64,000 nucleotides of DNA from Bacteroidota bacterium (GTDB lineage: Bacteria; Bacteroidota; Bacteroidia; Chitinophagales; Chitinophagaceae): positions 1 to 64,000 of the forward strand of contig JAGWUV010000003.1 of NCBI GenBank assembly GCA_028875875.1. The letters run 5' to 3'. A program made the translations under genes and the position numbers. Positions 1-64,000 of this stretch are shown piece after piece; the stretch's first letter is position 1; the number at the start of each line of letters is the position of its first letter. Under the pieces are notes generated by a model that saw only the letters and a program-made list of their open reading frames with translations, did not search any database and was not told the origin of the DNA.

Positions 1-1
1 T

Positions 2-199
2 ATTATGGTACAGCTACCTGCAGGAACAGCTAATTACACGATTCAGGTAAGGGACATGGAAGGTAGGTCAGTGATGCAGGTTAATGGAAACGGAGGAAAT
101 ACAGTGAAGTTACCGGTAAGTGGCTATAGCAGGGGATATTACGTGGTAAGTGTGAGCAATGGACAAACTGTTACAAGTCAAAAAGTTTTGAAAAATTAA
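2..199 (+). CDS. C-terminal end of a T9SS-exported protein (type A sorting domain), partial
   Basis: Only the last 65 codons are inside the window; the frame is open to the left edge, so the true start lies outside. The visible part looks like a type IX secretion C-terminal sorting domain: alternating beta strands, a YTIQVRDMEGRSV segment, a GYSRGYYVVSV segment (the usual G-x-Y-x-V pattern) and a short basic tail ending KVLKN. In this family the domain is recognised by the T9SS translocon and removed while the cargo goes to the surface or medium. porQ, a T9SS component, lies at 59.5 kb in the same window. The nature of the cargo domain cannot be told from here. Confidence 0.8.
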   Translation: MMVQLPAGTANYTIQVRDMEGRSVMQVNGNGGNTVKLPVSGYSRGYYVVSVSNGQTVTSQKVLKN

Positions 200-210
200 A
201 AACAATTACA

Positions 211-405
211 TTGAAAAAAATAATAAATATTCAAACATTGTTGATACTGGCAATTTTAGTGCTTCCTGTATTGGCACACGCACAAACAGACCCGGGCGCA
301 GATCCCGAAAGTGCCCCAATAGATGGAGGTCTATCAATTCTGATCGCCGGAGGTGTGGGTTATGGTATTAAAAAGATAAAAAATAAGATTCAACAAGATA
401 AATAA
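211..405 (+). CDS. Small exported protein with PID-type C-terminal tail
   Basis: A 64-residue protein starting at a TTG codon 11 bp after the preceding gene. It has a signal peptide (basic KK, hydrophobic residues about 8-22, AHA-Q cleavage around residue 25), then an acidic DPGADPES linker, PIDGG at 36-40, a short hydrophobic glycine-rich stretch LSILIAGGVGYG and a lysine-rich end. This architecture matches the short Bacteroidota proteins that, as I recall, carry the name PID-CTERM, a putative sorting signal resembling PEP-CTERM in layout (motif, hydrophobic helix, basic tail). Function is unknown. Its place directly behind a T9SS cargo gene suggests co-transcription. The alternative is a small membrane peptide with no sorting role. 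Confidence 0.7.
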   Translation: MKKIINIQTLLILAILVLPVLAHAQTDPGADPESAPIDGGLSILIAGGVGYGIKKIKNKIQQDK

Positions 406-431
406 ACATTCAATAATATAACTGAATGACT

Positions 432-466
432 AATGGCAATTCTCATAGAGGGAGTTGCCATTTTCA
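432..466 (+). terminator. Rho-independent terminator
   Basis: AATGGCAA (432-439) pairs with TTGCCATT (455-462) around a 15-nt loop and is followed by TTTTC. It closes the transcript of the two small genes to its left. Confidence 0.7.
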
Positions 467-1149
467 ATAGTAGATCTAAAAAATTTAACTCATCATAAAA
501 GAGACAGTACTAAGCTACAACATGATAGAATACTATTATTTCGTTACTCTCACTCCGCTCTACAAAACTTACAACTTCAAAAGTACCTTATTGTTGCTTA
601 CAGTAACACCTACCATCGCAGGCTCGCCGGCCCACAACATGGGCTAAGATTGACAATACTTTTTTCCAGCGAAAAAAATATAATAGCCGAAGGCTATAGC
701 ATGAAGCTTTCGAAGCTACCTGCTCCGAAGCGCATATATACATGGAAACAGTCGACTATCAACGGTTGATGTACAACAGTTCAGTTCCTCCTTTCAATAT
801 CTATCATTATTTGCTAAGTTTTGCCATAATCATAATGTTTTGAGGTAATAATTTAAGTAAAGCCGGGATTAAACGCAGTTTAAAATGAGTACATTTTTAA
901 TACAAACCAAATTGAAGGCATATATAAACCATATCTTTAAAGAGTTGGGATATATATGAGACATATATGGCTTGTATATGGGATATATATGACTTATTGA
1001 GGGTTTTGGATCGAAGAAAGGTCTTTCTGACAAGGACGCTATTTTAGGGTAGATGCCATCAAACTATTGAAAAGTGCTGCTGATAGTTTGAATAATCTTC
1101 TAACTCCTTTACAAGTCTAAAGCTGAATCAGCATAGGGCATACAAAAGC

Positions 1150-1188
1150 AAATCCCCTGCTTCTTTTGAGCAAGATGCAGGGGATTTA
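1150..1188 (-). terminator. Rho-independent terminator of hscA
   Basis: On the plus strand AAATCCCCTGC (1150-1160) pairs with GCAGGGGATTT (1177-1187). Read on the minus strand it lies about 25 nt after the hscA stop codon and ends in a short T-run followed by GCTTTTG. Confidence 0.75.
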
Positions 1189-1212
1189 ACTAATCACCGG
1201 AATAAAAAGCAA

Positions 1213-3069
1213 TTATATTGTTTTCCCCTTCAACGCTCCGCTTACGGCTGCATCCATGGCACGTTCGGCGAAGGGACGGGTTATTTCATTCAACTCTTCC
1301 ACTTTTTTGTGGATGAGGTCTTTATCCTCCATAGTTAATGCTAATTGCAAAGCCTGCATCGCCTGTGCCGTGGTGATCATCTCCTCTGGCGCTATGATCG
1401 ATGAATTTTTAGTAAGGAACTTCTCTGTTACTTCCAGGATCTGCTCGCCTTCTGTCCTGGCTTCTACCAATGCCCTTGTGGCGATATCATCCTTTGCGTG
1501 AGTGATGCTATCCATCAACATTTGCTCTACTTCTTCATCCGTTAACCCATATTGCGGTTTCACTTCAATGCTTTGCTCTACCCCACTTCTCAGTTCTTTG
1601 GCTTTCACCACCAGAATACCATCTGCATTGATCAAAAAGCTCACTTCCACTTTGGGTAACCCGGCAGGCATACCTGGAATACCGGTAAGGTTAAATTCGG
1701 CCAGCTTACGATTATCTTTCACCAGGTCTCTTTCTCCCTGGTAAACAGAGATACGCATAGCACTCTGCCCATCTTTCTGCGTAGTATATTGTCTTCCCAC
1801 TTTTGTAGGGATCTTGGAATTACGGGGAATCAGTACATCCATGAGCCCGCCCATGGTTTCAATACCAAGGCTTAACGGTGTGATATCCAGTAACAAAAAC
1901 TCTTTGTTGTTACCGGCTAAAATATCGGCTTGAACGGCAGCACCCAAGGCCACTACTTCATCGGGATTTACCTCATCATGTACAGGCTTGCCAAAGAAAT
2001 TGCTTACAGCATTCTTCACTGCAGGAACACGGGTACTACCACCTACCATTACCACGGTATCAATATCTGCTGCATTAAGTTTTGCATCTTGTAAAGATTG
2101 CTTACAACATTGCAATGTTTTATCGAGTAAAGGTTGTATGAGTGATTCAAAGGTTGCTTTCGAAATGGCAAGTGTATCACCGTTCCATTCTACGGAAAAA
2201 GTATCACTATTGCTCAAATGCTTTTTGGCTTCTTCTGCCCGCAACCGCAGTCCTTGTGCCAATTCTTTATTGGCCTTCAGTTCATCCTGCGTAATACCGA
2301 ATTCCTGCATCCAGTATTGCACAATGGCCCGGTCGAAATCATCACCACCCAAATAGGTATCTCCGTTGGTGCTGAGCACTTCGAAAATGCCGTTGGAAAT
2401 CTTCAAAATAGAAATATCGAAAGTGCCGCCGCCGAGATCGTACACAGCCACAGTTTTATCTTCTTCTTTATGCAAACCCAATCCATAAGCCAGCGCTGCT
2501 GCCGTAGGTTCATTCACAATACGCAGCACATCCAGCCCTGCTAATTTTCCTGCATCTCTTGTAGCCTGGCGTTGTGCATCATTGAAATAGGCAGGCACAG
2601 TGATCACCGCTTTCGTAACCGGTGTTTTTAAAATATGCTCTGCTCTTGCTTTCAGTTCTTTTAAAATGAAAGAGGATAATTCAATGGGCGAATAGAATTT
2701 CTCACCCACCTGCACCTTCACCAAACGATCGGTATCATCGTCGATTACTTTATACGTAAAGAAGGAAGCATGCTCTTTAATATCGTTATAATTCTTACCC
2801 ATCAGTCGTTTAGCACTGAAGATGGTATTTTGCGTATCCGTTTCTAAGTATGTTTTGGCTGTTTCCCCCACTTCTGCATTTCCCCATGCATCGAAGTGGA
2901 TCACACTTGGCACCAGGCTACTGCTGTTATGTTCTTTCAGTGCCACAGGATTTTTTGATTCGGGATGAATGATGGCTACCAGGCTATTGGTAGTTCCCAA
3001 ATCAATGCCTACGATCATTTCAGACTGCTGCAAACTTCCCGTTGCGATATTGATACCTATTTTAGCCAC
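1213..3069 (-). CDS. hscA: Hsp70-family Fe-S cluster assembly chaperone HscA
   Basis: A 618-residue Hsp70. The N-terminal ATPase shows [12 protein letters not shown] at about 21-32, a YDLGGGTFD phosphate-2 loop near 210 and [13 protein letters not shown] near 335. The linker/substrate-binding part [16 protein letters not shown], then PRNSKIPT and [11 protein letters not shown], follows E. coli HscA closely and differs from DnaK (no long C-terminal EEVD-like tail; length 618 against 616 for HscA). HscA works with HscB to release Fe-S clusters from the IscU scaffold in the cytoplasm. The 17-residue extension before the ATPase resembles the one in HscA. None of iscU, hscB or fdx is next to it; the only possible partner in the window is the cysteine desulfurase at 13.4 kb. 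Confidence 0.9.
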
Positions 3070-3325
3070 GACTAATAAATTATTTTATGGATTCAAGATA
3101 AACCGGTCAAAAATAAAACAATGAAAACAGAGGCAGATTACGAATTGCGGATTATCGGATTGAAGTATTTCTTCATTCTATCATTCACTCCTTGCTTTTG
3201 AGTCTTTGGCATATGGTCTTTGGTCTTTAGCAGTTGCCCACGACTTATTCACTATTCACTACTTACTATTCGCTCCTCGTCTTTTTACCTCTCTTCCTTT
3301 ATGCCTCCTTGCCTATTACCTCCTC

Positions 3326-3703
3326 CTACACTTCCACCACCCTTGTCTTGCTCAGGTAATCATGCAAAGGCATATCCAGGAAAGGAATGAAAAAGGGATC
3401 GATCACAGTTAACCTTACCAGGCTTCTGAATAGGATGACCGCCAGGCCCGGTTTCTGGTTTTGCAGGTCCACCACCTTGGAATAACTCAGCCATTTGCCG
3501 GGTGTTCTTCCCCATATTGATTCACAAAAGGTATAATACAGCGCCAGCGCCAGCGCAAAAAATACACCAAAGTTGAACATGTGTATGCTATAATAAAAAA
3601 CATACCAACGCCAGATATGATGTATGATGTAGGCGATCCAAAAAATAATGAAAGTATCTGCCAGAAAATTTAAAACTCTTGAGCCGATTCCTATTGTACG
3701 CAT
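3326..3703 (-). CDS. RDD family membrane protein
   Basis: A 125-residue inner-membrane protein with about three hydrophobic segments (residues 13-35, 43-63 and near 85-105). It carries the RDD hallmarks: an Arg in the N-terminal part ([16 protein letters not shown], Arg-Asp spacing), then the [15 protein letters not shown] motif after the second helix. The function of RDD proteins is not settled; some have been linked to ion or osmolyte transport. It is slightly short for the family. The start is 42 bp from the tyrS start on the other strand, and the two share a small divergent control region. Confidence 0.85.
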
Positions 3704-3720
3704 GATGCAAAATTAGTGGT

Positions 3721-3728
3721 TACTTTTG
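3721..3728 (+). promoter_or_regulatory. -7 box of tyrS promoter
   Basis: TACTTTTG fits the Bacteroidota TAnnTTTG box. It lies 17 nt before ATG 3746 and downstream of the alternative ATG at 3716, so that upstream ATG would not be on the transcript. No clear -33 TTTG is seen. Confidence 0.55.
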
Positions 3729-3745
3729 CCGCAAATTACAGATTC

Positions 3746-5029
3746 ATGAATTTGATTGAAGAATTAAGATGGAGGGGCATGATACAGGATATAATGCCCG
3801 GAACGGAAGAGCAATTGAATAAGGAAATGACGAGTGCTTATATTGGTTTCGATCCAACGGCTGATAGCTTACATATCGGCAGCCTGGTTCCTATTTTGTT
3901 ACTGGTGCATTTACAGCGTGCCGGTCATAAACCTTATGCCCTTGTAGGCGGGGCCACCGGTATGGTGGGCGACCCCAGCGGTAAAAGTGAGGAAAGGAAT
4001 TTATTGAGTGAAGAAGTTTTGCAACATAACCAGGCCTGCGTAAAAGCGCAACTGGAAAGGTTTTTAGATTTTGATGAAAGCAAGTCCAATGCGGCGGTAA
4101 TGGTGAATAACTATGATTGGTTCAAAGATTTTACATTCCTTCATTTCATCCGTGATGTGGGTAAACACATCACCGTTAACTACATGATGGCGAAGGATAG
4201 TGTAAAGAAAAGACTGGAAGGAGAATCGGGGATGAGCTTCACAGAATTCACCTACCAGTTGGTACAGGGCTACGATTTTTACTGGCTGTACACACATAAG
4301 AACTGTAAACTACAGATGGGGGGCAGCGATCAATGGGGTAATATTGTTACCGGTACAGAACTGATCCGTAGAAAAGCAGGCGGCGAAGCTTTTGCTTTTA
4401 CTTGTCCGCTTATTACCAAAGCCGATGGCGGTAAATTCGGGAAAACAGAAAAAGGCAACGTATGGTTAGATGCGAAGAAAACATCGCCTTACCAGTTTTA
4501 CCAGTTCTGGCTGAATGCAAGTGATGAGGATGCAAAGAAATGGATCAAGATATTTACCCTGCTCCCTAAAGAAGAAATTGAACAATTATTAGCTGAACAC
4601 GAAACGGCTCCTCACCTGAGAGCATTGCAAAAGAAACTGGCTGAGCAACTGACAACCTTTGTACATAGCAAAGAAGACTATGAGTTTGCAGTAAAAGCCA
4701 GTGAAATATTGTTCAGCAACGATACCGCTGAAATATTGCAAAGCCTGAATGAAGAGCAATTGTTGCAGGTGATGGAAGGGGTGCCCAGCGTAGAAGTAAA
4801 CAAGGCAGAACTTACGGTAGGTTATGACCTGGTAAGTTTTTTAGCCGATACGAAAATATTTCCGAGCAAAGGAGAAGCCCGTAAAATGTGGCAGGGCGGT
4901 GGGATCAGTATCAATAAAATTAAAGTGGGTAACGAAAAAACAACTGTTACTGAAGCTGATCTTTTGCAAAACAAATACCTGCTGGTACAAAAAGGAAAGA
5001 AAAACTATAATCTTGTTATTGCTAAATAA
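3746..5029 (+). CDS. tyrS: Tyrosyl-tRNA synthetase
   Basis: Class I aminoacyl-tRNA synthetase that attaches tyrosine to tRNA-Tyr in the cytoplasm. From ATG 3746 it is 427 residues, the usual length. HIGS at 43-46 is the HIGH signature, GGSDQWGN is the tyrosine-binding region, and KFGKT stands in for KMSKS. The C-terminal 70 residues form an S4 RNA-binding domain ([20 protein letters not shown] onwards). An in-frame ATG at 3716 would add ten residues, but the promoter box at 3721 and homologous N-termini favour 3746. The gene is monocistronic, ending at a strong hairpin shared with the convergent hydrolase gene. Confidence 0.95.
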
Positions 5030-5038
5030 ATCTTACAG

Positions 5039-5070
5039 TGTTCCGGGTTATAACTTAATAACCCGGAACA
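5039..5070. terminator. Bidirectional hairpin between convergent genes
   Basis: A perfect 13-bp stem, TGTTCCGGGTTAT / ATAACCCGGAACA, with a 6-nt loop sits between the stops of tyrS and the SGNH hydrolase. The T-runs on either side are short, so it may protect 3' ends as much as terminate. Confidence 0.65.
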
Positions 5071-5079
5071 TTTAATGTA

Positions 5080-5760
5080 TTACTTCACTGCTTTGATCGC
5101 ATTCCACATTGCCTCTGCCACCAGTTCATTACCTGTAGCATTCAAATGCACCCTATCTACCGTTAAAATACCTTTCTCTGCATTGGTTGTATTGTGCTGA
5201 AGATTATAGTCGATAAACATTTTTCGCAGATCAATTAAGGGAAGGTTTTCCTGAGCAGCAAAGCTTCTGATCCAATGGCTGTATTGGTTCATATCGCCAT
5301 CCTGCTGGTTGCTGTTGTCTGTTTTCTCTCCAATAACGGCCGGTGTACAAAGAATTACTTTGATATTAGCAGCCTGTAATTTTCTTACGATCGCCTGGTA
5401 AAACTTTCCAAACTTATCATAATCGGTTCCTGTGCCGGATGATGTTTTGTGCCATACATCATTCACACCAATATAAATCACCACAATATCAGGTGATTTA
5501 GCCAGCACGTCTTCTTCCAGTCGCAAATACAAATCGTACACTTTATTACCGCTGATGCCTGCGCCTATCGTTTCATATTTATCATTCAATCCTTCCGCAC
5601 TGATCATAGAATCAATTCTTTTGATATAGCCGCCCGGGTTTACGGCAGCCTGTGTGATAGAATCGCCAAAGAACAAAACCTTCTTCTTTTTAGTGGATGT
5701 GTAAGACATGAGAATCGTAGACATAACAAATAATGCAAGCAATAGCAATTTAGAGGTCAT
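5080..5760 (-). CDS. SGNH/GDSL-family hydrolase, exported
   Basis: A 226-residue protein with a signal peptide (hydrophobic residues 5-19; a Lys cluster 24-27 follows). SGNH blocks are in order: block I FFGDSIT with catalytic Ser34, block II Gly in AGISGNKV, block III GVND near residue 98, and block V DRVHLN near 202-207 with the Asp/His pair. Members hydrolyse ester bonds in lipids, acetylated glycans or peptidoglycan; the substrate cannot be read from sequence. It probably acts in the periplasm. It is convergent with tyrS and not in an operon. Confidence 0.85.
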   Translation of the reverse strand: MTSKLLLLALFVMSTILMSYTSTKKKKVLFFGDSITQAAVNPGGYIKRIDSMISAEGLNDKYETIGAGISGNKVYDLYLRLEEDVLAKSPDIVVIYIGVNDVWHKTSSGTGTDYDKFGKFYQAIVRKLQAANIKVILCTPAVIGEKTDNSNQQDGDMNQYSHWIRSFAAQENLPLIDLRKMFIDYNLQHNTTNAEKGILTVDRVHLNATGNELVAEAMWNAIKAVK

Positions 5761-5855
5761 AATAAATGATTTTGCTAAAGATAAGTCAACATTCCATTTC
5801 GTTAATGAAGGAATAAATTGGTATGGATTCAGGGAACGATTTGCATCTTTACAGT

Positions 5856-6275
5856 ATGAAAATATTCTTCTCTTTTATTATTACCCTTTTTTGCCTTGGG
5901 GCAAAGGCCAGCGATACTACCAGTGTACGTGTTAATTTCAGTCACAATTCCTTTGCATTAGATTCTACTGCAAAAGCTATACTGAATGATGTTTGCCCGG
6001 ATGATAGTACCATTACTTTAAGAAGAATTGCCATCTACACTTATCGGGATGTTGATGCGAAGAAAAAGGATAAAAAGAATATCGCTTTGAAAAGGGCCGC
6101 TGTGGTAAAAAATTACCTGCTTGAAAAAGGACTGGACGATGCAATGATTACTACCGAAAAGACTATGAGCGGTACCAAGGAAGAACAGGATTCAGTGATG
6201 GTACTGATTGAATACGATGCCCAGGTGATCGAGCAAACCATTATACTTCCTGCAAGAAAGAAAAAAGAGGACTAA
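5856..6275 (+). CDS. Exported protein with OmpA-like C-terminal fold
   Basis: From ATG 5856 it has 139 residues: a signal peptide of about 18 residues (ending CLGAKAS) and one domain. VNFSHNSFALDSTAKAIL and then LKRAAVVKNYLLEKGL, about 45 residues later, match the beginning and the helix of OmpA-like peptidoglycan-binding domains. The central TD..G motif is replaced by YTYRDVDAKKK, so peptidoglycan binding is doubtful. An upstream in-frame start at 5823 would place extra residues ahead of the signal peptide and is less likely. No neighbour points to a pathway. Confidence 0.65.
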   Translation: MKIFFSFIITLFCLGAKASDTTSVRVNFSHNSFALDSTAKAILNDVCPDDSTITLRRIAIYTYRDVDAKKKDKKNIALKRAAVVKNYLLEKGLDDAMITTEKTMSGTKEEQDSVMVLIEYDAQVIEQTIILPARKKKED

Positions 6276-6316
6276 AAAAGAATGTGGAAAGATTATTGCC
6301 CATTTCTTCAATTTTT

Positions 6317-6348
6317 TTTGGAACATTTTTAGTCGCCCCCTATTTTTG
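6317..6348 (+). promoter_or_regulatory. Promoter of tRNA-Gln
   Basis: TTTG (6317-6320), 20 bp, TATTTTTG (6341-6348): a near-ideal Bacteroidota -33/-7 pair placed 28 nt before the mature tRNA 5' end. Confidence 0.75.
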
Positions 6349-6376
6349 CACCCCAATCAGAAATGATTTACAGGAT

Positions 6377-6447
6377 TGGGTTATGGTGTAACGGTAGCAC
6401 TACAGATTTTGGTTCTGTCTGTCTAGGTTCGAATCCTAGTAACCCAA
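6377..6447 (+). tRNA. tRNA-Gln (anticodon TTG)
   Basis: A full cloverleaf can be drawn: acceptor TGGGTTA/TAACCCA with the U1-A72 pair typical of tRNA-Gln, D arm GTG/CAC, anticodon stem ACAGA/TCTGT with loop TTTTGGT (anticodon TTG at 6409-6411), T arm CTAGG/CCTAG with loop TTCGAAT, discriminator A. The 3' CCA is not encoded. Confidence 0.95.
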
Positions 6448-6449
6448 CA

Positions 6450-6478
6450 AAAAGCTTTGCAAACGCAAAGCTTTTTTA
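6450..6478 (+). terminator. Terminator of tRNA-Gln
   Basis: AAAGCTTTGC / GCAAAGCTTT with a 3-4 nt loop followed by TTTTATT, directly after the tRNA. Confidence 0.85.
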
Positions 6479-6674
6479 TTTCCATCTCTATCTTCCGTAT
6501 CACTTCATTTTACAAAAAAAGAATTGAGTGTTTCAGGCCAAGCGCTTCAGCTGCTTGGGTCTTATAATCATTATCATTATTTCTCCTTCAAGGCCGGGAG
6601 ACCGTCATTTTTGAAGCAGGCCGTTTATTATTAAAGATTAGAATCATGGTGTTGATTTTACCTGATCCAAAATA

Positions 6675-6706
6675 AAAATCCATCCGAACTAATCGGATGG
6701 ATTTCA
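6675..6706 (-). terminator. Terminator of the M1 peptidase transcript
   Basis: AAATCCATCCGA / TCGGATGGATTT with a short loop (ACTAA), 25 nt past the stop of the minus-strand peptidase gene; on that strand it is followed by TTTATTTTGG. The rest of 6479-6730 shows nothing recognisable. Confidence 0.75.
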
Positions 6707-6730
6707 CTTATAAAAATAAAACCAATGGCA

Positions 6731-9118
6731 CTATTTACCGGAACCTAATTTTTGCATGGGATTAACGCCCATACTTGGATTCCTTCGGTTCATACTTCCG
6801 GCTTTGAACAACTGGAACTTAGTAGGTTCATCCACTTTAGGCCAGTTATTGTTGCTTTCATCAATATCAGCTGTTTCACGCATAGGATCCAGCTTAATGC
6901 TTACCGCTTTTTTATTGGTTACGAAAACCTTGGTCACTTTGTTTTCATTCTTCCTCCATATTTGTGCTGCTATTCTTTCATCCTGATAAGTACCATCTTC
7001 AAAATTGAAGCGTACAATAATTGGCATGATCAAGCCACCCTTATTACTGAACGTTACCTCGTACAAATGCAGGTTTTCATATTTGGCTTTTTCTTCCTCT
7101 GTTAAAGGTTCCGGCTTACCACCAAATGTTGGTGCAGGTACTTTTATGGCTGAATCGTAAGGGATCAGGCCCCTGTCGTATTTCCAGTAAAAATCACGCA
7201 AAGAAGTGTCAGCATCAGTTAAGAACACAATGCTTTTATCTTCCCTGTTCCTGATCTTGGAAACATCTTCAAAGGCATTCAGGATAGGCTTAGCCAGGCT
7301 CATCGGTGGCCTTCCGGCACCATTCATACCCACCATCGGTGCAGTTGCATTGGGATCGAATACTGCATGCTTCACTGTATCGATAGCAATATCGCATGGG
7401 TCTGTACCAAAGAACCATCCTCTCCAGTACCAATCTAAATCCTCAGCACTGGCATCTTCCATCGTCCTGAAGAAATCTGCCGGAGTAGGATGCTTGAATG
7501 CCCAACGCCTTGCATATTCTTTGAAGGCATAATCAAATAATTCACGGCCCATCACCGTTTCACGCAAAATATTCAATGCAGTAGAAGGTTTGGAATAGGC
7601 ATTTGGACCAAACTGTACAATATTCTCGCTATTCGTCATAATAGGTTCCAACTGGTCTTTCGGCAGTTTCATATAATCAGCGATCGTCCAGGCCGGGCCG
7701 CGACGGGAAGGGAATTTATTATCATACAACTCTTCTGTGAGGTATTCTACAAAAGTGTTCAATCCTTCATCCATCCAGGTCCATTGCCTTTCATCGCTGT
7801 TCACAATCATCGGGAAGAAATTATGGCCCACTTCATGAATGATTACCCCCAGCATTCCATTCTTTACATTCTCACTGTAGGTGCCATCTTTTTCGGTTCT
7901 GCCATAATTAAAACAGATCATCGGGTATTCCATACCATTGCTAGCCTCAATACTTTGTGCCACTGGGTAAGGGAATGGAATGGTGAACTTAGAATAGGAA
8001 CGAATGGTATGTGCTACAGTTTTGGTAGAGAACTTACGATACAAGCCATATGCCTCTTTACCATAAGCACTCATACACATGATCTTTTTGCCGTCGATTA
8101 CGGTTGGCATGGCATCCCAGATGAATTTCCTTGAAGAAGCCCAGGCAAAGTCACGCACATTAGACGCATTGAAAACCCAGGTTTTCCTTGCACTGCTTTT
8201 GGCAACTTCTGCTTTTTTTGCTTCATCGAGAGTTACCACTTCAACGGGTTCTTTGGCAGTTTGTGCTTTTTGCCAGCGGGCATATTGTGCTGAAGATAAC
8301 ACCTGCTGGTAGTTCTGGCACTGGCCTGTTGCCATTACCACATGATCGGCAGGAACCGTCATCTGTACTTTAAAATTACCGAAGGTTAAAGCGAATTCGC
8401 CTCTTCCTGTGAACTGGTGGTTTTGCCATCCCTGGAAATCACTGTACACGCACAAACGGGGATACCATTGTGTAATGGTGAACAGGTAATTACCATCTTC
8501 AGGAAAATATTCATAACCACCACGGCCGCCGAAGGTCATGCGGTCTGATATTTTATAACTCCAGTCTACTTTAAAAATAAACTGCTGACCGGGTTTGAGC
8601 GGTTGAGGTAATTCAACACGCATCATGGTTTTGTTAATGGTATAATGTAAGGCTTTGCCTGCAGCATCGGTGAGTCGGGCAATCTTATCACCATAACCAT
8701 TGTCTGTTTTAGCTTCCAGCATACGGTCAATGGCAGTTGTGGAAGCCATCCTTCTGTCTAAAGAACTTGATTCTTCATACCCTGAATTGTTTATAGAGCT
8801 ATGTTCATTCTCATCTAATTGCAGCCACAAATACGTGAGCACATCAGGAGAATTGTTGTAATAGGTAACTGTTTCACTCCCTGTTAACTTCAGATTTTTT
8901 TCATCCAGATCGCACTTGATATCGTAATCACAGCGCTGTTGCCAGTACTTGGGGCCGGGTGCTCCGCTGGCAGTTCGGTATTCATTGGGTGTGGGAAGAA
9001 TGGTACCCAGTTGCTCAAACTTATTACCGTGGTTTGAACCGGGATTGTTCATGATGTTCTGAGCCTGCGCAGTAACCAATGCCGACAACAGCACAAGGCT
9101 TAGTGCAATTTTTCTCAT
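6731..9118 (-). CDS. M1-family zinc metallopeptidase, exported
   Basis: A 795-residue protein with a signal peptide (residues 1-19, AQAQ end). The M1 (gluzincin) catalytic set is intact: HEVGH at 428-432 and the third zinc ligand Glu451 in WMDEG, with NGMEYP at about 394-399 in the place of the GAMEN exopeptidase motif. The N-terminal half is the M1 beta-sandwich domain; the C-terminal third is probably another beta domain. Such aminopeptidase-like enzymes act in the periplasm or outer envelope in peptide use. On the minus strand it follows the HupE/UreJ-like gene by 20 bp, so the two are probably one transcript. Confidence 0.9.
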   Translation of the reverse strand: MRKIALSLVLLSALVTAQAQNIMNNPGSNHGNKFEQLGTILPTPNEYRTASGAPGPKYWQQRCDYDIKCDLDEKNLKLTGSETVTYYNNSPDVLTYLWLQLDENEHSSINNSGYEESSSLDRRMASTTAIDRMLEAKTDNGYGDKIARLTDAAGKALHYTINKTMMRVELPQPLKPGQQFIFKVDWSYKISDRMTFGGRGGYEYFPEDGNYLFTITQWYPRLCVYSDFQGWQNHQFTGRGEFALTFGNFKVQMTVPADHVVMATGQCQNYQQVLSSAQYARWQKAQTAKEPVEVVTLDEAKKAEVAKSSARKTWVFNASNVRDFAWASSRKFIWDAMPTVIDGKKIMCMSAYGKEAYGLYRKFSTKTVAHTIRSYSKFTIPFPYPVAQSIEASNGMEYPMICFNYGRTEKDGTYSENVKNGMLGVIIHEVGHNFFPMIVNSDERQWTWMDEGLNTFVEYLTEELYDNKFPSRRGPAWTIADYMKLPKDQLEPIMTNSENIVQFGPNAYSKPSTALNILRETVMGRELFDYAFKEYARRWAFKHPTPADFFRTMEDASAEDLDWYWRGWFFGTDPCDIAIDTVKHAVFDPNATAPMVGMNGAGRPPMSLAKPILNAFEDVSKIRNREDKSIVFLTDADTSLRDFYWKYDRGLIPYDSAIKVPAPTFGGKPEPLTEEEKAKYENLHLYEVTFSNKGGLIMPIIVRFNFEDGTYQDERIAAQIWRKNENKVTKVFVTNKKAVSIKLDPMRETADIDESNNNWPKVDEPTKFQLFKAGSMNRRNPSMGVNPMQKLGSGK

Positions 9119-9138
9119 TGTAATAGATGGTTTTTATT

Positions 9139-9726
9139 TTATAGTGTAAATGGCAAACGTTCTAATGCCATTTCTAACGCCAAAGCAAATATACCTGCCG
9201 AAACAAATAAAACATACTCTCTTCGTGCAACCCTGAATAAAGAAACCACAATGGCCGAAACAAACAATACAGCGGTTACAAAAACCAGTTGTCCCGCTTC
9301 TATTCCAATATTCGCCGCAATAAGTTTTATTACCACATGCCCCTCTCCTGCAATCAAACTTTTTAAATCGTTGCTAAAACCCAGTCCATGTATCAAACCG
9401 AAAAAAAGGGCAAAGAAATAGATCAACGGAAATTTGGATTTGAAGCTGAACTTCTTCACAAACAAATTACTGAATGCCGTAACAAGGATAGTTACAGGTA
9501 TCAGAAACTCGATCCATACTTTTGAAAGATGCAATACATTAAACACTACCAACGCCAAAGTTGTTGTGTGCCCAATGGTAAATGCAGTGATCAATACCAA
9601 TACTTTTTTCCAGTCGCTAAACTGGTAGCGAAGGGATAAAGCGATGATGAAGAGGATATGATCTAATGCCCCTTTATTGAGTATATGATGAAATCCGATC
9701 TGAAAATAAATGCTGAAATTATCCAT
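9139..9726 (-). CDS. HupE/UreJ-family membrane protein
   Basis: A 195-residue protein with about six membrane helices. The family signatures are all present: GFHHILNKGALDHILFI near the N-terminus, FTIGHTTTLAL at about 49-59, and FFGLIHGLGF near 108-117. HupE/UreJ relatives have been linked to nickel or cobalt uptake through their conserved His residues, but this Bacteroidota branch lies beside a peptidase and a DUF6702 protein rather than hydrogenase or urease genes, so the substrate is open. It is divergent from the DUF6702 gene at 9782 and upstream of the M1 peptidase. Confidence 0.85.
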   Translation of the reverse strand: MDNFSIYFQIGFHHILNKGALDHILFIIALSLRYQFSDWKKVLVLITAFTIGHTTTLALVVFNVLHLSKVWIEFLIPVTILVTAFSNLFVKKFSFKSKFPLIYFFALFFGLIHGLGFSNDLKSLIAGEGHVVIKLIAANIGIEAGQLVFVTAVLFVSAIVVSLFRVARREYVLFVSAGIFALALEMALERLPFTL

Positions 9727-9781
9727 GCCTTACGGTTTCAAATTAATAACGACATTTGGCCTGTTCAAAAATTAATGTTGA

Positions 9782-10270
9782 ATGGCAAATAGTTTATTTC
9801 AATGGCTGATCACCGGATGGATGGCTTTGATGCATCCATTTTATGTTTCCGTAATTGATATCAACCACAACCCTAAAGATAAGGCTGTTGAAATTAGTGT
9901 ACGCATATTTACGGAAGACTTAGAAACAACGCTGAACAATAATTTTCACAGTAACCTGCATCTGGATAAAAAAGCCGATCCGAAAACGGCCGGAAAATTC
10001 ATAAATCAATACATCCTTCAAAAATTGCAGCTGAAAGCAGATGGGAAGCCACTGAACCTTCAATATGTAGGTTATGAGATCCAGGAGGAAAGTACCTGGT
10101 GTTATTTTGAGGTGCCGAATACTGCTGCGCCTAAAAAGTTAGATGTGAATTGCAATCTTCTTTATGATTTCCAGAATCAGCAGATCAATATTTTTCATGT
10201 GAAAGTGAATGAAAAAGAAGAAAGCTATAAATTGGATAATCCGAAAACACAGGCCAGTTTTAATTTTTAA
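9782..10270 (+). CDS. DUF6702-type exported protein
   Basis: A 162-residue protein with a short hydrophobic N-terminus (LFQWLITGWMALMHPF), probably a signal peptide or anchor, then a beta-rich domain. The start HPFYVSVIDINHNPKDKAVEIS and the end of the domain fit the DUF6702 family, which in Bacteroidota is commonly next to a HupE-like protein and an M1 peptidase as here. No catalytic residues can be named. It lies 55 bp from the divergent HupE gene and its stop directly abuts the stop of the convergent PAP2 gene. Confidence 0.75.
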   Translation: MANSLFQWLITGWMALMHPFYVSVIDINHNPKDKAVEISVRIFTEDLETTLNNNFHSNLHLDKKADPKTAGKFINQYILQKLQLKADGKPLNLQYVGYEIQEESTWCYFEVPNTAAPKKLDVNCNLLYDFQNQQINIFHVKVNEKEESYKLDNPKTQASFNF

Positions 10271-10906
10271 CTAAGCCACAGTTGAATGGGTTTGAGGTAA
10301 GTGAAACCGCTTGTTTCCTTTCAGGTACAGGGACGCCATAACCCATCCCAGGAGCATGCCCAACAATGCACCGGAAAGAACATCTACAGGGTAATGCACA
10401 CCAACGTAGATCTGTCCGTAACTAACGGTAATGGCCCAACACCAAAATAACCATCTCCATTTGCCCAGTATCTCTTTTAAAGTGATCACCCAAAAAGTAG
10501 TAATGCCAAAATGATTGGTAGCATGAGAGGAAGGAAAACTAAATTCACCCGAACAGTGGCCCAACAACATGCGTACGTGCATCCACAAATGCTCATCGGC
10601 ACATGGCCTGGGCCTGGCAATAAGGTTCTTTAATAAACTACTGCTCACCTGGTCGGTAAGTGTGATCGTAATGATGGTAAATGCGATCCATATCCAAGCC
10701 TTGTTGCCAAAGTTCATTAGCATGAACAATAAGAGAAATAGATATAAAGGCACCCATGTAGCGCCATCCCGCCACCAGGGAAAAACGCTATCCATGAAAG
10801 TATTGGTCCATTGCGTATTCACCTTCAGAAAAAGCCATGTATCCCAGGCCTTGATGCTTTCTATAAATTTATACAGCCATTTGGCCAGGAGTAAATGGTT
10901 CGGCAT
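10271..10906 (-). CDS. PAP2-family membrane phosphatase
   Basis: From ATG 10906 it has 211 residues and about five or six helices. The three phosphatase motifs are in order: KNLIARPRP, PSSHATNHFG and SYGQIYVGVHYPVDVLSG (in the last the usual SR start is SY). Members remove phosphate from membrane lipids such as phosphatidic acid or undecaprenyl pyrophosphate at the outer face of the inner membrane. In-frame upstream starts exist (ATG 10933, TTG 10942), but a TTTG-N21-TACTTTTA promoter overlaps those codons (10911-10943), so 10906 is preferred. Confidence 0.8.
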   Translation of the reverse strand: MPNHLLLAKWLYKFIESIKAWDTWLFLKVNTQWTNTFMDSVFPWWRDGATWVPLYLFLLLFMLMNFGNKAWIWIAFTIITITLTDQVSSSLLKNLIARPRPCADEHLWMHVRMLLGHCSGEFSFPSSHATNHFGITTFWVITLKEILGKWRWLFWCWAITVSYGQIYVGVHYPVDVLSGALLGMLLGWVMASLYLKGNKRFHLPQTHSTVA

Positions 10907-10910
10907 AGCA

Positions 10911-10943
10911 TAAAAGTAAACAGGCCCATTCATTCCGGACAAA
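10911..10943 (-). promoter_or_regulatory. Promoter of the PAP2 phosphatase gene
   Basis: On the minus strand: TTTG (10943-10940), 21 nt, TACTTTTA (10918-10911), then four bases and ATG 10906. The last base of the -7 box differs from TAnnTTTG. Confidence 0.5.
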
Positions 10944-10979
10944 AAAGAAAATAAAGCTTATGTTATACTTTACTAGGAA

Positions 10980-11726
10980 CTACCTTACTTTTTTAGCCAG
11001 TATAATCAAACGGGGAGAGTTATATAAATGGTAGCTTCCCAAATGATAATCGCCAAACACTTCCTGTACCTGCATATGCTGATAGGCCAGCATTTCAGTA
11101 AAATCTCCCAAAGAGAATTTGGCTACCCGTTCTGTGTATAAATGTTTTTGCGTTTGCGTAGAAGGTTCAAACACCTGAATCTGTTTAAAAAAATGTTCTT
11201 CGGTATGCCACTTTGAAATCTGGAATTTATAGCCATCTACTTCCTTCACTTCAGACCTTTCCATATGATTTTCTACATAATGCACATTGAGGTAATCAAT
11301 CACAAATAAGCCATTCTCTTTCAGGCTTTGAGCAATGGTTCTCAGTGCATCATCATGTTCCCGCCTGGTTCTGAAATAACCAAAGCTGGTAAAAAAATTA
11401 AAAGTGTACTCAAAATAGTTGATATAAAAAGGCAACCGCATATCGTGCAGGAAAAATTGCAGATGCTCATTCTCATTTTGTTTGGCCTCTTCAATAGAAG
11501 GCAGGGAAATATCTATCCCAGTAACATCAAAGCCCATATCGGCCAAAGCCTTGCTGTGCCTGCCCCTTCCACAGGCAACATCAAGCATTCGACTGCCGGG
11601 TTTGGGGTTAAGGTATTCAATCAAAGTTTCTATGAAGGCATTCGCTTCACTTTCATCCCTGTTCTGATACAACTTGTAATAATAGGGTGAACTAAACCAG
11701 TCTTTAAACCAATTGCGATAGGGCAT
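10980..11726 (-). CDS. Class I SAM-dependent methyltransferase
   Basis: A 248-residue soluble protein. Motif I is MLDVACGRGRHS at about 49-60, followed by GFDVTGIDIS (acidic Asp that binds the ribose of SAM), HDMRLPF and a hydrophobic strand with NFFTSFGYF. The fold is the Rossmann type of methyltransferase groups 11 and 25. The substrate is unknown. The upstream in-frame ATG at 11750 falls inside a CAAAAATA (TATTTTTG on the coding strand) -7 box at 11748-11755, so the transcript should start after it and 11726 is the likely initiator. It is monocistronic. Confidence 0.8.
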   Translation of the reverse strand: MPYRNWFKDWFSSPYYYKLYQNRDESEANAFIETLIEYLNPKPGSRMLDVACGRGRHSKALADMGFDVTGIDISLPSIEEAKQNENEHLQFFLHDMRLPFYINYFEYTFNFFTSFGYFRTRREHDDALRTIAQSLKENGLFVIDYLNVHYVENHMERSEVKEVDGYKFQISKWHTEEHFFKQIQVFEPSTQTQKHLYTERVAKFSLGDFTEMLAYQHMQVQEVFGDYHLGSYHLYNSPRLIILAKKVR

Positions 11727-11835
11727 AGTATGTTTCCTTAGCTGCCACAAAAATAATGCTCACCAAACGAAATAGGCTTTAAAATAAAGTCAATTTAATT
11801 TTTTGAAGATCAGTATCAAAAACCCGAATTTCAGT

Positions 11836-11843
11836 TATGTTTG
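11836..11843 (+). promoter_or_regulatory. -7 box of glmM promoter
   Basis: TATGTTTG matches TAnnTTTG, 34 nt before the glmM ATG. No well-spaced -33 TTTG is seen. Confidence 0.5.
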
Positions 11844-11877
11844 CATGCCCCCACAAGTTTAACTTAAACCCATACTT

Positions 11878-13263
11878 ATGGCTTTAATAAAAAGTATCTC
11901 AGGTATACGAGGAACCATCGGAGGCAAACCCGGCGACACATTAAGTCCGCTTGATGTGGTACGCTTTACAGCAGCTTTTGGCACATGGCTTGGCCAACAA
12001 TCATCCAATAAAAAAATAGTGATCGGTCGTGATGGAAGAATCAGCGGTGAAATGGTGCAACGCTTGGTGATCAGTACACTCAATGCATTAGGACTTGATG
12101 TTATTGATGTTGGCTTAAGCACCACACCCACGGTAGAAATGGCCGTAGTATTTGAAAAAGCAGCAGGCGGTATTATTTTAACTGCAAGCCACAACCCTAA
12201 GGAGTGGAACGCATTGAAGCTGTTGAATGGCAACGGTGAATTTATTAGTGGAGAAGACGGCGCTAAAGTGCTGGAACTAGCTGCCAATGATGATTTTACT
12301 TTTGCATCCGTTGATAAATTAGGTTCTTACACCGTTAATGAAACAGCCTTGCAACAACATATTGATGCGGTGATACAATACCCCTTGGTTGATGTTGCTG
12401 CCATTAAAAAACGTAAGTTCAAAATTGTTATAGATGCCATTAACAGTACAGGTGCTATTGCTGTTCCTGCACTTTTAAAGGCATTAGGTGTAGCCGCTAA
12501 AGATGTAACGGTGCTGAATGCCGAAGTTACCGGTAAGTTTGCCCACAACCCCGAACCGCTTCCACAGCATTTAACAGAGTTGCGCAACGAAGTAAAAAAG
12601 CATGAAGCAGATTTGGGAATAGCTGTAGACCCTGATGTAGACAGGCTTTGCTTTGTGTGTGAAGATGGTTATTTATTTGGTGAAGAATATACCTTGGTAG
12701 CTGTGGCCGATTATGTTTTACAGCATCGTAAGGGCAATACCGTTAGTAATATGTCTTCTACAAAAGCATTGAAAGATGTTACGTTGAAACATGGCGGTGA
12801 ATATTTTCCTTCTGCCGTAGGAGAAGTGAATGTTGTTACAAAAATGAAGGCCGTAAATGCGGTGATCGGCGGTGAAGGCAACGGTGGCATCATTGTTCCC
12901 GACCTGCATTATGGCCGCGATGCACTTATTGGTATCGCCTTGTTTTTAACACATCTTGCCAAAGAAAATAAGTCTGCCAAGCAGTTACGAAAAACTTATC
13001 CCGATTATTTCATCAGCAAGAATAAAATTGAGTTGGAGAAAGGCATTGAGGTGAAGAAGATTTTCGAAGGCATTAAAAAGAAATACCATAAAAACCCGAT
13101 CAATACGGAAGACGGGTTGAAAATAGAATTCGAGAATGATTGGGTGCATCTGCGTACCAGCAATACAGAACCCATTATCCGCATTTATGCAGAAAGCAAT
13201 TTCGAAACCACAGCCGATAATATTGCCAAACGCATTATGCAGGATATCAGGGAAGCTATGTAA
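11878..13263 (+). CDS. glmM: Phosphoglucosamine mutase
   Basis: A 461-residue alpha-D-phosphohexomutase that converts glucosamine-6-phosphate to glucosamine-1-phosphate for UDP-GlcNAc and thus cell-wall synthesis. Catalytic Ser104 lies in TASHNPKEWN, the Mg-binding loop is DPDVDRLCF, the sugar-binding loop GEGNGG, and the phosphate-binding loop RTSNTEPIIRIY is near the C-terminus. The SISGIRGTIGG start is typical of the Bacteroidota/archaeal-like GlmM group. Phosphomannomutase activity is a possible alternative or addition in this superfamily. It is a single gene with its own terminator. Confidence 0.85.
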   Translation: MALIKSISGIRGTIGGKPGDTLSPLDVVRFTAAFGTWLGQQSSNKKIVIGRDGRISGEMVQRLVISTLNALGLDVIDVGLSTTPTVEMAVVFEKAAGGIILTASHNPKEWNALKLLNGNGEFISGEDGAKVLELAANDDFTFASVDKLGSYTVNETALQQHIDAVIQYPLVDVAAIKKRKFKIVIDAINSTGAIAVPALLKALGVAAKDVTVLNAEVTGKFAHNPEPLPQHLTELRNEVKKHEADLGIAVDPDVDRLCFVCEDGYLFGEEYTLVAVADYVLQHRKGNTVSNMSSTKALKDVTLKHGGEYFPSAVGEVNVVTKMKAVNAVIGGEGNGGIIVPDLHYGRDALIGIALFLTHLAKENKSAKQLRKTYPDYFISKNKIELEKGIEVKKIFEGIKKKYHKNPINTEDGLKIEFENDWVHLRTSNTEPIIRIYAESNFETTADNIAKRIMQDIREAM

Positions 13264-13288
13264 TATCACTCTGCTGTCTTAACTTTTT

Positions 13289-13322
13289 AAAATCCCTCTC
13301 ACAAAGAGGGATTTTATATTTT
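13289..13322 (+). terminator. Terminator of glmM
   Basis: AAAATCCCTCT / AGAGGGATTTT with a 5-nt loop followed by ATATTTTTG, 26 nt after the stop. Confidence 0.85.
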
Positions 13323-13352
13323 TGTTCCGGCTTTTGATTATTAATTAAACAG

Positions 13353-13376
13353 ATGTTGCGTCGCACACTTCAACAT
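13353..13376 (-). repeat. Dispersed 20-bp repeat, copy 1
   Basis: On the minus strand it reads GTTGAAGTGTGCGACGCAAC (13374-13355); ATGTTG/CAACAT closes a 6-bp stem with the core in the loop. It lies between the glmM terminator and the cysteine desulfurase start (24 bp away). Confidence 0.75.
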
Positions 13377-13399
13377 TGTGTCCACTCCTGAGCTTATTT

Positions 13400-14530
13400 A
13401 TGAACAACAGAATCTACCTGGATAATGCCGCCACCACTCCATTAGACCCAATGGTACTGGAAGCAATGATGCCTTATTTAACTACCCAATTTGGCAACCC
13501 TTCTTCTATTTACAGTTATGGTAGAGAAACAAGATTAGCCATTGAGAATGCCAGGAAATCGGTTGCTAAAATTTTAAATGCCCATCCTGCCGAAATATTT
13601 TTCACCAGTGGAGGAACAGAAAGCAGCAATACAGTGATCACTGCTGCAGTAAGAGATCTTGGCTGTAAGCACATCATCACATCACCCATTGAACACCATG
13701 CCACCCTGCATACGGTAGAACATCTTTATCATACCGGGGAAGCTGCATTAAGTTATGTTAAGCTGTTGCCCAATGGTCACATTGACCTAGAAGATTTAGA
13801 AAAGCTTTTATCGCAAAGTGAAGAAAAAAGCCTGGTTAGTTTGATGCATGCCAATAACGAGATTGGCAATATGCTCGATATACATGCCGTTGGCAATCTC
13901 TGCAAATTATACAATGCGATTTTCCACAGTGACACTGTTCAAACCGTAGGTCATTTTCCTTTCGATCTCCGCAATACACCTGTACATTTTGTAACCGGAG
14001 CCGGACATAAATTCCACGGTCCGAAAGGTGTGGGTATGTTGTACATCAACGAGAATGTAAAGATCACACCCTATATACACGGTGGCTCCCAGGAAAGAAA
14101 TATGCGTGCCGGTACTGAAAACGTATATGGCATTGTAGGCTTTGCCAAAGCACTACAATTGGCAACAAATGCTTTTGAAACACAAAGTGCCTACATTAAG
14201 GGGTTGAAAGTGTACATGATGGAGCAATTGAAAAAACAAATCAAAGGCATTCATTTTAACGGGGATCCTTTGGGAACAAGTCTTTATACAGTATTAAGCG
14301 TTAGTTTCCCAAAAACTGAAAAAAGTGAAATGATATTGTTCAATCTTGATATCAATAATATCTGTGCTTCCGGTGGAAGTGCCTGTACAAGCGGTGCCGA
14401 TGCGGGTAGCCATGTGATCAGGGCTATTAATAACAATCCCAACCAGGTTACCGTTCGGTTTTCATTCAGTAAAAACAATACCAAAGAAGAAATTGATACT
14501 GTAATTGCAAAGCTTACTGAGATGATTTAG
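13400..14530 (+). CDS. Cysteine desulfurase (NifS/IscS family)
   Basis: A 376-residue PLP enzyme that takes sulfur from cysteine as a persulfide for Fe-S clusters or thio-cofactors. It shows YLDNAATTPLDP at the start, SGGTESSN for cofactor phosphate, HSDTVQTVGH, the PLP lysine in GAGHKFHGPKG and the active cysteine in GGSACTSGADAGSH. The short loop around this cysteine places it in group I (IscS/NifS-like). ATG 13400 begins MNNRIYLDNAAT as in relatives; the upstream ATG at 13376 lies in the dispersed repeat. No iscU or other Fe-S genes are adjacent; hscA is 10 kb away. Confidence 0.9.
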   Translation: MNNRIYLDNAATTPLDPMVLEAMMPYLTTQFGNPSSIYSYGRETRLAIENARKSVAKILNAHPAEIFFTSGGTESSNTVITAAVRDLGCKHIITSPIEHHATLHTVEHLYHTGEAALSYVKLLPNGHIDLEDLEKLLSQSEEKSLVSLMHANNEIGNMLDIHAVGNLCKLYNAIFHSDTVQTVGHFPFDLRNTPVHFVTGAGHKFHGPKGVGMLYINENVKITPYIHGGSQERNMRAGTENVYGIVGFAKALQLATNAFETQSAYIKGLKVYMMEQLKKQIKGIHFNGDPLGTSLYTVLSVSFPKTEKSEMILFNLDINNICASGGSACTSGADAGSHVIRAINNNPNQVTVRFSFSKNNTKEEIDTVIAKLTEMI

Positions 14531-14552
14531 CCCAAATGGAAATCATCAACAT

Positions 14553-14585
14553 AAAAAAGCCCCTGCAAATGCAAGGGCTTTTCAT
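14553..14585. terminator. Bidirectional terminator
   Basis: AAAAGCCCCTGC / GCAAGGGCTTTT around AAAT, with T-runs on both strands, between the convergent cysteine desulfurase and DUF6580 genes. Confidence 0.85.
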
Positions 14586-14603
14586 TTTCATAGAGCTATC
14601 TGT

Positions 14604-15173
14604 TTAAGCCAGTTTAAGGCTATAAGTTCTTTTAGCTAACAGGTTGTATAAACCGATCGATGCCGGCACATATACCAAAGTTGCTATTAATGCATTTTTG
14701 TAGAATGGCAATCCATCTGCATAACACAACAATAATCCGCCAACCGTGTGCGGACGCTGGTAACCACCATTACCGGCCCATACCATAAAATTGGAGATCA
14801 AAAAGAAAACAGTGGGTGCAGCTAGGGTGCCAATCAGTATATTCAGGTAATTCTTACCCTGCACAGCCCAGCCTATTAAAACAGACACTAACAGCAGGGC
14901 ATAGTTAAATAACTGGTATTTATAAAACCCGGCAAAAGGAAACATTCCTGCCAGGTAAAATATTTGAATAAGTACATCACTCATAACCAGTGCAACCAAT
15001 GGCAGTAAAAATGATTTGCTTTTATCTTTTACAATCATACCTGATAACAAAGCGATGGCAATAACCGGTGAAAAACCAGACCATTCTAATTTAGGAGCAA
15101 ACAATAATTTAGAAGCAGTTGCCAGAACCACCAGCAATATGGTAAAAAGTATTAACCTGCTATTCAGTTTCAT
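14604..15173 (-). CDS. DUF6580-type membrane protein
   Basis: A 189-residue protein with about six helices. WSGFSPVIAIALLSG at 31-45, LLPLVALVMSD at 55-65, and the SNFMVWAGNGGYQ to GLLLCYADGLPFYKNAL stretch near 128-162 are the recurrent blocks of the DUF6580 family, whose layout resembles the S-components of ECF vitamin transporters. That comparison is structural inference; no substrate is known. It is monocistronic, with a start 72 bp from the stop of manA. Confidence 0.75.
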   Translation of the reverse strand: MKLNSRLILFTILLVVLATASKLLFAPKLEWSGFSPVIAIALLSGMIVKDKSKSFLLPLVALVMSDVLIQIFYLAGMFPFAGFYKYQLFNYALLLVSVLIGWAVQGKNYLNILIGTLAAPTVFFLISNFMVWAGNGGYQRPHTVGGLLLCYADGLPFYKNALIATLVYVPASIGLYNLLAKRTYSLKLA

Positions 15174-15245
15174 TTATTCAAAAGTTTGTAACAAAAGTAA
15201 GTTGAAAAAGTATTTGTACAACCTCAGTTTTCCTCATTGTGTGGA

Positions 15246-16463
15246 TTAGGCCGGAACAAAGGCCTTGAATAACAGGCAATGCCCCGAAGATTCCATCGAA
15301 TATTCTTCTCCCGGCATTACAGCCACCGCCTCCCCCTGCTTTAACACAATGTTGGTATGATTGCTTCCGTTAATGACACAGCCCCCTTCTACGGCAATAA
15401 TAATTTCTAGTGATGCCGATATGGCTGTGTACATATCCGGCCCATTCAGTTCAATTTTTGTAATTCCAAAATCAGGAACCGGGCAAGGGTAATTGGTTTC
15501 CATCGTCCTGAAGGTGTTTCCCTTCATCACATTAGGCACTATTCCTTTAAACAGAGTATGTTTCAGCAGTTCCGGCACATCAATATGCTTTGGCGTTAAG
15601 CCTCCACGCAAAACATTATCGCTGTTAGCCATCAGTTCCACATTTTGCCCCTCAAGGTAAGCATGCGGTACACCTGCACCCTGGAATACAGCCTCTCCCC
15701 TGTTCACTTTTACGATATTAAAAAAGTAAATGGAAAAAATACCCCTGTCAATATTGTCAAAGCTCTCTTTTCCTTCAAATAATTTTCCAACCCACCATGC
15801 AGGATGTTCTTTTGTTACTTCTCCGGCTTGCTTCTTCCTTATTTCTCTTTTCACCAATGGCGTGAGCATTCTATCAACATCGGTTTGTGCCATTTCCATT
15901 ACAAATTGGTAAAGGCTTTTGTAACCTTCTTTCCTGAAGAGTGGCAGCAAAATATTAAACTCGTATACCTCCTGTAAGGTCCGCTCCAGTTCTTCGGGCA
16001 TTTTAAAGCCATGCAGTAACCAAAACTCACTTAATGCCACCATCACTTCAGGTTTATGGTTCTTATCCTTATAATTCCTGTGAGGAGCATTGATAGGAAT
16101 ACCTGCCGCTTCTTCTGCATCAAAACCTTTCTCAGCCTCGATTTTAGAAGGATGCACCTGGATAGAAAGCATATCCTTAACATCTAAAATCTTGAACAAA
16201 TAAGGTAATTCTCCAAACTGCCGGAACACATTCTCAGTAATAACAGAAGAAGCATCGCGTTGAATTAATGCATGCAAAGAAATATTCCCATTTACAGTTA
16301 CGAGCTCTGATGAAGCAGAAGGATGTGCCCCCATCCAATATTCTGCACAAGGCTTATGTTCATCGTTTTTAAATCCTAGTAAAGAAGGAAGAAAATCGTA
16401 TCCACCCCAGGCATAGTGTTGTACTTTACCTTTTAACTTGAAAATTTTTCCGTTCAATTGCAT
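15246..16463 (-). CDS. manA: Mannose-6-phosphate isomerase, class I
   Basis: A 405-residue cupin enzyme that interconverts mannose-6-phosphate and fructose-6-phosphate, feeding GDP-mannose synthesis or mannose use. The type I features are VQHYAWGG near residue 15, PCAEYWMGAHPSA, the zinc ligands in SIQVHPSK and NHKPEVMVAL, and QGAGVPHAYLEG with a further His ligand. The C-terminus is a second cupin half ending in the SMESSGHCLLFKA strand. Its start codon is only 24 bp from the divergent YraN start, so each promoter must overlap the other gene. Confidence 0.93.
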   Translation of the reverse strand: MQLNGKIFKLKGKVQHYAWGGYDFLPSLLGFKNDEHKPCAEYWMGAHPSASSELVTVNGNISLHALIQRDASSVITENVFRQFGELPYLFKILDVKDMLSIQVHPSKIEAEKGFDAEEAAGIPINAPHRNYKDKNHKPEVMVALSEFWLLHGFKMPEELERTLQEVYEFNILLPLFRKEGYKSLYQFVMEMAQTDVDRMLTPLVKREIRKKQAGEVTKEHPAWWVGKLFEGKESFDNIDRGIFSIYFFNIVKVNRGEAVFQGAGVPHAYLEGQNVELMANSDNVLRGGLTPKHIDVPELLKHTLFKGIVPNVMKGNTFRTMETNYPCPVPDFGITKIELNGPDMYTAISASLEIIIAVEGGCVINGSNHTNIVLKQGEAVAVMPGEEYSMESSGHCLLFKAFVPA

Positions 16464-16487
16464 ACCAATTTATTTATATTTATCTAC

Positions 16488-16841
16488 ATGAAAAATAAAG
16501 ATACAGGCAATCGGGGAGAAAATATCGCTGCTGAATTTTTATTATCGAGAAACTATATTTTGCTGGAGCGGAACTGGCGTTACAGGTATTGGGAAATAGA
16601 TCTTATTGTTTCAAAAGAAGATACGCTTCATTTTATAGAAGTAAAAACCAGGACCTCTGAACAATATGGCAAACCTGAAGAAAGTATCAGCCCACAAAAA
16701 ATGAGCGCCCTTAAAAAAGCGGCGGCTGCTTATTTAGATCAGCATAGCCAATGGAAAAAAATTCAATTTGATGTTGTGGCTATTTTACTGGAATATTCTG
16801 CTGCTAAAGAAATATTTATGATCGAAGATGTTTATTTTTAA
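16488..16841 (+). CDS. YraN/UPF0102-family nuclease-like protein
   Basis: A 117-residue small protein of the PDDEXK fold: GNRGENIAAEFL at the start, then WEIDLIVSK and FIEVKTRTS, which hold the E, D and ExK residues of the nuclease-like site, and FDVVAILL at the end. The family resembles Holliday-junction resolvases, but its cellular role is not established. ATG 16488 gives the family start; an upstream non-ATG extension would overlap the manA start. TATATTTA 16475-16482, a near -7 box, ends 5 nt before this ATG. Confidence 0.88.
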   Translation: MKNKDTGNRGENIAAEFLLSRNYILLERNWRYRYWEIDLIVSKEDTLHFIEVKTRTSEQYGKPEESISPQKMSALKKAAAAYLDQHSQWKKIQFDVVAILLEYSAAKEIFMIEDVYF

Positions 16842-16885
16842 ACTACAGCCGGCGATAAAAATTATAATTGAACGAACTGCGTTAC

Positions 16886-17851
16886 ATGAGAGCTATCATA
16901 CATAAACTAAGCACATTTATCACAGTACCCGCTAACTCAAAGTCTGCCAAACATGCTTCAAAATATAAACAGGCGAAGCATTACAGGCAATTCAGGCTAC
17001 TCACACGCATCACTATTAAAGAAGTGATTTTTATTCTATTGGGAATCTGTTCTGCAGCTTTTGGACTAGAAAGCTTTTTATTGCCCAATCAATTTATTGA
17101 TGGTGGTGTTACCGGTATTTCTTTGTTGGCTTCCGAACTAACTAAAGTTCCTTTATATATTTTGGTATTAATCATCAACATACCATTTATCCTACTCGGC
17201 TATAAAGTAATTGGTAAGCAATTCTCTTTTAAAACAGCTATTGCCATCACCTGCCTGGCGATTTGCATTGCAGCAATAAAGTTCCCTGAGATAACGCATG
17301 ATAAATTATTGGTGTCTGTTTTTGGCGGTTTCTTTCTGGGTGCGGGTATTGGTTTTTCAGTAAGAGGCGGTGCCGTACTCGATGGCACAGAGGTACTGGC
17401 TATTTTCCTGAGCCGTAAACTCCGCACTACTGTTGGCGATATAATTATTCTCATTAACATCATCATCTTTTCCGTTGCTGCATACTTGCTTTCTGTTGAA
17501 ACAGCTTTGTATTCTGTTATTACTTATTTAACGGCATCGAAAACATTAGACTTTATTATTGAAGGAATTGATGAATATACCGGGGTTACCATTATCTCAC
17601 ATAAGAACGAGATGATCAGGCAGATGATTATTGAAAAAATGGGAAGAGGCGTTACTGTTTATAAAGGTAAACAGGGCTTTGGGAAAAAAGGGCTTACCGG
17701 AGAACTTGATATTGTTTACACGGTTATCACCAGGTTAGAGTTAAGTAAATTAAATACTGAGATTGAAAAAATAGATGAGAATGCTTTTGTGGTGATGAGC
17801 AGTGTTAAAGATACCCGTGGTGGTATGATAAAGAAGCGGCCTTTGCATTAA
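16886..17851 (+). CDS. YitT-family membrane protein with DUF2179 domain
   Basis: A 321-residue protein. After a basic N-terminus (residues 1-45) there are five to six helices: IKEVIFILLGICSAAFGLESFLLP-type start, FIDGGVTGISLL, then FGGFFLGAGIGFSVRGGAVLDGTEVLAIFLSR, the YitT signatures given here in fragments. The C-terminal 90 residues are a soluble DUF2179 domain (GVTIISHKNEMIRQMI to DIVYTVITR). The transport role is unproven. ATG 16886 is preferred over a TTG at 16868. It lies 44 bp after the YraN gene and may be co-transcribed. Confidence 0.85.
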   Translation: MRAIIHKLSTFITVPANSKSAKHASKYKQAKHYRQFRLLTRITIKEVIFILLGICSAAFGLESFLLPNQFIDGGVTGISLLASELTKVPLYILVLIINIPFILLGYKVIGKQFSFKTAIAITCLAICIAAIKFPEITHDKLLVSVFGGFFLGAGIGFSVRGGAVLDGTEVLAIFLSRKLRTTVGDIIILINIIIFSVAAYLLSVETALYSVITYLTASKTLDFIIEGIDEYTGVTIISHKNEMIRQMIIEKMGRGVTVYKGKQGFGKKGLTGELDIVYTVITRLELSKLNTEIEKIDENAFVVMSSVKDTRGGMIKKRPLH

Positions 17852-17852
17852 T

Positions 17853-18350
17853 CTAAAACCGTTCTATCATTTTTTCCACCATCCTGTACGTGGCAGGGCA
17901 ATACTGAATGTTCTGCTGATGCACATGAATATATTCCACCATTTTCTTTTTGGTAAGATGCGGAAAACCTGCGCAGTCGGCGGGTCTCACTTCGTAAATG
18001 CTGCACATGTTGGTTCTCAAATCTAAAAACTGGCAAGGCTGTTTTGTATTCATCCAATCCTTATCCTTCTTATCGAGATACAACCATTTTTCTTTGAACT
18101 CGTCAGCCGTCATACCTACATGTGCCGATATTCGTTTAATATCTTTTGTTGTAAAAGTTGGACTCATTTTTTTGCAGCAGTTGGCACAGCTTAAACAATC
18201 AATTTCCTGCCAAACCTCTTTATCAATTTCTTCAGCAATCTTATCCAAACGGCGCGGCGGATTTTTTTCTATTTTCCCAAGGTAACGTTTGAAAGCCCTT
18301 TTGTTATGCCTAACTTTTTGGTTAAAGGATCGAAGGTTTACAGACTGCAT
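17853..18350 (-). CDS. YkgJ-family cysteine-cluster protein
   Basis: A 165-residue soluble protein. The Cys cluster CLSCANCCKK (about 53-62), then PCQFLD, MCSIYEVRPADCAGFPH and YCPATY make up the CxxCxxCC...C...C...RPxxC pattern of the YkgJ/UPF0153 family. It probably binds zinc or an Fe-S cluster; the role is unknown. The N-terminal 50 residues are basic and helical. Its stop is one base from the stop of the convergent YitT gene. Confidence 0.85.
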   Translation of the reverse strand: MQSVNLRSFNQKVRHNKRAFKRYLGKIEKNPPRRLDKIAEEIDKEVWQEIDCLSCANCCKKMSPTFTTKDIKRISAHVGMTADEFKEKWLYLDKKDKDWMNTKQPCQFLDLRTNMCSIYEVRPADCAGFPHLTKKKMVEYIHVHQQNIQYCPATYRMVEKMIERF

Positions 18351-18433
18351 TTATGGATGATTGAAAATGGTATATTAATATTGATGTGTCAAGCGAATAT
18401 AAGGCAGAAATGAAAACGCCGAATAGTATTATT

Positions 18434-18478
18434 GCAGTACAAGAGTGCGACGCAACAGAAGGCGAAGCAGGTTACTGC
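18434..18478 (+). repeat. Dispersed 20-bp repeat, copy 2
   Basis: GTACAAGAGTGCGACGCAAC at 18437-18456. GCAGTA (18434-18439) can pair with TACTGC (18473-18478), leaving the core in the loop. It lies between the divergent YkgJ and xerD genes, 57 bp before the xerD ATG. Confidence 0.75.
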
Positions 18479-18512
18479 TGCCGGTAACATAAAATAAAAA
18501 AAGCATAACAAG

Positions 18513-19415
18513 ATGTGGGAAGCGTATAAGAAAGGATACAAAGCCTGGCTGCAACTGGAAAAATCGCTCAGCGATAATTCGGTTGAAGCCTACTTACGGG
18601 ATGTAGATAAACTTACCTCCTTCCTGCTTACAACGAATAATACCAAAGCCCCGTCGGACGTAGATTTGAAAGACCTGCAAGCGTTTTTAAAATGGATCGG
18701 TGCATTAGGAATGACAGCTACTTCGCAGGCAAGAATTATTTCGGGTATCAGGGGATTTTATAAATATTGTTTGATAGAACAGATCACTACCAAAGACCCG
18801 TCATTATTACTGGAAGCACCAAAAACAAGAAGGGCTTTACCCGATGTACTGACTTTTGAAGAGATAGAAAAAATAATAGCACAGATTGATCTCAGCAAGC
18901 CCGATGGAGGCCGCAATAAAGCCATTTTAGAAACCATGTACAGTTGTGGTTTGCGGGTAAGCGAAGTAGTAAACCTGAAGATCAGTTGCCTGTACCTGGA
19001 TGTTGGTTTTATACGGGTGATTGGTAAAGGTGATAAAGAAAGACTGGTGCCTATTGGTACCGATGCAGTTAAACACATTAAAATTTATAGAGAAAATATT
19101 AGGGTACATCAACCGTTACAACCGGGTTTTGAAGACATTCTTTTCCTGAATAAACATGGAAAGGGCTTATCGCGGATAATGATATTTTATATTATCAAAG
19201 ACCTCGCATCAAAAGCCCGTATTACAAAAAACATTTCGCCACATACATTTCGCCATTCTTTTGCTACACATTTGGTAGAAGGCGGTGCTGACCTTAGAGC
19301 CGTGCAGGAAATGCTGGGGCATGAAAGTATTACCACAACTGAGATCTACACGCATTTAGACCGCGACTTTCTGCGTTCCACATTACAACAATATCACCCG
19401 GCTTTTAGAAAATGA
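18513..19415 (+). CDS. xerD: Tyrosine recombinase XerD
   Basis: A 300-residue site-specific recombinase, the usual length of XerC/XerD proteins that resolve chromosome dimers at dif. The N-terminal SAM-like DNA-binding domain covers residues 1-90. The catalytic set is R in SCGLRVSEVV, K in GKGDKERLVP, HTFRHSFATHL (His and Arg), LGHESI (His) and the nucleophile Tyr in TTEIYTHLD. Bacteroidota usually have one or two such proteins; the XerD assignment rather than XerC rests on overall similarity. It may be transcribed with the following sigma factor (13-bp gap). Confidence 0.88.
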   Translation: MWEAYKKGYKAWLQLEKSLSDNSVEAYLRDVDKLTSFLLTTNNTKAPSDVDLKDLQAFLKWIGALGMTATSQARIISGIRGFYKYCLIEQITTKDPSLLLEAPKTRRALPDVLTFEEIEKIIAQIDLSKPDGGRNKAILETMYSCGLRVSEVVNLKISCLYLDVGFIRVIGKGDKERLVPIGTDAVKHIKIYRENIRVHQPLQPGFEDILFLNKHGKGLSRIMIFYIIKDLASKARITKNISPHTFRHSFATHLVEGGADLRAVQEMLGHESITTTEIYTHLDRDFLRSTLQQYHPAFRK

Positions 19416-19428
19416 TTATCTTGAAATA

Positions 19429-19998
19429 ATGATCCCGGTTAGGCAAATAGAAAAAACTGCATCCGATGAAAATCTGTTGCAACAATACCAGTCTACTGGC
19501 GATCAGCAGCTATTGGCTATTCTTTACCTGCGCTACATAGACCTGGTATACGGTACCTGTATGAAATATTTGAAGAATGAGGAAGACAGCAAAGATGCGG
19601 TGATGAACATTTATCAATCGCTTATTCAGAAACTGCAAACACATAATGTTGACCATTTCAGAAGCTGGTTGTATGTAGTTACAAAAAATCATTGTTTGAT
19701 GCAATTACGCAGGGAAAAGAAGAATATCGCTGTGGAATTTCAGCCGGTACATATGCAATTGGAAGACTTTTCGCATCTTGATGCTGTATTGGAGAAAGAA
19801 AAGGAACTACAAAGACTGGAAAAATGTATTGAAACATTACAGGAGGAACAGCAAAGAGCCATAACACTCTTTTACCTTGAAAATAAATGTTATAACGAAA
19901 TAGCTGATGCCACAGGAATGGAATGGAATAGAGTGAGAAGCCTTATTCAAAATGGCAGAAGAAACCTGAAAAACTGTATGGAAGAAAATGGCCGATAA
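19429..19998 (+). CDS. ECF-type RNA polymerase sigma factor
   Basis: A 189-residue sigma-70 family protein. Region 2 runs from LLAILYLRYIDLVYG to RSWLYVVTKNHCLMQLRR (about 28-95) and region 4 is the helix-turn-helix CIETLQEEQQRAITLFYLENKCYNEIAD onward, described here in parts (about 131-185). It directs polymerase to a small regulon. Its last 11 bp overlap the following gene for a membrane protein with an anti-sigma-like N-terminus, which suggests translational coupling and control by that protein. Confidence 0.88.
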   Translation: MIPVRQIEKTASDENLLQQYQSTGDQQLLAILYLRYIDLVYGTCMKYLKNEEDSKDAVMNIYQSLIQKLQTHNVDHFRSWLYVVTKNHCLMQLRREKKNIAVEFQPVHMQLEDFSHLDAVLEKEKELQRLEKCIETLQEEQQRAITLFYLENKCYNEIADATGMEWNRVRSLIQNGRRNLKNCMEENGR

Positions 19999-21253
19999 CA
20001 AGCAACATATACACTATTCACTGGAGGATATTGAAAAATACCTGCAGGGAAAATTGTCTGCCGCAGCCATGCATGAGCTGGAAAAAGCAGCTTTACAAGA
20101 TCCCTTCCTGGCCGAAGCAATAGAAGGTTACCAGCAAACAAGTATAGCAACAGCGAAGCGCCATTTAACTGAAATAGACCAACAGCTCAACGGTTATAAA
20201 GAAGCAACGAAAGTCATCCCGCTACCTTCCTCTTCAAAAAGATGGTGGAATATTGCTGCGATATTGGTGCTGTTTATTGGAGGTGCCGCACTTTGGCTAT
20301 CGAGATCTTCTACACAAAAAGAAAATCAACCCGCCCTGGCTGTAGTTACACCTTCTCTTCAACAACAAGAAAAAAACATTCTCTCCAAAGACAGTACCGG
20401 CAAACCTGAAGCTGCTGAACACGAATTAACTGCCTCTATTGAAAAAAAGAAAGAAACACCAAAACAAGCTACTGAACGCAAGAATATAAATGTGGATAAG
20501 GTTGATCATGTTGCAGCTATAACAGCAGAACCTTCTCATGAGGCTATTCATGCAATGGCTTCCAGCACAAGCGATACGCTAAATACCCCGGGAACTCATC
20601 AACCGGTTGCAACCAGTAAAAAGCAAGTTTTTACAGCAACAGCCATGGCATTTCGCTCAACCCAATTATTGGCAGATAGTTTACGTTTGTTCAAAGTAAG
20701 AGTTACCGATGAAAATGGAGGCCCTGTTGGTAATGCGTTAATCCATTTGGATGAACTCAAGAAAGATTTTATAACCGACAATAATGGATACTTCTCCTTC
20801 ACAACTAATGATAGCTTAACCAATACAACCATCAGTTCTGTTGGTTTTACCAATAACCAGGTTACTTTATCCGCCAATCACATCAACCATATTGTTTTAG
20901 ATGAGAATAAAGCGTCATTATCAGAAATAGTGGTGACTGCCTTAGGCAAGAAAAAAGAAAATAATTCATCCATTATGCCGAATTTTAAAATAAAAAGCTT
21001 TTTTATGCCAGTCGGCGGATGGGATGATTTTAAAGATTATGTAATTAAAAAAGTAGGCAGCGGAGAAACGGAACTGGAAGGAGATGTTGAATTTGAGTTA
21101 GAACTGGATGATCAGGGAAAAGTAAAAGATGTTGCCATTACAGAATCTCCCAACGAAAAAATCAATGAGAAGTTAGCCAGTGCCATTAAAGATGGCCCAA
21201 GGTGGATTCATCCTATTAAAAAGAATAAAACAAAAGCTCATATCAAGTTTTAG
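19988..21253 (+). CDS. Membrane protein: anti-sigma-like N-terminus, carboxypeptidase-like repeat, TonB-like C-terminus
   Basis: 421 residues. Residues 1-60 (YSLEDIEKYLQGKLSA, then LQDPFLAEAIEGYQ) resemble the cytoplasmic part found in many Bacteroidota anti-sigma/TonB proteins. One helix follows (WWNIAAILVLFIGGAALWLS, about 78-97), then a 130-residue low-complexity Lys/Thr/Glu/Ala stretch, a carboxypeptidase-regulatory-like beta domain (RVTDENGGPVGNALIHLDE to LSEIVVTALGKKK, about 238-325), and a C-terminal domain with FELELDDQGKVKDVAITES and WIHPIKK that looks like TonB-C. The protein therefore spans the inner membrane and could link an envelope signal to the sigma factor encoded just upstream. 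Functional role is inference. Confidence 0.7.
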   Translation: MADNKQHIHYSLEDIEKYLQGKLSAAAMHELEKAALQDPFLAEAIEGYQQTSIATAKRHLTEIDQQLNGYKEATKVIPLPSSSKRWWNIAAILVLFIGGAALWLSRSSTQKENQPALAVVTPSLQQQEKNILSKDSTGKPEAAEHELTASIEKKKETPKQATERKNINVDKVDHVAAITAEPSHEAIHAMASSTSDTLNTPGTHQPVATSKKQVFTATAMAFRSTQLLADSLRLFKVRVTDENGGPVGNALIHLDELKKDFITDNNGYFSFTTNDSLTNTTISSVGFTNNQVTLSANHINHIVLDENKASLSEIVVTALGKKKENNSSIMPNFKIKSFFMPVGGWDDFKDYVIKKVGSGETELEGDVEFELELDDQGKVKDVAITESPNEKINEKLASAIKDGPRWIHPIKKNKTKAHIKF

Positions 21254-21300
21254 TATTTCACCTTTCCTGTAAAAACCTTTTTTCTGTTCGGTGGTTATTT

Positions 21301-21308
21301 TAGGTTTG
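21301..21308 (+). promoter_or_regulatory. -7 box before the DUF2911 gene
   Basis: TAGGTTTG matches TAnnTTTG, 23 nt before ATG 21332. Confidence 0.5.
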
Positions 21309-21331
21309 TACTTCAAAAACAATCATAAATT

Positions 21332-22171
21332 ATGAAGAAGATTCTTTTGCTTGCTGCAACATTGTGTACCATTGCTGCTCAGGCACAGATAAAAATGCCC
21401 GCTGCTAGTCCAACACAAACCATCACACAAGATTTCGGCCTAGGCAGATTAGAGCTTACCTATTCACGTCCTTCTATCAGAGGCCGCCAATTATTTAAGG
21501 AGAACAGCGAACTCGCTCCTTTAGGTAAAGTATGGCGTACAGGTGCCAATGCTGCCACCAAGTTAAAAATTACAGATGCTATTGCTATTGGTGGAAAATC
21601 TTTAGATACGGGCAGTTATGCCATTTATACGATTCCTGGTAAGAAAGAATGGACCATCATCATTAATAAAGATTCTAAAAACTGGGGAACACAATATGCT
21701 GAACAGGATGATATTTTCCGCTTCACGGTTCCGGCTGAAAACAGGAAAGAAAGTGTTGAAAATTTTACCATGCAGTTTGCCAATATCAAACCTGAAAGCT
21801 GCGAATTAGATTTAATGTGGGGCAATACAGCCGTGGCTATTCCTATCACTACTAATGTTAAAGACCGTATCAGGGCCTCTGTTGAGAAAGCATTAAGCGC
21901 CGATAATGTTAACCCTAATGCTTATTACGCCGCTGCCAATTTTTATTACGATATGGATAAAGACTTGAACAAAGCCTTACCCAATGCAGCCAAGGCAGCA
22001 GAAGCCAATCCTAAAGCCTATTGGATTTTATTATTGAAAGCTAAAATTGAAAAAGATTTAGGTGATAAAGCCAGTGCCAAAGCTGATGCTGAAAAATGCG
22101 CCAGCGTTGCAGCCGAACAAAAAAACGATGATTATGTAAGGATGGCTCATGAGCTAATTCAAAAGTTATAA
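21332..22171 (+). CDS. DUF2911-domain exported protein
   Basis: A 279-residue protein with a signal peptide (residues 1-18, AQAQ). Residues 20-175 are the DUF2911 domain: ITQDFGLGRLELTYSRPSIRGR, described in part, then KVWRTGANAATKL, SYAIYTIPGKKEWTIIINKD and LDLMWGNTAVAIPI. The last 90 residues are helical and TPR-like (NAYYAAANFYYDMDKDLNKA, AYWILLLKAKIEKDLGD). The role of the family is unknown; it is common in Bacteroidota envelopes. It is monocistronic with a strong terminator. Confidence 0.88.
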   Translation: MKKILLLAATLCTIAAQAQIKMPAASPTQTITQDFGLGRLELTYSRPSIRGRQLFKENSELAPLGKVWRTGANAATKLKITDAIAIGGKSLDTGSYAIYTIPGKKEWTIIINKDSKNWGTQYAEQDDIFRFTVPAENRKESVENFTMQFANIKPESCELDLMWGNTAVAIPITTNVKDRIRASVEKALSADNVNPNAYYAAANFYYDMDKDLNKALPNAAKAAEANPKAYWILLLKAKIEKDLGDKASAKADAEKCASVAAEQKNDDYVRMAHELIQKL

Positions 22172-22192
22172 TACAAACATAAGACATGCATT

Positions 22193-22228
22193 AAAAAAGC
22201 CTTCCCAGGAATGAGAAGGCTTTTTTAT
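22193..22228. terminator. Bidirectional terminator
   Basis: AAAAAAGCCTTC / GAAGGCTTTTTT, loop about 10 nt, between the convergent DUF2911 and alpha-oxoamine synthase genes. Confidence 0.88.
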
Positions 22229-22244
22229 ATCTATAATTCCAAAT

Positions 22245-23504
22245 TTATCTTGCTTCCGCCATATCAGGAATGGCTTCTACTTTGTAAGCACCGGCATCCA
22301 GCTTAGCTTTGGTTTCACTGAATGCTTTCAACGTTAATTCAATGTCTTCATCGGTATGTGCTGCTGTAGGAATAAGGCGATAAATGATATGCCCTTTCGG
22401 AATAACAGGATACACCACGATTGAACAGAAAATATTATAGTTCTCACGAAGATCCATCACCATTGCCGTAGCTTCTTCTACGCCACCTTTCATATAAACA
22501 GGTGTAACCACAGAATCTGTATTCCCAATATCAAACCCCCTTTCTTTCAATCCGTTCTGCAGTTTTAATGCATTGCTCCATAACTTTTCACGCAGTTCGG
22601 GCATGGTACGCAACATATCCAAACGCTTCAGGTTACCTAATACAAGTGGCATGGGTAAACTCTTTGCGAAGATTTGAGAGCGGATGTTATAGCGGATATA
22701 ATCAATGATCACCCTCGGACCTGCCATGAATGCCCCGATAGAAGCCATTGACTTCGCAAACGTACTGAAATACAAATCTATCTCATCCTGACATCCCTGT
22801 GCTTCGCCTGCACCGGCGCCTGTTGCACCCAAAGTGCCAAAACCATGTGCATCATCAACCAATAAACGGAACTGGTATTTCTTTTTCAATTCAGCAATCT
22901 CTTTCAATTTGCCCTGATCGCCAGCCATTCCAAACACACCTTCTGTAATTACCAGTATTCCACCGCTTTTTTGTTTTTCAATCAATGCAGCCGCCCGTTC
23001 CAATTGTTTTTCACAATCAGCCACATCATTATGCTTGAATACATAACGATGACCGGGATGCAAACGCAAGCCATCGATAATGCAAGCATGACTTTCTGCA
23101 TCGTACACAATCACATCATGCCTTCCGCAGATCGCATCAATGGCACTCATGATACCCTGGTAACCAAAGTTCATCAGTATTGCATCTTCCTTATGTTCAA
23201 ATGCAGCCAATTCTTGTTCAAGCTGTTCATGATAATTACTGTTACCACTCATCATCCTGGCCCCCATTGGTAAAGCCAGTCCAAACTCCGCGGCAGCATC
23301 TGCATCAACCTTTCTGATCTCAGGATGGTTAGCCAATCCAAGATAATTATTCAAGCTCCACACGATCATTTCTTTTCCACGAAACTGCATACGGCTGCTA
23401 ATTTCACCCTCCAGTTTAGGAAACGCAAAATATCCATGTGCTCTCTCACGGTGTTGGCCAATAGGGCCGTAATTCTTGATCAGTTTTTCAAAAATGTCTG
23501 CCAT
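22245..23504 (-). CDS. Alpha-oxoamine synthase family PLP enzyme (KBL/SPT/capnine-synthase type)
   Basis: A 419-residue fold type I PLP enzyme that condenses an amino acid with an acyl-CoA or acyl-ACP. It shows WSLNNYLGLANHPE, MGARMMSGN, the Asp-x-His pair in DDAHGFGTLG and the PLP lysine in STFAKSMASIG. By family it could be 2-amino-3-ketobutyrate CoA ligase, serine palmitoyltransferase, or the cysteate-fatty acyltransferase that makes capnine for sulfonolipids in Bacteroidota. No tdh, bioF partners or other sphingolipid genes are adjacent to decide between them. The 5' leader is about 150 nt and includes a copy of the dispersed repeat. Confidence 0.8.
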   Translation of the reverse strand: MADIFEKLIKNYGPIGQHRERAHGYFAFPKLEGEISSRMQFRGKEMIVWSLNNYLGLANHPEIRKVDADAAAEFGLALPMGARMMSGNSNYHEQLEQELAAFEHKEDAILMNFGYQGIMSAIDAICGRHDVIVYDAESHACIIDGLRLHPGHRYVFKHNDVADCEKQLERAAALIEKQKSGGILVITEGVFGMAGDQGKLKEIAELKKKYQFRLLVDDAHGFGTLGATGAGAGEAQGCQDEIDLYFSTFAKSMASIGAFMAGPRVIIDYIRYNIRSQIFAKSLPMPLVLGNLKRLDMLRTMPELREKLWSNALKLQNGLKERGFDIGNTDSVVTPVYMKGGVEEATAMVMDLRENYNIFCSIVVYPVIPKGHIIYRLIPTAAHTDEDIELTLKAFSETKAKLDAGAYKVEAIPDMAEAR

Positions 23505-23578
23505 AACTGCTATTTATGTTCTAAAGATTAAGTAGTAAAATTTTGGGTACCGGGCTTCCATACCAATCTTGATGCATC

Positions 23579-23598
23579 GTTGCGTCGCACTCTTCAAC
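23579..23598 (-). repeat. Dispersed 20-bp repeat, copy 3
   Basis: On the minus strand GTTGAAGAGTGCGACGCAAC, with GTTG/CAAC able to pair. It lies in the presumed 5' leader of the alpha-oxoamine synthase gene. Confidence 0.75.
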
Positions 23599-23656
23599 AT
23601 TCTGTTCGCTAATCAGCAACCTTCCTTCAACACAAACCCGTTTTAAAATATCGCCG

Positions 23657-23688
23657 CAAAGGTAACTTATTGATAACAATAAGCCAAC
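23657..23688 (-). promoter_or_regulatory. Promoter of the alpha-oxoamine synthase gene
   Basis: On the minus strand GTTG (23688-23685), 20 nt, TACCTTTG (23664-23657). The same TACCTTTGCGGC string occurs before the DEAD-box helicase gene (44545-44555). Confidence 0.5.
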
Positions 23689-23745
23689 CATAAGATTTTA
23701 CCACTTGTTAACCTAACTTCAATTTCACTTGCATACGATTACCTT

Positions 23746-23753
23746 TACATTTG
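23746..23753 (+). promoter_or_regulatory. -7 box of the alkaline phosphatase gene
   Basis: TACATTTG, 27 nt before ATG 23781; a TTTC about 19 nt upstream could be a weak -33 element. Confidence 0.5.
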
Positions 23754-23780
23754 TACTTTATCGAATTAAAACACAGCTAA

Positions 23781-25442
23781 ATGAAACGTATTACACTGTA
23801 CCTGTTCTTCTTTTTTATCACTTTTCATAGCACAGCACAAACAAAATCTACCAGTCCTGTTGCAAGGCCCAAACTGGTGGTGGGTATTGTGGTAGATCAA
23901 ATGCGTTGGGACTATCTCTATCGTTTTTACGATATCTATAAACCCAATGGTGGTTTTAAAAGATTAATGGGTGATGGTTTTAGTTGCGATAATACCATTG
24001 TTCCTTACTTACCCACAGTTACGGCTTGCGGCCATTCCTGCGTGTATACTGGCAGCGTTCCAGCCATTCATGGTATTACAGGCAATAATTGGTACGATAA
24101 TAACCTACAAAAAGCAGTGTATTGTGTGGAAGATAAAAATGTACAAGGCGTAGGAAGTGATGCAGGAGAGGCTGGCCAAATGAGCCCTGTTAATTTGTGG
24201 ACCACTACCATTACCGATGAGCTTAGGTTAGCCACCAATTTTCATAGTAAAGTTATTGGTATTTCCATGAAAGACCGTGGTGCTATTCTGCCAGCCGGCC
24301 ATGCCGCCAATGCTGCTTTTTGGTACGATGGCCAAAGTGGCAACTTTATTACCAGTACATATTACATGCAACAATTACCTGAATGGGTACAACAATTCAA
24401 CAATAGAAAACTGGTTGACAATTATTACGAAAAGAATTGGAACCTTTTCTTAGACCAAAATGTGTATGAGCAATATTGTGATACAAAAGAAAACGAATAT
24501 GCTTCTAAACCTTTTGAAAAAGACCAGTTGGGTTTACCCTACAACTTGCAACAATACAAGGGAAAGGACTACAGTAAAATAGCCTCCACTCCATTTGCCA
24601 ATAATCTCTTAGAAGAATTAGCACAAGCGGCAATTAGTAGTGAAAAGCTGGGAAAAGGAGCATCAACAGACTTTTTAGCTGTGAGTTTCTCCTCTCCTGA
24701 TTATGTAGGTCATGCTTTTGGTCCTAATTCCTGGGAGCAGTTAGATACTTATGCCAGGCTGGATGAAACCATTGGCAACTTGCTTGATTACCTGGATAAA
24801 ACAGTTGGTAAGAATGAATATACAGTATTCCTAACTGCAGATCATGCCGGTGCACATATTCCTGAATTCTTGCAAAAACACCATATCCCGGGTGGCAGGT
24901 GGGATGATAATGCCATTAAAAATGAGCTAAATGCTATTTTTGAAAAAGCAGTAAACATTGGAGACCTGGTGAGTGCCGTAAACGAGTATAATGTTTACCT
25001 GAACCATGCGGAGTTTGAGTATATCAAAAAATTCCCGACAGTAAAAATTGATGAAACCACCGCCAAAGAAATGATAAAGCAATACCTGTTGAAGAAGGAT
25101 CAGGTTTTAAATGTAGTGGACTTAAAGAATTGCAACACTTCTGCACTACCACAAACTATTAGAGAAATGTTGAATAATGCCTATGCCCCCCAGCGCAGTG
25201 GCGATTTGATGATTATTGCCAAATCGGGCATTATGGATGCAGGAAAAACGGGTATGAGCCATGGGGCCTGGTATAATTACGATGCCCATATACCGCTTTT
25301 ATTCTATGGCTGGGGCATAAACCATGGAAGGCTGAACCGGGAAACATATATGACCGATATTTCTGCAACCATTGCGTCTCTGCTACATATACAAATGCCA
25401 AGCGGCTGCGTAGGTAAAGTAATTGGCGAGGTGTTGCAGTAA
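23781..25442 (+). CDS. pafA: PafA-type alkaline phosphatase
   Basis: A 553-residue exported phosphatase (signal peptide 1-19, STAQ end) of the alkaline phosphatase superfamily. GIVVDQMRWDY holds the first metal Asp, YLPTVTACGH the Thr nucleophile used instead of Ser in PafA enzymes, MKDRGAILPAGHAA the Lys/Arg pair that binds phosphate, then SSPDYVGHAFGP, TADHAGAHIPEF and the late His in GMSHGAWYNYD. PafA is a broad phosphomonoesterase in the periplasm, important for phosphate release in Bacteroidota. It is monocistronic and divergent from the alpha-oxoamine synthase gene. Confidence 0.92.
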   Translation: MKRITLYLFFFFITFHSTAQTKSTSPVARPKLVVGIVVDQMRWDYLYRFYDIYKPNGGFKRLMGDGFSCDNTIVPYLPTVTACGHSCVYTGSVPAIHGITGNNWYDNNLQKAVYCVEDKNVQGVGSDAGEAGQMSPVNLWTTTITDELRLATNFHSKVIGISMKDRGAILPAGHAANAAFWYDGQSGNFITSTYYMQQLPEWVQQFNNRKLVDNYYEKNWNLFLDQNVYEQYCDTKENEYASKPFEKDQLGLPYNLQQYKGKDYSKIASTPFANNLLEELAQAAISSEKLGKGASTDFLAVSFSSPDYVGHAFGPNSWEQLDTYARLDETIGNLLDYLDKTVGKNEYTVFLTADHAGAHIPEFLQKHHIPGGRWDDNAIKNELNAIFEKAVNIGDLVSAVNEYNVYLNHAEFEYIKKFPTVKIDETTAKEMIKQYLLKKDQVLNVVDLKNCNTSALPQTIREMLNNAYAPQRSGDLMIIAKSGIMDAGKTGMSHGAWYNYDAHIPLLFYGWGINHGRLNRETYMTDISATIASLLHIQMPSGCVGKVIGEVLQ

Positions 25443-25571
25443 CCTCACTAATATTCATCATTTAATTATAATTATTCATCACAAAAACATATTTTTGAAT
25501 AACTTTCGTTTCCAATCCTTGTAAAATCTCCGTTTACTTTTTATTGGTTGACTAATTAAACATTCATACAC

Positions 25572-26306
25572 ATGAGGTTAATGTTACTATTCACCTTTTT
25601 GCCAGCGTTTTTTGCTGTGCCCGTGAGTGATTGGTTTGAGATAAAAGGACTGGCAAAGAAAGATATTAGCCCTAATATCATTCAACCCAATTTTAAACTA
25701 CCCGATAATCCTTTCGATAACGCATCGGAGGCTGAAAATATTACATTACAGGAAGTGGATGCAGAAGCCGATAACCTGGCTCCATTAAACAAAGTTTATA
25801 CTTATAAAGAAGCGATTGAATTAAGAGAAAATTTACACAAACAAATCAATAATAATCCCAAAGACATGGGCTTATATTGGGCTTTATTACGCTTCTACGC
25901 CAATGCCCCTAATTTTGTAGGAGGCAACAGCAACATGGGCTTACAGGTAGCTGGATATATTTATGGAATGAATAAGTATATAGGATGCCTGGCTTATGAG
26001 TACGTGTATAGCCGCCATTACCAATTTGATCTTGCAGCAGAATGGTATAAAAGGTCTACACTTATACCATTAGCTAGAAACATGCACTGGCAGGAAATTA
26101 CTTATGCTAAAACGGTATTAACGCAGGTGAAGGTTTCGGGTAATTTCAACAATTGGAAATCCCAGCTGATGTACCAAAAAGATAATGGTGAGTATAGCAG
26201 AAAAATCATGATACCAACCTGCGAGAACTGTAACTACAAATTAATCCTCGACGACAGAAAATTAACAGATCCTACAAAAACGGAAATGGCTTTTTCGAGA
26301 TACTAA
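25572..26306 (+). CDS. Exported protein of unknown function
   Basis: 244 residues with a signal peptide (LMLLFTFLPAFFAVPVSD). I do not recognise a family. After an acidic, proline- and asparagine-rich N-terminal part (residues 30-75) the region YTYKEAIELRENLHKQINNNP to AAEWYKRSTLIPLA, given in parts, looks like a short all-helical TPR-like unit with the motif GGNSNMGLQVAGYIYGMNKY between helices. The C-terminal 45 residues contain CENCNYKLILDDRK, a CxxC pair that could bind metal or form a disulfide. It is a single gene with its own terminator. Confidence 0.6.
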   Translation: MRLMLLFTFLPAFFAVPVSDWFEIKGLAKKDISPNIIQPNFKLPDNPFDNASEAENITLQEVDAEADNLAPLNKVYTYKEAIELRENLHKQINNNPKDMGLYWALLRFYANAPNFVGGNSNMGLQVAGYIYGMNKYIGCLAYEYVYSRHYQFDLAAEWYKRSTLIPLARNMHWQEITYAKTVLTQVKVSGNFNNWKSQLMYQKDNGEYSRKIMIPTCENCNYKLILDDRKLTDPTKTEMAFSRY

Positions 26307-26333
26307 ACTTGTTTTCTATTACTTACAGAATAT

Positions 26334-26374
26334 AAAAGAGGCGTTACGAATAATTATGTAACGCCTCTTTTTTA
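26334..26374. terminator. Bidirectional terminator
   Basis: AAAAGAGGCGTTAC / GTAACGCCTCTTTT, 10-nt loop and T-run, between the unknown exported protein and the convergent icd gene. Confidence 0.9.
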
Positions 26375-26391
26375 TTAGCTAATTGAAAGGT

Positions 26392-27621
26392 TTAAGCTAA
26401 CTTCCTCTGAAGGTTCCTATCTAATTCATCCAGAAATTCTTCAGTATACAAGTAATGCTCACCATGGGTTACTTTATTTCCGTAAATACAAACGGCCAGG
26501 TCTTTTGTCATTTTGCCACTTTCAACAGTTTCCACACAAACCTCTTCCAGTGCATGACAGAAGTTAATCAGCTCCTGGTTGCCATCTAATTTACCACGGA
26601 ATTCCAGTCCCCTTGTCCATGCAAATATTGAAGCAATTGGGTTGGTTGATGTAGGTTTACCCTTTTGATGTTCACGATAGTGGCGGGTAACAGTTCCGTG
26701 CGCTGCTTCTGCTTCCATTACTTTACCATCAGGAGTTACAAGCGTGGAAGTCATTAAACCTAAAGAACCGAAGCCTTGAGCAACGGTATCGCTTTGTACG
26801 TCGCCATCGTAATTTTTACAAGCCCAAACAAAATTACCGTTCCATTTTAAAGCAGAGGCTACCATATCATCAATCAAACGATGTTCATACGTAATGCCAG
26901 CAGCATCAAACGCAGCTTTAAATTCATTTTGATAGATATCTTCAAAAATGTCTTTAAAGCGACCGTCATATTTTTTAAGGATGGTATTTTTGGTAGAAAG
27001 GTATAAAGGCCATTTCTTCATCAAGGCCTGGTTGAAGCAGGCACGTGCAAAGCCTTTGATACTTTCATCAGTATTGTACATGGCCAGAGCAACACCATCA
27101 CCTTTGAAATTAAATACCTCGTATTCCTGAACGGTTCCATCTTCACCTTCGAATTTGATGGTTAATTTTCCTTTGCCTTTTGTAACAAAATCTGTAGCCC
27201 TGTACTGATCACCAAAAGCATGACGACCTATACAGATAGGTGCCGTCCAGTTGGGAACCAGACGAGGAACATTTTTACAAACGATGGGCTCACGGAACAC
27301 TGTACCATCCAAAATATTCCGGATGGTTCCGTTGGGGCTCTTCCACATTTGTTTCAGGTTGAATTCTTTTACACGAGCCTCATCTGGTGTAATGGTAGCG
27401 CATTTAATACCAACACCATATTCTTTTATAGCGTTGGCTGCGTCAACGGTAACCTGATCATTGGTTTGATCCCTATATTCAACACCCAGATCAAAATATT
27501 TGATATCTACATCAATGTAAGGAAGAATCAATTTGTCTTTAATAAACTTCCAGATGATTCTTGTCATCTCATCGCCATCCAGTTCTACTACGGGGTTGGC
27601 TACTTTAATTTTTTGAGGCAT
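26392..27621 (-). CDS. icd: NADP-dependent isocitrate dehydrogenase (eukaryotic-like type)
   Basis: A 409-residue TCA-cycle enzyme that oxidises isocitrate to 2-oxoglutarate with NADP. It follows the homodimeric eukaryotic-like type: [13 protein letters not shown] at the start, [32 protein letters not shown] (the Ser that contacts isocitrate, quoted at 20 residues), [17 protein letters not shown], and [12 protein letters not shown], the NADP-specific segment. It is preceded by a CAAATGTA -7 box on the minus strand (27656-27663). It is monocistronic. Confidence 0.93.
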
Positions 27622-27857
27622 AAAACAGCTGCTTTTAGGTTTTTAAAAACGTTCACAAATGTAGTGCTTTACACATTTTATAGACCAACAAAAACTAAGT
27701 GGTAGCAAAACGGGTGGTACGTTTTTTTAAAAACTTTACCCCATTTTACGAGCATACGGATCGGATTTCAGGCTGCATAGGGTTTTCTGGAACGACAGCT
27801 GGATGAGAAATTAGAAAAGAATTTTTACGCAAACGATTTCATTGTTTATATCATAAA

Positions 27858-28030
27858 TAAAAAACAGCGGTTGAAACCGCTGCCGAAAAGTCAATGACTT
27901 TTACTCCCCAATAAGAAGATTGTAATTAATTATGCTACTATCATTATAATTTTGCTAAGCAAAGAAATTTAAAAAAATAACGATCACTGCCCGTAAAAAT
28001 CCCATTAAAAGAGGGGGTTTTTCCCGGGTA
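27858..28030. other. Hairpin-rich part of the 485-bp icd / sensor operon gap
   Basis: 27622-28106 holds no gene. From about 27861 there are two abutting hairpins: CAGCGGTT/AACCGCTG and AAAAGTCA/TGACTTTT. A third, larger one spans 27990-28028: CCCG and AAAAATCCC on the left pair with GGGGTTTTT and CGGG on the right, with a T-run on the plus-strand 3' side of the inner stem. They lie between two divergent genes, so they cannot be ordinary 3' terminators of flanking genes; a leader attenuator of the downstream operon or a small RNA is possible. Confidence 0.45.
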
Positions 28031-28106
28031 ATAAAGTTGATTACTGGAATATTAGAGAATTGATTATCAAATATTCCTTCAGTCCAAACATTAATAAAGA
28101 ACCATA

Positions 28107-28760
28107 ATGCCCAATACGCTTCCAATACATGTATCTGAATTTTTAGCCCTTATGAGTGGATTAATCAATTATTCCAATCTTAAAAAGACAATATTATGGT
28201 GGTTTGTACCTATGTTAATTTTCACGAACATCGTTGAATTGGGCTCTTTATTTCATCTTTTCAACTACAAGAACAGCAATCATTGGATCTACAATATCCA
28301 GATTCTAATAGAATTGAATTTTTATTTTTTTTTATTTTTTAATTTTTTTCAAACCCAAAAAAATAAAAAAAATATCAAGTGGCTGTTGGCTATAACATAT
28401 GCAGTTATAATTGTGAATCTCATTTTACAAAGAACTTTAAACGTTTTTGCCACTTACGGATATATGGCAGGTAATACTTGCATTTCTTATCTGTGTCTTG
28501 TTTATTTTAAACATGCCATAAACAATCTATACGAGGTAAAGCTTATTAAAAATCCTTACTTCTGGATTACAACAGGGCTGCTTTTTTACTCACTCGGAAA
28601 CGTAATACTTTATACATTTTTTCAATATTTTTTAGCAATACATAATTTTAGTAGTTTTATTTATCCACTCAGCTTTTTCCTAAATCTCATAAATACTATA
28701 TTATATACGTGCTTTACAATTTCTTTTTTCTTCAAAGTTCCGCTACAAAATACATTGTAA
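28107..28760 (+). CDS. Polytopic membrane protein preceding a histidine kinase
   Basis: 217 residues, about six or seven hydrophobic helices with short loops (WWFVPMLIFTNIVELG, LIELNFYFFLFFNFF, WLLAITYAVIIVNLI, FWITTGLLFYSLGNVILYTF and others). No enzymatic motif is visible. Proteins of this size and layout often precede NarL-type kinases in Chitinophagaceae, and a sensory partner role is likely by position. The end overlaps the kinase gene by 52 bp in the -1 frame, with the heptamer T TTT TTC at 28724-28730 inside the overlap. It is very AT-rich compared with its neighbours. Confidence 0.7.
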   Translation: MPNTLPIHVSEFLALMSGLINYSNLKKTILWWFVPMLIFTNIVELGSLFHLFNYKNSNHWIYNIQILIELNFYFFLFFNFFQTQKNKKNIKWLLAITYAVIIVNLILQRTLNVFATYGYMAGNTCISYLCLVYFKHAINNLYEVKLIKNPYFWITTGLLFYSLGNVILYTFFQYFLAIHNFSSFIYPLSFFLNLINTILYTCFTISFFFKVPLQNTL

Positions 28761-29518
28761 TTGGAACAATATTCGGAACTCTGTTTGTGATTTTTGTGGG
28801 GGTACTGATTGTTTCATTTGTTTTTGAATATCAAAAAAAACAGAAACTACATCAGAAAGAAATTTTATTAGCCAAAGCTGAATTTGAACAACAATTATTG
28901 CAAGCCCAGATAGAAGTTCAGGAAAATACGCTTTCTATTCTAGCAAAAGAATTACACGATAATATTAACCAATTACTCGGGAGTACTAAAATGTTATTAG
29001 GTGTAACAGAAAGAAATCTCTCTGAACCACCGGCTACATTGCTGGAAGCAGAACATACACTTGCTAAAGCAATAACAGAGTTGAGGGCTCTTTCAAAATC
29101 GCTGAATAAAGAATGGCTAGAACAATTTAGTTTTTCCCAAAATCTTAATACTGAAATTAACAGGTTAAGAACTGCTAAAGAAATGCTGATCAGTGTTCAA
29201 CTACCTCCTTCTATCCAATTAAAAAAAGACGAACAAATAATTTTGTTTAGAATTGTACAAGAAGCAATGCAAAATATTTTAAAACATGCTCAAGCTTCCG
29301 AATTACATATTTTGGTGGAGGAAATAGATAAATCACTGATAGTGGTTATTAAAGATAATGGAATTGGGTTTGATATTACTAATCAGATGACCGGGATGGG
29401 TATTATGAATATCAAGCAAAGAACACGATTATTGGGAGGGCATGTTCAATGGATGTCTGAACAAAATAATGGGACCAAAGTTGTAGTTAAACTGCCGATT
29501 AAAATGAATATTGCCTGA
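28709..29518 (+). CDS. Sensor histidine kinase, NarL/DesK (HisKA_3) type
   Basis: 269 residues. One N-terminal membrane helix (IVIGTIFGTLFVIFVGVLIVSF, about 16-38, here in part), a coiled-coil linker (40-75), the dimerisation box LAKELHDNINQLLGS with phospho-acceptor His83, and an HATPase_c domain with FRIVQEAMQNILKHA (N box), DNGIGFD (G1) and GMGIMNIKQR (G2). It has no own sensor domain, so the upstream membrane protein is a likely partner. The only usual start in frame before the helix is GTG 28709, inside the upstream gene. Its stop overlaps the regulator's ATG (ATGA). Confidence 0.85.
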   Translation: MLYNFFFLQSSATKYIVIGTIFGTLFVIFVGVLIVSFVFEYQKKQKLHQKEILLAKAEFEQQLLQAQIEVQENTLSILAKELHDNINQLLGSTKMLLGVTERNLSEPPATLLEAEHTLAKAITELRALSKSLNKEWLEQFSFSQNLNTEINRLRTAKEMLISVQLPPSIQLKKDEQIILFRIVQEAMQNILKHAQASELHILVEEIDKSLIVVIKDNGIGFDITNQMTGMGIMNIKQRTRLLGGHVQWMSEQNNGTKVVVKLPIKMNIA

Positions 29519-30159
29519 TGAAAACGAATATTGGATTGGTTGATGATCACCAACTGTTCATCAAATCTCTTGGACTAATGCTCGCTACTTTTAATAGCTA
29601 TGATGTTGTGGTTGAAGCATCGAATGGGAAAGAATTACAAGATAAGTTCGTTACCCTTAAAGTATTACCGGATATAATGCTGATAGATGTTACGATGCCT
29701 GTAATGGATGGTATTCAAACTGCAGAGTGGCTGCACAAAGAATATCCCGCCATAAAACTGGTAGCGCTTTCAATGAACGATAATGATGATTCTATCATAG
29801 CAATGCTTAAAGCTGGCTGTTGCGCCTATCTTTTAAAAGATACACATCCTTCTGAACTAGAAAAAGCATTGCACGAAATAGATACCAAAGGATATTACAA
29901 TGGCGATGCCAGTAACATCAACTTTCGCCGTTTACTTTTAACCGAATCGAGAAACGAACAAAACCAGATCACCGAAAGAGAAAAAGAATTCCTGCAATAC
30001 GCCTGCAGCGATCTTACCTATAAACAGATAGCTGCCATAATGAATGTTAGTGAACGAACCGTTGATGGTTATCGTGAATCTCTCTTTGAAAAATTAAATG
30101 TTCAAAGCAGGGTTGGTATGGCACTGGAGGCAATCAGGAAAGGATTTGTGAATCTTTAG
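29518..30159 (+). CDS. Response regulator, NarL/FixJ family
   Basis: 213 residues. The receiver domain (1-120) has the acidic pair Asp9/Asp10, phospho-Asp57 in LIDVTMPVMDG and Lys in LLKDTH. The C-terminal LuxR-type helix-turn-helix (ITEREKEFLQYACSD to RTVDGYRESLFEKL, about 148-205) binds DNA. It is translationally coupled to the kinase by an ATGA overlap and forms a two-component system with it. The target genes are not evident; the divergent icd promoter region is a conceivable site. Confidence 0.9.
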   Translation: MKTNIGLVDDHQLFIKSLGLMLATFNSYDVVVEASNGKELQDKFVTLKVLPDIMLIDVTMPVMDGIQTAEWLHKEYPAIKLVALSMNDNDDSIIAMLKAGCCAYLLKDTHPSELEKALHEIDTKGYYNGDASNINFRRLLLTESRNEQNQITEREKEFLQYACSDLTYKQIAAIMNVSERTVDGYRESLFEKLNVQSRVGMALEAIRKGFVNL

Positions 30160-30166
30160 TTTGTAA

Positions 30167-32053
30167 TTATACATTTACAATTAACACGGGTATTAATACT
30201 TCATGCCGAACTGCTTCAATCGTTTCGCCGAATAAATAATCTTTTATCCCGGTGTGCCTATGTCCGCCCATCACTAAAAGATCTACATTATACTCTTTTA
30301 CTATTCTTACTATTTCTCCTGTTCTGTTTCTATAACCCAATTCATATTCAACAGAGTAACCCATCTGTGTTAATTCTGCTGCATATGTTTTCAATCGCTC
30401 CATATCCTTTCGAGTTTCATCATCATCACTTTCTTCTCCTAAAAATTTTGCGGAAACACTTTCTACCACATGCAGTAAAACGTAAGTAGCCATTTTATTT
30501 CCTTGTGAAACTGCATGTGCAATAAGCACTTTATCGTTTTCACTAAAATCTAATGCTACTCCAATTTTAGTTGATGTTTTTACTTCAAGATTTTGAAGAG
30601 AAGGAATATCTCCATGCAGCTTCGATAACTTAAGCTGATTTCTTCGCTGAACAACAGGCAAGAAAGTCATCATTATAAACAGCCATATAAATAAAGCAGC
30701 AGCAATTATTATAACAGCCTTCCAAACAAACATTCCGCTGCTATTAAAAACTGCAAGAGATTGCTCTGCTACCATTTTAACGTTTAAGAAAACCAACGCA
30801 GCAGCAACCAGCCATGCCGCGATTTTGGTGAGAGGTTTAATAGCAAATGCCCCCATTGATCTTTTATCGCTCACAAAATGTATAAGCGGAATAACTGCAA
30901 AACCTAATTGTACACTTAATATTACCTGACTAAGTATTAAGAGATCATCAATCTTAGCATCACCATAAAGAAGAATTGTGAGCATCGCCGGAATAATGGC
31001 AATCAGCCTGGTTAATAATCTTCTGAGCCATGGATTAATACGCAAACGAATATATCCTTCCATTACTATTTGTCCGGCTAATGTGCCTGTTACAGTAGAG
31101 CTTTGACCAGCAGCAATTAATGCAACGGCAAATAATATTGGCGCCACTTTACTGCCCAAAAGCGGCTTTAACAGTTCATGAGCATCTTCAATCCTTGCTA
31201 CCTGGGTATTACCTGTAGTAAAAAATACCGATGCTGCCAGAACAAGGATAGCTGCATTTACGAGGAAAGCTGCATTCAACGCAATTGTACTGTCTATAAG
31301 ATTATATTTTATAGCACGTTTTATCCCGTTTATATCCCACTTGATTTTTCTTGTTTGTACCAGTGCAGAATGCAAATACAAATTATGTGGCATTACGGTA
31401 GCCCCAATTATTCCAATAGCAATATACAACGATTCATCATGCAACATAGATGGAGCGAACCCTTTAAAAACCGAAGGCAAATGAGGTTTGGCAAGAAATA
31501 TTTCAATTAGAAATGAAAGACCGATGATGGCTACAAGTCCGATAATAAATGCTTCCAGTTTTCTAATACCATAATTCTGCAACCACAATAAAACCAATGT
31601 ATCCAATACCGTAATTCCAACACCCCATATCAATGGCAATCCCGTTAGCAGATGAATACCTAATGCCATCCCCAGCACTTCCGCCAAATCACAGGCTGCT
31701 ATTGCTACTTCAGCAAGTATGTACAAACAAAAATTTACAAGAGGCGGATATACTTCCCTATTGGCCTGTGCCAGATCTTTTCTTCTTACAATACCCAAAC
31801 GAGCACTTAGTCCCTGTAACAGCAATGCCATCAGGTTACTCATTAACAAAACCCATATGAGCTGATATCCAAACCTGGCCCCTCCCTGCAAATCGGTTGC
31901 CCAGTTACCAGGATCCATATAACCAACACTTACCAGGTAGGCCGGGCCAATATATGCCAGTACCCTCCTCCACCCTTTTCTGGGTTGAGTGGTATCTACA
32001 CTTTCGTGTACATCTGCTAAAGAATTTTCAACCTGATGATGTGTTAAACTCAT
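30167..32053 (-). CDS. Nramp divalent-metal transporter fused to a universal stress (UspA) domain
   Basis: 628 residues. Residues 30 to about 470 are an Nramp/MntH transporter with eleven or so helices: the metal-binding DPGNWATD near 46-53 in helix 1 and the MPHNLYLHSALVQTRK helix-6 motif both intact, so Mn2+/Fe2+ uptake coupled to protons is expected. From about 493 to the end is a cytoplasmic UspA fold: IGVALDFSEND, LLHVVES and the ATP-binding motif MGGHRHTGIKDYLFGET. Standalone MntH is about 410-440 residues; fusion to UspA points to nucleotide-dependent control. It is monocistronic. Confidence 0.9.
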   Translation of the reverse strand: MSLTHHQVENSLADVHESVDTTQPRKGWRRVLAYIGPAYLVSVGYMDPGNWATDLQGGARFGYQLIWVLLMSNLMALLLQGLSARLGIVRRKDLAQANREVYPPLVNFCLYILAEVAIAACDLAEVLGMALGIHLLTGLPLIWGVGITVLDTLVLLWLQNYGIRKLEAFIIGLVAIIGLSFLIEIFLAKPHLPSVFKGFAPSMLHDESLYIAIGIIGATVMPHNLYLHSALVQTRKIKWDINGIKRAIKYNLIDSTIALNAAFLVNAAILVLAASVFFTTGNTQVARIEDAHELLKPLLGSKVAPILFAVALIAAGQSSTVTGTLAGQIVMEGYIRLRINPWLRRLLTRLIAIIPAMLTILLYGDAKIDDLLILSQVILSVQLGFAVIPLIHFVSDKRSMGAFAIKPLTKIAAWLVAAALVFLNVKMVAEQSLAVFNSSGMFVWKAVIIIAAALFIWLFIMMTFLPVVQRRNQLKLSKLHGDIPSLQNLEVKTSTKIGVALDFSENDKVLIAHAVSQGNKMATYVLLHVVESVSAKFLGEESDDDETRKDMERLKTYAAELTQMGYSVEYELGYRNRTGEIVRIVKEYNVDLLVMGGHRHTGIKDYLFGETIEAVRHEVLIPVLIVNV

Positions 32054-32146
32054 AACAAGGTAAAAACCAAATTTAATATCATATTGGTTACCACCCCATT
32101 AAAACTATTTGCAGAAGCTTTACTTTTATCGAAATATATTTACTGC

Positions 32147-33094
32147 ATGAAAAAATGGATAAGCCTGTTTGCAGCAGTTATATTGCTCGCCTGTAAGGAG
32201 AAAAAAGTGGATTTATCCGGCGATAAGCCAGTTAAAGTAAATGATTTTATCGCTGCTTTCAAGCCGTTGGCACTTCCTTTCAATGCTGCTGATACCAACA
32301 TTAACAAATTAGCAGATAGTACGCTGATCGGTTACAAAGTGCTTACTCAATTCATACCGGATAGTTCTGTTAATAGAATCATTCACAATGCTTCAAAAGC
32401 TGATATTCATCCTATCGGAAGAATAGAAAAGCAAAAAGAAGATTACCTGTTGGCCAATTTTATCCATAACAAAAAAACACAGATGGTGGCTTTTGTTTTA
32501 GATAAGAAAAATAAATTTCTTGCTGCCAAAGAAATATTATCCAATACATCAAATGATGGTTACTATCATTCTGTAAACATTAATAAAGAGCCAACCTTTT
32601 TACTAAGCAGAGAAAAGCTAAATGCAGATAAGCAATTAATGTTCACACGCATTGGATGGGTCTATAACACCGGAAATAGTTTTATGGTAATTATTAACGA
32701 TGGTAATGAAGATGCTAAAAAAGCTGATGAGATCATAGACCCGATAGATACATTTCCAAAAAAGAATAAATACAGTGGTAATTATGTTCAGAATAAAAAG
32801 AATTTCATTTCTATCAGAGATGGAAGAAACCAGCAATCTTATTTATTCTTTATTCACTTTGAAAAGAATGATGGAACATGCATTGGAGAATTGAAAGGCC
32901 TAATGAAACTTACCTCTGCAACAACTGCTATTTATAGTGAAGGTGGAGATCCTTGTGTAATTGATTTTTCTTTTAAAGGCAATGAAATACATTTTAAAGA
33001 AAAAGGAAGTTGTGGTAACAGGCGGGGCATGCAGTGCTTTTTTAACGACACGTTCGTTAAAAAGAAAGAACCTAAAAGCTCAAAAAGGAAATGA
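32147..33094 (+). CDS. Lipoprotein of unknown function
   Basis: From ATG 32147 it has 315 residues and a lipoprotein signal (LFAAVILLAC, lipobox Cys at about 16), so it should be anchored in the envelope. I recognise no domain. The middle is rich in Lys and Asn with beta-strand patterns (DYLLANFIHNKKTQMVAFVL, SFMVIINDGNEDAKK), and the C-terminal part has three Cys (TCIGELKGL, GGDPCVIDF, GSCGNRRGMQCFF). An ATG at 32084 would extend it by 21 residues ahead of the signal and is unlikely. It is a single gene. Confidence 0.65.
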   Translation: MKKWISLFAAVILLACKEKKVDLSGDKPVKVNDFIAAFKPLALPFNAADTNINKLADSTLIGYKVLTQFIPDSSVNRIIHNASKADIHPIGRIEKQKEDYLLANFIHNKKTQMVAFVLDKKNKFLAAKEILSNTSNDGYYHSVNINKEPTFLLSREKLNADKQLMFTRIGWVYNTGNSFMVIINDGNEDAKKADEIIDPIDTFPKKNKYSGNYVQNKKNFISIRDGRNQQSYLFFIHFEKNDGTCIGELKGLMKLTSATTAIYSEGGDPCVIDFSFKGNEIHFKEKGSCGNRRGMQCFFNDTFVKKKEPKSSKRK

Positions 33095-33294
33095 TAAGAA
33101 TGAAAGCTTTTTACTCACTATATAAAAGCATTTACCCCGCAAAGGTTTGCGGTGAAAAAGTGCAGGTTGACATATTAGGTAAACTCAACCAAAATTGGAA
33201 TATTTGTTACTTACGCACAGCTAATGTGTAAAAAGTACATTTTAAATAAAAGCAAGTATATTGCACCCCTAATTGATCAAAGAAACAATCGCTT

Positions 33295-34947
33295 ATGAAC
33301 TTCAGAAGCTTCCATGTGCCCTACTCTATTGATGAGCAATACGCCAAGAAAGTGGCTTATTTTTCAATGGAATTTGCCATTCATCAACCTCTCAAAATTT
33401 ACAGTGGTGGATTAGGTTTCTTAGCTGGCTCTCATTTAAGGAGTGCGTATGAGTTAAGACAAAATATGATTGGTATTGGTATTCTTTGGAAATACGGATA
33501 TTACGATCAAACCCGCAACCAGGACCAAACATTGCAACCTGCATGGATGGAAAAGCATTATTCTTTTCTGGAAGATACCGGTATTAAATTTCAAATCCTT
33601 ATTCACGATCACCCGGTTTGGGTTAAAGCATATTACCTCAATCCAGAGACTTTCAAAAGTGCTCCGCTCTTTTTGTTAAGTACTGATATGCCTGAAAACG
33701 ATTATGTTTCCCAAACCATTTGCCATCGCTTGTACGATGCCAACGTTGCAACTAAAGTGGCTCAATTCATTTTATTGGGTGTTGGCGGTGCAAAACTGAT
33801 TGATGAATTAGGTTTCAATCCGGATGTATATCACCTGAATGAAGCACATGGTATATCATCAGCTTTTTACCTTTTAAATAAATTCAAGAGTGTTGAAAAA
33901 GTTAAAGAACACCTTGTATTTACTACACACACACCGGAGGAAGCCGGTAACGAAAAACACGATATTTACCTCTGCCATAAGATGAGTTACTTCTGCGGCT
34001 TAAGCATTGATGAAGTAAGGCGATTAACCGGTGTTAAAGATGACCAGTTCAATCACTCATTAGCAGCTTTACGTTTTGCAAGAAAAGCCAACGGGGTAAG
34101 TGCACTGCACGGAAATGTTAGTCGTGCTATGTGGAAAGATTATGAAGGTGTTTGTGAGATCACATCCATTACCAACGCACAAAACTGGAGGTATTGGGCA
34201 GACAAACAATTATATCGTTTCATGGAAGAAAGCAATGATCTTGCTTTTGACGACAGAAAAGTATATTTAAAAAAACGTGCATTTGAAATTGTTGCCGATC
34301 AAACAGGAAAAATATTCGATCCAAATGTTTTAACCATTGTATGGGCAAGACGTTTTGCTGGTTATAAGCGTGCAGATTTCCTAACGCAGGATCTGGAACG
34401 TTTCGAAAGGATGATCAACAATGCAACAAAACCTGTTCAGATTATTTGGGCAGGAAAACCTTACCCGGTAGACTATCCGGCTATCAGTCAGTTCAACAAT
34501 CTTGTACATCTCAGCAAGAATTATAAAAACGTAGCGGTTGTTATTGGCTATGAACTGGCATTAAGTAAACGCCTGAAACAAGCTGCTGATATTTGGTTGA
34601 ACAATCCACGTGTACCACGTGAAGCATCAGGTACAAGTGGTATGACAGCTGCAATGAATGGAGCCGTTAACTTTTCAACTGATGATGGATGGATACCTGA
34701 ATTTGTAAATCATGGCAATAACGGCTTTGTTGTTCCGAAAGCAGATTACCATAATATGTCTGTTCACGACCAGGATGCTTATGATTTAAATAAGATGTAT
34801 GAAATACTTGATAACCAGATCATACCATTATATTATGATAGCTATGATACCTGGCGCCAGATTATGAAAAATGGAATGCGTGATGTGAGATTCCAGTTTG
34901 ATAGTAACAGGATGGCACACGAATACTATGAGATCATGTATAAGTAA
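33295..34947 (+). CDS. GT35-family alpha-glucan phosphorylase homologue, short form
   Basis: 550 residues, matching the short (bacterial/archaeal) glycogen-phosphorylase-like branch. It shows AYFSMEFAIHQPLKIYSGGLG, in fragments YSGGLGFLAGSH, then HLNEAHGIS, TTHTPEEAGNEKHD, FAGYKRADF and WAGKPYP. The cofactor region reads EASGTSGMTAAMNGAVNFS; related enzymes have GMKAA, where Lys holds pyridoxal phosphate, and here Thr451 is at that place. Either the group works differently, or it is not a true phosphorylase. Ordinary role of the family: release of glucose-1-phosphate from glycogen in the cytoplasm. No other glycogen genes are adjacent. Confidence 0.8.
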   Translation: MNFRSFHVPYSIDEQYAKKVAYFSMEFAIHQPLKIYSGGLGFLAGSHLRSAYELRQNMIGIGILWKYGYYDQTRNQDQTLQPAWMEKHYSFLEDTGIKFQILIHDHPVWVKAYYLNPETFKSAPLFLLSTDMPENDYVSQTICHRLYDANVATKVAQFILLGVGGAKLIDELGFNPDVYHLNEAHGISSAFYLLNKFKSVEKVKEHLVFTTHTPEEAGNEKHDIYLCHKMSYFCGLSIDEVRRLTGVKDDQFNHSLAALRFARKANGVSALHGNVSRAMWKDYEGVCEITSITNAQNWRYWADKQLYRFMEESNDLAFDDRKVYLKKRAFEIVADQTGKIFDPNVLTIVWARRFAGYKRADFLTQDLERFERMINNATKPVQIIWAGKPYPVDYPAISQFNNLVHLSKNYKNVAVVIGYELALSKRLKQAADIWLNNPRVPREASGTSGMTAAMNGAVNFSTDDGWIPEFVNHGNNGFVVPKADYHNMSVHDQDAYDLNKMYEILDNQIIPLYYDSYDTWRQIMKNGMRDVRFQFDSNRMAHEYYEIMYK

Positions 34948-34965
34948 ACTATCATTATAACAATA

Positions 34966-35000
34966 CTAAAAAAGCCTCTTTGTTCAAGAGGCTTTTTTAG
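34966..35000. terminator. Bidirectional terminator
   Basis: CTAAAAAAGCCTCTT / AAGAGGCTTTTTTAG with a 5-nt loop, a 15-bp perfect stem between the convergent phosphorylase and OmpA genes. Confidence 0.92.
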
Positions 35001-35042
35001 TATTCATTATTCAATCGAAAAGTAAACCGAATGATGCAAAGT

Positions 35043-36383
35043 TTACTTCTTCACCTTAAATTCAACTCTTCTATTCATGGCTCTGCCCTTTACTGTTTTG
35101 TTATCAGTAATTGGGTTTGCATCGCCATAGCCTGTAGCAGTTAACCTACCTTCGGTAATGCCTTTCTTCATTAAATATGCTTTTACAGCATCAGCTCTTT
35201 TTTGAGACAGTTCTTTATTCTTTGCAGGCTTACCGCTGTTATCGGTATAACCTTCTATCAAAATATTCAAGGAACTATGTTCACTTAAAATAGTAGCTCC
35301 TTTATCCAGTTCAGCCAATGCTGCCTTTGTTAATTTAGCACTACCTGTTTCAAACTGAATATTCTCTGCTTTGAAATTAAAATCCTTTAATTCAGGGCAA
35401 CCACTATTAGCTGCGGTTCCTTTTTCTGTTGGGCATTTATCTTCTTCATCGTTAATACCATCACCATCCGTATCTGGAATAGGGCACCCGTTATAACGGG
35501 CAACGCCGGGAACATTCGGACACTTATCTTCTTCATCATTGATACCATCCTTATCTGCATCAGGTATAGGACAGCCGCTGTATTTAGCCAACCCTTTTTC
35601 TGTTGGGCATTTATCGTTTTCATCATTAATCCCATCGCCATCAGTATCCGGAACCGGGCATCCATCATATTTTGCTACACCCGGAACAGTTGGGCATTTG
35701 TCTTTATCATCTGTTATACCATCATTATCCGAATCTTTTGGTGCTTCTTTTACCGGAGCCGGAGGTGTAGGAGCTAACTTCACAGGTTTTTTATCTGTTA
35801 AAGGAGATGCAAAACCAAGAGAATAATGGAAATTATTATTGGTAAGATCACTTACACCTATCCTGTATTGCCATTGCAGGTTTATGAAATTACCTTCACC
35901 AAGCCTGAATTGCAACCCTGTACCTACTGGCATATAAGCACCAAAATAACTACCAGCATACATAGATGCACCAACACCACCGGTAATGTAAGGAACCATA
36001 AAATATTTATCGGTAAGAAGCTTAACATTTACGGCCGCATCAGCTTCCATTAAAAACTTATCTTGCCCTAAATTGGTTCGGCCACTTTTAGAAAGAAATG
36101 GATAATCAAGAAAAGAACCGCTTAATGTAGCCATGAAATCTACATAATCTGATAAACCATCAAAATAAGAAAGAGATAAACCCGGGGTCATGTCTGAAAC
36201 ATTGGTCCACTGTTTATCCCGCAGAACACTTGCTAAAGATGAATTTCCAATGGCAGCAGGGGTTTTAAAGTCTTTGAGAAAGAAATTTACACTCAAGGTT
36301 GGTCTTTTTTTCCATTCAGTTGTTTGTGCAAATGAAGACACAAACAAGCCAAATGCAGAAAAGAGCAGTAGGGTTTTCTTCAT
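35043..36383 (-). CDS. OmpA-family outer-membrane protein with thrombospondin type 3 repeats
   Basis: 446 residues. Signal peptide 1-19, an N-terminal beta-barrel-like domain to about 205, a Pro/Ala linker, then four calcium-binding TSP3 units of the DxDxDGIxDxxDKCP type (about 218-325), and a C-terminal OmpA domain (from ENIQFETGSAKLT) with EGYTDNSGKPAKN and LSQKRADAVKAYL that binds peptidoglycan. Its likely job is tying the outer membrane to the wall. A TATTTTTG -7 box is at 36404-36411 on the minus strand, 20 nt before the ATG. The repeats also show at the DNA level. Confidence 0.9.
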   Translation of the reverse strand: MKKTLLLFSAFGLFVSSFAQTTEWKKRPTLSVNFFLKDFKTPAAIGNSSLASVLRDKQWTNVSDMTPGLSLSYFDGLSDYVDFMATLSGSFLDYPFLSKSGRTNLGQDKFLMEADAAVNVKLLTDKYFMVPYITGGVGASMYAGSYFGAYMPVGTGLQFRLGEGNFINLQWQYRIGVSDLTNNNFHYSLGFASPLTDKKPVKLAPTPPAPVKEAPKDSDNDGITDDKDKCPTVPGVAKYDGCPVPDTDGDGINDENDKCPTEKGLAKYSGCPIPDADKDGINDEEDKCPNVPGVARYNGCPIPDTDGDGINDEEDKCPTEKGTAANSGCPELKDFNFKAENIQFETGSAKLTKAALAELDKGATILSEHSSLNILIEGYTDNSGKPAKNKELSQKRADAVKAYLMKKGITEGRLTATGYGDANPITDNKTVKGRAMNRRVEFKVKK

Positions 36384-36468
36384 AAAGTATTTTTTTGTGT
36401 GAACAAAAATAATAGCAGCAACTTATTTAGAAAAATTACGTTAATTCTTGAAATTAACCAATTGCTTC

Positions 36469-36864
36469 CTATTCTTCACTACTTATTTCTTCTACCCTAA
36501 CCTTTGTTAAACCACGTTTTATAAACCCTAGTTTCTTAGCAGCTGCTCTGCTCAAATCAATCACCCTACCTTTTTTAGCCATTTTTTTATGCATCCTATC
36601 ATTAATCCGAACCACAACAGTTCTGCCATTACGCAAGTTAGTAACCTTAACCCTTGTACCAAGTTTAAAAGAATTACTTGCAGCCGTCATTTGATCATTA
36701 TGAAAACGTTCTCCCGAAGCTGTTTTAGTACCATTCAGGCTTAAACTGTAAAAGCTGGCAGTACCTGTAACGGTTTTAGTATGCTTTACCTGCACACTAT
36801 CCTGCTGAGCTGAGACACGCACAGTAGTAATCAATATGGTAAGCAGTAAAAAAAGTTTGTTCAT
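36469..36864 (-). CDS. rlpA: RlpA-like double-psi beta-barrel protein, exported
   Basis: 131 residues from ATG 36864: signal peptide of about 20 residues (VRVSAQ end), then an RlpA double-psi beta-barrel domain: TGTASFYS, GTKTASGERFHNDQMTAAS, GTRVKVTNLRNGRTVVVRIND, given in parts, then RVIDLSRAAAKKLGF. RlpA proteins are septal lytic transglycosylases in some bacteria; the Asp and His positions used there (RINDRMHKK and SGERF) seem retained. There is no lipobox and no SPOR domain, so it is a minimal form. It is divergent from a VanX-like peptidase, another wall enzyme, 39 bp away. Confidence 0.85.
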   Translation of the reverse strand: MNKLFLLLTILITTVRVSAQQDSVQVKHTKTVTGTASFYSLSLNGTKTASGERFHNDQMTAASNSFKLGTRVKVTNLRNGRTVVVRINDRMHKKMAKKGRVIDLSRAAAKKLGFIKRGLTKVRVEEISSEE

Positions 36865-36903
36865 ACATTCAAATTTGTACATTCAACTCCAAAGCCTCTA
36901 TGC

Positions 36904-37629
36904 ATGATGTTGAAAATTAATCAATTACCAATGATAATCCTACAAGTAAGTACGATTATTTTCATATATGGTTGTAGCCCTATTGCCAATTACCATGCCA
37001 AAAAAGAAAACTCTTTACCCTTAACCACATCGAAAAGAGCGTACCTGCAAGCACTTCAACAAGATCCTAATGAAAAAATGATAGATATTAAACAGTACAT
37101 CCCATCGATTAGCCTGGATCTTAAATATGCAACAAAGAACAACTTTACACATAAGCGGATGTATTCTGCGAACACAAGCACAACATTTTTGAGAAAGCCC
37201 GCGGCCAACGCATTGCTTGCTGTTCAGAAAGAACTGAACAACAAAGGACTTGGACTAAAAATCTTCGATGCTTACAGGCCTTTTTCAGTTACATTAAAAT
37301 TCTGGGATTTGATACATGATGAAAGATATGTTGCCAATCCATCGAAAGGTAGTGGCCATAACCGGGGCACTGCTGTAGATCTTACCTTAATTGAATTGAA
37401 TTCAAAACATGAGTTAGATATGGGAACAGGGTTTGATAATTTCAGCGATTCAGCACATCATTCTTTTACGAAATTTTCAGAAAACATTTTGCACAACAGG
37501 CTTTTGTTACAAGAAACAATGGAAAAATATGGATTTAAGAAACTGGATACCGAATGGTGGCATTATAGTTGGCCCAGGCAATTTAGTGTACTCAATCTTT
37601 CTTTTACAGACTTACAAAAGTTGCAATAG
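36904..37629 (+). CDS. D-Ala-D-Ala dipeptidase, VanX/DdpX family (M15D), lipoprotein
   Basis: 241 residues, with a lipobox-like signal (IFIYGC, Cys at about 24). The zinc site is complete: SGHNRGTAVDLTL (His and Asp ligands, the SxHxxGxAxD motif) and EWWHY (catalytic Glu and third ligand His). FDAYRPFSVTLKFW carries the conserved Arg. Enzymes of this family cleave free D-Ala-D-Ala or trim wall peptides; as a chromosomal gene without vanR/S/H/A beside it, recycling rather than vancomycin resistance is expected. A second ATG (36907) is equally possible. It ends 2 bp before the stop of the convergent small gene. Confidence 0.88.
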   Translation: MMLKINQLPMIILQVSTIIFIYGCSPIANYHAKKENSLPLTTSKRAYLQALQQDPNEKMIDIKQYIPSISLDLKYATKNNFTHKRMYSANTSTTFLRKPAANALLAVQKELNNKGLGLKIFDAYRPFSVTLKFWDLIHDERYVANPSKGSGHNRGTAVDLTLIELNSKHELDMGTGFDNFSDSAHHSFTKFSENILHNRLLLQETMEKYGFKKLDTEWWHYSWPRQFSVLNLSFTDLQKLQ

Positions 37630-37631
37630 CA

Positions 37632-37928
37632 TTATTTGAACTTATCTGTTTTCTCTTCACCGGTAATATCACCATTACTTCGAATCTGGATTTGCAGATT
37701 ACTGATCCATTCAGAACAATTCCGGGAATATAAATATTCATTCACATCATGTATCACCTTCATCACTTCATCATACCGGCCTTCTAAAACGGTAGCAAAA
37801 GGACCCACCTCGTGTTTAATACCAGATTGTTGAATAATCGCAATAGCCTCATCTACCCATTCATAAGGATGCTTATCCTGCACTACAGGAATAATTTGTA
37901 TAGAAGCATTAATAATAAACTGATGCAT
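37632..37928 (-). CDS. MTH1187/YkoF-type thiamine-binding protein
   Basis: 98 residues from ATG 37928. The ferredoxin-like fold of this family is recognised from NASIQIIPVV at the start, IQQSGIKHEVGPFATVLEGRY, given as GIKHEVGPFATVLEG, and VNEYLYS. Members bind thiamine-like compounds or act as small regulatory subunits; the role here is not known. An upstream ATG at 37973 would overlap the DUF952 gene by 23 bp and is not favoured. It is the last gene of the minus-strand aroC run. Confidence 0.75.
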   Translation of the reverse strand: MHQFIINASIQIIPVVQDKHPYEWVDEAIAIIQQSGIKHEVGPFATVLEGRYDEVMKVIHDVNEYLYSRNCSEWISNLQIQIRSNGDITGEEKTDKFK

Positions 37929-37950
37929 AGCACAAGTGAAATTGGTTTTA

Positions 37951-38262
37951 TTAATTAAATCGAACACTAGCAACCTCTATCACAGCATCCAGGTTCAGCG
38001 TACCATAAATATGCGGGAACACCTCATTAACCGATGGAGCTAATTCATATTTCAATACATTATTCAACTTTGAAGTATCAATCGTAAGTTTTACCAGGTC
38101 TGGTTTTCCCTTAAAATATCTTTCTAACACACCATCTACTTGTGCTGCCAGACTACAATGAATAAAACCTTCCACAGATAAAGAAACTGCTTCGTAAAAA
38201 CCTTTTGTTTTTGCCACATTCCATTCCTGCAATGTTGTGATATGATAAATTATATTCTCCAT
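37951..38262 (-). CDS. DUF952 protein
   Basis: 103 residues: IIYHITTLQEWNVAKTKG at the start, then GFIHCSLAAQVDGVLERYF, given in parts, LKYELAP, VFPHIYGTLNLDAVIEV. This is the DUF952 family, related in fold to ADP-ribosyltransferase-like domains; no function is known. It begins 2 bp after the stop of aroC, so it is very probably in the same transcript and translationally linked. Confidence 0.85.
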   Translation of the reverse strand: MENIIYHITTLQEWNVAKTKGFYEAVSLSVEGFIHCSLAAQVDGVLERYFKGKPDLVKLTIDTSKLNNVLKYELAPSVNEVFPHIYGTLNLDAVIEVASVRFN

Positions 38263-38264
38263 TA

Positions 38265-39263
38265 TTAGTCTTTAATTATTCTTGGAATCCTTTGTTCCAA
38301 GAGCATAGCATCTGCCAATACCAATGCGGTAGCAGCTTCTACAATAACAGGAGCTCTTAATGCAACACAGAGATCATGCCTTCCTTTAATAGAAAAAGTT
38401 TCTTGTTGTTGCGTTTCCCAATTCAAGCTCGTTTGTTCTTTAGGGGTAGAAGAAGTTGGCTTAATTGCGATCCTGAAAACTAGATCATTCCCATTACTAA
38501 TACCACCGACAATTCCACCGGCATGATTGGTTGTTGTTTTACCCTGCATGTTTTCGATGGCATCGTTATGCTCACTTCCAAACATTTTGGCAGCAGCAAA
38601 ACCAGACCCAAATTCCACTCCTTTAACAGCCGGGATCGCAAACATCATATGTGCCAAAGAAGATTCCAATGAATCAAAATAAGGTTCTCCTAAACCTACT
38701 GGTAATCCAGTAACCACACACTCAATAATGCCCCCAACAGAATCTTTAGCATCAATCGCTTTTTGCAAGCCCTTCTCAATATCTTTCTCTCCCCCTACTT
38801 CTGTTATAGAAGCAGTGATATTTATTTGATTCAGTAACTTTTTAGCTATAGCACCTGCCGCAACGAGGCCTGTTGTTAATCTTGCGCTGAAATGCCCGCC
38901 ACCTCTGTAATCTTCATTGCCACCAAACTTTTCATGTGCTACCCAATCCGCATGGCCCGGCCTTGGGATACTTCTTTGTTTTTGATAATCTTCGCTACGT
39001 GTATTATTATTTTCAAATAAAATGGTAATGGGAAATCCGGTTGTTTTCCCATTGAAAACACCGCTTTTAAAAAAAGGGTAATCAGCTTCCTGGCGAGGCG
39101 TTGTTCCTTTTTGTTTTCCACCTTTTCTTCTTTCCAGATCAGACAACAAATCTTCTGCAGATAAAGATAATCCTGCAGGGCAACCATCAATAGTGATTCC
39201 TACTGATTCTCCATGCGATTCTCCAAAAATAGAAACACGAAATATGCGTCCGAAAGAATTCAT
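38265..39263 (-). CDS. aroC: Chorismate synthase
   Basis: 332 residues, near the short end of the family. It converts EPSP to chorismate with reduced FMN, the last step of the shikimate pathway. Signatures: FGESHGESVGI at the start, SIPRPGHADW, RGGGHFSARLTTG, and ESSLAHMMFAIPAVKGVEFG (20 residues) in the middle, plus GGISNGNDLVFRIAIKPTSS. It lies 28 bp after aroA and 2 bp before the DUF952 gene. Confidence 0.93.
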   Translation of the reverse strand: MNSFGRIFRVSIFGESHGESVGITIDGCPAGLSLSAEDLLSDLERRKGGKQKGTTPRQEADYPFFKSGVFNGKTTGFPITILFENNNTRSEDYQKQRSIPRPGHADWVAHEKFGGNEDYRGGGHFSARLTTGLVAAGAIAKKLLNQINITASITEVGGEKDIEKGLQKAIDAKDSVGGIIECVVTGLPVGLGEPYFDSLESSLAHMMFAIPAVKGVEFGSGFAAAKMFGSEHNDAIENMQGKTTTNHAGGIVGGISNGNDLVFRIAIKPTSSTPKEQTSLNWETQQQETFSIKGRHDLCVALRAPVIVEAATALVLADAMLLEQRIPRIIKD

Positions 39264-39291
39264 TGTTTGAATATGATTTACAAGTTATGAA

Positions 39292-40584
39292 TTACAGCTG
39301 GTTAACTCTTGCACCTAATGAGGTGATGTGTTCATAGAAATTAGGATATGATTTATTAATAGCTTCTGCTTCTTCAATCACCGTTTCTCCCTCTGCTTTT
39401 AAAGCCGCAACAGCACATGCCATGGCAATCCGGTGATCATGACGAGAATGTACTTTGGCTCCTTTCAAACCTTTACCACCTTTGATCATCATCAAATCAT
39501 CCTGCAAAATTATTTCAACACCCATCTTTCCAAATTCATCCTGCAAGGTTAATCCTCTGTTGCTTTCTTTATGTGCCAGTCTTGATACACCTTCAATCAC
39601 TGTTGTGCCTTCACAATAAGAAGCCAATGCCACTAACGGTGGAAATAAATCAGGACAATCAGTTGCGTTGAAATGAAAGGCTTTCAGAGAAGCCGTTCCT
39701 ATTTCAATAGCTGCATCAGAGATTGAAATGCTGGCACCACTATCTATCAAAGCCTTTAAAACAGCTTTATCAGCTTGTGTTGATTGAATATCCAATCCCT
39801 TCACTACGATATTTCCTGCTACAGCTCCTGCAACTAATAAGAATGCAGCGCCACTCCAATCTCCTTCCACTGTATATTCTATTTTCTCAGGCATTGAACG
39901 CTTATTCTTTGAGAAAACAAATTGCTCATAGTTTTTATTCGCAGGCACATTCAAACCAAAGTCGCTCATCACTTTCAACGTAAGATCAACATAAGGTTTG
40001 CTTTTCAGGTTGTTCACTGAGATGCTTACAGCGTCTGCATTTGAAGCAGCATAAGCCATTAACAACCCTGTTAAGAATTGTGAGCTCAACGATCCGTCAA
40101 TAGTGATATTTCTCGGTTGCAGCGGACCTTTTACTTGTAAAGGCAGCTTACCGTTGTTAGAAGTGATTGTAACATCCAACTGCGGTAAAACTTCATCAAA
40201 GAAATCCATTGGCCTTGTAGCTAAACTACCCTGACCATTAATTGTTACAGCGGCACTACTTACGGAAACGATAGGAGAAAACATACGGATACTCAAGCCA
40301 CTTTCACCACAATTGATAGCAATAGAAGCAGGTAAAGAAGCTATTGTATGAACAAAAGCATTACTGCTATCGATGATCAAATCACCTTCTTTCATTTCCC
40401 AGTTGCAACCCATTTCTTTGATGATACTGAGTGCAGCTTTATCATCATTACTGATGCCGGGGTTATGAATGATTGAAACTCCTTTTCTCACCAAAGCCGC
40501 TGCACATGCACGTTGCATAGAACTTTTAGAAGCTGGTGCATGAATATTTCCGGTTAACGTTGAAGGATATACGCTTACGATCAT
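39292..40584 (-). CDS. aroA: EPSP synthase (3-phosphoshikimate 1-carboxyvinyltransferase)
   Basis: 430 residues. It joins phosphoenolpyruvate to shikimate-3-phosphate. The active-site blocks are APASKSSMQRACAAA (Lys, Ser and Arg of the S3P site), NCGESGLSIRMF, IDGSLSSQFLTGLLMAY and the C-terminal SRHDHRIAMACAVAAL. It lies between aroB and aroC with gaps of 26 and 28 bp, in pathway-related order. Confidence 0.94.
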   Translation of the reverse strand: MIVSVYPSTLTGNIHAPASKSSMQRACAAALVRKGVSIIHNPGISNDDKAALSIIKEMGCNWEMKEGDLIIDSSNAFVHTIASLPASIAINCGESGLSIRMFSPIVSVSSAAVTINGQGSLATRPMDFFDEVLPQLDVTITSNNGKLPLQVKGPLQPRNITIDGSLSSQFLTGLLMAYAASNADAVSISVNNLKSKPYVDLTLKVMSDFGLNVPANKNYEQFVFSKNKRSMPEKIEYTVEGDWSGAAFLLVAGAVAGNIVVKGLDIQSTQADKAVLKALIDSGASISISDAAIEIGTASLKAFHFNATDCPDLFPPLVALASYCEGTTVIEGVSRLAHKESNRGLTLQDEFGKMGVEIILQDDLMMIKGGKGLKGAKVHSRHDHRIAMACAVAALKAEGETVIEEAEAINKSYPNFYEHITSLGARVNQL

Positions 40585-40610
40585 ATTCTTATTTCCCGAA
40601 AGAAAAACTT

Positions 40611-41630
40611 TTAAAATTGATTAATGATATCTTCCAGCTCTGTCAGCGGTATCGATTTAATAACGCCTTTACCAATCCTCTCTAACAAAATATAATTGAT
40701 GCCGGTTCTTTCCCTTTTCTTATCCATCTTCAATACTTCAAAAACCTTTGGTTTATCGAATGATGCATAAGTAGGTAACCCATATTGTTCTAATGTTTTC
40801 ACAACGGCATCCGTTTGTTTAAACTTCAGCAATTGTTTTGAAATACCGGCTGCGTAAGTCATCCCTATAGCTACAGCCTGGCCATGATACAATTGATATT
40901 GGTTTTCCAAAGCATGGCCTAATGTATGCCCGAAGTTGAGCAACTTACGTTCGCCTTTTTCAAATTCATCATTCTGCACCACTTTGATCTTAATTTTTGC
41001 ATTACGTTCTATCAATGGTGCCAACACTTTTTTGCTACGCTGTAAAGATGCCAGCGTATGTTGTTGCAATAATTTAAACATAGCTGCATCTTTAATACAG
41101 GCATGTTTTATCACTTCTGCAAAGCCATTGCTCCATTCCGCATCAGGCAATGTTTTTAATAACGAAACATCATACAACAAAAACGATGGCTGCCTGATAT
41201 TGCCCACCATGTTTTTGTATACACCCACATCAATGCCATTCTTACCGCCAATACTTGCATCTACCATTGCAAGTAATGTTGTTGGTACAAAACCAAATGC
41301 AACACCACGCATATAAATGGAGGCAACATAACCCGTAATATCGGTAACCACACCACCACCTACACCAATGAGAGTTGTTTTCCTGTCCGCCTCTAATTCT
41401 ATCAATTGAAGAATGATGGCATCTACGGTAGCCTGAACTTTATACTCTTCTCCTGCCTTTAATACGATTGTTTTCCAGCCTTTGAATTTAGCAGCATGCA
41501 GTTCAAAAATATTTTCATCAGTAATGATAATGCTGTGCTCTTTTGAAACGATCTCTTTCAATTGCTTGAAAGAGGCATCGAAATAAAAATCAGTTGAACT
41601 GTTGCTGAACCTGAACGTTTGTTTTTTCAT
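40611..41630 (-). CDS. aroB: 3-dehydroquinate synthase
   Basis: 339 residues from ATG 41630. It closes DAHP to 3-dehydroquinate with NAD and a metal ion. Seen: GGGVVTDITGYVASIYMRG (NAD-binding glycine loop), PTTLLAMVDASIGGKNGID, FAEVIKHACI (Glu metal ligand) and HTLGHALE (His ligands), the YHGQAVAIGM loop. An in-frame extension to 41684 runs into the dispersed repeat and lacks homology, so it is rejected. The 116-bp gap to the preceding gene holds that repeat. Confidence 0.93.
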   Translation of the reverse strand: MKKQTFRFSNSSTDFYFDASFKQLKEIVSKEHSIIITDENIFELHAAKFKGWKTIVLKAGEEYKVQATVDAIILQLIELEADRKTTLIGVGGGVVTDITGYVASIYMRGVAFGFVPTTLLAMVDASIGGKNGIDVGVYKNMVGNIRQPSFLLYDVSLLKTLPDAEWSNGFAEVIKHACIKDAAMFKLLQQHTLASLQRSKKVLAPLIERNAKIKIKVVQNDEFEKGERKLLNFGHTLGHALENQYQLYHGQAVAIGMTYAAGISKQLLKFKQTDAVVKTLEQYGLPTYASFDKPKVFEVLKMDKKRERTGINYILLERIGKGVIKSIPLTELEDIINQF

Positions 41631-41673
41631 GCTCAACCCCGTTAGAGGTGTATTCTTTTGTTGAGTAGAATAA

Positions 41674-41721
41674 CTGCAGTACAAGTGTGCGACGCAACGG
41701 AAGCTGATACTTGTACTACAG
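41674..41721 (+). repeat. Dispersed 20-bp repeat, copy 4, in a long hairpin
   Basis: GTACAAGTGTGCGACGCAAC at 41679-41698. CTGCAGTACAAGT (41674-41686) pairs with ACTTGTACTACAG (41709-41721), 12 of 13 positions, leaving GTGCGACGCAACGG in the loop. It lies inside the aromatic operon between the DAHP synthase gene and aroB. Confidence 0.8.
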
Positions 41722-41746
41722 TTGATAACATAAATAAGATTTATGA

Positions 41747-42832
41747 TTAAGAGTTCATCACTTTATTCTGATGGTTGATACTTTCCATATGTACGGCATC
41801 AAAATATTTGGTGATGAATTCCTTGCTAAGTCCAAGTTTTTCGCCTTTTGCAAAAGCTCTTTCGAGGATTGAGTTCCAGCGATTGGTTTGTAAGATAGTG
41901 ATATTGTTATCCTTTTTATACTGACCAATTTTTTCAGCTACTTTCATACGCTGACCAAGAATTTGCATCAACTCATCATCCAAATGATTGATTTGTTGGC
42001 GTAATTTTTCTAAAGCTGCATGATATTCTTCACTGGCTACATCTTCTGTTCTCCAGCGAATACTACCGATCATTTCGCCCAATCTCTCAGGAGTTACTTG
42101 TTGCTTAGCATCACTCCAGGCTTTATCGGGATCAATATGACTTTCAATGATCAATCCGTCGAAATCAAGATCAATTGCTTTTTGAGCCACATCCATCAAC
42201 ATATGCCTGTTACCGCAGATATGTGAAGGATCGTTAATGATCATCATACCAGGATTTCTTCTCTTCATTTCAATGGCCAGGTGCCACATAGGTGCATTAC
42301 GGTATTCTGTGTTACCATAAGAACTGAATCCACGATGAATAAGACCAATATTTTTAATACCCGCTTTTGCTACACGCTCAACAGCACCGATCCACAATTC
42401 TAAATCCGGGTTGATAGGGTTTTTAATTAAAACGGGCACATCCGCACCACGTAATGCATCGGCAACTTCTTGTACGCTGAAAGGGTTTACAGTAGTACGA
42501 GCTCCAATCCATAAAATATCAATACCAAAGTGCAAAGCATCTTCCACTTGTTTGGCTGTTGCCACTTCAATAGCAACAGGTAATCCTGTAAGTTCTTTTG
42601 CCTTCTGCATCCAGGGTAAGCCCTTTGTTCCAACACCTTCAAAAGAACCCGGACGAGTACGGGGTTTCCAAATACCTGCACGTAATACATCTACTTTTCC
42701 GGTTGCAGCCAAACGGGTTGCGGTTTCCAAAACTTGTTCTTCAGTTTCTGCGCTGCAAGGACCGCTAATAATTAAGGGACGTTTATTCCATACGTCGCTA
42801 ATCGTTTTAGAGTGTTCTAATGTTTGCTCCAT
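41747..42832 (-). CDS. Bifunctional DAHP synthase / chorismate mutase
   Basis: 361 residues. Residues 1-260 are a type I-beta DAHP synthase: IISGPCSAETEEQ (metal Cys), KPRTRPGSFEGVG, IKNPINPD, GLIHRGFSSYG, and NDPSHICGNR (metal His). Residues 265-355 are an AroQ-type chorismate mutase: LRQQINHLDDELMQILGQRM, KKDNNITILQ and the end helix. The fusion joins the first pathway step to the entry of the Phe/Tyr branch, and the mutase domain often serves as the feedback sensor. It lies 31 bp after the helicase gene and upstream of aroB. Confidence 0.93.
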   Translation of the reverse strand: MEQTLEHSKTISDVWNKRPLIISGPCSAETEEQVLETATRLAATGKVDVLRAGIWKPRTRPGSFEGVGTKGLPWMQKAKELTGLPVAIEVATAKQVEDALHFGIDILWIGARTTVNPFSVQEVADALRGADVPVLIKNPINPDLELWIGAVERVAKAGIKNIGLIHRGFSSYGNTEYRNAPMWHLAIEMKRRNPGMMIINDPSHICGNRHMLMDVAQKAIDLDFDGLIIESHIDPDKAWSDAKQQVTPERLGEMIGSIRWRTEDVASEEYHAALEKLRQQINHLDDELMQILGQRMKVAEKIGQYKKDNNITILQTNRWNSILERAFAKGEKLGLSKEFITKYFDAVHMESINHQNKVMNS

Positions 42833-42863
42833 TTGAGTTTTGAATTATAAGTGATACGTTATT

Positions 42864-44528
42864 TTATCTGCTGTTGGCATCATTCATACGAATTCTTCTG
42901 CCACGATAATTTTTACCATCAATTGCACTGATCATTTGCTTGGCTGCACGTTTATCAATTTCAATCCAACTGTTCATCTCTTTCATATCAATCCTTCCCA
43001 GCACATCTTTTTTCAGATCGCTCATATCTAAAATAAACTGCAGGAAACTGGCTTTATAAAAACCATCTTTTGTTCCCAGGTTCACAAACAATCTTGCATA
43101 TTCACTATTACCATTTCTTACAGCTTTATTATCTCTTCCACGTGTACGGCCCTGGTCTCTTCCATCTCCGGCAAACTCTCTCCTGTTATCCCTTTTTTGT
43201 TCACGGATGTTAAGGTCTTCAGCATTTTCATAATACTTCAAAAATCTGTCGAATTCCAGTGCTGCCATACGTTGCAGAATTTCATCCTTACTTACATCTG
43301 CAAACTTTTCCTGCAACATGGGTAAGTAAGTTTCATAATCACCATGACTAATATCTAATTGCAATAACTTATCCATAAAGTGGTAGAACTGTTTACGGCA
43401 AACATCTTTTCCACTTGGTATTTCTAAACGATGGAACTGGCTTTGCACCAATCTTTCAATCGTTTTCAGTTTATACAATTCACGGCTATGTACAATGCTC
43501 ATGCAAACACCTGTACTACCGGCTCTTCCTGTACGGCCACTTCTGTGGGTGTACACTTCTGTATCATCGGGCAATTCATAGTTAATCACGTGTGTAATTT
43601 CTTTCACATCAATACCGCGAGCTGCCACATCGGTTGCAATCAGCAACTGTAATGCTTTATCACGGAAAGCGTTCATTACTTTATCACGTTGTTGCTGTGT
43701 TAAATCGCCGTGCAATGCATCAATATCGTAGCCTTCTCTGGTTAACTTCTCGGCAATCTCCTGTGCATCAGCTTTGGTACGTGTAAAGATGATACCGTAC
43801 ATCCCCGGGTTAAAATCGATTAACCGCTTTAATGCTTCGTAACGTTGCTGGGCTTGTGTTATATAGTATTGATGATCTATATTTTTATTCGCAGTATTCA
43901 CTTTACCAACCGTTACCTCAAAAGGTTCTTTCATGTAACGTTTGCTCACCTTACGAATTTCAGGGGGCATAGTAGCACTGAATAACCAGGTTGCTTCACG
44001 CTGTGGGGTATTTTGCAAAATAAACTCTATGTCTTCCTGGAAACCCATGTTCAGCATTTCATCCGCCTCGTCCAGTACCACGTATTTTATTTGTTCAAGG
44101 TTGATCGCTTTTCTTTCAATCAGGTCAATCAATCTTCCCGGAGTAGCTACAACAATTTGAACACCTCTTTTCAAATCACGAATTTGCATTCCAATAGACG
44201 ACCCACCATACACAGCCAGCACATGCATACCCGGAATAAATTTCTTAAAATGCTCTATTTCATTAACAATCTGCAAACACAATTCACGGGTAGGACAAAC
44301 TACCAATGCCTGCGGATATCTTTGCTTTTCCTCAATTAAATCTAACAGCGGCAATCCAAATGCTGCTGTTTTACCTGTACCGGTTTGCGCCAAACCGATC
44401 AAGTCTTTAGTGCCGCTTAACAAAACAGGGATCGCTTTTTCTTGAATAGTCGTTGGGTTCACAAACCCCAACGCATCGGTTGCCTGAACCAATCTAGCAT
44501 CTAATCCCAACTCACTGAATGTAATCAT
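42864..44528 (-). CDS. DEAD-box RNA helicase with DbpA-like C-terminal domain
   Basis: 554 residues. It has the Q motif (TTIQEKAIP), AQTGTGKT, PTRELC, DEAD in VLDEADEMLNMGF, SAT, and ARGIDV plus HRSGRTGRAG. Residues 460-554 hold an RG-rich stretch and then a DbpA-type RNA-binding domain (RLFVNLGTKDGFYKASFLQF, VLGRIDMKEMNSWIEID). Similar proteins (CsdA/DeaD, DbpA) remodel rRNA and structured mRNA. It sits among aromatic amino acid genes, but a TACCTTTG box at 44548-44555 suggests its own promoter. Confidence 0.92.
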   Translation of the reverse strand: MITFSELGLDARLVQATDALGFVNPTTIQEKAIPVLLSGTKDLIGLAQTGTGKTAAFGLPLLDLIEEKQRYPQALVVCPTRELCLQIVNEIEHFKKFIPGMHVLAVYGGSSIGMQIRDLKRGVQIVVATPGRLIDLIERKAINLEQIKYVVLDEADEMLNMGFQEDIEFILQNTPQREATWLFSATMPPEIRKVSKRYMKEPFEVTVGKVNTANKNIDHQYYITQAQQRYEALKRLIDFNPGMYGIIFTRTKADAQEIAEKLTREGYDIDALHGDLTQQQRDKVMNAFRDKALQLLIATDVAARGIDVKEITHVINYELPDDTEVYTHRSGRTGRAGSTGVCMSIVHSRELYKLKTIERLVQSQFHRLEIPSGKDVCRKQFYHFMDKLLQLDISHGDYETYLPMLQEKFADVSKDEILQRMAALEFDRFLKYYENAEDLNIREQKRDNRREFAGDGRDQGRTRGRDNKAVRNGNSEYARLFVNLGTKDGFYKASFLQFILDMSDLKKDVLGRIDMKEMNSWIEIDKRAAKQMISAIDGKNYRGRRIRMNDANSR

Positions 44529-44626
44529 TACTTATTAAATTTTGCCGCAAAGGTAACTCAAATCCGCTCCCTTGCTGTATTTTATTTGTTTTAGTTTACC
44601 GGCGCCACCCCTTCGTGGCATCGCCT

Positions 44627-44646
44627 GTTGTGTCACTCACTTGTGC
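44627..44646 (-). repeat. Possible decayed copy of the dispersed repeat
   Basis: The plus strand reads GTTGTGTCACTCACTTGTGC; against the complement of the repeat (GTTGCGTCGCACACTTGTAC) 16 of 20 positions agree. It lies in the 177-bp gap between tyrA and the helicase gene, next to a GCCAC/GTGGC hairpin (44604-44619). Confidence 0.4.
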
Positions 44647-44705
44647 GTTCCGAGCATCTGTTCAACACATCAAAACCTACATTACTCTTTCCTTCAGTAT
44701 GCCCC

Positions 44706-45554
44706 CTATTTAATGATCCTTTTAATCTTATTCGCATTCTCCATCAATTCATACAAATACTCCACATTCTCTTTTTCCAGGCATGCTTTGAACTTACGCA
44801 ATTGAGCAATATGCTCGTTTAAAACGTCAAGTACATTTTCCCTGTTTTGCATAAAAATAGGCGCCCACATAGACGGATTACTTTTGGCCAAACGAACCGT
44901 ACTTTCAAAACCTCCACCGGCTAGTTCAAAAATGGCATCTTCTTCTTTTTCTTTTTCCAAAACTGTATTGGCCAAAGCAAATGAAGTAATATGCGAAATA
45001 TGACTCACATAAGCAGCATGCATATCATGTGCATCGGCATCCATGTACACCAAATGCATTCCTAACTCTTTATAAATTTTCTCGATTATTTCAACAGCTT
45101 CCTTATCGCTCTTTTCTTTTTCACAAATCACACAAGCCCTTCCGCTGAAAGCATTGTGTACTGCGGCTTCGGGGCCGCTGTACTCTGTACCCCACATAGG
45201 ATGCGTTGCTACAAAACATTGCCTCATCGGGTGATCTTTTAACGCATCGCACAAAGCATATTTTGTTGACCCTGCATCAGCTACTATTTGTTTATCGGTA
45301 ACAAGATCCATGATCTGTTTCATCACAGGAATCGTAGCGTCTACCGGGATAGCCACATAAATAAAATCGCTTTTTTTAACTGCCTCTTCCAAAGACAATG
45401 CCTCATCAATCAATCCGAGTTCTAATGCCTTTTGTTCACTGACTTTCGTTCTGCTCACACCTATCACATGCTTGGCAAAACCTTTTTCTTTCAATGCCAA
45501 TGAAAAAGACCCGCTGATCAAACCCACTCCAACAATCGTAACATTATTAAACAT
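44706..45554 (-). CDS. tyrA: Prephenate dehydrogenase
   Basis: 282 residues. It oxidises and decarboxylates prephenate to 4-hydroxyphenylpyruvate for tyrosine. The N-terminal Rossmann fold starts VGVGLISGSFSLALKEKG; VADAGSTKYAL and ATHPMWGTEYSGPEAA carry the catalytic His region, and the C-terminal half is the helical dimerisation domain. No ACT domain follows, unlike many longer TyrA. It lies 19 bp after the aminotransferase, in the pheA operon. Confidence 0.9.
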   Translation of the reverse strand: MFNNVTIVGVGLISGSFSLALKEKGFAKHVIGVSRTKVSEQKALELGLIDEALSLEEAVKKSDFIYVAIPVDATIPVMKQIMDLVTDKQIVADAGSTKYALCDALKDHPMRQCFVATHPMWGTEYSGPEAAVHNAFSGRACVICEKEKSDKEAVEIIEKIYKELGMHLVYMDADAHDMHAAYVSHISHITSFALANTVLEKEKEEDAIFELAGGGFESTVRLAKSNPSMWAPIFMQNRENVLDVLNEHIAQLRKFKACLEKENVEYLYELMENANKIKRIIK

Positions 45555-45573
45555 TGCAATGCACTATTAGTAA

Positions 45574-46725
45574 TTATGAATTCTTAATTCTATTGATGGC
45601 CTCTTCAAATCTTTCAATACTTCCACATAAACTCACTCTTATATATTCTTCACCCGCAGTTCCAAAAATGCCACCGGGAGTGATAAATACATTTGCGTTA
45701 TACAACACTTTATCACTTAGTTCATAACCATCCTTGTACTGAGCCGGAATCTTGGCCCACACAAACATGCCCACCTGGTTTTTAGCATATTCACATTGTA
45801 ACAAATCCAGCAACTCGAATACCTTTTCCCTTCTTTCTCTGTACACTTTGTTTACGCCGTCGTACCAACTCTTATCCAGGCTCAAAGCCTTTGCAGCAGC
45901 GAGTTGCAGCGGTAAAAACATACCGCTGTCCATATTGCTTTTAAACTTCAGCACATCATCTATATTCTGCTTCGAACCGCAGAGCATACCTACTCTCCAT
46001 CCGGCCATGTTTTGAGATTTGCTCAACGAGTTCAATTCTAATACTACGTCTTTAGCACCCGCAACGGATAATAAACTTTGCGGGTTATCATTCAGGATAA
46101 AACTGTACGGATTATCATGAACAATTAAAATGCCATTCGCTTTCGCAAACGCAACCAGTTGTTCAAAAAATTCCTGTTCAGGTAATTGTCCTGTTGGCAT
46201 GTGCGGATAATTCACGAACATCAGTTTCACCTTCGAAAGATCTTTTTCAGCCAGTGCTTTGAGATCCGGATGATAATTCAACGACTCTTTCAATTCATAA
46301 TCTACGCAAATACCACCGGACAGCTTCACTGCACTTCTGTAAGTTGGATATCCGGGATTAGGCACCAACACTTCATCTCCTTCATTTAAAAAGGTCATAC
46401 AGATATGTATGATGCCTTCTTTACTTCCAATCAATGGCAATATTTCTGTATCAGGATTCAATTCAACGCCATACCACTTGCTGTACCAGTCGCTCATCGC
46501 TTTTCTCAAAACCGGAGAACCTTTATAAGACTGATACGCATGTACATTAGGCTTAGCACTTTCTTCCTGCAATACCTTAATCACATCAGGATGCGGCGGC
46601 AAATCTGGACTACCGATCCCGAGATTTATAATATTTTTCCCCTGTTTATTTAATTCGTCTATCTCTCTAAGTTTCTGCGAAAAATAATATTCACCAATCC
46701 CGTCTAAACGTTTAGCCAGTTGCAT
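45574..46725 (-). CDS. Class I/II aminotransferase of the Phe/Tyr operon
   Basis: 383 residues, a fold type I PLP enzyme: NLGIGSPDLPPHPDV, SKEGIIHICMTFLNEGDEV, VPNPGYPTYRSAV, the PLP lysine in NSLSKSQNMAGWRVG, and RVSLCGSIERFEEAI with the carboxylate-binding Arg. Placed between pheA (2 bp) and tyrA (19 bp), it most likely aminates phenylpyruvate and 4-hydroxyphenylpyruvate, the last step of both branches; aspartate prephenate aminotransferase activity is an alternative. Function by context is inference. Confidence 0.88.
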   Translation of the reverse strand: MQLAKRLDGIGEYYFSQKLREIDELNKQGKNIINLGIGSPDLPPHPDVIKVLQEESAKPNVHAYQSYKGSPVLRKAMSDWYSKWYGVELNPDTEILPLIGSKEGIIHICMTFLNEGDEVLVPNPGYPTYRSAVKLSGGICVDYELKESLNYHPDLKALAEKDLSKVKLMFVNYPHMPTGQLPEQEFFEQLVAFAKANGILIVHDNPYSFILNDNPQSLLSVAGAKDVVLELNSLSKSQNMAGWRVGMLCGSKQNIDDVLKFKSNMDSGMFLPLQLAAAKALSLDKSWYDGVNKVYRERREKVFELLDLLQCEYAKNQVGMFVWAKIPAQYKDGYELSDKVLYNANVFITPGGIFGTAGEEYIRVSLCGSIERFEEAINRIKNS

Positions 46726-46727
46726 AT

Positions 46728-47555
46728 TTATTGTTTTCCGTTTTTATAAATTCCGTAGGTAGTGATGTTTGCAGTAAGCGGCTTAATAGTGTTGAGAACC
46801 TTATCAAACTGCTTAATATTATCAAACTCCATATCAGCATGAAAGCTGTATTTAAAGTTGGTACCTGCAATAGGCATGCTTTGCAGCTTACTTAAATTAA
46901 TACCGCCGTCTGCAATCTTAGAAAGCACTTTAGCCAAACTGCCTTTCGTATGATCGGTTTCAAAATTTACAGAAGCTTTGTTAGCATCTTCAATTACAGT
47001 ATCTGTTTCCTTTCTTTCCAGTATCCAAAAACGGGTATAATTACTTTTTTGCGTATGAATATTAGCGGCGATGATTTCCAGTTCAAAAAGATCCGCCGCC
47101 AAAGAGCTGGCGATAGCCGCAATATGATGGCTCTTCTTTTTATGAATATGCATGGCACTCAATGCGGTATCTTCTGTTTCTACCAGCTTCCATTCTTGCT
47201 TATCCAAATATTCCATGCACTGCTGAATAGCCATATGATGTGAGTGTACTTCCTTGATATCTTCCAACCTTACTCCGGGGTTAACCAATAAATGTTGTTT
47301 AATCGGCAGGTATACTTCACCAACTATTTTCAGATTACCTTTTTGCAGTAAAGTGTAGTTAGGCAAAATACTGCCGGCTATTGAATTTTCGATAGCCATA
47401 ACACCACCATTACTTTCTTTCTTGTTTGCAGCAATTTTTACTACCTCTCTGAAAGTAGCACAGGGAATTACTTCTACATCTTCACCAAAGAACTGCCTTG
47501 CAGCCACCTGGTGGAAGCTTCCCTCATAACCTTGTATTGATACTCGTTTCGGCAT
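46728..47555 (-). CDS. pheA: Prephenate dehydratase with ACT domain
   Basis: 275 residues. It turns prephenate into phenylpyruvate. SIQGYEGSFHQVAA at the start, GGVMAIENSIAGSILPNY, the catalytic Thr in NYTRFWIL, and from about 190 an ACT regulatory domain (KGSLAKVLSKIADGGINLSK). The usual Phe-binding ESRP of that domain reads QSMP here, so feedback inhibition may be altered. The ATG follows directly on the T-run of a terminator hairpin and the gene is led by a Phe/Tyr-rich leader ORF (47606-47695), so transcription is probably controlled by attenuation. Confidence 0.94.
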   Translation of the reverse strand: MPKRVSIQGYEGSFHQVAARQFFGEDVEVIPCATFREVVKIAANKKESNGGVMAIENSIAGSILPNYTLLQKGNLKIVGEVYLPIKQHLLVNPGVRLEDIKEVHSHHMAIQQCMEYLDKQEWKLVETEDTALSAMHIHKKKSHHIAAIASSLAADLFELEIIAANIHTQKSNYTRFWILERKETDTVIEDANKASVNFETDHTKGSLAKVLSKIADGGINLSKLQSMPIAGTNFKYSFHADMEFDNIKQFDKVLNTIKPLTANITTYGIYKNGKQ

Positions 47556-47565
47556 AAAATAAAAA

Positions 47566-47584
47566 TCCCGGCTTTAGGCCGGGA
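47566..47584 (-). terminator. Attenuator terminator (3:4 hairpin) before pheA
   Basis: On the minus strand TCCCGGC (47584-47578), loop CTAAA, GCCGGGA (47572-47566), then TTTTTATTTT running into the pheA ATG at 47555. It belongs to the leader, not to the end of any gene. Confidence 0.88.
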
Positions 47585-47648
47585 CTGTATGTTGATTGTT
47601 CTTAATTAAGCTTTTGCAAATACAACCCGGCTACTTTGATTAAAGTAG
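47575..47648 (-). promoter_or_regulatory. Alternative hairpins of the pheA attenuator
   Basis: On the minus strand, segment 1 CTACTTT (47648-47642) pairs with segment 2 AAAGTAG (47637-47631). Segment 2 also contains TAGCCGGG (47633-47626), which pairs with segment 3 CCCGGCCTA (47583-47575) over eight bases with one bulged C. Segment 3 is the 5' arm of the terminator. So 1:2 with 3:4 (off) and 2:3 (on) exclude each other, as in the enterobacterial trp and phe leaders. Segment 1 covers codons 17-18 of the leader ORF, at the end of its Phe/Tyr run. Confidence 0.8.
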
Positions 47649-47695
47649 AAGTAAAAGAAAAAATAAAAGAATGTATTTGCGAAAGATTTTTTCAT
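47606..47695 (-). CDS. Phe/Tyr-rich leader peptide of the pheA operon
   Basis: A 29-codon ORF not long enough for usual gene calling: ATG at 47695, TAA at 47608-47606. After MKKSFANT come ten consecutive aromatic codons, FFYFFFYFYF (codons 9-18), and then NQSSRVVFAKA; in all 9 Phe and 3 Tyr of 29. When charged tRNA-Phe or tRNA-Tyr is short, the ribosome would stall on this run and cover segment 1 of the leader RNA, allowing the antiterminator. When supply is good it runs to the stop and the terminator forms. The operon makes exactly these two amino acids. The initiator is 7 nt after the -7 box, so the leader mRNA has almost no 5' untranslated region. Confidence 0.85.
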   Translation of the reverse strand: MKKSFANTFFYFFFYFYFNQSSRVVFAKA

Positions 47696-47702
47696 TGCAG
47701 AA

Positions 47703-47733
47703 CAAATGTAAAAAGGATTTTTATTCAAACAAA
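47703..47733 (-). promoter_or_regulatory. Promoter of the pheA leader
   Basis: On the minus strand TTTG (47733-47730), 19 nt, TACATTTG (47710-47703): a full match to the Bacteroidota consensus, placed just before the leader ORF. Confidence 0.75.
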
Positions 47734-47841
47734 TTTATTTTCAACTTTTTTCAAAAACTAACAGTTGATAGTCGTACAACTTTCAATAAATTGAATGTTT
47801 CATTAAAAGTTATCTATTGAATTAGGGTAGGTATTAAAAAG

Positions 47842-47874
47842 AAAAAAGCCCTTCCGTGGAAACGGAACGGCCTC
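47842..47874 (-). terminator. Terminator of the small lipoprotein gene
   Basis: On the minus strand GGCCGTTCCG, loop, CGGAAGGGC (one mismatch), then TTTTTTC, about 95 nt after the stop of the gene at 47968. It separates that gene from the pheA leader. Confidence 0.7.
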
Positions 47875-47967
47875 TAACGATTGCTTGCCATATGAAAAAG
47901 AGTTTTTACTATTTCCTGCCGCAAGCTGGCTTTACACTAACCAATCGCACAATAGTAATCTAATCAA

Positions 47968-48153
47968 TTACTTCTTAGTAGTATCTTTCTTAGTAGTATC
48001 TACTGGCATTGCAGCAGAATCTTTCTTAGTTGTATCAACTGCAACAGTTGCAGAATCTTTCTTTGTAGAATCAGCTGAAGCAGCATCAGTTTTAGCGTTG
48101 TTACAAGCAGCCATTACACCAGCTACAGCTAAGATTGCTAATAATTTTTTCAT
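47968..48153 (-). CDS. Small lipoprotein with DTTKKDS repeats
   Basis: 61 residues. Signal and lipobox VAGVMAAC (Cys at about 17), then a low-complexity tail of repeated (V)DTTKKDSA units (DSTKKDSATVAVDTTKKDSA and two shorter copies). The mature part would be a 45-residue charged, unstructured lipid-anchored peptide. Such short Ala/Asp/Lys/Thr lipoproteins are frequent in Chitinophagaceae, with no known function. It is divergent from the sigma factor gene and has its own terminator. Confidence 0.7.
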   Translation of the reverse strand: MKKLLAILAVAGVMAACNNAKTDAASADSTKKDSATVAVDTTKKDSAAMPVDTTKKDTTKK

Positions 48154-48300
48154 TGTTGTGAGCTTTTTTTGTGAGTGAATTTTGATGTTAATACCCGACT
48201 TAGGAAAAAGGTAACCTATGGTATCAATTTTTTTTGAAAAAATTTTTTAAGGTTGTTTTTGGGTTACTTTTATCCCTCTCCTAGTATTAAATTTCAGATA

Positions 48301-48867
48301 GTGAAAGCTGAGTTAAACGAACAAGCATTATTAAAAGGATTGGCGAACAATGACTCTAAAGCCATTGAAACCATTTATAAGAACAATTTTAATATGGTTC
48401 AGGCTTTCATTCTCAATAACAATGGCTCTTATGATGATGCAAGGGACATTTTTCAGGAAGCGATGATTGCGCTATATGAAAAAGCAAAAAGTGAATCATT
48501 TGTTTTAACCTCAAAAATTAACACCTATGTATATTCCATATGCAGGCGTCTCTGGCTCAAACGGCTTCAACAAATGGGAAGATATTCAGGCCAGGTTGAT
48601 GATATTGAAGAGACTGTTTCGGTTGAAGAAGACATGGAAATTCATGAGAAAAGAAATGCTGAGTTTTCGATAATGGACCGTGCATTGAACAGCCTCGGCG
48701 AACCTTGTAAAAGTTTATTGGAAGGATATTATATAAAGAAGATGGACATGCAGGCATTGGCAAAAGAATTTGGATATACTAATGCCGACAATGCTAAAAA
48801 TCAGAAGTACAAGTGCTTGATCAGACTAAAAAAATTATTCTTTGCTCAATATAATATTGGAGAATAG
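48301..48867 (+). CDS. ECF-type RNA polymerase sigma factor
   Basis: 188 residues from GTG 48301 (KAELNEQALLKGLANND). Region 2: AIETIYKNNFNMVQAFILNN, DARDIFQEAMIALYEKAKSE, TYVYSICRRLWLKRL. Region 4: ALNSLGEPCKSLLEGYYIKK and MQALAKEFGYTNADNAKNQK with the helix-turn-helix. An upstream in-frame TTG at 48253 lies before a TACTTTTA -7-like box (48265-48272), so the GTG is preferred. It is followed after 5 bp by a membrane protein with an anti-sigma-like N-terminus and a protease domain, so the two likely act together. Confidence 0.85.
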   Translation: MKAELNEQALLKGLANNDSKAIETIYKNNFNMVQAFILNNNGSYDDARDIFQEAMIALYEKAKSESFVLTSKINTYVYSICRRLWLKRLQQMGRYSGQVDDIEETVSVEEDMEIHEKRNAEFSIMDRALNSLGEPCKSLLEGYYIKKMDMQALAKEFGYTNADNAKNQKYKCLIRLKKLFFAQYNIGE

Positions 48868-48872
48868 GTATT

Positions 48873-49982
48873 ATGGAAGATATTCTTTTATTGCAGGCAA
48901 TTGAACGCTACTTAGACGGTACCATGTTACCCGCCGAAAGAGCGTATTTTGAACAGCTTCGCAAAAACACTCCCGAAATCGACCAAATGGTGGTTGAGCA
49001 CAGCATGTTCCTTCATCAAATAGACATGTATGCTGATAAAAGCAACATGAAACACCTATTGAATGAAACGCATGCAAAACTGCTGGCTATCGGTGATATT
49101 AATGAAGGAGGGGAACTTCCATTAAAGGGTAAAGTGATCCAAATGTGGAACCGTTACAGAAGGGATATTGCAATTGCCGCTTCTGTGGGCGGAGCCATCG
49201 CTTTAATGATCAGTGCTCTTGTAGCCTACCTTTCTCCAGTTAACAACTATTCTCAAATTCAACAGCTGAAGGGTGAGATAGAATATGTAAAGAATAAACA
49301 AAAAGATCAGTTCAACAAGTTAAGTGACGTTGAATCTAAACTTCCTAAAGATTTTGTTTTTAAAGGTAGTGGCTCCGGTTTCCTGATCGATCCAAAAGGC
49401 TATATTGTTACCAATGCACACGTTTTAAAAGGTTCTTCTTATGCAAACGTGATCAATAATGGAGAGGAATACACAGCCAAAATCGTTTACAATGATGATT
49501 CAAAAGATCTTGCCATCTTAAAAATAGATGACCACGATTTTAAACCGCTTAAATCTCTTCCGTACAGCCTTAGAAAAAATAATGTTGATTTGGGAGAAGA
49601 GATTTACACATTAGGATACCCCAGGAACGAAATAGTTTCAAATATCGGGTATTTAAGTGCCAGGTCCGGATTTAATGGCGACACAAGCAGCTTCCAAATT
49701 CAGATGAGTGCTAATCCTGGTAACAGTGGCGGCCCCGTATTGAATAAAAATGGAGAGATCATAGGTATCTTAAGTACAAAAGAAAAGCAAGTAGAAGGCG
49801 TTGCCTTTGCTATTAAAACAAAAACGCTTTATAAATTCCTGGATGAACTCAAGAAGACTGATTCGCCTGTAGAAACCATAAAAGTACCCAGTCGCTCCTT
49901 AATGAAAGGATTAGACAGAGTAGCTCAGATTAAGCAGATGGAATCATGTGTATTCCTGGTACAGGCTTTCAATAAAAAATAA
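48873..49982 (+). CDS. Anti-sigma-like membrane protein fused to a trypsin-like (HtrA-type) protease domain
   Basis: 369 residues. Cytoplasmic N-terminus (1-97) with AIERYLDGTMLPAERAYFEQ, similar in pattern to Bacteroidota anti-sigma N-termini; one membrane helix (about 98-120, IAIAASVGGAIALMISALVA); a short coiled-coil (125-155, QIQQLKGEIEYVKNKQKDQF); then a chymotrypsin-fold domain with His183 (VTNAHVL), Asp212 (DSKDLAIL) and Ser285 (GNSGGPV), all present. No PDZ domain follows. The protease would face the periplasm. With the sigma gene 5 bp upstream, an envelope-stress sensor that carries its own protease is likely; this is inference. Confidence 0.8.
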   Translation: MEDILLLQAIERYLDGTMLPAERAYFEQLRKNTPEIDQMVVEHSMFLHQIDMYADKSNMKHLLNETHAKLLAIGDINEGGELPLKGKVIQMWNRYRRDIAIAASVGGAIALMISALVAYLSPVNNYSQIQQLKGEIEYVKNKQKDQFNKLSDVESKLPKDFVFKGSGSGFLIDPKGYIVTNAHVLKGSSYANVINNGEEYTAKIVYNDDSKDLAILKIDDHDFKPLKSLPYSLRKNNVDLGEEIYTLGYPRNEIVSNIGYLSARSGFNGDTSSFQIQMSANPGNSGGPVLNKNGEIIGILSTKEKQVEGVAFAIKTKTLYKFLDELKKTDSPVETIKVPSRSLMKGLDRVAQIKQMESCVFLVQAFNKK

Positions 49983-50005
49983 TTACAGTTGGTTTTTGGT
50001 TGAAT

Positions 50006-50042
50006 AAAAAAGATCCCGATTGAACTCAGGATCTTTTTTTAT
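50006..50042. terminator. Bidirectional terminator
   Basis: AAAAAGATCC / GGATCTTTTTTT around a 12-nt loop, between the protease and the convergent nucleotidyltransferase gene. Confidence 0.85.
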
Positions 50043-50062
50043 TTATGATATTTCGCAATTCC

Positions 50063-50965
50063 CTATACCCATAATGCTTCAGGATATTCTCCTTTTTCAA
50101 CCAAACCATGAATACTCGCTTTAACGCCGGGAGCATCTTCTTTATAGGTTACACCAAACCATTGCGCCGAAGTTGGTACAACTTTAACTACTCCTAAACC
50201 AGATTGAATAAAATGGTTAGTTACAAAAGGAATAAAAAATTCAGCTTTGGGATCACGTATATTTCTATCAAGGAATTTATTAAACAGATCTTCGCATAAA
50301 TTGATCACATTCGGGTGAAAGCAGATATAATTCATACTTACAATAGAGCCGTCCGGCAACTCATTAATAGAAGATTCATCTTCATAACAAATCTTGCCTC
50401 CATCGTTTCTGTAGATTTTAGTCCTTTCATTAATCTCAACTAAATTCCCCGCAGCATCAACCTTACAAACACCCCTGCTTACACTTCCATTTTCGCTGAG
50501 TGTTTTAGCAAGTTCATAACCTACGATACAGTATGTTTTTTCATTCACATCCTGTGTTAAAAACTGGTACGCTTTCTCAAAAGCATCTTTCCCGTAAAAA
50601 TCATCTGCATTAATTACAGCAAATGGCTCATTTACTTTTCCCTTACAACACAATACCGCATGACCCGTTCCCCAGGGCTTTTTTCTTTCTGCAGGAATAA
50701 CCCTGTTACCAACGAAAGATTCTAACGACTGGTACACATAATCGGTAGCGATTTTCCCTTTTAACTTTGGCTCAAACTTTTCTTTAAAGGCCTCTGCAAA
50801 TTCTTCACGGATAATAAAAACTACTTTTCCAAAACCTGCCCGTATAGCATCGTAAATTGAATAATCCATAATCGTTTCACCACTGGGTCCAAATGCTTCT
50901 ACCTGTTTCATTGAACCATAGCGGCTTGCCATACCTGCTGCCAAGATCACCAATGTTGGTTGCAT
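50063..50965 (-). CDS. Sugar-phosphate nucleotidyltransferase family protein
   Basis: 300 residues from ATG 50965. The GT-A-like fold begins LVILAAGMASRYGSMKQVEA, i.e. LAAGxxxRxGxxKQ, followed by GETIMDYSIYDA, PWGTGHAVLCC and VINADDFYGKDAF (metal-binding Asp pair). These residues fit NTP:sugar-1-phosphate transfer; the exact nucleotide and sugar cannot be set. An upstream in-frame ATG at 51016 adds 17 residues before the glycine loop and is not favoured. It is not in an evident sugar cluster. Confidence 0.85.
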   Translation of the reverse strand: MQPTLVILAAGMASRYGSMKQVEAFGPSGETIMDYSIYDAIRAGFGKVVFIIREEFAEAFKEKFEPKLKGKIATDYVYQSLESFVGNRVIPAERKKPWGTGHAVLCCKGKVNEPFAVINADDFYGKDAFEKAYQFLTQDVNEKTYCIVGYELAKTLSENGSVSRGVCKVDAAGNLVEINERTKIYRNDGGKICYEDESSINELPDGSIVSMNYICFHPNVINLCEDLFNKFLDRNIRDPKAEFFIPFVTNHFIQSGLGVVKVVPTSAQWFGVTYKEDAPGVKASIHGLVEKGEYPEALWV

Positions 50966-51036
50966 ACTTTTTATTTTAATCTTTGCGAAGCTAAATGATA
51001 GCCGTAAACCATCCAATAAATTTATAATAAGCTTTT

Positions 51037-51933
51037 ATGACCTTTCTGCATTTTGAGGAAATATACAATCATCCTATTGCAATAAAATCGGCTATTGGGG
51101 ATGTAATTTCACTAAATGTAGTGAGGCTTGACAAAGTACACCAAATCGTAAGCGGAAATAAATGGTTTAAACTTAAATACTACCTGGAGGAAGCATTACA
51201 AAATAAGTATTCAACCATTGCTACCTGGGGAGGCGCCTATTCCAACCATATTGTAGCCACAGCTTATGCTGCAAAAGAATTGAACCTGGAAAGTATTGGG
51301 ATTATCAGAGGAGAACAACCTCAATTTCCATCACACACATTGCAACAGGCAAAGGAAGCCGGTATGCAGCTGCATTTTGTTTCAAGAACTGATTTCAATA
51401 ATAAATCTTTCATCCAACAAAAATATCCGGCAGAAAACTGTTTGTGGATCGATGAAGGTGGCTATGGCACCCTCGGAGCCAAAGGTGCGGCTACTATAGC
51501 TGAATTCATTCCCAGCAATACCACCCATATCATTTGCGCTGTAGGAACAGGAACCATGATGGCAGGACTTATTCAATCCGCACAACCAAATCAGCAGGTA
51601 ATTGGTGTTAGTGTTTTGAAAAACAATTTATCCATTGAAAATGAAATAAAAGCTTTATTGCCGACAAAAGATCTACAAAAAAAATTTCTTGTTCTACATG
51701 ATTATCATTTCGGAGGCTATGCCAAGCATCCTCCGGCACTAATCGATTTCATGAATGAATTATACCATCGGTACCAATTACCAACTGATATTGTTTACAC
51801 TTCTAAAATGATGTATGGGCTGCTCGATCTTATACGGAAAGACCATTTTCCTCCCGATGCTGTTATTACTGCAATTCACAGTGGAGGCCTGCAGGGCAAT
51901 GGTTCATTATCACAAGGCATATTATCATTTTAA
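51037..51933 (+). CDS. ACC deaminase / D-cysteine desulfhydrase family PLP enzyme
   Basis: 298 residues, fold type II PLP. LDKVHQIVSGNKWFKLKYYL holds the PLP lysine (SGNKWFK), WGGAYSNHIVATAYAAKE the cofactor side, then DEGGYGTLGAKGA, AVGTGTMMAGLI (phosphate-binding glycine loop) and ITAIHSGGLQGN. Family members cleave D-cysteine to pyruvate, sulfide and ammonia or, rarely, open ACC. Residues to separate the two cannot be judged by eye; desulfhydrase is more common in bacteria. It is followed 29 bp later by a gene for an exported protein with its own promoter box. Confidence 0.85.
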   Translation: MTFLHFEEIYNHPIAIKSAIGDVISLNVVRLDKVHQIVSGNKWFKLKYYLEEALQNKYSTIATWGGAYSNHIVATAYAAKELNLESIGIIRGEQPQFPSHTLQQAKEAGMQLHFVSRTDFNNKSFIQQKYPAENCLWIDEGGYGTLGAKGAATIAEFIPSNTTHIICAVGTGTMMAGLIQSAQPNQQVIGVSVLKNNLSIENEIKALLPTKDLQKKFLVLHDYHFGGYAKHPPALIDFMNELYHRYQLPTDIVYTSKMMYGLLDLIRKDHFPPDAVITAIHSGGLQGNGSLSQGILSF

Positions 51934-51948
51934 AAACATTCAGCCTCT

Positions 51949-51956
51949 TATATTTG
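51949..51956 (+). promoter_or_regulatory. -7 box 6 nt before a start codon
   Basis: TATATTTG ends 6 nt before ATG 51963; the transcript would start at or next to the ATG. Confidence 0.5.
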
Positions 51957-51962
51957 CTTTCG

Positions 51963-52811
51963 ATGAGAAAAATCCGCCTTCATTTTTATGCAATTCTTGT
52001 GATCACCCTATTTCTTTCTTTCAAAGGAATGGCGCAAGACACTTTGCCCAATTTTACCATTCACCAGCTAACAAAAGAAAAAAAACAGATCAGCTGGATC
52101 AACCCCTATTCCAATTGTATACAATTGGTTGTTCAGCGTTCTTATGATAGCACCAAACTTTTTACAAGTATTTATTCTGCTCAGTCTCCTGCCCTGCCGC
52201 AGAATGGTTTTGTAGATAATGTATCTTCTTCCAGAAAAGTATTCTACCGAATATTTTATGTTTTGGAAGACGGTAAGTATTTCTTCACAAAATCAAAATC
52301 ATCTTTACCATCCAACACATCCAATATTACCGATGCAGGTAATATTGCGGTGAACAATGATATGATGAATAACAAGCCTGCTGAAAAGAGATTTATCAAC
52401 ATTTATAACAGTAGCAGGGATTCTTTATTGCTGGTACTTGAGGAAGCAGATTTCAAAAAATTCCGGGATTCTATCTCCAGGAAAACTAAAGATACGCTTG
52501 TGGCAAGCGGCTTGGATGAAGTAATGTTAAAAAAATTCGTTGCCAAACCATCATGGAAACCTTCACAGTTTATTTTTACCAATATAAAAGGGTTTGTAAC
52601 CATAGCTTTATCGAATACCAAGCTGCACAAATACAGGATTGTATTTTTTGAAGAGTCAGGAAAAGAGTTATTCCAGATTAAACAAGTAAAAGAAGATAAT
52701 CTTGTTTTAGATAAAGCCGATTTTCTGCACGCCGGTTGGTTTCATTTCGAGTTGTATGAAGATGATAAATTGAAAGAAAAGAATAAATTCTATTTAGAAA
52801 AAGAATTCTAA
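51963..52811 (+). CDS. Exported protein of unknown function
   Basis: 282 residues from ATG 51963; a signal peptide (residues 1-24, FKGMAQ end). I do not recognise a family. Residues 30-110 look like a fibronectin-III-type beta unit (KKQISWINPYSNCIQLVVQR, RKVFYRIFYVLEDGKYFF), followed by a charged, partly helical part (residues 140-185) and a C-terminal beta-rich part (HKYRIVFFEESGKELFQIKQ, GWFHFELYEDDKLKEKNKFY), which may be a second beta-sandwich. The stop overlaps the stop of lipB on the other strand by 4 bp. Confidence 0.65.
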   Translation: MRKIRLHFYAILVITLFLSFKGMAQDTLPNFTIHQLTKEKKQISWINPYSNCIQLVVQRSYDSTKLFTSIYSAQSPALPQNGFVDNVSSSRKVFYRIFYVLEDGKYFFTKSKSSLPSNTSNITDAGNIAVNNDMMNNKPAEKRFINIYNSSRDSLLLVLEEADFKKFRDSISRKTKDTLVASGLDEVMLKKFVAKPSWKPSQFIFTNIKGFVTIALSNTKLHKYRIVFFEESGKELFQIKQVKEDNLVLDKADFLHAGWFHFELYEDDKLKEKNKFYLEKEF

Positions 52812-53497
52812 ATAAGCTGAACCTTGAATACTTCTTCAAAGTTCCGTTTCACTTTTGCTTTTACATCTTCCATATTCACCACATACCCCAATTCTTTTTG
52901 CAAAGAAGTAACTTGCTTGTTTTGAATACCGCAGGGTACAATATAATTGAAATAATTCAAATCAGTATTTACATTAAATGCAAATCCGTGCATGGTGATC
53001 CAACGGCTGCATTTAATACCCATAGCACAAATCTTTCTTTCCTTTCCTTTCACATGCGGATCGAGCCATACACCGGTTTCACCTTGGCTTCTGTCTCCTT
53101 TTAATCCATACTCAGCCATGGTTAATATAATTACTTCTTCCAGCGACCGCAAATACCAGCCGAGATCTGTGTTGAATTTATCAAGATCAAGTATCGGATA
53201 TCCCACCAATTGCTGCAATCCATGAAAGGTTATATCCCCACCGCGATTGATATGATAAAATTCAATTCCTTTTTCCTTTAGCTCTTCCTCTCCAATTAAA
53301 ACATGTTCTTTCTTGCCACTTTTCCCCAACGTGTATACAGGCGGATGTTCTACAAAAAGAAGATGGTTAACCGTTGTTTCTCGGGTATATTGTAAGGCTT
53401 TTTTCTCAACGTTTTGCTTCAGCAGTACTTCCTGTAAATCCCACACTTCCTTGTAAGAACGAAGGCCGAGGTCTTTAAAAAATACATCTTGTTTCAT
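52808..53497 (-). CDS. lipB: Lipoyl(octanoyl) transferase LipB
   Basis: 229 residues from ATG 53497. It moves the octanoyl group from acyl carrier protein to lipoyl domains, the first step of lipoate synthesis. HINRGGDITFHGLQQLVGYP is the family signature (RGGxxTxH), Lys in RKICAMGIKCSRW and Cys in YIVPCGIQNK form the catalytic dyad, and MHGFAFNVNTDL follows. LipA is not in the window. The start lies 69 bp from the divergent RluA gene. Confidence 0.92.
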   Translation of the reverse strand: MKQDVFFKDLGLRSYKEVWDLQEVLLKQNVEKKALQYTRETTVNHLLFVEHPPVYTLGKSGKKEHVLIGEEELKEKGIEFYHINRGGDITFHGLQQLVGYPILDLDKFNTDLGWYLRSLEEVIILTMAEYGLKGDRSQGETGVWLDPHVKGKERKICAMGIKCSRWITMHGFAFNVNTDLNYFNYIVPCGIQNKQVTSLQKELGYVVNMEDVKAKVKRNFEEVFKVQLI

Positions 53498-53525
53498 GGG
53501 GCGAATGTACAACCAAACAAATGTA

Positions 53526-53559
53526 TTTGAAAACAGAACAGATACTCACTCTATATTTG
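53526..53559 (+). promoter_or_regulatory. Promoter of the RluA-type gene
   Basis: TTTG (53526-53529), 22 bp, TATATTTG (53552-53559), then 7 nt and ATG 53567: a consensus promoter with practically no 5' leader. Confidence 0.65.
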
Positions 53560-53566
53560 CAAACAG

Positions 53567-54625
53567 ATGAATACGGAACCTGAAATAGAACAGCAAGACC
53601 AGCCGGAAGAGCTGTATGAAAGAAAAGCCTTTACGGTTGATAAAGGGCAGGAACCTTTGCGTATCGACAAATGGGTGCAGATGCGTATCGAAGGGGCTAC
53701 CCGTAATAAAATTCAGCAAGGTATAGATGCCGGTTTTCTTACGGTGAACGGTAAGATTGTGAAGAGCAATTATAAAGTAAAACCGGGTGATGAAATTGTG
53801 TTGATGAGCTTCATCAACCCTGATCATACGGAAATCAAACCGGAAAATATTCCTTTGAACATTGTGTATGAGGATGATGATGTGATGGTGATTAATAAGC
53901 CGCCTAACATGGTAGTTCATCCGGGTGTTGGCAACTATAGCGGTACCTTATTAAATGGCGTTGCCTATCATTTGATGCAACAAAACCCATCCGTTACTGA
54001 AGATGAATTACCACGTTACGGATTGGTACATCGCATTGATAAAAACACAACAGGATTAATTGTATTGGCCAAAACAGCAGATGCGGCCGCACATTTAGCA
54101 AAACAATTCTTTAACCATACCGTTCAAAGAAAGTATGTAGCATTGGTTTGGGGAAATATTGAACAAGAGGAAGGAACTATTGTGGCACATATTGCACGCC
54201 ATCATCAACACAGAAAAATGTTTGCCGCCTACCCCGAAGGAGAAACGGGGAAACATGCCATTACCCACTACCGGGTATTGGAAAGATATAATTATGTAAC
54301 CCTGGTAGAATGTGTACTCGAAACAGGTCGCACCCACCAGATACGAGTACACATGAAACATATTGGTCACACTTTATTCAACGATTGGGAATATGGTGGC
54401 GACAGAATTTTAAAAGGAACGATTTATACCAAATACAAACAGTTTGTTGACAATTGTTTTGAGGTTTGTCCACGTTGTGCCTTACATGCCAAAACATTGG
54501 GTTTCGTTCATCCAAAAACAAAGAAAGAAATATTCTTTGATACAGCATTACCCGATGACATGCAACAACTGATAGACAAGTGGAAACGTTATGTGTCTTT
54601 CGTAAAACCTTCTACCGTTGAGTGA
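53567..54625 (+). CDS. RluA-family pseudouridine synthase
   Basis: 352 residues. Residues 30-90 are an S4 RNA-binding domain (LRIDKWVQMRIEGATRNKIQ, GIDAGFLTVNGKIVKSNYKV). The catalytic domain has LVHRIDKNTTGLIVLAKT with the essential Asp in HRIDK, RKYVALVWG and LETGRTHQIRVHMKH. The protein isomerises uridines, most likely in 23S rRNA as RluD does. The stop overlaps the FkbM gene by 8 bp. Confidence 0.92.
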   Translation: MNTEPEIEQQDQPEELYERKAFTVDKGQEPLRIDKWVQMRIEGATRNKIQQGIDAGFLTVNGKIVKSNYKVKPGDEIVLMSFINPDHTEIKPENIPLNIVYEDDDVMVINKPPNMVVHPGVGNYSGTLLNGVAYHLMQQNPSVTEDELPRYGLVHRIDKNTTGLIVLAKTADAAAHLAKQFFNHTVQRKYVALVWGNIEQEEGTIVAHIARHHQHRKMFAAYPEGETGKHAITHYRVLERYNYVTLVECVLETGRTHQIRVHMKHIGHTLFNDWEYGGDRILKGTIYTKYKQFVDNCFEVCPRCALHAKTLGFVHPKTKKEIFFDTALPDDMQQLIDKWKRYVSFVKPSTVE

Positions 54626-55355
54626 ACAATCTATTATAAAAAGAATTGTCAAACAGATCATTAAAATCTTTCCTGTTGGTTTAACAGAAAACGAAAGAAT
54701 AGACAGGCTCACAAATAAAGTAATCAGCAGAGTTAGCAGTGCAGAGAGTATTTTTATAGACGTAGGCGCTCACAAAGGAAAAATTTTGAGGCTAATGCAC
54801 AAAGCGGCACCTCATCATAAACATTATGCTTTTGAGCCAATAGATGAGTTATACAATATGCTGGAAGCGAAATATGGTAGTATAGCTCATATTTATAAAA
54901 TTGCTCTTTCTGATCAAAAAAATCTAGCACCTTTTAACCTCGTGGTAACCGATATGGCATATAGCGGCTTACAAAAAAGGGCTTATGATAAACCTGAGAA
55001 GGATGTGGCGATTCTAGTGGAGACCGATCTACTTGATAACATAATCCCATCTTCAAAAAAAATTGCCCTGTTGAAGATAGATGTGGAAGGTGGAGAAATG
55101 CTGGTATTAAAGGGGGCAGAAGAAACCATTCGTAGATCCAACCCTATCATACTATTTGAGTTCGGGAAAGCAGGGGCTGAAGCTTATCAAAATACGCCTG
55201 CAATGATGTATAACTATTTCTCAGAAAAGTTAGGATATGAAATATACACTTTACCATCCTGGTTACAGCAACTATCCGCGCTTTCACCAGCCGAATTTCA
55301 GGCGTTTTACGAATCTGGAGAAGTATACTTTTTTCTCGCAGCACCATCAAAATGA
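54618..55355 (+). CDS. FkbM-family methyltransferase
   Basis: 245 residues starting at TTG 54618; no other usual start is in frame before the domain. SAM motif I is FIDVGAHKGKILRLM (about 46-60), followed by YAFEPIDELYNML, then KIALLKIDVEGGEMLVLKGA (20 residues), the FkbM hallmark with LKIDVEGxE. Members methylate hydroxyl groups on sugars or polyketides. It overlaps the pseudouridine synthase gene by 8 bp in another frame and so may be translated from the same message; a shared function is not evident. Confidence 0.82.
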   Translation: MSEQSIIKRIVKQIIKIFPVGLTENERIDRLTNKVISRVSSAESIFIDVGAHKGKILRLMHKAAPHHKHYAFEPIDELYNMLEAKYGSIAHIYKIALSDQKNLAPFNLVVTDMAYSGLQKRAYDKPEKDVAILVETDLLDNIIPSSKKIALLKIDVEGGEMLVLKGAEETIRRSNPIILFEFGKAGAEAYQNTPAMMYNYFSEKLGYEIYTLPSWLQQLSALSPAEFQAFYESGEVYFFLAAPSK

Positions 55356-55386
55356 TATAATTCCGCTCCTATAAAAAAGCACTTTA

Positions 55387-55394
55387 TATATTTG
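55387..55394 (+). promoter_or_regulatory. -7 box of bioB promoter
   Basis: TATATTTG, 18 nt before ATG 55413; it overlaps an upstream in-frame TTG (55392), which therefore cannot be the start. Confidence 0.5.
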
Positions 55395-55412
55395 CTCATC
55401 AATTTGAAAAAT

Positions 55413-56411
55413 ATGCAACAAGATATTCGTACCAACTGGACTATTGAGGAGATCAAAGAAATATACAATGCCCCCCTATTAGAACTCATTTTCCGTGCTG
55501 CTTCTTTGCACAGAAAATACAATGATACTGCAGAAGTACAGGTATGTACATTGTTAAGCATAAAAACAGGTGGCTGCTCTGAAGATTGCGCCTACTGCCC
55601 ACAAGCTGCCCGCTACGATACCGGTATAGGAGTTCAGGCTTTGATGAAAAAAGAAGAAGTATTATCCTACGCACAAAAAGCAAAAGATGCCGGAAGTACA
55701 AGGTTCTGTATGGGTGCAGCCTGGAGAGAAGTAAGGGACAATAAAGATTTTGACCGCGTACTGGATATGGTAAAAGGAGTGAATGAATTAGGCATGGAAG
55801 TATGTTGTACGCTAGGCATGCTAACAGAAGAGCAAGCCAGAAAATTGGCAGATGCAGGCTTGCACGCCTATAATCATAACTTGGATACCAGCTCTGAGCA
55901 TTATTCAGAAATCATTACCACAAGAACCTACGAAGACAGACTCAAAACACTAGATAATGTTCGCAAAGCAGGCGTAACGGTTTGTTGTGGTGGTATTATT
56001 GGTTTAGGAGAAACACATGAAGACAGGATCAAAATGTTACATACTTTATCTACAATGCAAAAACATCCTGACAGTGTTCCTATCAACGCATTGGTTCCCA
56101 TAAAAGGTACTCCGTTAGAACACAACAGGAAAGTAGACATTTGGGATATGGTAAGAATGATCGCTACTGCGAGAATATTAATGCCTGCAACCATGGTTCG
56201 TTTAAGTGCCGGAAGAACAGATATGAGTGTTGCCGAGCAAGCACTGTGCTTTATGGCCGGAGCCAATTCTATATTTGCGGGTGATAAATTATTAACCACT
56301 CCAAACCCTTCATTCGATGAGGATAATGCCATGTTTGAATTGCTTGGATTGAAACCTAGAGTTGCTTTCAAGGAAGAAAAACAATACCTCCACGAAATGA
56401 TCGAAGCTTAA
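55413..56411 (+). CDS. bioB: Biotin synthase
   Basis: 332 residues from ATG 55413. A radical SAM enzyme that inserts sulfur into dethiobiotin. [16 protein letters not shown] carries the CxxxCxxC cluster for the 4Fe-4S; the second (2Fe-2S) cluster ligands are found in [20 protein letters not shown] and [13 protein letters not shown], with the late Arg in VRLSAGR. bioF, bioA and bioD are not adjacent, so the pathway is split in this genome unless the alpha-oxoamine synthase at 22.2 kb takes part. It has its own terminator. Confidence 0.95.
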
Positions 56412-56436
56412 TAGACCAACATAGCTGATTATACCG

Positions 56437-56466
56437 AAAAGCAACCTGTTATGGTTGCTTTTTATT
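56437..56466 (+). terminator. Terminator of bioB
   Basis: AAAAGCAACC / GGTTGCTTTT with a TGTTAT loop and T-run, 26 nt past the stop. Confidence 0.85.
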
Positions 56467-56561
56467 TACCATTTACAAATTTTAATCTGGCAGAAACATG
56501 ATTAAGTACACGTTTTTGCATGACAATTATCATTCTGCCCCCTTTTTCCTGTTTCTAATTT

Positions 56562-56581
56562 CGTTAGATTAAATTCTAACG
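56562..56581 (+). promoter_or_regulatory. Inverted repeat touching the ppdK start
   Basis: CGTTAGA-TTAAAT-TCTAACG, a perfect 7-bp inverted repeat that ends 2 nt before ATG 56584. It could be an operator or a small hairpin that hides the start codon. Confidence 0.45.
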
Positions 56582-56583
56582 AT

Positions 56584-59418
56584 ATGGATACCCAACACTC
56601 CGTGGAACTCCTTGAAGCTCCTGCCCAGAAAAATAAACCCTTCAAAAAATATGTGTTCTCTTTTAAAGAGGGGGATGGAAAGAATAAGCAACTCTTAGGC
56701 GGTAAAGGTGCCAACCTTTGTGAAATGACGCAGATTGGTTTAAATGTACCTCCTGGATTTGTAATCTCTACCGAGGCCTGTTTAAATTATTTAGCTGATT
56801 CCCATAAACAATTACCGGAAGGTGTGCTGGCTCAAGTGAAACAAAAAATGCTGGAAGTTGAAAATGCAAGTGGTAAACGTTTTGGTGATCCTAAAAAACC
56901 ATTATTGGTTTCCGTTCGATCCGGCTCTGCCATGTCTATGCCCGGAATGATGGATACTATTCTGAACTTAGGATTGAATGAAGATACCCTCCAGGGACTC
57001 ATCGCTCAAACAAAGAATGAACGTTTTGGTTATGATGCCTATCGTCGTTTCATACAACTCTTTGGCAAGGTTGCACTGGGTGTTCCCGATGAAAAATTTG
57101 ATAAAGAATTTGAAGAGGTAAAACGTAAGGCCGGTGTAAAAGTTGATATTGGTTTAAGTGCTGCAGATCTCATAGAGATCAGTAATCGTTTTTTAAACGT
57201 TGTAAAAGAACATACAGGAAAGCCCTTCCCTACCGATGTTTTCGACCAACTGGAAATTGCTATCAAAGCTGTATTCAATTCATGGATGGGCAAGCGTGCC
57301 GTTGATTATAGAAGAGAATTCAACATCACCCCTCAAATGGCAAATGGCACCGCTGTAAATGTAGTTGCCATGGTTTTTGGCAATATGGGTAACGATAGTG
57401 CCACAGGCGTTGCTTTTACACGGGATCCCGGTACAGGAGAAAACGTTTTCTTCGGGGAATATTTAGTAAATGCACAAGGTGAAGATGTAGTTGCAGGAAT
57501 TCGTACACCCAAGCCCGTTATAGAGCTAAAAACAGAAATGCCGGCACTGTATAAACAACTGGAAGAACTGAGAAATAAACTGGAAAGCCATTATAAAGAA
57601 GTGCAGGATTTTGAATTTACCATTGAAAAAGGAATTCTGTATTGTTTGCAAACACGCAACGGTAAAATGAATGCCACTGCTATGGTACGTACTTCGGTAG
57701 AAATAGCCAAAGAAGGACTCATTACAAAAGAAGAAGCCTTGCTGCGTACTAAGCCAGAAATGTTAGAACAATTACTGCACCCCCGTTTAGATGCATTACA
57801 TAAATCAACACCTTTATCACAAGGCCTGCCGGCTTCACCAGGCGCAGCTTCCGGTATTTGTGTGTTTGATGCCGATAGGGCTGAAACACTAGGTCATCTC
57901 GGCGAAAAAGTTATTCTTGTAAGAGAAGAAACAAAACCGGAAGATATTCATGGATTTTTTGCTTCACAAGGTATCTTAACAAGCCGTGGTGGTAAAACCT
58001 CTCATGCTGCCGTAGTAGCAAGAGGCATGGGTAAACCCTGTGTGGCAGGGGCAGAAGGTATTGAAGTGGATGTAAAGCTTCGCCAGGCTAAAATTGGCGA
58101 TAAGATTTTACATGAAGGTGATTACATAACCATTGATGGCGGTACCGGTTATGTTTACCAAGGCGTTATTCCTACCGTTGACCCCACTTTCAGCGATGAA
58201 CTAAAAACCTTATTATCCTGGGCGGATGAGGCTTCTACATTAAAAGTATTCGCCAATGCAGATACGCCGGATGCTGCACAAAAAGCATTAAGCTATGGTG
58301 CCATGGGTATAGGCCTCTGCAGAACAGAACGCATGTTCAACGCTTCTGAAAGATTACCGATCGTAGTGGAAATGATCTTAGCCAACACAGAAGAAGAAAG
58401 GCAAAAAGCATTAAATAAACTATTACCGATTCAGCGACAGGATTTTAAAGATATTTTACTTACAATGGCGCCAAGACCCGTAACGATTCGTTTACTTGAT
58501 CCGCCAATACATGAGTTCCTGCCTACAGAAGAAGAATTGCGTGAAGAAATACAGCATTTGCGCCACTTAAAAGATACAGCTAGCGGCGTTTCCAATTTAT
58601 TCAACTCTCTGCGCTTATTACATGCGGAAGATCTATTCAATGAACCATCTACCTTACCATTTAACGATAGAGGTGTAGAGCTGATAGATCAAGCCATTCT
58701 TAAAAAAGAACAGATGCTGAAGAAGGTGCATGAACTGCATGAAATAAACCCTATGCTTGGACACAGAGGCGTTCGTCTTGGACTAACCTATCCTGAGATT
58801 TATAAAATGCAGATACAAGCAGTATTAGAAGCAACTGCCGAATGCCAGAAAGTACAGATAGATGTTCGCCCGGAAATTATGGTACCGCAGGTATGTACCG
58901 CTGAAGAATTAGTAAAAGTAAAAGGCTATGTAGATGAGATAAGAGCAAAGATTGAAGAAGAACAAAAGATAAAACTGGTATTTAAATTTGGTACGATGAT
59001 AGAAGTTGTAAGAGCTTGTATGGAAGCCGATGAATTAGCCAAAGAAGCAGAATTTTTCTCTTTCGGAACCAATGATCTTACACAAGCTACATTCTCTTTC
59101 TCCAGGGAAGATGCGGAAAATAAATTTTTGCCATTGTATGCCGAAAAGAACATCCTTCATAATAACCCATTTGAAGTGCTCGATACTAAAGGAGTTGGTA
59201 AGCTAATGAGAATTGCAGTAGAATGGGGCCGCAAGGTTCAGCCTGAATTAAAGATTGGAATTTGCGGCGAACATGGTGGGCAACCAGAGTCTATTCGTTT
59301 CTGCCATCAACTCGGACTGAGCTATGTTTCCTGCTCAGCACCCCGGGTTCCTGTTGCACGTTTAGCTGCAGCACATGCCAAACTGACCTCTAACGATGTA
59401 AAGAGTAGTTCTCTTTAA
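56584..59418 (+). CDS. ppdK: Pyruvate, phosphate dikinase
   Basis: 944 residues, somewhat longer than the usual 870-900 because of about 20 extra N-terminal residues and linker insertions. It interconverts pyruvate, ATP and Pi with phosphoenolpyruvate, AMP and PPi. LGGKGANLCEM marks the ATP-grasp N-terminus, SVRSGSAMSMPGMMDTILNL (20 residues) follows, the phospho-His is in GGKTSHAAVVARGMGKPC, and the PEP/pyruvate barrel has GLCRTERMF, GTNDLTQ and Cys in SCSAPRVPVARLAAAHAK. In Bacteroidota it may serve in gluconeogenesis or PPi-linked glycolysis. Monocistronic. Confidence 0.94.
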   Translation: MDTQHSVELLEAPAQKNKPFKKYVFSFKEGDGKNKQLLGGKGANLCEMTQIGLNVPPGFVISTEACLNYLADSHKQLPEGVLAQVKQKMLEVENASGKRFGDPKKPLLVSVRSGSAMSMPGMMDTILNLGLNEDTLQGLIAQTKNERFGYDAYRRFIQLFGKVALGVPDEKFDKEFEEVKRKAGVKVDIGLSAADLIEISNRFLNVVKEHTGKPFPTDVFDQLEIAIKAVFNSWMGKRAVDYRREFNITPQMANGTAVNVVAMVFGNMGNDSATGVAFTRDPGTGENVFFGEYLVNAQGEDVVAGIRTPKPVIELKTEMPALYKQLEELRNKLESHYKEVQDFEFTIEKGILYCLQTRNGKMNATAMVRTSVEIAKEGLITKEEALLRTKPEMLEQLLHPRLDALHKSTPLSQGLPASPGAASGICVFDADRAETLGHLGEKVILVREETKPEDIHGFFASQGILTSRGGKTSHAAVVARGMGKPCVAGAEGIEVDVKLRQAKIGDKILHEGDYITIDGGTGYVYQGVIPTVDPTFSDELKTLLSWADEASTLKVFANADTPDAAQKALSYGAMGIGLCRTERMFNASERLPIVVEMILANTEEERQKALNKLLPIQRQDFKDILLTMAPRPVTIRLLDPPIHEFLPTEEELREEIQHLRHLKDTASGVSNLFNSLRLLHAEDLFNEPSTLPFNDRGVELIDQAILKKEQMLKKVHELHEINPMLGHRGVRLGLTYPEIYKMQIQAVLEATAECQKVQIDVRPEIMVPQVCTAEELVKVKGYVDEIRAKIEEEQKIKLVFKFGTMIEVVRACMEADELAKEAEFFSFGTNDLTQATFSFSREDAENKFLPLYAEKNILHNNPFEVLDTKGVGKLMRIAVEWGRKVQPELKIGICGEHGGQPESIRFCHQLGLSYVSCSAPRVPVARLAAAHAKLTSNDVKSSSL

Positions 59419-59441
59419 AACCCTTATCCAACCAACCAACA

Positions 59442-59468
59442 CAGGGCCGGCTTTTTAGCTGGCCTTCG
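59442..59468. terminator. Hairpin after ppdK
   Basis: GGGCCGGCT / AGCTGGCCT around a TTTT loop (one mismatch) followed by TCGTTTTAT, between the convergent ppdK and porQ genes. Confidence 0.65.
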
Positions 59469-59470
59469 TT

Positions 59471-60502
59471 TTATAGGTCGTCTCCCTTCCAATTTAAGTT
59501 AAGCGTAAACTGGTGAAACATGTTTTGCTGGTAAAAGCCCGTTGCATAACGAATATGCAGCTTTTTCAATAAAACACCCAGGCCCATGGTAAAGCCGTTC
59601 AAACCATTGGTGGCGTTGTACACATTCAGGTCGAACCTTCGTGAAAAATTATACCCCACCGTGGCTTCGATCTTTTCATCGATATAAAATTGTACAGCAG
59701 CTACAAGATGTGACAATATTTTTTCTGCTGTGAATTTTTTACCCGCTGCGTTATCAATCCCTTCTGCAGTATTGAAAGTAGTATCGTTGTAATACGTATT
59801 AAAAGCCTGCAAATGATGGGCTGTAAGAGAGAATTGTATCGGCGCATGCAGCAAGCGTTTGGTAATGCCTAATTCAATATCGAAAGGTAATTCTTCTTTC
59901 CCGGCACCGTCATAGGTTTTTAATTGAGTACCCATATTTTTTATCACAAATCCTGCCTGGAAATAATTGGATGAATCATAATAATTCAATCCAATATCAA
60001 GAGCCAACCCATTGCTTTTATATTGAGCGTAGTTACTGCTGATGAACTTCATTGTAGTACCTATCCACCAGTGATCTTTATAAGCATGGGAAGCTGAAAC
60101 CTGCACTACGTAATCATTTGGGCGAAATGTTCCGAAAATGTTTCCTGCTGCATCTGTTTGTGTAATGGAACCATAATCCAGGTAATTAATACCCGCTGCA
60201 ATATTCGTATTGCTTTTATCCAAATGCCAGGCCGATACCAGGCTTGCATTTTTTACACCTGCATAAAAATTATTGAATGAGGCCGAAAGTTGCTGATTCA
60301 TTTGAGTGCGAAGCAAGGCGGGGTTTTGAAAACTCATGCTCACATCGTTACTGATGTTGGTGATATTTACACCGCCTAAAGCCGAAAGTTGGGATGTATT
60401 GGGTTGATTTAAAAAATTAAAAACAGTATTACCACCTAAGGTTTGTGCTTGTGAAAGCAAAACGGTAAAACAAAGTAGGAGCAATAAAAAGGAACGCTTC
60501 AT
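59471..60502 (-). CDS. porQ: Type IX secretion system protein PorQ
   Basis: 343 residues from ATG 60502, with a signal peptide (residues 1-20, LLSQAQ). GGNTVFNFLNQPNTSQLSALGG with conserved N, P and GG positions (about 23-43) is the typical start of PorQ/PorV-like beta-barrel proteins; the rest is alternating beta strands ending in a typical outer-membrane C-terminus (FTLNLNWKGDDL). PorQ is needed with PorU/PorZ for T9SS cargo attachment. An in-frame extension to 60616 runs through a copy of the dispersed repeat and is rejected. It agrees with the T9SS cargo domain at the left edge. Confidence 0.85.
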   Translation of the reverse strand: MKRSFLLLLLCFTVLLSQAQTLGGNTVFNFLNQPNTSQLSALGGVNITNISNDVSMSFQNPALLRTQMNQQLSASFNNFYAGVKNASLVSAWHLDKSNTNIAAGINYLDYGSITQTDAAGNIFGTFRPNDYVVQVSASHAYKDHWWIGTTMKFISSNYAQYKSNGLALDIGLNYYDSSNYFQAGFVIKNMGTQLKTYDGAGKEELPFDIELGITKRLLHAPIQFSLTAHHLQAFNTYYNDTTFNTAEGIDNAAGKKFTAEKILSHLVAAVQFYIDEKIEATVGYNFSRRFDLNVYNATNGLNGFTMGLGVLLKKLHIRYATGFYQQNMFHQFTLNLNWKGDDL

Positions 60503-60575
60503 TCTAGGTTCAAGATAATGAAATGATGATGATGAAATATTTTTGTTGTAGCCTTTTCTTATAGCCCCCCTTATT

Positions 60576-60605
60576 CTGCTGTACAAGAGTGCGACGCAAC
60601 AGCAG
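60576..60605 (+). repeat. Dispersed 20-bp repeat, copy 5
   Basis: GTACAAGAGTGCGACGCAAC at 60581-60600; CTGCTG (60576-60581) and CAGCAG (60600-60605) close it into a hairpin. It lies between divergent porQ and mutS, upstream of the mutS promoter box. Confidence 0.78.
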
Positions 60606-60670
60606 CCCAATAGCAATTCACAAGTTGGTCACACCCCAAAAATAACCTCATCCTTTTTATGAACGCAGGT

Positions 60671-60678
60671 TATATTTG
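60671..60678 (+). promoter_or_regulatory. -7 box 5 nt before the mutS start
   Basis: TATATTTG, then TCGCC and ATG 60684. Confidence 0.55.
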
Positions 60679-60683
60679 TCGCC

Positions 60684-63323
60684 ATGTCTAAAAGCAGTGC
60701 CGATACACCTTTAATGCAGCAGCACAGGGCCATCAAACAAAGATATCCTGATGCCATTTTATTGTTTAGAGTTGGAGATTTTTACGAAACATTTGGAGAA
60801 GATGCCGTAAAAGCCGCTGCAGTATTGGGAATTACGTTAACCAAGCGAAACAATGGTGCCGCCTCATCATCAGAGCTGGCAGGCTTTCCACACCATGCGT
60901 TAGACACCTACCTGCACAAGTTGGTGAAAGCAGGTTACCGTGTTGCCATTTGCGATCAGTTGGAAGATCCGAAACAGGCCAAAGGCATTGTAAAGCGGGG
61001 CGTAACAGAAATGGTAACACCGGGCATTGCCACCAACGAAAAATTACTGGAACATAACAGCAATAATTTTTTAGCAGCCGTTCATTTCACAGAAACGAAT
61101 TTAGGCGTTGCCTTCCTGGATATTTCTACGGGAGAATTTTTTGTGGCTGAAGGCAATGAAGAATACATTGATAAGTTATTACAGAGCTTAAAACCTGCTG
61201 AAGTTATTTTCCAGCGGAGCTTTCAGAAGCAGTTCAAAGAAACCTTTGGCGTTAAGTTTTATACATACACATTGGAGAGTTGGATATTTGATGAGGCTTT
61301 TGCAACAGAGAGTTTGCTGAAACATTTTCAAACACATTCTTTAAAAGGATATGGTGTTGAAAATTTACACAGTGGTGTTGTGGCCGCAGGTGCCGTGTTG
61401 TATTACTTAAAGGAAACGGAGCATCCTAACCTGCAACACATCACCGCTGTTCAAAGGATAGAGCGTGATGATTTTTTGTGGATGGATCGCTTTACCATTC
61501 GCAACCTGGAGATCATCAGCAGTGGGGCAGACAATGGCAATAACTTACTGAAAGTTTTAGACAATACTGTTAGCCCGATGGGTGCCCGTTTGCTGAAACG
61601 CTGGACAGTATTGCCTTTGAAGGATATTAAAAAGGTAAATGAAAGATTAGATGCCGTTGAAGTGCTGATCAAAGAAACAGATGCCAGGCATCAGTTGATA
61701 CAATTTATTAAACAATGCGGTGATATAGAAAGATTGGTGAGCAAGATACCAATGAAGAAGATCAACCCACGTGAAGTGATGCAGCTTGCTAAGGGCTTGC
61801 AGCAAACGGAATTGATCAAAGCTGCCTGCACCGCTTCTTCTAACGAATATTTACAACGGTTAGGTGATGCATTGAACCCCTGCCACCTGATACTCGAAAG
61901 AATAAAACAGGAGATCGTTGAAACACCTCCGGTGGCTGCCAACAAAGGCGGTGTTGTGAAAGAAGGTGTGCATGCAGAATTAGATGAGTTAAGAAAGATT
62001 GCCAGCGGGGGAAAAGATTACCTCGTAAACATTCAGCAAAGAGAGGCCGACAGAACAGGTATCAGTTCTCTAAAAATTGGTTTCAACAACGTATTTGGCT
62101 ACTATTTGGAAGTAACCAATTCACATAAATCGAAAGTACCGCAAGACTGGATTCGGAAGCAAACTCTTGCCAATGCGGAACGTTATATCACACCTGAGCT
62201 GAAAGAATATGAAGAGAAGATCACCGGTGCGGAAGAAAAGATACTGGCCATAGAACTTGCCTTGTATGATGCGCTGTTAATGGCTTTGCAGGATTATATC
62301 GCCCCGATACAGGTGAACGGTAATATCATTGCGATACTCGATTGCCTGATTTGTTTTGCAGAGAATGCGTTGAAATTTCAATACAAAAAACCACAACTGC
62401 ATGAAGGATTGGAACTGGAATTAAAAGAAAGCCGCCATCCTGTTATCGAACGCAATTTACCTGTGGGAGAAAGTTATATTGATAATGATATTTTCTTAGA
62501 TCCTTCGGCGCAACAGATCATTATTCTTACCGGTCCGAATATGAGTGGTAAGAGTGCTATTCTCAGGCAAACAGCATTGATCACCCTCATGGCACATATG
62601 GGAAGTTTTGTGCCTGCTTCATTGGCCAGGATTCCATTGACAGATAAAATATTTACACGTGTAGGTGCCAGCGATAATTTAAGCGGAGGCGAAAGTACCT
62701 TTATGGTGGAGATGAATGAAACGGCTAGCATTATCAACAACATTTCACAACGCAGTTTGATTTTATTGGATGAGATTGGAAGAGGAACTTCTACTTACGA
62801 TGGTATTTCTATTGCCTGGAGCATTGTTGAATATTTACACAGCTCCCCCGCATCCCCTAAAACTTTATTTGCAACACACTACCACGAACTGAATGAACTG
62901 GAAGAACGTTTGTCAAGGGTAAAGAACTATCATGTAACGAATAAAGAGGTGGGCAATAAAATCATTTTCCTGCGTAAACTGTCCCCCGGTGGCAGCACAC
63001 ATAGTTTTGGTATACATGTAGCCAAGATGGCGGGCATGCCTCCTGCATTGATCGAAAGAGCTAATATCATTTTACAGCAGTTAGAAGAAAGCAGGGAACA
63101 GAAAACAGGTGAGGCAGACGAGGCTAAATTGAAAAGTCATAAAACAAAAATGAATGAGGCTATTAAAAATATTGCCGCCCCGCAAATGCAGCTTTCTATT
63201 TTTGATGCTCATTCTCAAACTTTTGATGATATCAGGAAATTATTGAGTGAAATAGACATCAACCGCCTTACGCCTGTTGAAGCATTGATGAAATTGAATG
63301 AGATAAAAGGGATGATAAAATAA
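60684..63323 (+). CDS. mutS: DNA mismatch repair protein MutS
   Basis: 879 residues, full length. Domain I has the mismatch-reading Phe-x-Glu in RVGDFYETFGEDA (about 30-42); the connector, lever and clamp domains follow; the ATPase has GPNMSGKSA (Walker A, about 617-625), LLDEIGRGTSTYDG (Walker B), and FATHYHELNEL. The C-terminal end ITRLT-like motif (INRLTPVEALMKLNEIKGM) resembles the tetramer/beta-clamp region. It recognises mispairs and recruits MutL. The promoter box lies 5 nt before the ATG. Confidence 0.97.
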   Translation: MSKSSADTPLMQQHRAIKQRYPDAILLFRVGDFYETFGEDAVKAAAVLGITLTKRNNGAASSSELAGFPHHALDTYLHKLVKAGYRVAICDQLEDPKQAKGIVKRGVTEMVTPGIATNEKLLEHNSNNFLAAVHFTETNLGVAFLDISTGEFFVAEGNEEYIDKLLQSLKPAEVIFQRSFQKQFKETFGVKFYTYTLESWIFDEAFATESLLKHFQTHSLKGYGVENLHSGVVAAGAVLYYLKETEHPNLQHITAVQRIERDDFLWMDRFTIRNLEIISSGADNGNNLLKVLDNTVSPMGARLLKRWTVLPLKDIKKVNERLDAVEVLIKETDARHQLIQFIKQCGDIERLVSKIPMKKINPREVMQLAKGLQQTELIKAACTASSNEYLQRLGDALNPCHLILERIKQEIVETPPVAANKGGVVKEGVHAELDELRKIASGGKDYLVNIQQREADRTGISSLKIGFNNVFGYYLEVTNSHKSKVPQDWIRKQTLANAERYITPELKEYEEKITGAEEKILAIELALYDALLMALQDYIAPIQVNGNIIAILDCLICFAENALKFQYKKPQLHEGLELELKESRHPVIERNLPVGESYIDNDIFLDPSAQQIIILTGPNMSGKSAILRQTALITLMAHMGSFVPASLARIPLTDKIFTRVGASDNLSGGESTFMVEMNETASIINNISQRSLILLDEIGRGTSTYDGISIAWSIVEYLHSSPASPKTLFATHYHELNELEERLSRVKNYHVTNKEVGNKIIFLRKLSPGGSTHSFGIHVAKMAGMPPALIERANIILQQLEESREQKTGEADEAKLKSHKTKMNEAIKNIAAPQMQLSIFDAHSQTFDDIRKLLSEIDINRLTPVEALMKLNEIKGMIK

Positions 63324-63332
63324 TAAGTTTTC

Positions 63333-64000
63333 TTACATATAACTCAGCCACCATTTTTTATTAGAAGATTTGTACCGATCATATCTTTTGCAAATAGGAT
63401 ACAATATCGCAATCACGATAATCCACAACAGATACACCACCCATAAAGGGTATCCCCAATGCATCGGTCTGAATAAAAATGGTACATTACTGTCCACTAT
63501 CTGCTGCATACCGTTTCCCGAAATAAAGAATAAGATCACGCCGATAGTGTGAATCAACAAAACATGAATGGTATAATAGAACATAGGTACTCTTCCAAAT
63601 ACGATAAAGAAATCAGCCACGGCCCCTTTCCAATTTTCTGTCAATGCCAATACAATTAATGCAGGGCCTATCGTAACGCATAGATATAAAAGTGATGGCG
63701 GATACTTTGTAACATTAAAGAAAGATAATACAGTATAAACAGAGCCCCTTGGTTGCGCACTCCACAAAGCAGCATCACCATATACATTAACAAAGCGAAG
63801 AATTAAAAATACAAGAACAACCATAGTACCAGTTAACAATAAATTTTTCTTTCGTTTAGCAACATCGAAATCCTTTACAAACCAGGTACCCAAACAATAT
63901 CCTAACATCATTACTGCAGGCCAGGGAATAATTGGATAAAAAAAGAAAATGGAATGCTCCGGGGCAATCATCCTATCAGAAGGCTGGTGCAGTATCGACC
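63333..64000 (-). CDS. DUF1624 / heparan-alpha-glucosaminide N-acetyltransferase-type membrane protein, partial
   Basis: C-terminal part, about 222 codons; the frame stays open to the right edge (the visible ATG at 63971 is internal, with SILHQPSDR before it). FYPIIPWPAVMMLGYCLGTWF, given here as PIIPWPAVMMLGYCLG, then SFFNVTKYPPSLLYLCVTIG (20 residues), FGRVPMFYYTIHVLLIH and the last helices match DUF1624/DUF5009 acyltransferase-like proteins with ten helices. They are thought to move acyl groups to periplasmic sugars; substrate unknown. It is convergent with mutS, 9 bp apart. Confidence 0.82.
   Translation of the reverse strand, partial: SILHQPSDRMIAPEHSIFFFYPIIPWPAVMMLGYCLGTWFVKDFDVAKRKKNLLLTGTMVVLVFLILRFVNVYGDAALWSAQPRGSVYTVLSFFNVTKYPPSLLYLCVTIGPALIVLALTENWKGAVADFFIVFGRVPMFYYTIHVLLIHTIGVILFFISGNGMQQIVDSNVPFLFRPMHWGYPLWVVYLLWIIVIAILYPICKRYDRYKSSNKKWWLSYM

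Follow-up and report, generated by a model that had tools for sequence, protein, structure and literature searches.

Comparative evidence for a probable ribosome-mediated attenuator with a Phe/Tyr leader peptide before the pheA operon of Chitinophagaceae

Overview

The region immediately upstream of pheA in the window, i.e., the whole 64,000-nucleotide stretch of DNA analyzed here, may be read as a ribosome-mediated transcription attenuator that would sense charged Phe-tRNA and Tyr-tRNA, with a probability, judged from the sequences, of roughly 94%. This reading is strongly supported by comparison with relatives, and it upholds the preliminary description of the locus, which had proposed such an attenuator and which is now backed by a conserved leader ORF and terminator, by pairing matched within species, and by compensatory triplets of RNA segments.

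In the mechanism envisaged, RNA polymerase would start about 3 nt 5' of the leader AUG, and the ribosome would load on a nearly leaderless transcript. A shortage of Phe or Tyr would stall the ribosome at codons 9-18 and leave segment 2 free to pair with the emerging segment 3, which would allow pheA, the aminotransferase gene, and tyrA to be transcribed, with read-through perhaps extending to the DAHP synthase/chorismate mutase gene. If Phe and Tyr are plentiful, the ribosome would pass over segment 2, the 3:4 hairpin would form, and transcription would stop just before pheA, either through the timely passage of the ribosome over segment 2, or through its release and the kinetic trapping of the 1:2 pairing, or both.

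Organization of the locus

The features of the locus are listed in Table 1. Codons 9-18 of the leader ORF are an uninterrupted run of seven Phe and three Tyr codons. The preliminary description had pointed to a 29-codon ORF with ten aromatic codons in a row, a promoter upstream of it, and a terminator with a T-rich tract touching the pheA ATG, all of which were located in the minus-strand sequence (TTTG at -33 and TACATTTG at -7 for the promoter, the stem at 47586-47564 and TTTTTATTTT for the terminator), and pheA, the aminotransferase gene, and tyrA were identified by Pfam and NCBIfam. A sigma-70 promoter was considered and rejected, as 21 such sites were found against 23.6 expected, and the TAnnTTTG motif fits instead.

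Table 1. Coordinates of the leader, its regulatory segments, and the downstream genes in the window
Feature	Position	Strand	Basis
-33 element TTTG (predicted)	47730..47733	minus	sequence
19-nt gap between TTTG and the -7 box		minus	sequence
-7 box TACATTTG, perfect TAnnTTTG, end 7 nt 5' of leader ATG	47703..47710	minus	sequence
Transcription start (predicted), 5'UTR about 3 nt	47698	minus	box position -12 to -5
Leader peptide ORF, 29 codons, MKKSFANTFFYFFFYFYFNQSSRVVFAKA, ATG 47695, TAA 47606	47606..47695	minus	sequence and relatives
Regulatory codons 9-18: F F Y F F F Y F Y F	47642..47671	minus	
Segment 1 GCAAAUACA, codons 6-8, partner the 3' part of segment 2	47672..47680	minus	MFE fold, species-matched pairing
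Inner hairpin CUACUUU/AAAGUAG	47631..47648	minus	MFE fold; comparable hairpins in some relatives
Segment 2 AGCCGGGUUGUAUUUGC, within ORF, codons 22-27	47616..47632	minus	
Segment 3 AUACAGUCCCGGC, pairs with segment 2; also 5' arm of terminator	47578..47590	minus	
Intrinsic terminator stem-loop, segments 3:4	47564..47586	minus	sequence; strict search in relatives
T-tract TTTTTATTTT, up to pheA ATG (47555)	47556..47565	minus	sequence
pheA, prephenate dehydratase	46728..47555	minus	Pfam PDT, E 4.8e-57
Class I/II aminotransferase	45574..46725	minus	Pfam Aminotran_1_2
tyrA, prephenate dehydrogenase	44706..45554	minus	NCBIfam NF006307 above cut-off
DEAD-box RNA helicase gene	42864..44528	minus	between tyrA and DAHP synthase gene
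DAHP synthase fused to chorismate mutase	41747..42832	minus	Pfam DAHP_synth_1 and CM_2

From pheA onwards, the order of the genes is prephenate dehydratase, aminotransferase, prephenate dehydrogenase, DEAD-box helicase, DAHP synthase/chorismate mutase, and 3-dehydroquinate synthase. The DAHP synthase/chorismate mutase gene is possibly a later member of the operon, with the helicase gene intervening. In the relatives, the order pheA-aminotransferase-tyrA is found in 36 of the 42 Chitinophagaceae loci, some of them with inserts, and the rest are partly cut by locus ends. The helicase gene lies past tyrA in 19 of the 42 relatives' loci, and the DAHP synthase/chorismate mutase gene is the next identified gene past tyrA in seven of the 42 Chitinophagaceae loci; in other families, 18 of 19 loci have it 3' of pheA. 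By eye, TACCTTTG lies 5' of the helicase ATG in the window, which suggests that this gene has its own promoter.

Conservation of the leader ORF

The pheA relatives were gathered from public contigs, from 147 genomes of the family (103 matched and 44 without a pheA match), and from 247 genomes of the class (65 matched), with the family label (f1) taken to be Chitinophagaceae from the contigs that it has in common with named records. Upstream regions were read for 83 of the 103 matched family genomes and 56 of the 61 matched non-family genomes, and the remainder are mostly more divergent. A leader ORF was defined as one of 15-45 codons with at least six F/Y within ten codons, and it was found in 146 of the 171 upstream regions of the family and class (some genomes being counted twice, and L006, with 92 nt of upstream sequence, being excluded), against 5 of 855 dinucleotide shuffles and none of the 171 reverse complements. 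The preliminary description had proposed a search for a conserved short ORF of this kind before pheA in relatives, and held that its reading would fall if close relatives had neither leader ORF nor terminator; the ORF is present in 112 of the 116 regions from Chitinophagaceae and in 34 of the 55 from other families, and the terminator in 128 of 137 leaders. By the same test, none of 31 loci with located genes has such an ORF upstream of pheS.

The 25 regions below the ORF threshold include 21 from outside Chitinophagaceae. The four misses within the family are L184, which has a GTG start, L028 and L029, which are Phe-only and score 5, and L027, where no leader ORF is seen upstream of pheA. In L184, the GTG lies 4 nt past TACATTTG, so that this leader would be strictly leaderless. 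In L027, pheA adjoins what by eye appear to be ATP synthase genes. No leader was found before pheA in L044-L048 (Bacillota, Anaerolineae), which were excluded from later counts.

The later analyses use 137 leaders, 104 of them in Chitinophagaceae, obtained with a search span of 400 nt instead of 350 nt and after 11 duplicates were dropped. Among the 1296 codons of their aromatic runs, 676 encode Phe and 462 Tyr, and none is TTA or TTG, as expected from selection on the amino acid rather than on U-richness; these residue counts are biased, given that the leaders and runs were chosen for their F/Y content.

Both residues are found in all 137 leaders counted, with Tyr making up 37% of Phe plus Tyr in Chitinophagaceae and 44% in other families. 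The constancy of this mix in the sequences makes the joint sensing of Phe and Tyr plausible. The preliminary description had suggested joint sensing from the window's own codons, and this idea gains from the count of 137 out of 137; on the other hand, two Phe-only leaders exist outside that count, both weaker, namely L028 (MNKKSKTFRFRFFNCFLFKKK) and L029 (MNKQNKTFRFSFLNCFFFKKE).

For these two, the explanation that pheA has lost tyrA, with the Tyr codons tracking tyrA, was rejected, as the downstream genes are tandem paralogues. In G134, the contig which carries the aminotransferase gene and tyrA opens with another of these paralogues, and no F/Y-rich ORF was found before its aminotransferase gene. 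The cluster of L028 and L029 is thus probably merely stretched by inserts and cut at the contig end. Related inserts between pheA and the aminotransferase gene are found in L030, L031, L034, L035, and L041, in which the Tyr codons are kept. The tandem paralogous ORFs downstream of L028 and L029 are 310-420 aa long, and two of the three tested have no Pfam match; one has a sub-threshold match to a transposase.

RNA fold and pairing in the window

Folding of the RNA from 47733 to 47556 on the minus strand, a check put forward in the preliminary description, gave -38 kcal/mol for these 178 nt (z -4.26), and none of 200 shuffles was as stable. In the MFE fold, GCAAAUACA (codons 6-8) pairs with UGUAUUUGC (codons 24-27), enclosing the smaller CUACUUU/AAAGUAG hairpin, and by inspection the antiterminator consists of GCCGGG-U-UGUAU with AUACA-GU-CCCGGC, which amounts to about 14 pairs in the ribosome-position model below. 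The two pairings of the preliminary description, CTACTTT/AAAGTAG and TAGCCGGG/CCCGGCCTA, do exist, but they make an incomplete set: the first had been given as an early hairpin, and segment 1 is chiefly GCAAAUACA, paired with UGUAUUUGC around it; the second had been given as an antiterminator option, and by inspection the helix extends beyond it to the longer pairing stated above.

Conservation of the terminator and of the pairing switch

In a strict search for a hairpin with a T-tract, 128 of the 137 leaders scored positive, against 2 of 685 shuffles, and the nine misses have, by eye, terminator-like hairpins with stems that are interrupted or GC-poor. Chance origin can be rejected given these counts and those of the ORF (146/171 against 5/855).

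The same hairpin might instead act mainly on the translation of pheA, by blocking ribosomes before the start codon, with termination being secondary. In the window, it ends 8 nt 5' of the pheA ATG, and it is similarly near in other close relatives, as this alternative would have it; across 102 leaders of the family, however, the hairpin ends 7-189 nt before the aligned pheA start (an upper bound, as the aligned start may be intragenic), and the stem and T-tract are still kept, which makes a mainly translational control improbable.

The pairing of the segments was assessed by comparing the duplex energies within species with those after swaps between species, over 5000 permutations, in which kinship among the sequences can inflate the significance. 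Among 100 distinct Chitinophagaceae sequences, none of the 5000 permutations was as good as the real pairing for 2:3 (z -13.7), 1:2 (z -9.0), or 3:4 (z -20.9); for the 1:3 control, a pairing that the attenuator model does not need, 4087 of 5000 reached the real mean. The trp/phe geometry of 1:2, 2:3, and 3:4 pairings recognized in the preliminary description is thus species-matched in each of its parts. The sequences were sorted into groups A, B, and C by regular expressions, and within the two main groups (34 and 54 sequences) the full 2:3 and 3:4 pairings each remain at 0/5000, with 1:2 nearly as strong (1 and 4 of 5000 permutations). For the portion of 2:3 beyond the terminator, there is support in group B (1/5000) but not in group A alone, where 779 of 5000 permutations reach it.

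Compensatory changes in segments 2, 3, and 4, which had been proposed as a further check, were also found. The core of these segments occurs as 53 distinct triplets, such as AGCCAGG/CCTGGCT/AGCCGGG and GACCGGG/CCCGGTC/GGCCGGG. At 31 positions, distributed over 27 of 101 sequences, a Watson-Crick pair is kept in 2:3 and not in 3:4; the reverse holds for 19 positions, found in 15 sequences.

The small ORF might also encode a functional peptide, with the hairpins being its ordinary terminator, and both the aromatic run and the C-terminus of the peptide are indeed conserved. In L068, however, the stop codon precedes segment 2, yet CCGGGTTGTATTGC persists as untranslated RNA past this early stop, and L010 has Gln in place of the Arg in SSRVVF of the window, with segment 3 altered to match. 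These two patterns indicate that the leader C-terminus is largely an RNA constraint. The C-terminus also shifts together with segment 3 between a VVFA type and an MLLL type, which leaves a functional peptide very unlikely. A riboswitch, a T-box, or a protein-bound leader would likewise have a structured RNA at the 5' end of an amino-acid operon, but it is just as unlikely, as no Rfam family reaches the gathering score at the pheA site, the available text of PMC2494555 gives 0 T-boxes in 7 Bacteroidetes/Chlorobi genomes, and what is conserved is a series of cognate codons read in a single frame.

Modelled ribosome position and the choice between structures

The attenuator reading was also followed in a model in which the RNA is truncated after segment 3 and the footprint of the ribosome is blocked at each codon. 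In the window, the antiterminator of about 14 pairs is formed for ribosome positions through codon 18, falls to 12.3 pairs at codon 19, and has less than 1 pair at codons 20-28 when only the footprint is blocked; when all the RNA behind the ribosome is blocked, 8.2 pairs are left at codon 20, 5.8 at codon 21, and 1.2 at codon 22. Of the 102 Chitinophagaceae leaders modelled, 96 have more than half of the antiterminator formed when the ribosome is at the last aromatic codon; two codons further on, the number drops to 20, and four codons on, to 2. The first codon below half lies 1-4 codons past the run in 95 of the 102, and at or before the end of the run in the other seven. With the front of the footprint set at +8, +11, and +14 nt, the commonest point of loss is 3, 2, and 1 codons past the run, so that each additional 3 nt of footprint assumed moves the modelled boundary by one codon; the same modes were obtained for 26 leaders of other families. 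In this model, the regulatory codons thus end about where stalling would stop helping.

When the truncated RNA is modelled naked and at equilibrium, 2:3 beats 1:2 (14.3 against 0 pairs in the window), and more than half of 2:3 is formed in 94 of 102 relatives, which implies that an untranslated RNA would not attenuate unless 1:2 were kinetically trapped. With the ribosome at the stop codon and the RNA behind it free to pair, the mean fraction of 2:3 formed is 0.33, and more than half is formed in 26 of 102 leaders. Given that 2:3 is favoured in the naked RNA and only partly blocked by a ribosome at the stop codon, termination in a well-fed cell would rely on passage, on trapping, or on both.

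Predicted transcription start and probable near-leaderless leaders

According to the available text of PMC9723704, the sigma-A box TAnnTTTG occupies positions -12 to -5, so that where a box ends d nt 5' of an ATG, the expected length of the 5'UTR is d minus 4. Among the 104 Chitinophagaceae leaders, 79 have a perfect box whose end lies 4-9 nt 5' of the leader ATG, with a mode of 7, and 89 have one there if a single mismatch is allowed; in 65 of the 79 with a perfect box, TTG is present at the matching -33 distance. As controls, a box 4-9 nt before the ATG was found in 3 of 53 long ORFs of the window (8 of 53 with one mismatch) and, as a perfect match, in 11 of 2080 shuffles. Among the 33 leaders of other families, the perfect box is at 4-9 nt in one, 10-52 nt upstream in 15, and absent within 60 nt in 17, and the A content at -12 to -1 is 49%, against 25% in Chitinophagaceae. 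The Chitinophagaceae pheA leaders are, on this sequence evidence, probably nearly leaderless, with a predicted 5'UTR of 0-5 nt.

Leader peptides were also counted before other operons of Chitinophagaceae, and found at 26 of 30 his loci, 28 of 30 trp loci, and 17 of 29 ilvD loci. The his leaders have a perfect box at 4-10 nt in 19 of 26 (20 of 26 with one mismatch), and the trp leaders, a weaker case than his, have a perfect box in 5 of 28 and one with a single mismatch in 19 of 28; none of the 17 ilv leaders of the family has a box at that position, even with one mismatch. We lean slightly towards the view that the family holds a set of attenuators (Phe/Tyr, His, and Trp) on near-leaderless leaders, where polymerase would begin at the leader AUG and a ribosome would load on the 5' end of the nascent RNA with neither a Shine-Dalgarno sequence nor an A-rich start region, in which the Phe/Tyr mix would be a gate that opens pheA-tyrA when either one is short, and in which the leaderless start would have been selected, with ilv keeping an ordinary 5'UTR.

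Other elements in the genome and family

Further leader peptides were seen in the window genome at the loci L207, L266, L235/L340, and L338. They include MKNRTVHTHHHHYLP before hisG, MNKNFQNSSWWWHTNLNRGL before trpE (L266), MLLNRMNNTINAISALVVLVVVIIIPALHGGECCM before ilvD and before an ORF that by eye resembles an aminotransferase gene, and MKKQQNIFSFIKSTSTLLIVDGTINTTTTTL before thrA.

An sRNA-like element was also noticed at 47842-47906 on the minus strand of the window, consisting of a near-invariant block, ATGGCAAGCAATCGTTAGAGGC, followed by a hairpin of varied stem and a T-tract. Matches were found in 100 of the 144 genomes of the family, often as multiple or tandem copies, and in several distant relatives the identity is as high as 100% along some 60 nt. 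The element has no Rfam match. The block can be read as a five-codon ORF (M A S N R stop), which is broken in a few copies, and in the window the element lies past a gene for a protein with Thr/Lys/Asp repeats at its C-terminal end.

Implications

Peptide-leader attenuation appears from these results to be common in a phylum that, according to PMC9723704, initiates translation without reliance on Shine-Dalgarno sequences, and it would need close coupling of transcription and translation there. In one family, this attenuation probably runs on leaderless translation. The leader may therefore offer a compact natural reporter for the timing of ribosome engagement on nascent Bacteroidota mRNA, as well as for leaderless initiation in Bacteroidota and for the sensing of two amino acids by one leader. 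For genome annotation, it represents an RNA family that no Rfam model reaches at threshold.

Comparison with known systems

Ribosome-mediated attenuation is a textbook mechanism, and the pheA leader of E. coli carries only Phe codons. A work by Lopatovskaya (2010) is said to treat attenuation across bacteria and may already predict cases in Bacteroidetes. A Phe/Tyr leader before pheA in Chitinophagaceae is not reported among the literature matches listed, which were titles and the starts of abstracts.

The remark in the preliminary description that this regulation is little described in Bacteroidota is fair, with the reservation that hints precede it in the available text of PMC9723704, PMC7366714, and PMC2864571. 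The first of these describes structured elements in the 5' regions of pheA and hisG in Flavobacteriaceae, including Flavobacterium psychrophilum, and speaks of "strong clues" for leader-peptide attenuation of amino-acid operons. The second reports leader-peptide-like sORFs in B. thetaiotaomicron, and Table 1 of the third lists Bacteroid-trp (RF01692) as a cis-regulatory element of Bacteroidetes. RF01692 does not match the pheA site, and the trpE locus of the window genome (L266) gives no match to it that reaches the gathering score. The Rfam model Phe_leader (RF01859) scores 23.7 bits at the locus, against a cut-off of 55, with the whole model spanned, and is among the best sub-threshold matches. 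As for short 5' ends, leaderless mRNAs are put at 5.5% in F. psychrophilum (PMC9723704), and 5'UTRs of less than 10 nt at about 3.7% in B. thetaiotaomicron (PMC7366714).

Outside the phylum, the available text of PMC1262725 reports that no conserved RNA element was seen upstream of Phe or Tyr operons in Actinobacteria. In C. glutamicum, itself one of the Actinobacteria, the ilvBNC attenuator has its transcript start one nucleotide from the leader start codon (PMC11857589), which is a precedent for the transcription of an attenuator from its leader codon; that system serves branched-chain amino acids, whereas the leader described here has a Bacteroidota-type TAnnTTTG box and a predicted start site. 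The pheA 5' element of F. psychrophilum (PMC9723704) shares with the leader described here the phylum, the gene, and a structured 5' region, these being the features compared.

The pheA leader of E. coli likewise has a Phe-codon peptide and mutually exclusive antiterminator and terminator before pheA. Here, by contrast, the codons are a mix of Phe and Tyr, segment 2 lies within the ORF, tyrA belongs to the same cluster, and, unlike in E. coli, no Shine-Dalgarno sequence is seen at the window leader. As read from its sequence, the element would thus work like a classical attenuator and differ from it in its mixed Phe/Tyr codons, in the position of segment 2 in the ORF, and in its probable near-leaderless start.
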